This document shows positions 1 to 5,543 of a stretch of DNA of 5,543 nt, one piece after another. Every line of letters starts with the position of its first letter. Position 1 is the stretch's first letter. Below the pieces are notes generated by a model, which saw only the letters and a program-made list of their open reading frames with translations, was not told where the DNA came from and ran no database searches. Source of the DNA: Gammaproteobacteria bacterium (GTDB lineage Bacteria; Pseudomonadota; Gammaproteobacteria; HK1). Position numbers and translations under genes: made by a program. The DNA is taken from assembly GCA_020444775.1 (NCBI GenBank), contig JAGRHX010000865.1, positions 1-5,543 of the forward strand, in the 5' to 3' direction.

Positions 1-993
1 CGGCAGCATGCCGCCGGGAAAGACGTAGCGCTGGATGAAATCGACCCCGCGCCGGTAGTAGTCGAACAGCCTGTCCTCGATGGTGATGATCTGCAGCGCC
101 GCGCGGCCACCGGGGCGCAGCACTTCGCGCAGCTTGGCGAAGAAGGTCGGCCAGTATTCCTCGCCGACCGCCTCGAACATCTCGACCGACACGACATGGT
201 CGAAGGTCTCGTCGATGTCGCGATAGTCGACGAGGCGGACGTCGACCTTGTCCTCCAGCCCCTCCGCCGCGATGCGCGCGACGGCATAGGCATACTGCTC
301 GTGCGACAGGGTGATGGCGGTGACGTGCAGGCCGCGTTCGCGCGCGGCGATGGAGGCGAAGTGGCCCCAGCCGCAGCCGATCTCCAGCACCCGATCGCCG
401 GGCTTCGCGCCCAGGAGGTCGAGCAGGCGGCGGCACTTGTGCAGCTGGGCGCTTTCCAGGCTGTTTGCCCCATCGGCGAAGATGGCCGCGGAATAGGTCA
501 TCGTCGGGTCCAGCCACTCGGCATAGAAGGCGTTCCCGAGATCGTAGTGGTAGGCGATGTTGCGGCGGCTTCCCGGCTTCGAGTTGCTGCGCGCCCGGTG
601 GCGCAGCCGGTTCACCAGGCGCTGCACCATCGCGGAGACATGCGGCCGCGCGAGGGCGTGGCGCCGGTGCAGGGCGCCCAGCTCGATGACGGAGGCGAGG
701 TCCGGGCTGTCCCATTCGGCGGCCATGTAGCCTTCGGCCAGGCCGACCGAGCCACCGAGGAGGAGGCGCCTGAGCACGCGCCAGCGGTGAATGTGGATTT
801 CGGCCGCCGGGCCGGGCTCCGTGCCGACGTGGCGGGTCGTCTGGCCATCGGGCCAGTGCAGGTCCAGGCTGCCGAAGCGGAAATGCCGGTCGATGAAGCG
901 GACCAGCCAGCCGCGCGGCCCCGCCGACGCCCTGCCGGGCCGGGGCCGCGTCGCGCCCTGCTGCATCGTGCGACCGTCGCCCTGAGGCGTCAT
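1..993 (-). CDS. CFAS-family SAM-dependent fatty-acyl-phospholipid methyltransferase, 3' end cut off by the window
   Basis: 331 codons are open from ATG at 993 to the window edge. Family members run to about 400-430 residues, so roughly 70-100 C-terminal residues are missing. The first 30 or so residues are basic and low in complexity. Residues 37-120 match the N-terminal lipid-binding region. HYDLGN (149-154) and LESAQ (179-183) precede the SAM-binding glycine motif VLEIGCGWG (202-210), then DYRD (256-259), SVEMFEAVG (269-277) and YVFPGGMLP (323-331). Family members transfer a methyl group from SAM to the double bond of an unsaturated acyl chain in a membrane phospholipid, acting at the inner face of the cytoplasmic membrane. 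Two bicarbonate ligands of E. coli Cfa appear replaced: Cys139 by Ala169 and His266 by Gln301, while the Glu (Glu274) is kept. It may therefore form a methylated or methylene-type chain (as proposed for UfaM/TmsB-like enzymes) rather than a cyclopropane. The start overlaps the upstream stop by ATGA. Family is certain; the product is inferred. Confidence -1.
   Translation of the reverse strand, partial: MTPQGDGRTMQQGATRPRPGRASAGPRGWLVRFIDRHFRFGSLDLHWPDGQTTRHVGTEPGPAAEIHIHRWRVLRRLLLGGSVGLAEGYMAAEWDSPDLASVIELGALHRRHALARPHVSAMVQRLVNRLRHRARSNSKPGSRRNIAYHYDLGNAFYAEWLDPTMTYSAAIFADGANSLESAQLHKCRRLLDLLGAKPGDRVLEIGCGWGHFASIAARERGLHVTAITLSHEQYAYAVARIAAEGLEDKVDVRLVDYRDIDETFDHVVSVEMFEAVGEEYWPTFFAKLREVLRPGGRAALQIITIEDRLFDYYRRGVDFIQRYVFPGGMLP
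968..980 (+). repeat. Second copy of a 13-base direct repeat spanning the DUF1365/CFAS junction
   Basis: GTGCGACCGTCGC occurs here and again at 1046-1058, 78 bases apart on either side of the ATGA overlap. The copies are read in different frames by the two genes, so protein similarity does not explain them. Confidence -1.
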
Positions 994-1916
994 CCACCCA
1001 TCCCTTGCTCCCGGCCGACGACGGCCGGAGGCGGCGCGGCGGACGGTGCGACCGTCGCACCGGCTGACGGCCGCCGAGCAACGTGTTTATGGTATTTCGC
1101 GCCCTTGCGCCAGAGCCGGAGCGCCTGCCAGTGGATGCCGGCGAGGACTTTCAGGGTCATCAGGGGATAGGCGCAGAAAGCGCGCAGGAGCATGCGGTCG
1201 GTCAGGGGCATCCGCCGGCCGGACAGGGTCGCGCGCAGGAATTCGCCCTCGCCGTCCCGCTCCCGGATCAGCACCGACACGCTCTCGGCCGGCGGCTTGA
1301 TGCGGAAGGCGTAGGTCGCCTCCATGCCGATGAAGGGCGAGACGTAGAAGTCCTTGGCGCAAGACTGCGCCACGACGCCGCGTGCTGCGTCCTCGGGCGC
1401 GACGGGCAGGACATAGGCGTGGCGCTCGCCGAAGGTGTTGTGCACCTCGCATACGACCGCGACCAGCTCACCGTCACGAGTCTCACAGTACCAGATGGAC
1501 AGAGGGTTGAAGACCAGACCCAACACCCTCGGAAAACAGAGCAAACGGACCCTTCCATCCGCGGCGCCGATGCTCTGCCGGGCGAGAAGGTTCCGAACCC
1601 ATTCGAGCAACACACCGCCTTCGTCGGACGCTCTGGCACGCGGCCCCACACGCCCCCCGGCGCGCTCGGCGGGTTGTCCCAACAGACCGTGATCACGATC
1701 GTACAGGCTCAACAGGTTGAAGCGATTGTGCGAGAAAAGCCGACAGCGATCGGCGGTCGACTCCAGCTCGGCCAGATCGATGAGTATCGACAGGAATCGA
1801 TACTCGAAGCGGTAGGGCGCATCGACCCGACGCTGGTGACCGATGCGCATGCTGTACAGGCAGGCCGCGGGATCGGTGTCCACGGCGCTGCAACGAGGTC
1901 TGGAGGCAGGACTCAT
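990..1916 (-). CDS. DUF1365 family protein
   Basis: This 308-residue protein belongs to the DUF1365 family, whose biochemistry is unknown to me. It is recurrently encoded between COG2907 FAD oxidoreductases and CFAS-like methyltransferases, and a role in acyl-chain modification is inferred from that context. Family hallmarks are an N-terminal segment of the type LYxxRxxHxRxxxxxYRFxYR (20-40), FNPLSIWYC (136-144), EVHNTFGERHAY (157-168), KDFYVSPFIGMEATYAFRI (188-206) and a C-terminal hydrophobic/aromatic stretch (about 240-271). Residues after about 280 are an Ala/Pro-rich tail that looks unconserved. I see no signal peptide or clear membrane helix. The start at 1916 overlaps the upstream TGA (ATGA) and has AGGG seven bases upstream. 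A later Met23 would cut the LYxxR motif. Codon style changes near 1450: about 43 of codons 1-156 end in A or T, against about 8 of the next 115 (hand count). Family assignment is strong. Confidence -1.
   Translation of the reverse strand: MSPASRPRCSAVDTDPAACLYSMRIGHQRRVDAPYRFEYRFLSILIDLAELESTADRCRLFSHNRFNLLSLYDRDHGLLGQPAERAGGRVGPRARASDEGGVLLEWVRNLLARQSIGAADGRVRLLCFPRVLGLVFNPLSIWYCETRDGELVAVVCEVHNTFGERHAYVLPVAPEDAARGVVAQSCAKDFYVSPFIGMEATYAFRIKPPAESVSVLIRERDGEGEFLRATLSGRRMPLTDRMLLRAFCAYPLMTLKVLAGIHWQALRLWRKGAKYHKHVARRPSAGATVAPSAAPPPAVVGREQGMGG
1002..1006 (-). promoter_or_regulatory. Ribosome-binding site of the CFAS-like gene inside DUF1365
   Basis: On the minus strand AAGGG lies eight bases before ATG 993, inside the last codons of the DUF1365 gene. 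It supports Met1 over Met10 and suggests coupled or independent re-initiation at the ATGA overlap. Confidence -1.
1011..1028 (-). repeat. Perfect hairpin just upstream of the CFAS-like ribosome-binding site
   Basis: CCGGCCG (1011-1017) and CGGCCGG (1022-1028) form a seven-pair all-G/C stem with a four-base loop. It lies in the unconserved C-terminal tail of DUF1365 and ends four bases before the AAGGG of the next gene. It could affect translation of the methyltransferase or slow mRNA decay. The repeat is visible; the role is inferred, and high G+C makes chance stems more likely. Confidence -1.
1044..1062 (-). repeat. Near-perfect palindrome in the DUF1365 tail
   Basis: CGGTGCGAC and GTCGCACCG flank a single C: nine matching pairs, or an eight-pair stem with a three-base loop as RNA. 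It sits 16 bases from the hairpin at 1011-1028, so the mRNA could carry two tandem stems before the CFAS-like start. Its 13-base core recurs at 968-980. Confidence -1.
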
Positions 1917-3334
1917 GCCGCGACCCTGGTTGGACCGGTCGACAGGTCGTCGCGCGCTGACAGCCAGGGTATGGATTGCTCGGGCAACTCAAGTCGAGGT
2001 TGCACACCGAAACCGGCGGCTACTGCACAGGCGCTGCGAAAGGCGTCCTCATGGAAGCCATGGCCATGGTAGCTGCCGCACAACCAGAGTCCGCGCTCAC
2101 CCTGCAACGGCTGCAGGGCGCGCTGCGCCGCATGAGCGGATTCATCGAACACCGGGTGCTCGTAGTGGGTCTGATACAGGACATGCCTGGGCTCCACGCT
2201 CGGGTTCAGACTGACGAACAGATTCTGCCGCGTGTCCAACCTTTGCAGGTTGTTCATCCAATAGGTGACGGTAGGCGCGCGCCGAACGACGTCGACCCGG
2301 CCGTCGACCAGGCCGTCGTCCTGACTGAGATAGTTCCAGGAAGACCATGCTGCCCGACGACGTGGCATCAGACGCGGGTCCTGGTGCAGCACGACCCGGT
2401 TCGGCTGGTAGCTGATCCGGGAGAGCAGGTCACGCTGTGGCCCGACTTCCAGCATGCGCGCCGCTTGATCGGCGTGCACGGCGAGCACTACCGCGTCGAA
2501 CTCCAGGTTGCGGCCGTCCGCCAGGGTCAGACGCCAGCCTGCGCGCGTACCGTCGCCGCCGCCAACACGAGTACATGGCCGCGATCGCAGATGCGTGACC
2601 GACCGAACCCGGGCATCCAGCAGCGGCGGGCGGGACAGCCCCGCGGCCAGCCGCTGCACGTACCGACGGGAGCCACCGATCACGCTCCGCCAGCGCGGCC
2701 GGCCGCGCAGATCGAGCAGGCCGTGATTGTCGAAGAATCGCGCCAGACTGAACGCCGGGAAATCCAGCATCTGCTGCAGGGGACAGGACCAGATCGCCGC
2801 AGCCATCGGTAGCAGGTAGCGATCCCGCAATATCGGCGAGAAGCGTTGCCGCACCAGGAATGCCCCCAGGGTCATGGCGACGGTCCGGGTATCGCCCGGG
2901 TCGCTGGCGGCGAGCCGCCGCGCACAGCGGTTGAAGCGCAGGATCTCGGTCAGCAGCCGATAGAAGCGAGGAGACAGCAGATTGGTGCGCTGCGCGAGCA
3001 GCCCGTTCAAGCCCATGCTGCCGAACTCGAAGCGGCCCTCATCCACCGACAGGCCGAACGACATGTCGGTCGCATGGGTCTCGACCCGCAGATGCTCGAG
3101 CAGTGTGCTGAACAGTGGATAGTTCCTGTGGTTGTAGACTATGAAGCCGGTATCCACCTGGGCTTCGCCGTCGCTCAGTGGCAGCGTGACGGTGTTGCTG
3201 TGTCCGCCGAGCCGAGAGTCGGCCTCGAGCAGGGTGACGTCATGTTCCGGGTCCAACAGCCACGCGGCGCCGAGCCCCGCGATGCCGGTGCCGACGACGG
3301 CGATACTTGATCTGGGACGTACTATTCCAATCAT
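1913..3334 (-). CDS. FAD-dependent oxidoreductase, amine-oxidase fold (COG2907 type)
   Basis: This soluble flavoprotein has 473 residues. The N-terminal Rossmann motif IAVVGTGIAGLGAAWLL (11-27; GxGxxG at 15-20) is followed by the ribose-binding acid Glu37 in LLEADSRLGGHSNT, and then DTGFIVYN (61-68). Diagnostic COG2907 blocks are SYQPNRVVLHQDPRLMP (308-324), SSWNY (331-335), TYWMNNLQ (357-364) and the C-terminal flavin motif GLWLCGSYHGHGFHEDAF (415-432). Relatives act with CFAS-like methyltransferases on acyl chains: the family is fused to the CFAS domain in plant cyclopropane synthases, and a related flavoprotein role is proposed in 10-methyl and furan fatty-acid synthesis. A desaturation or reduction step is likely, but the direction is unknown. 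The frame stays open upstream for another 251 codons, but those lie antisense to the diiron gene and resemble nothing. The chosen ATG directly precedes the Rossmann strand. No convincing ribosome-binding site precedes it, and the first codons are A/T-rich. It is first in the three-gene operon. Confidence -1.
   Translation of the reverse strand: MIGIVRPRSSIAVVGTGIAGLGAAWLLDPEHDVTLLEADSRLGGHSNTVTLPLSDGEAQVDTGFIVYNHRNYPLFSTLLEHLRVETHATDMSFGLSVDEGRFEFGSMGLNGLLAQRTNLLSPRFYRLLTEILRFNRCARRLAASDPGDTRTVAMTLGAFLVRQRFSPILRDRYLLPMAAAIWSCPLQQMLDFPAFSLARFFDNHGLLDLRGRPRWRSVIGGSRRYVQRLAAGLSRPPLLDARVRSVTHLRSRPCTRVGGGDGTRAGWRLTLADGRNLEFDAVVLAVHADQAARMLEVGPQRDLLSRISYQPNRVVLHQDPRLMPRRRAAWSSWNYLSQDDGLVDGRVDVVRRAPTVTYWMNNLQRLDTRQNLFVSLNPSVEPRHVLYQTHYEHPVFDESAHAAQRALQPLQGERGLWLCGSYHGHGFHEDAFRSACAVAAGFGVQPRLELPEQSIPWLSARDDLSTGPTRVAA
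1924..1927 (-). promoter_or_regulatory. Ribosome-binding site of the DUF1365 gene inside the FAD gene
   Basis: On the minus strand AGGG sits seven bases before ATG 1916, within the last codons of the FAD oxidoreductase gene. With the ATGA overlap it favours this start over the internal Met23. Confidence -1.
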
Positions 3335-3409
3335 GTCTGGGTTATGGTTGGCAGTTGGCCGAGTGATCGGCAACCAGAGAAACCGGCGAGGAGCAAGCTG
3401 AGGCCCTTG
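3335..3409. promoter_or_regulatory. Divergent intergenic region, probable two-way promoter/operator
   Basis: These 75 bases separate the start codons of the minus-strand lipid operon and the plus-strand diiron gene, so promoters for both should lie here. An imperfect dyad runs from 3354 to 3374: GTT-g-GCCGA, four bases, then TCGGCAAC, with one bulged base. An outer GGTTG (3346-3350) pairs with CAACC (3371-3375). The dyad includes TGATCG (3364-3369), which resembles the -35 TGATC of RpoE/ChrR-type ECF promoters. On the minus strand, CGATCA is followed 16 bases later by CCATAAC, ending just before the ATG at 3334; that would give a nearly leaderless transcript. No good -10 follows TGATCG on the plus strand. 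The inverted repeat is visible; its regulatory role is inferred. Confidence -1.
3400..3403 (+). promoter_or_regulatory. Ribosome-binding site that fixes the diiron gene start
   Basis: GAGG lies six bases before ATG 3410. The only longer option, ATG 3344, has no comparable site and would add 22 poorly structured residues. It would also leave only nine bases between the two divergent start codons. Confidence -1.
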
Positions 3410-4279
3410 ATGCTGTATCCAGAACTGTTCAAAACACTCGAGAGCGCGCGGTGGGACATGGAAACCGGCGTGCCATGGTCGGACTTCGAGGATGACAAGC
3501 TGACCGAGGAGCAGGCCCAGACGGTGCGCATGAACGCGATTACCGAGTGGTCCGCGCTGCCTGCGACCGAAATGTTCCTGCGTGACAACATGGGCGATTC
3601 GGATTTCTCGGCTTTCATGTCGGTCTGGTTCTACGAGGAGCAGAAGCACGCGCTGGTGCTGATGGAGTATCTGCGACGCTTCAGACCGGCGCTCGCGCCC
3701 ACCGAGGAGGAGCTCTCGAAGGTCCGATTTCCTTTCGACCCGGCACCTCCTTTCGAGACGCTGATGCTGCACTATTGCGGCGAAATCCGCCTCAATCAGT
3801 GGTACCGGCGAGCGTCTGCGTGGCATACGGAACCGGTGATCAAACGGATCTACGAGCTGCTGGCGGCCGACGAGGCACGCCACGCCGGTGCCTACTTCAG
3901 GTACATGCGCCGGGCCATAGACCGGTTCGGCGATCTGGCCAGCCTCTCCTTCGCCCGTATCGGGGTGCTGATGGCGAACACGCGCTCTTCGCGTGCCCTG
4001 CACCCGACCAACCTGCACGTGAGCAAGGAACACTATCCGCTCGACACCGTGCAAAGCCGGCTCCCGGATCCGGGCTGGCTGGAGCACTGGCTGGACAGCC
4101 AGATCAACTTCGACAAGAGCTGGGAAGAGAAGGTCAGCCGCACCATCCTACGCAAACTGTCGAACCTGTTCGGCACCGATTTCCAGTCGATCCGCGACCT
4201 GCGCGCGTTCCGTAAGCTGCTCGAGGGCAACGCGGCGCTTCCCGAGTCGGAGTCCGAACAGCAGGCCTCACCCGCCTGA
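3410..4279 (+). CDS. Diiron acyl-ACP desaturase-like / ferritin-like protein
   Basis: A soluble, helical protein of 289 residues. It carries a complete carboxylate-bridged diiron ligand set: Glu46 (ITEWSALP), Glu77 and His80 (WFYEEQKH, 73-80), Glu125 (HYCGEIRL, 121-128), and Glu155 and His158 (LAADEARHAGAYF, 151-163). The two ExxH motifs match EENRH and DEKRH of stearoyl-ACP desaturases, and AADExRHxxAY is close to that family's last ligand helix. Such enzymes activate O2 at the iron pair to desaturate or oxygenate an acyl chain carried on ACP or CoA. The threonine beside the third ligand in plant enzymes (QERAT) is Leu128 here, so chemistry or substrate may differ. Length is near that of small bacterial members such as mycobacterial DesA2. 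No membrane helix or signal peptide is seen. It is divergent from the lipid operon and 142 bases upstream of the photolyase. Fold and metal site are well supported; substrate is unknown, and a ferritin-like oxidase or stress role is an alternative. Confidence -1.
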   Translation: MLYPELFKTLESARWDMETGVPWSDFEDDKLTEEQAQTVRMNAITEWSALPATEMFLRDNMGDSDFSAFMSVWFYEEQKHALVLMEYLRRFRPALAPTEEELSKVRFPFDPAPPFETLMLHYCGEIRLNQWYRRASAWHTEPVIKRIYELLAADEARHAGAYFRYMRRAIDRFGDLASLSFARIGVLMANTRSSRALHPTNLHVSKEHYPLDTVQSRLPDPGWLEHWLDSQINFDKSWEEKVSRTILRKLSNLFGTDFQSIRDLRAFRKLLEGNAALPESESEQQASPA

Positions 4280-4328
4280 GCCGGTCCAAGGGCCATCCCA
4301 CCTCTCAACCGCGCCGGTGGTCGTCCCA

Positions 4329-4353
4329 GATGGCGGCCGTCGGCAGCGTCATC
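4329..4353 (+). terminator. Weak hairpin after the diiron gene, possible attenuator or factor-dependent terminator
   Basis: GATGGCG (4329-4335) pairs with CGTCATC (4347-4353) over seven pairs including one G-U. An inner GCC/GGC extends it, with a two-base bulge. It lies 50 bases after the diiron stop and has no T-run, so it is not a classical intrinsic terminator. Confidence -1.
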
Positions 4354-4364
4354 CCCGCGCGGTC

Positions 4365-4390
4365 TGATCGTTCGCCGAGCATCGGGCGTA
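4365..4390 (+). promoter_or_regulatory. Candidate ECF-sigma (RpoE/ChrR-like) promoter for the photolyase
   Basis: TGATCG (4365-4370) and CGTA (4387-4390) are separated by 16 bases. This resembles the TGATC -35 and CGTA-type -10 of RpoE/ChrR-type ECF promoters as I remember them. Transcription would begin near 4397-4400, giving a leader of about 22-25 bases before ATG 4422. CFAS, COG2907 and photolyase genes belong to the singlet-oxygen regulon in several bacteria, which makes this plausible. The match is short and no sigma factor gene is in the window, so confidence is modest. Confidence -1.
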
Positions 4391-4421
4391 GTGGCCCGCA
4401 AATTCCCGCAAGGCACCGCTC

Positions 4422-5543
4422 ATGTCCAGCACCATCGTTCTGTTCCGATCCGATCTGCGTCTGGACGACAACCCGGCTCTGGCGCACGCGGCACGCCAAT
4501 CGCGCCCGGTGATACCGCTGTTCGTCCTCGGCGAGGACCGCTCCGACTGCGCCGACCTGCGCACCCTCACGCAGTCGCCGGGCGCGGCCAGCAAGGTCTG
4601 GCTGGACGCATCGCTGCGCGCCCTGGATCGGTCCCTGCGTGAGCTTGGCTCGCGACTCGTCATCAGCCGCGGCGTGCAGAACACCGTGGTCGACGAGCTC
4701 ATCGACCGCTTCGAGATTGGTGAAGTGGTCTGGAATCGCCGCTACGAGCCGGCCCACATCGCCGAGGATGGTGCGCTCAAGCAGATGCTCAGGGATCGCG
4801 GCATCCAGGCGCGCAGCTTCAACGGCAATCTGCTGACCGAGCCGGCGCGCATCGAGAACAAGCAGGGCCAGCCCTACAAGGTCTTCACTCCCTTCTACAA
4901 GCACTGCCAGACCCTGGACGTGGACCTGCCGGCGAATCCGCCGACCCGACTGGCGGCGCCGCCCGAGTGGCCACGCTCGCTGGACGTGGACGCGCTGCGG
5001 CTGCGTCCGGCCATCGACTGGGACAGCGGGATTCGCGAGCTCTGGCAACCCGGTGAGAACGGTGCCCGGGCATTGCTGGAGGGCTTCGTCGAAGAGCCCA
5101 TGCCCGGCTACCAGGAACGCCGGGACGTACCCTCTGAGCCGGGCACATCGAGACTGTCACCGTATCTGCACTTCGGCGAGATCAGCCCACGCCGGATCGT
5201 GCTCGAGGCACGCCATGCCGCGAACGGCGCGACGCCCTTCATCCGTCAGCTTTATTGGCGCGAGTTCGCGCATCATCTGCTCTTCCACTTTCCCCATACC
5301 GTGGACCGCCCCTTGAACGAGCGCTTCGAGGACTTCCCGTGGCGGGACGACCCGAACGCGCTGGGTCGCTGGCAACGCGGGCAGACCGGCTATCCACTGG
5401 TCGACGCCGGTATGCGCGAACTCTGGCACACCGGCTGGATGCACAACCGGGTGCGGATGATCGTTGCCTCGTTCCTCACCAAGCACCTGCTGATCGACTG
5501 GCGGTATGGCGAGCAATGGTTCTGGGACACGCTGGTGGATGCC
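4422..5543 (+). CDS. phrB: Class I CPD deoxyribodipyrimidine photolyase, C-terminus cut off by the window
   Basis: 374 codons are open to the window edge. Family members have about 470-480 residues, so the last 100 or so (including the third Trp of the electron chain) are missing. The enzyme uses blue/near-UV light and reduced FAD to split cyclobutane pyrimidine dimers in DNA. The N-terminal alpha/beta antenna domain starts with STIVLFRSDLRLDDNPAL (3-20) and runs to about residue 130. The FAD domain shows FTPFYK (155-160), TSRLSPYLHFGEISPR (242-257), QLYWREF (276-282), RWQRGQTGYPLVDAGMRE (316-333) and WMHNRVRM (339-346). Trp307 and Trp360 match two of the Trp-triad positions, and Asn342 is the conserved flavin-facing Asn of E. 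coli photolyase. Gln276 stands where E. coli has the substrate-contacting Glu274. A TAG in frame at 4389-4391 closes the frame upstream, and AAGG (4410-4413) lies eight bases before the ATG, so the start is secure. The antenna pigment (folate or deazaflavin) cannot be told. Confidence -1.
   Translation, partial: MSSTIVLFRSDLRLDDNPALAHAARQSRPVIPLFVLGEDRSDCADLRTLTQSPGAASKVWLDASLRALDRSLRELGSRLVISRGVQNTVVDELIDRFEIGEVVWNRRYEPAHIAEDGALKQMLRDRGIQARSFNGNLLTEPARIENKQGQPYKVFTPFYKHCQTLDVDLPANPPTRLAAPPEWPRSLDVDALRLRPAIDWDSGIRELWQPGENGARALLEGFVEEPMPGYQERRDVPSEPGTSRLSPYLHFGEISPRRIVLEARHAANGATPFIRQLYWREFAHHLLFHFPHTVDRPLNERFEDFPWRDDPNALGRWQRGQTGYPLVDAGMRELWHTGWMHNRVRMIVASFLTKHLLIDWRYGEQWFWDTLVDA

Follow-up and report, generated by a model that had tools for sequence, protein, structure and literature searches.

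Organization of the locus

The window, which is the whole stretch of 5543 bases analyzed, carries the five genes that an earlier note had read from it, encoding an FAD protein, a DUF1365 protein, a CFAS-like protein, a diiron protein, and a photolyase, as confirmed by Pfam matches (Table 1). It appears to be a complete contig, since a longest contig of 5543 bases is listed in the record of its own protein. Four-base ATGA stop/start overlaps join the FAD gene to the DUF1365 gene and the DUF1365 gene to the CFAS gene, which gives the trio the appearance of a single coupled operon. For the divergent diiron gene, the start at 3410 is favored over that at 3344 by an alignment of 33 sequences including that of the window, nearly all of which begin at or near MLYPEL. 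An Rfam search of the window gave no match.

Table 1. Positions of the genes and other features in the window.
Feature	Position	Strand	Remarks
CMAS/CFAS-family SAM methyltransferase, UfaM-like	1-993	-	PF02353, E 5e-66; start complete, 3' end lost at window edge
DUF1365 protein, UfaO-like (furan-forming oxygenase family)	990-1916	-	308 aa; PF07103, E 9.5e-79
FAD amine-oxidase/phytoene-desaturase-like protein, UfaD-like	1913-3334	-	473 aa; PF01593, E 5.4e-21
Divergent intergenic region, ufaD/diiron gene	3335-3409	.	75 bp
Diiron protein, acyl-ACP desaturase/R2-like superfamily	3410-4279	+	289 aa; PF03405, 28.9 bits
Candidate ECF sigma promoter TGATC-N17-CGTAGT	4365-4392	+	29 bp upstream of photolyase ATG
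DNA photolyase/cryptochrome-family gene	4422-5543	+	PF00875, E 7.3e-48; PF03441, E 1e-46; 374 aa present, 3' truncated by window edge

The trio of probable furan fatty acid genes

PF01593, PF07103, and PF02353 are encoded together, and the trio is, judging from family and gene order, the published furan fatty acid set UfaD-UfaO-UfaM. The same three families occur in the pathways of Rhodobacter sphaeroides (RSP2144/RSP1091/RSP1090) and Rhodopseudomonas palustris (RPA2569-2571), and the gene order is that of the latter, in which ufaD-ufaO-ufaM corresponds to RPA2571-2570-2569 with ufaM third (PMC7380195). The guess of a furan-type fatty acid in the earlier note therefore fits known biology. The available portion of the same paper describes UfaO as a DUF1365 protein and UfaD as an NAD-FAD-binding protein that shares sequence identity with phytoene dehydrogenases and with desaturases. 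The closest PDB sequence to the UfaD-like protein is the amine oxidase LkcE (E 1.3e-30). No solved structure is related by sequence to the DUF1365 protein, and structure comparison of its fold gave a weak β-barrel resemblance and nothing more.

The present locus differs from these systems in that a diiron gene diverges from ufaD. In the main text of PMC7380195, the word "diiron" appears once, inside a reference title. The furan pathway to which the trio is assigned is published, and the diiron partner is the new element.

Family, fold, and ligands of the diiron protein

The 289-residue diiron protein is conserved, uncharacterized, desaturase-like, and often located beside furan genes, and this is the new point of the analysis. 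Its score against PF03405 (FA_desaturase_2) exceeds the Pfam cut-off of 22.7 bits, the only one of its four Pfam matches to do so; Rubrerythrin (20.1 versus 22.8 bits) and EncFtn-like (21.9 versus 27 bits) stay under theirs. The PF03405 cut-off is also passed by 34 of the 82 diiron genes in the Burkholderiales sample (search at E 0.001). A 35th genome, G297, passes it with a match at another place than the diiron gene.

Acyl-ACP desaturases carry a carboxylate-bridged diiron site with the ligand pattern E, ExxH, E, ExxH. The predicted ligands, Glu46, Glu77xxHis80, Glu125, and Glu155xxHis158, are invariant in the 33 aligned sequences, and the last three groups align with those of DesA2. The predicted fold is acyl-ACP-desaturase-like, and the best alignments, with desaturase and R2-type folds, extend over 200-244 residues. 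R2-like oxidases, an aldehyde-deformylating oxidase, and the azoxy synthase VlmB rank close behind the desaturases. The protein thus resembles the FA_desaturase_2 family (castor and ivy desaturases, M. tuberculosis DesA2) in Pfam score, ligand pattern, and top fold match, whereas its identity to the plant desaturase structures is 11-13% and it has a conserved C-terminal stretch of its own, HPTNLHV...DTxQSxxPxP. Some homologues are named "ferritin-like domain-containing protein" in the sources.

Genomic association with the furan genes

We searched samples of 200 Burkholderiales genomes, 143 genomes taken class-wide, and 398 genomes, many of them in many contigs. DUF1365 is present in 60 of the 82 diiron-positive Burkholderiales and in 31 of the 118 diiron-negative ones, which answers the count proposed in the earlier note; the Fisher tests on such genome counts ignore kinship. 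The two genes lie within 6 kb of each other in 37 of the 60 genomes having both, and contig ends may have split linked genes in some of the 19 pairs found on different contigs. The excess persists after removal of the 37 linked genomes (23 with and 22 without DUF1365 among the diiron-positive genomes, 31 and 87 among the others; odds ratio 2.9, p 0.005). The association between DUF1365 and the diiron gene stands as excess co-occurrence and linkage, but it is not obligate, as DUF1365 is missing from 22 of the 82 diiron genomes. Two of them, G188 and G277, lack it though the diiron contig is almost the whole genome. In the class-wide sample, 36 of the 39 DUF1365 genomes have no diiron gene.

Linked loci show two arrangements, with the diiron gene either divergent from the ufa operon or following it. 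Caldimonas manganoxidans (L074) and a Polaromonas isolate (L038) are among the bacteria with the linked cluster. On the tree, linkage is gained or lost at least 23 times, versus 46.4 times in shuffles; the trees are quick ones with no bootstrap, and they and the linkage counts include duplicates (160 rows, 155 different). The window and locus L027 are joined on the tree between long branches.

The surroundings of the diiron gene were counted over 157 distinct loci, four of the 161 collected being duplicate diiron DNA; the 80 contig loci are the best 80 of 583 confirmed and are biased to close relatives. The commonest neighbor is rfaE2, found co-directionally behind the diiron gene in 84 of the 157 loci and within 100 bp of it in 61. 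The nearest recognized gene upstream is litR in 27 loci and a glutathione peroxidase gene in 19; litR is absent from the window.

Promoters and light response

The earlier note had linked the trio and the photolyase to singlet-oxygen/RpoE-ChrR regulons. This link is supported at the photolyase, which is preceded by a ChrR-type ECF promoter match, but not between ufaD and the diiron gene, where positions 3335-3409 contain no site of the TGATC-N17-CGTAAT type even with three mismatches allowed. The photolyase site has one mismatch to the RpoE2/ChrR-type form; 0.04 matches are expected, and 8 of 200 shuffles gave one at one mismatch or fewer. Several ChrR-type spacer forms were tried; this site came from the 17-base spacer of the promoters listed in PMC4336711 (available portion), and the 18-base form showed no excess. 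In S. oneidensis, cfa and phrB are predicted members of the RpoE2 regulon according to that portion. Compared with such a regulon, the window has the promoter type before the photolyase but none with one mismatch or fewer at ufaD or the diiron gene, and it contains neither rpoE nor chrR.

Neither sigma-70-like nor LitR-type sites were found in 3335-3409, nor sigma-70 promoters or terminators in 3250-4480. The exact LitR operator, in the published form T(G/A)TACA-N12-TGTA(C/T)A, occurs neither in the window nor in the 156 other distinct diiron loci. A two-mismatch match lies at 2233-2256 (0.04 expected), inside ufaD and not upstream of a gene. No common regulatory motif was found, and among the k-mers listed upstream of the diiron gene none occurs in more than 9 of the 74 linked loci. 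In Pseudomonas, a light-inducible LitR/PplR cluster comprises phrB and genes for an SDR protein, an FAD oxidoreductase, and UfaM; phrB and ufaM are light-inducible in P. putida, and the photolyase gene adjoins the FAD and UfaM genes in P. mendocina (PMC9758184). No diiron gene is named for that cluster in the available portion of the paper.

Unsaturated fatty acid synthesis in diiron genomes

None of the 94 diiron genomes tested, i.e., the 82 Burkholderiales and 12 further ones, has FabA; in one of the diiron genomes, G183, matches to the FabA model fall under the cut-off, within a 1749-residue frame. Conversely, the diiron gene is found in none of the 12 FabA-positive Burkholderiales, though FabA is rare in that sample (12/200) and kinship could account for the exclusion. 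In the class-wide sample of 143, with FabA in 67 genomes and the diiron gene in five, 2.3 overlaps are expected and none is seen. The absence of FabA is consistent with, though no proof of, an O2-dependent acyl-ACP desaturase making the monounsaturated chain methylated by UfaM.

The distribution of membrane desaturases should also be noted. A PF00487 protein is present in 80 of the 82 diiron Burkholderiales versus 87 of the 118 others, a positive association, and in 11 of the 12 further diiron genomes. Since the two co-occur, the diiron protein does not replace this family, and we rejected it as a substitute for membrane desaturases; their presence weakens the acyl-ACP desaturase reading. Among the matches listed for the 31 DUF1365-only genomes, no PF00487 gene was seen by eye to take the place of the diiron gene beside DUF1365.

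UfaA is a 2-nitropropane-dioxygenase-like flavoprotein, reportedly studied by Isabella and Clark in 2011. The diiron desaturase proposed here would address the same gap as the UfaA/FabX route in FabA-less bacteria, though its fold is unrelated to that of UfaA. In the available portions of the respective papers, the unsaturated fatty acid route of FabA-less Betaproteobacteria is called unclear, namely for R. solanacearum, for which a UfaA homologue is noted (PMC4549310, 2015), and for Neisseria and Laribacter (PMC3125206, 2011).

Proposed role of the diiron protein

We propose, with a probability of about 0.4, that the window carries a photo-oxidative-stress lipid locus in which a diiron acyl-ACP desaturase supplies the substrate of UfaM. 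Family and gene order allow the published chemistry to be assigned to the trio: UfaM would methylate a cis-monounsaturated phospholipid acyl chain, UfaD would introduce a second double bond, and UfaO would use O2-derived oxygen to close the furan ring. The diiron protein would most likely be a soluble O2-dependent desaturase giving the cis-monounsaturated chain, serving bacteria without the FabA route. Its enzyme activity, substrate, product, electron donor, and co-regulation are those that we infer. As the gene is often beside furan and light-response genes (litR, a photolyase-related gene, glutathione peroxidase), substrate supply and furan synthesis may rise together. The earlier note had offered either a double bond or oxygen insertion as the O2-dependent step. 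The former, upstream of UfaM, appears the most plausible; the diiron protein was rejected as oxygen inserter because UfaO alone sufficed for that step in cell-free extract (PMC7380195, available portion).

Tentatively, and with more doubt, the family could be an unrecognized O2-dependent acyl-ACP desaturase of many FabA-less Beta- and Gammaproteobacteria, repeatedly built into a light-responsive furan cluster as substrate supplier. If so, it would help to explain the aerobic synthesis of unsaturated fatty acids in Betaproteobacteria that have no FabA/FabB. It would also fill in the substrate-forming step of the furan fatty acid pathway in bacteria and connect that pathway with light-responsive regulation. 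The family gives a gene-level test of this route in FabA-less Betaproteobacteria. Our literature search, mostly outside subscription journals, found nothing joining the diiron/ferritin-like family with furan or bacterial unsaturated fatty acid synthesis.

The linkage could instead reflect chromosomal synteny, the diiron gene having a general aerobic function of its own, for example in the envelope with rfaE2, and sharing no pathway with ufa genes. The frequent rfaE2 neighbor agrees with this explanation, as do the order purB-GST-diiron-rfaE2/glnE in several loci without ufa genes, four loci (L002, L033, L166, and L167) where the diiron gene lies among other genes with the trio absent, and the diiron genomes lacking DUF1365. 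We nevertheless consider it rather doubtful: linkage is also found without an adjoining rfaE2 (the window and L027), it takes two orientations, one of them with the diiron gene behind the ufa operon, and the co-occurrence excess outlasts removal of the linked genomes. A rubrerythrin- or ferritin-like protein removing peroxide or storing iron under photo-oxidative stress is improbable; the names of some homologues, the sub-threshold Pfam matches, and the upstream glutathione peroxidase gene point that way, against which stand the long desaturase/R2-type fold alignments and PF03405 as the sole family over its cut-off.

An unlikely role is that of a tailoring enzyme, performing an extra desaturation, hydroxylation, or epoxidation of a furan or methylated chain, on phospholipid or acyl-ACP, to give a variant furan or conjugated lipid. 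The linkage with ufa genes would suit such an enzyme, as would the oxidases and VlmB ranking close behind in fold and two Variovorax loci (L063 and L069) that have ufaM-like, glutathione peroxidase, and diiron genes but neither ufaD nor ufaO in the DNA examined. It accords poorly with the diiron genomes devoid of DUF1365 and with the degree of conservation: over 71 loci, the median identity to the window is 68% for the diiron protein versus 43% for UfaD and 39% for UfaO, a pattern more in keeping with a core substrate than with a speciality lipid.

Gene organization of the window

The window, which is seemingly an entire contig of 5543 bases, contains the five genes listed in the table, all of which the earlier note had recognized correctly. 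The three minus-strand genes overlap by four bases at every stop/start junction and therefore look like a single coupled operon.

Positions and strands of the genes in the window
Gene	Position	Strand
CMAS/CFAS-family methyltransferase	start 993, cut at base 1	minus
DUF1365	start 1916	minus
FAD amine-oxidase-like	start 3334	minus
Diiron protein, 289 residues	3410-4279	plus
Photolyase	start 4422, cut at 5543	plus

Judging from family and gene order, the trio probably represents the known UfaD-UfaO-UfaM set, and the furan-type fatty acid proposed in the earlier note fits this pathway. According to PMC7380195, UfaM converts the cis-vaccenate chain of phospholipids to 11Me-12t-18:1, and the 10t,12t diene is produced by UfaD, which binds NAD and FAD and shares identity with phytoene dehydrogenases. 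The furan genes of R. palustris given there, RPA2571-2570-2569, have the same order as the trio. The main text of that paper uses the word "diiron" a single time, in a reference title. The diiron protein of the window bears a family signature, a conserved C-terminal HPTNLHV...PxDTxQSxxPxPxW, at residues 198-223.

Association of the diiron gene with the ufa genes

Among the best 80 of 583 species-genome loci with the diiron gene, ufaD is part of the fetched DNA in 37. A less biased view is provided by an evenly drawn sample of 200 Burkholderiales genomes, where the diiron gene is found in 82 and DUF1365 in 91: both genes occur in 60 genomes, the diiron gene alone in 22, DUF1365 alone in 31, and neither in 87 (odds ratio 7.65, p = 4.5e-11). 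In the 167 genomes with a PF00487 (membrane-desaturase family) protein, the corresponding counts are 59, 21, 28, and 59, and the odds ratio is still 5.9; therefore, the association is not wholly explained by general aerobic gene content.

The two genes lie 1.4-5.6 kb apart on one contig in 37 of the 60 genomes with both, at least 126 kb apart on one contig in four, and on separate contigs in 19, some of which may represent linkage interrupted by contig ends. The arrangement is divergent in 29 of the 37 linked genomes, as in the window. In the other eight, the diiron gene is co-directional and 3′ of the last recognized gene of the ufa operon, which is snoaL in five (gaps of 77-118 bp) or SDR in three (252-337 bp). 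The association is real in Burkholderiales, and it is common to the window and its nearest relative, locus L027, yet optional. The partnership suggested in the earlier note holds as an excess and a linkage, but not as an obligate one, since 22 of the 82 diiron-bearing genomes lack DUF1365. Joint chemistry of the diiron protein and the ufa enzymes is an inference.

The main rival explanation is that the diiron gene stands beside the ufa genes by synteny. When the 37 linked genomes are excluded, an excess persists (23/22/31/87, odds ratio 2.9, p = 0.005), to which interrupted linkage among the 19 separate-contig pairs may contribute. Against a tight partnership, the class-wide sample of 143 genomes has DUF1365 in 39, the diiron gene in five, and both in three. 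Of the 22 Burkholderiales genomes with the diiron gene alone, two (G188 and G277) carry it on contigs of 5.19 and 4.59 Mb. The diiron gene also lies amid other genes, with the trio absent, at L002 (Gammaproteobacteria), L033 (Acidithiobacillus), and L166 and L167 (class-sample genomes). At L167 (9661-11990), where the fetched 19.9 kb contains no ufa genes, a photolyase gene in the same orientation lies 2 bp downstream of the diiron gene, echoing the order in the window. At two Variovorax loci (L063 and L069), the neighbors of the diiron gene include ufaM-like and glutathione peroxidase genes, and ufaD and ufaO are absent from the fetched DNA. Of 157 distinct loci, 84 have, 3′ of the diiron gene, a co-directional gene that resembles heptose adenylyltransferase and is called rfaE2 from its appearance rather than from a family scan. 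The smallest gap is 5 bp, and in 61 loci the two genes are within 100 bp of each other. This arrangement is a hint that the diiron gene has some connection with the envelope in Burkholderiales.

A quick tree of the diiron proteins (n = 160) requires no fewer than 23 changes of the linked state, against a shuffled mean of 46.4. Both in the diiron tree and in that of UfaD+UfaO, the window groups with L027, which is consistent with old co-inheritance, but the two branches are long. In L027 (7934-10819), ufaD is separated from the diiron gene by photolyase and short-chain dehydrogenase genes.

Possible role of the diiron protein

The distribution of FabA should be noted. FabA is above the cut-off in 12 of the 200 Burkholderiales genomes, and all 12 lack the diiron gene (p = 0.0017), though one of the 82 diiron-bearing genomes (G183) has weaker matches in a 1749-residue frame. 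In the class sample, it occurs in 67 of 143 genomes and in none of the five with the diiron gene (2.3 overlaps expected). It is likewise missing from a set of 13 diiron-bearing genomes, 12 of them new, and five of these 12 are from Acidithiobacillus/Igneacidithiobacillus loci, giving 0 of 94 distinct diiron genomes. This pattern would be expected if unsaturated fatty acids were made by some other route, which PMC4549310 describes as open in Ralstonia and PMC3125206 in Neisseria/Laribacter. However, PF00487 proteins co-occur with the diiron gene in 80 of the 82 genomes (all except G222 and G312) and in 11 of the 12 new ones (all except G027), which counts against this role, and the exclusion pattern may follow kinship. 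Weighing the FabA absence against these two points, we place a monounsaturating acyl-ACP desaturase first among the readings of the diiron protein, with low-to-moderate confidence. In the Burkholderiales sample as a whole, PF00487 proteins are common and FabA is rare (167 versus 12 of 200 genomes), and 27 genomes lack FabA, PF00487, and the diiron gene altogether.

Promoter matches and the wider cluster

Upstream of the window photolyase, TGATC-N17-CGTAGT is found at 4365-4392 (chance expectation 0.04), one mismatch from the RpoE2/ChrR-type promoters given in PMC4336711. A ChrR-type site, a sigma-70-like promoter, and a LitR-type operator were sought in the ufaD-diiron intergenic region, and none was found. 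A two-mismatch PplR/LitR operator match inside ufaD (2233-2256; 0.04 expected) is probably due to chance.

Clustering and Pfam scans reveal a wider cluster, in which ufaD-ufaO-ufaM are followed by chalcone-isomerase-like, MFS_2, DUF3833, SDR, and SnoaL-like genes, and in which a MerR/B12-binding LitR-like regulator, a photolyase-related gene, and glutathione peroxidase are near the diiron gene. In the 157 distinct loci, the recognized gene closest upstream within 1.5 kb is a LitR-like one 27 times and a photolyase-related one 18 times, both co-directional in every case; it is glutathione peroxidase 19 times and ufaD 14 times. Light-inducible genes in a related cluster are described for Pseudomonas in PMC9758184.
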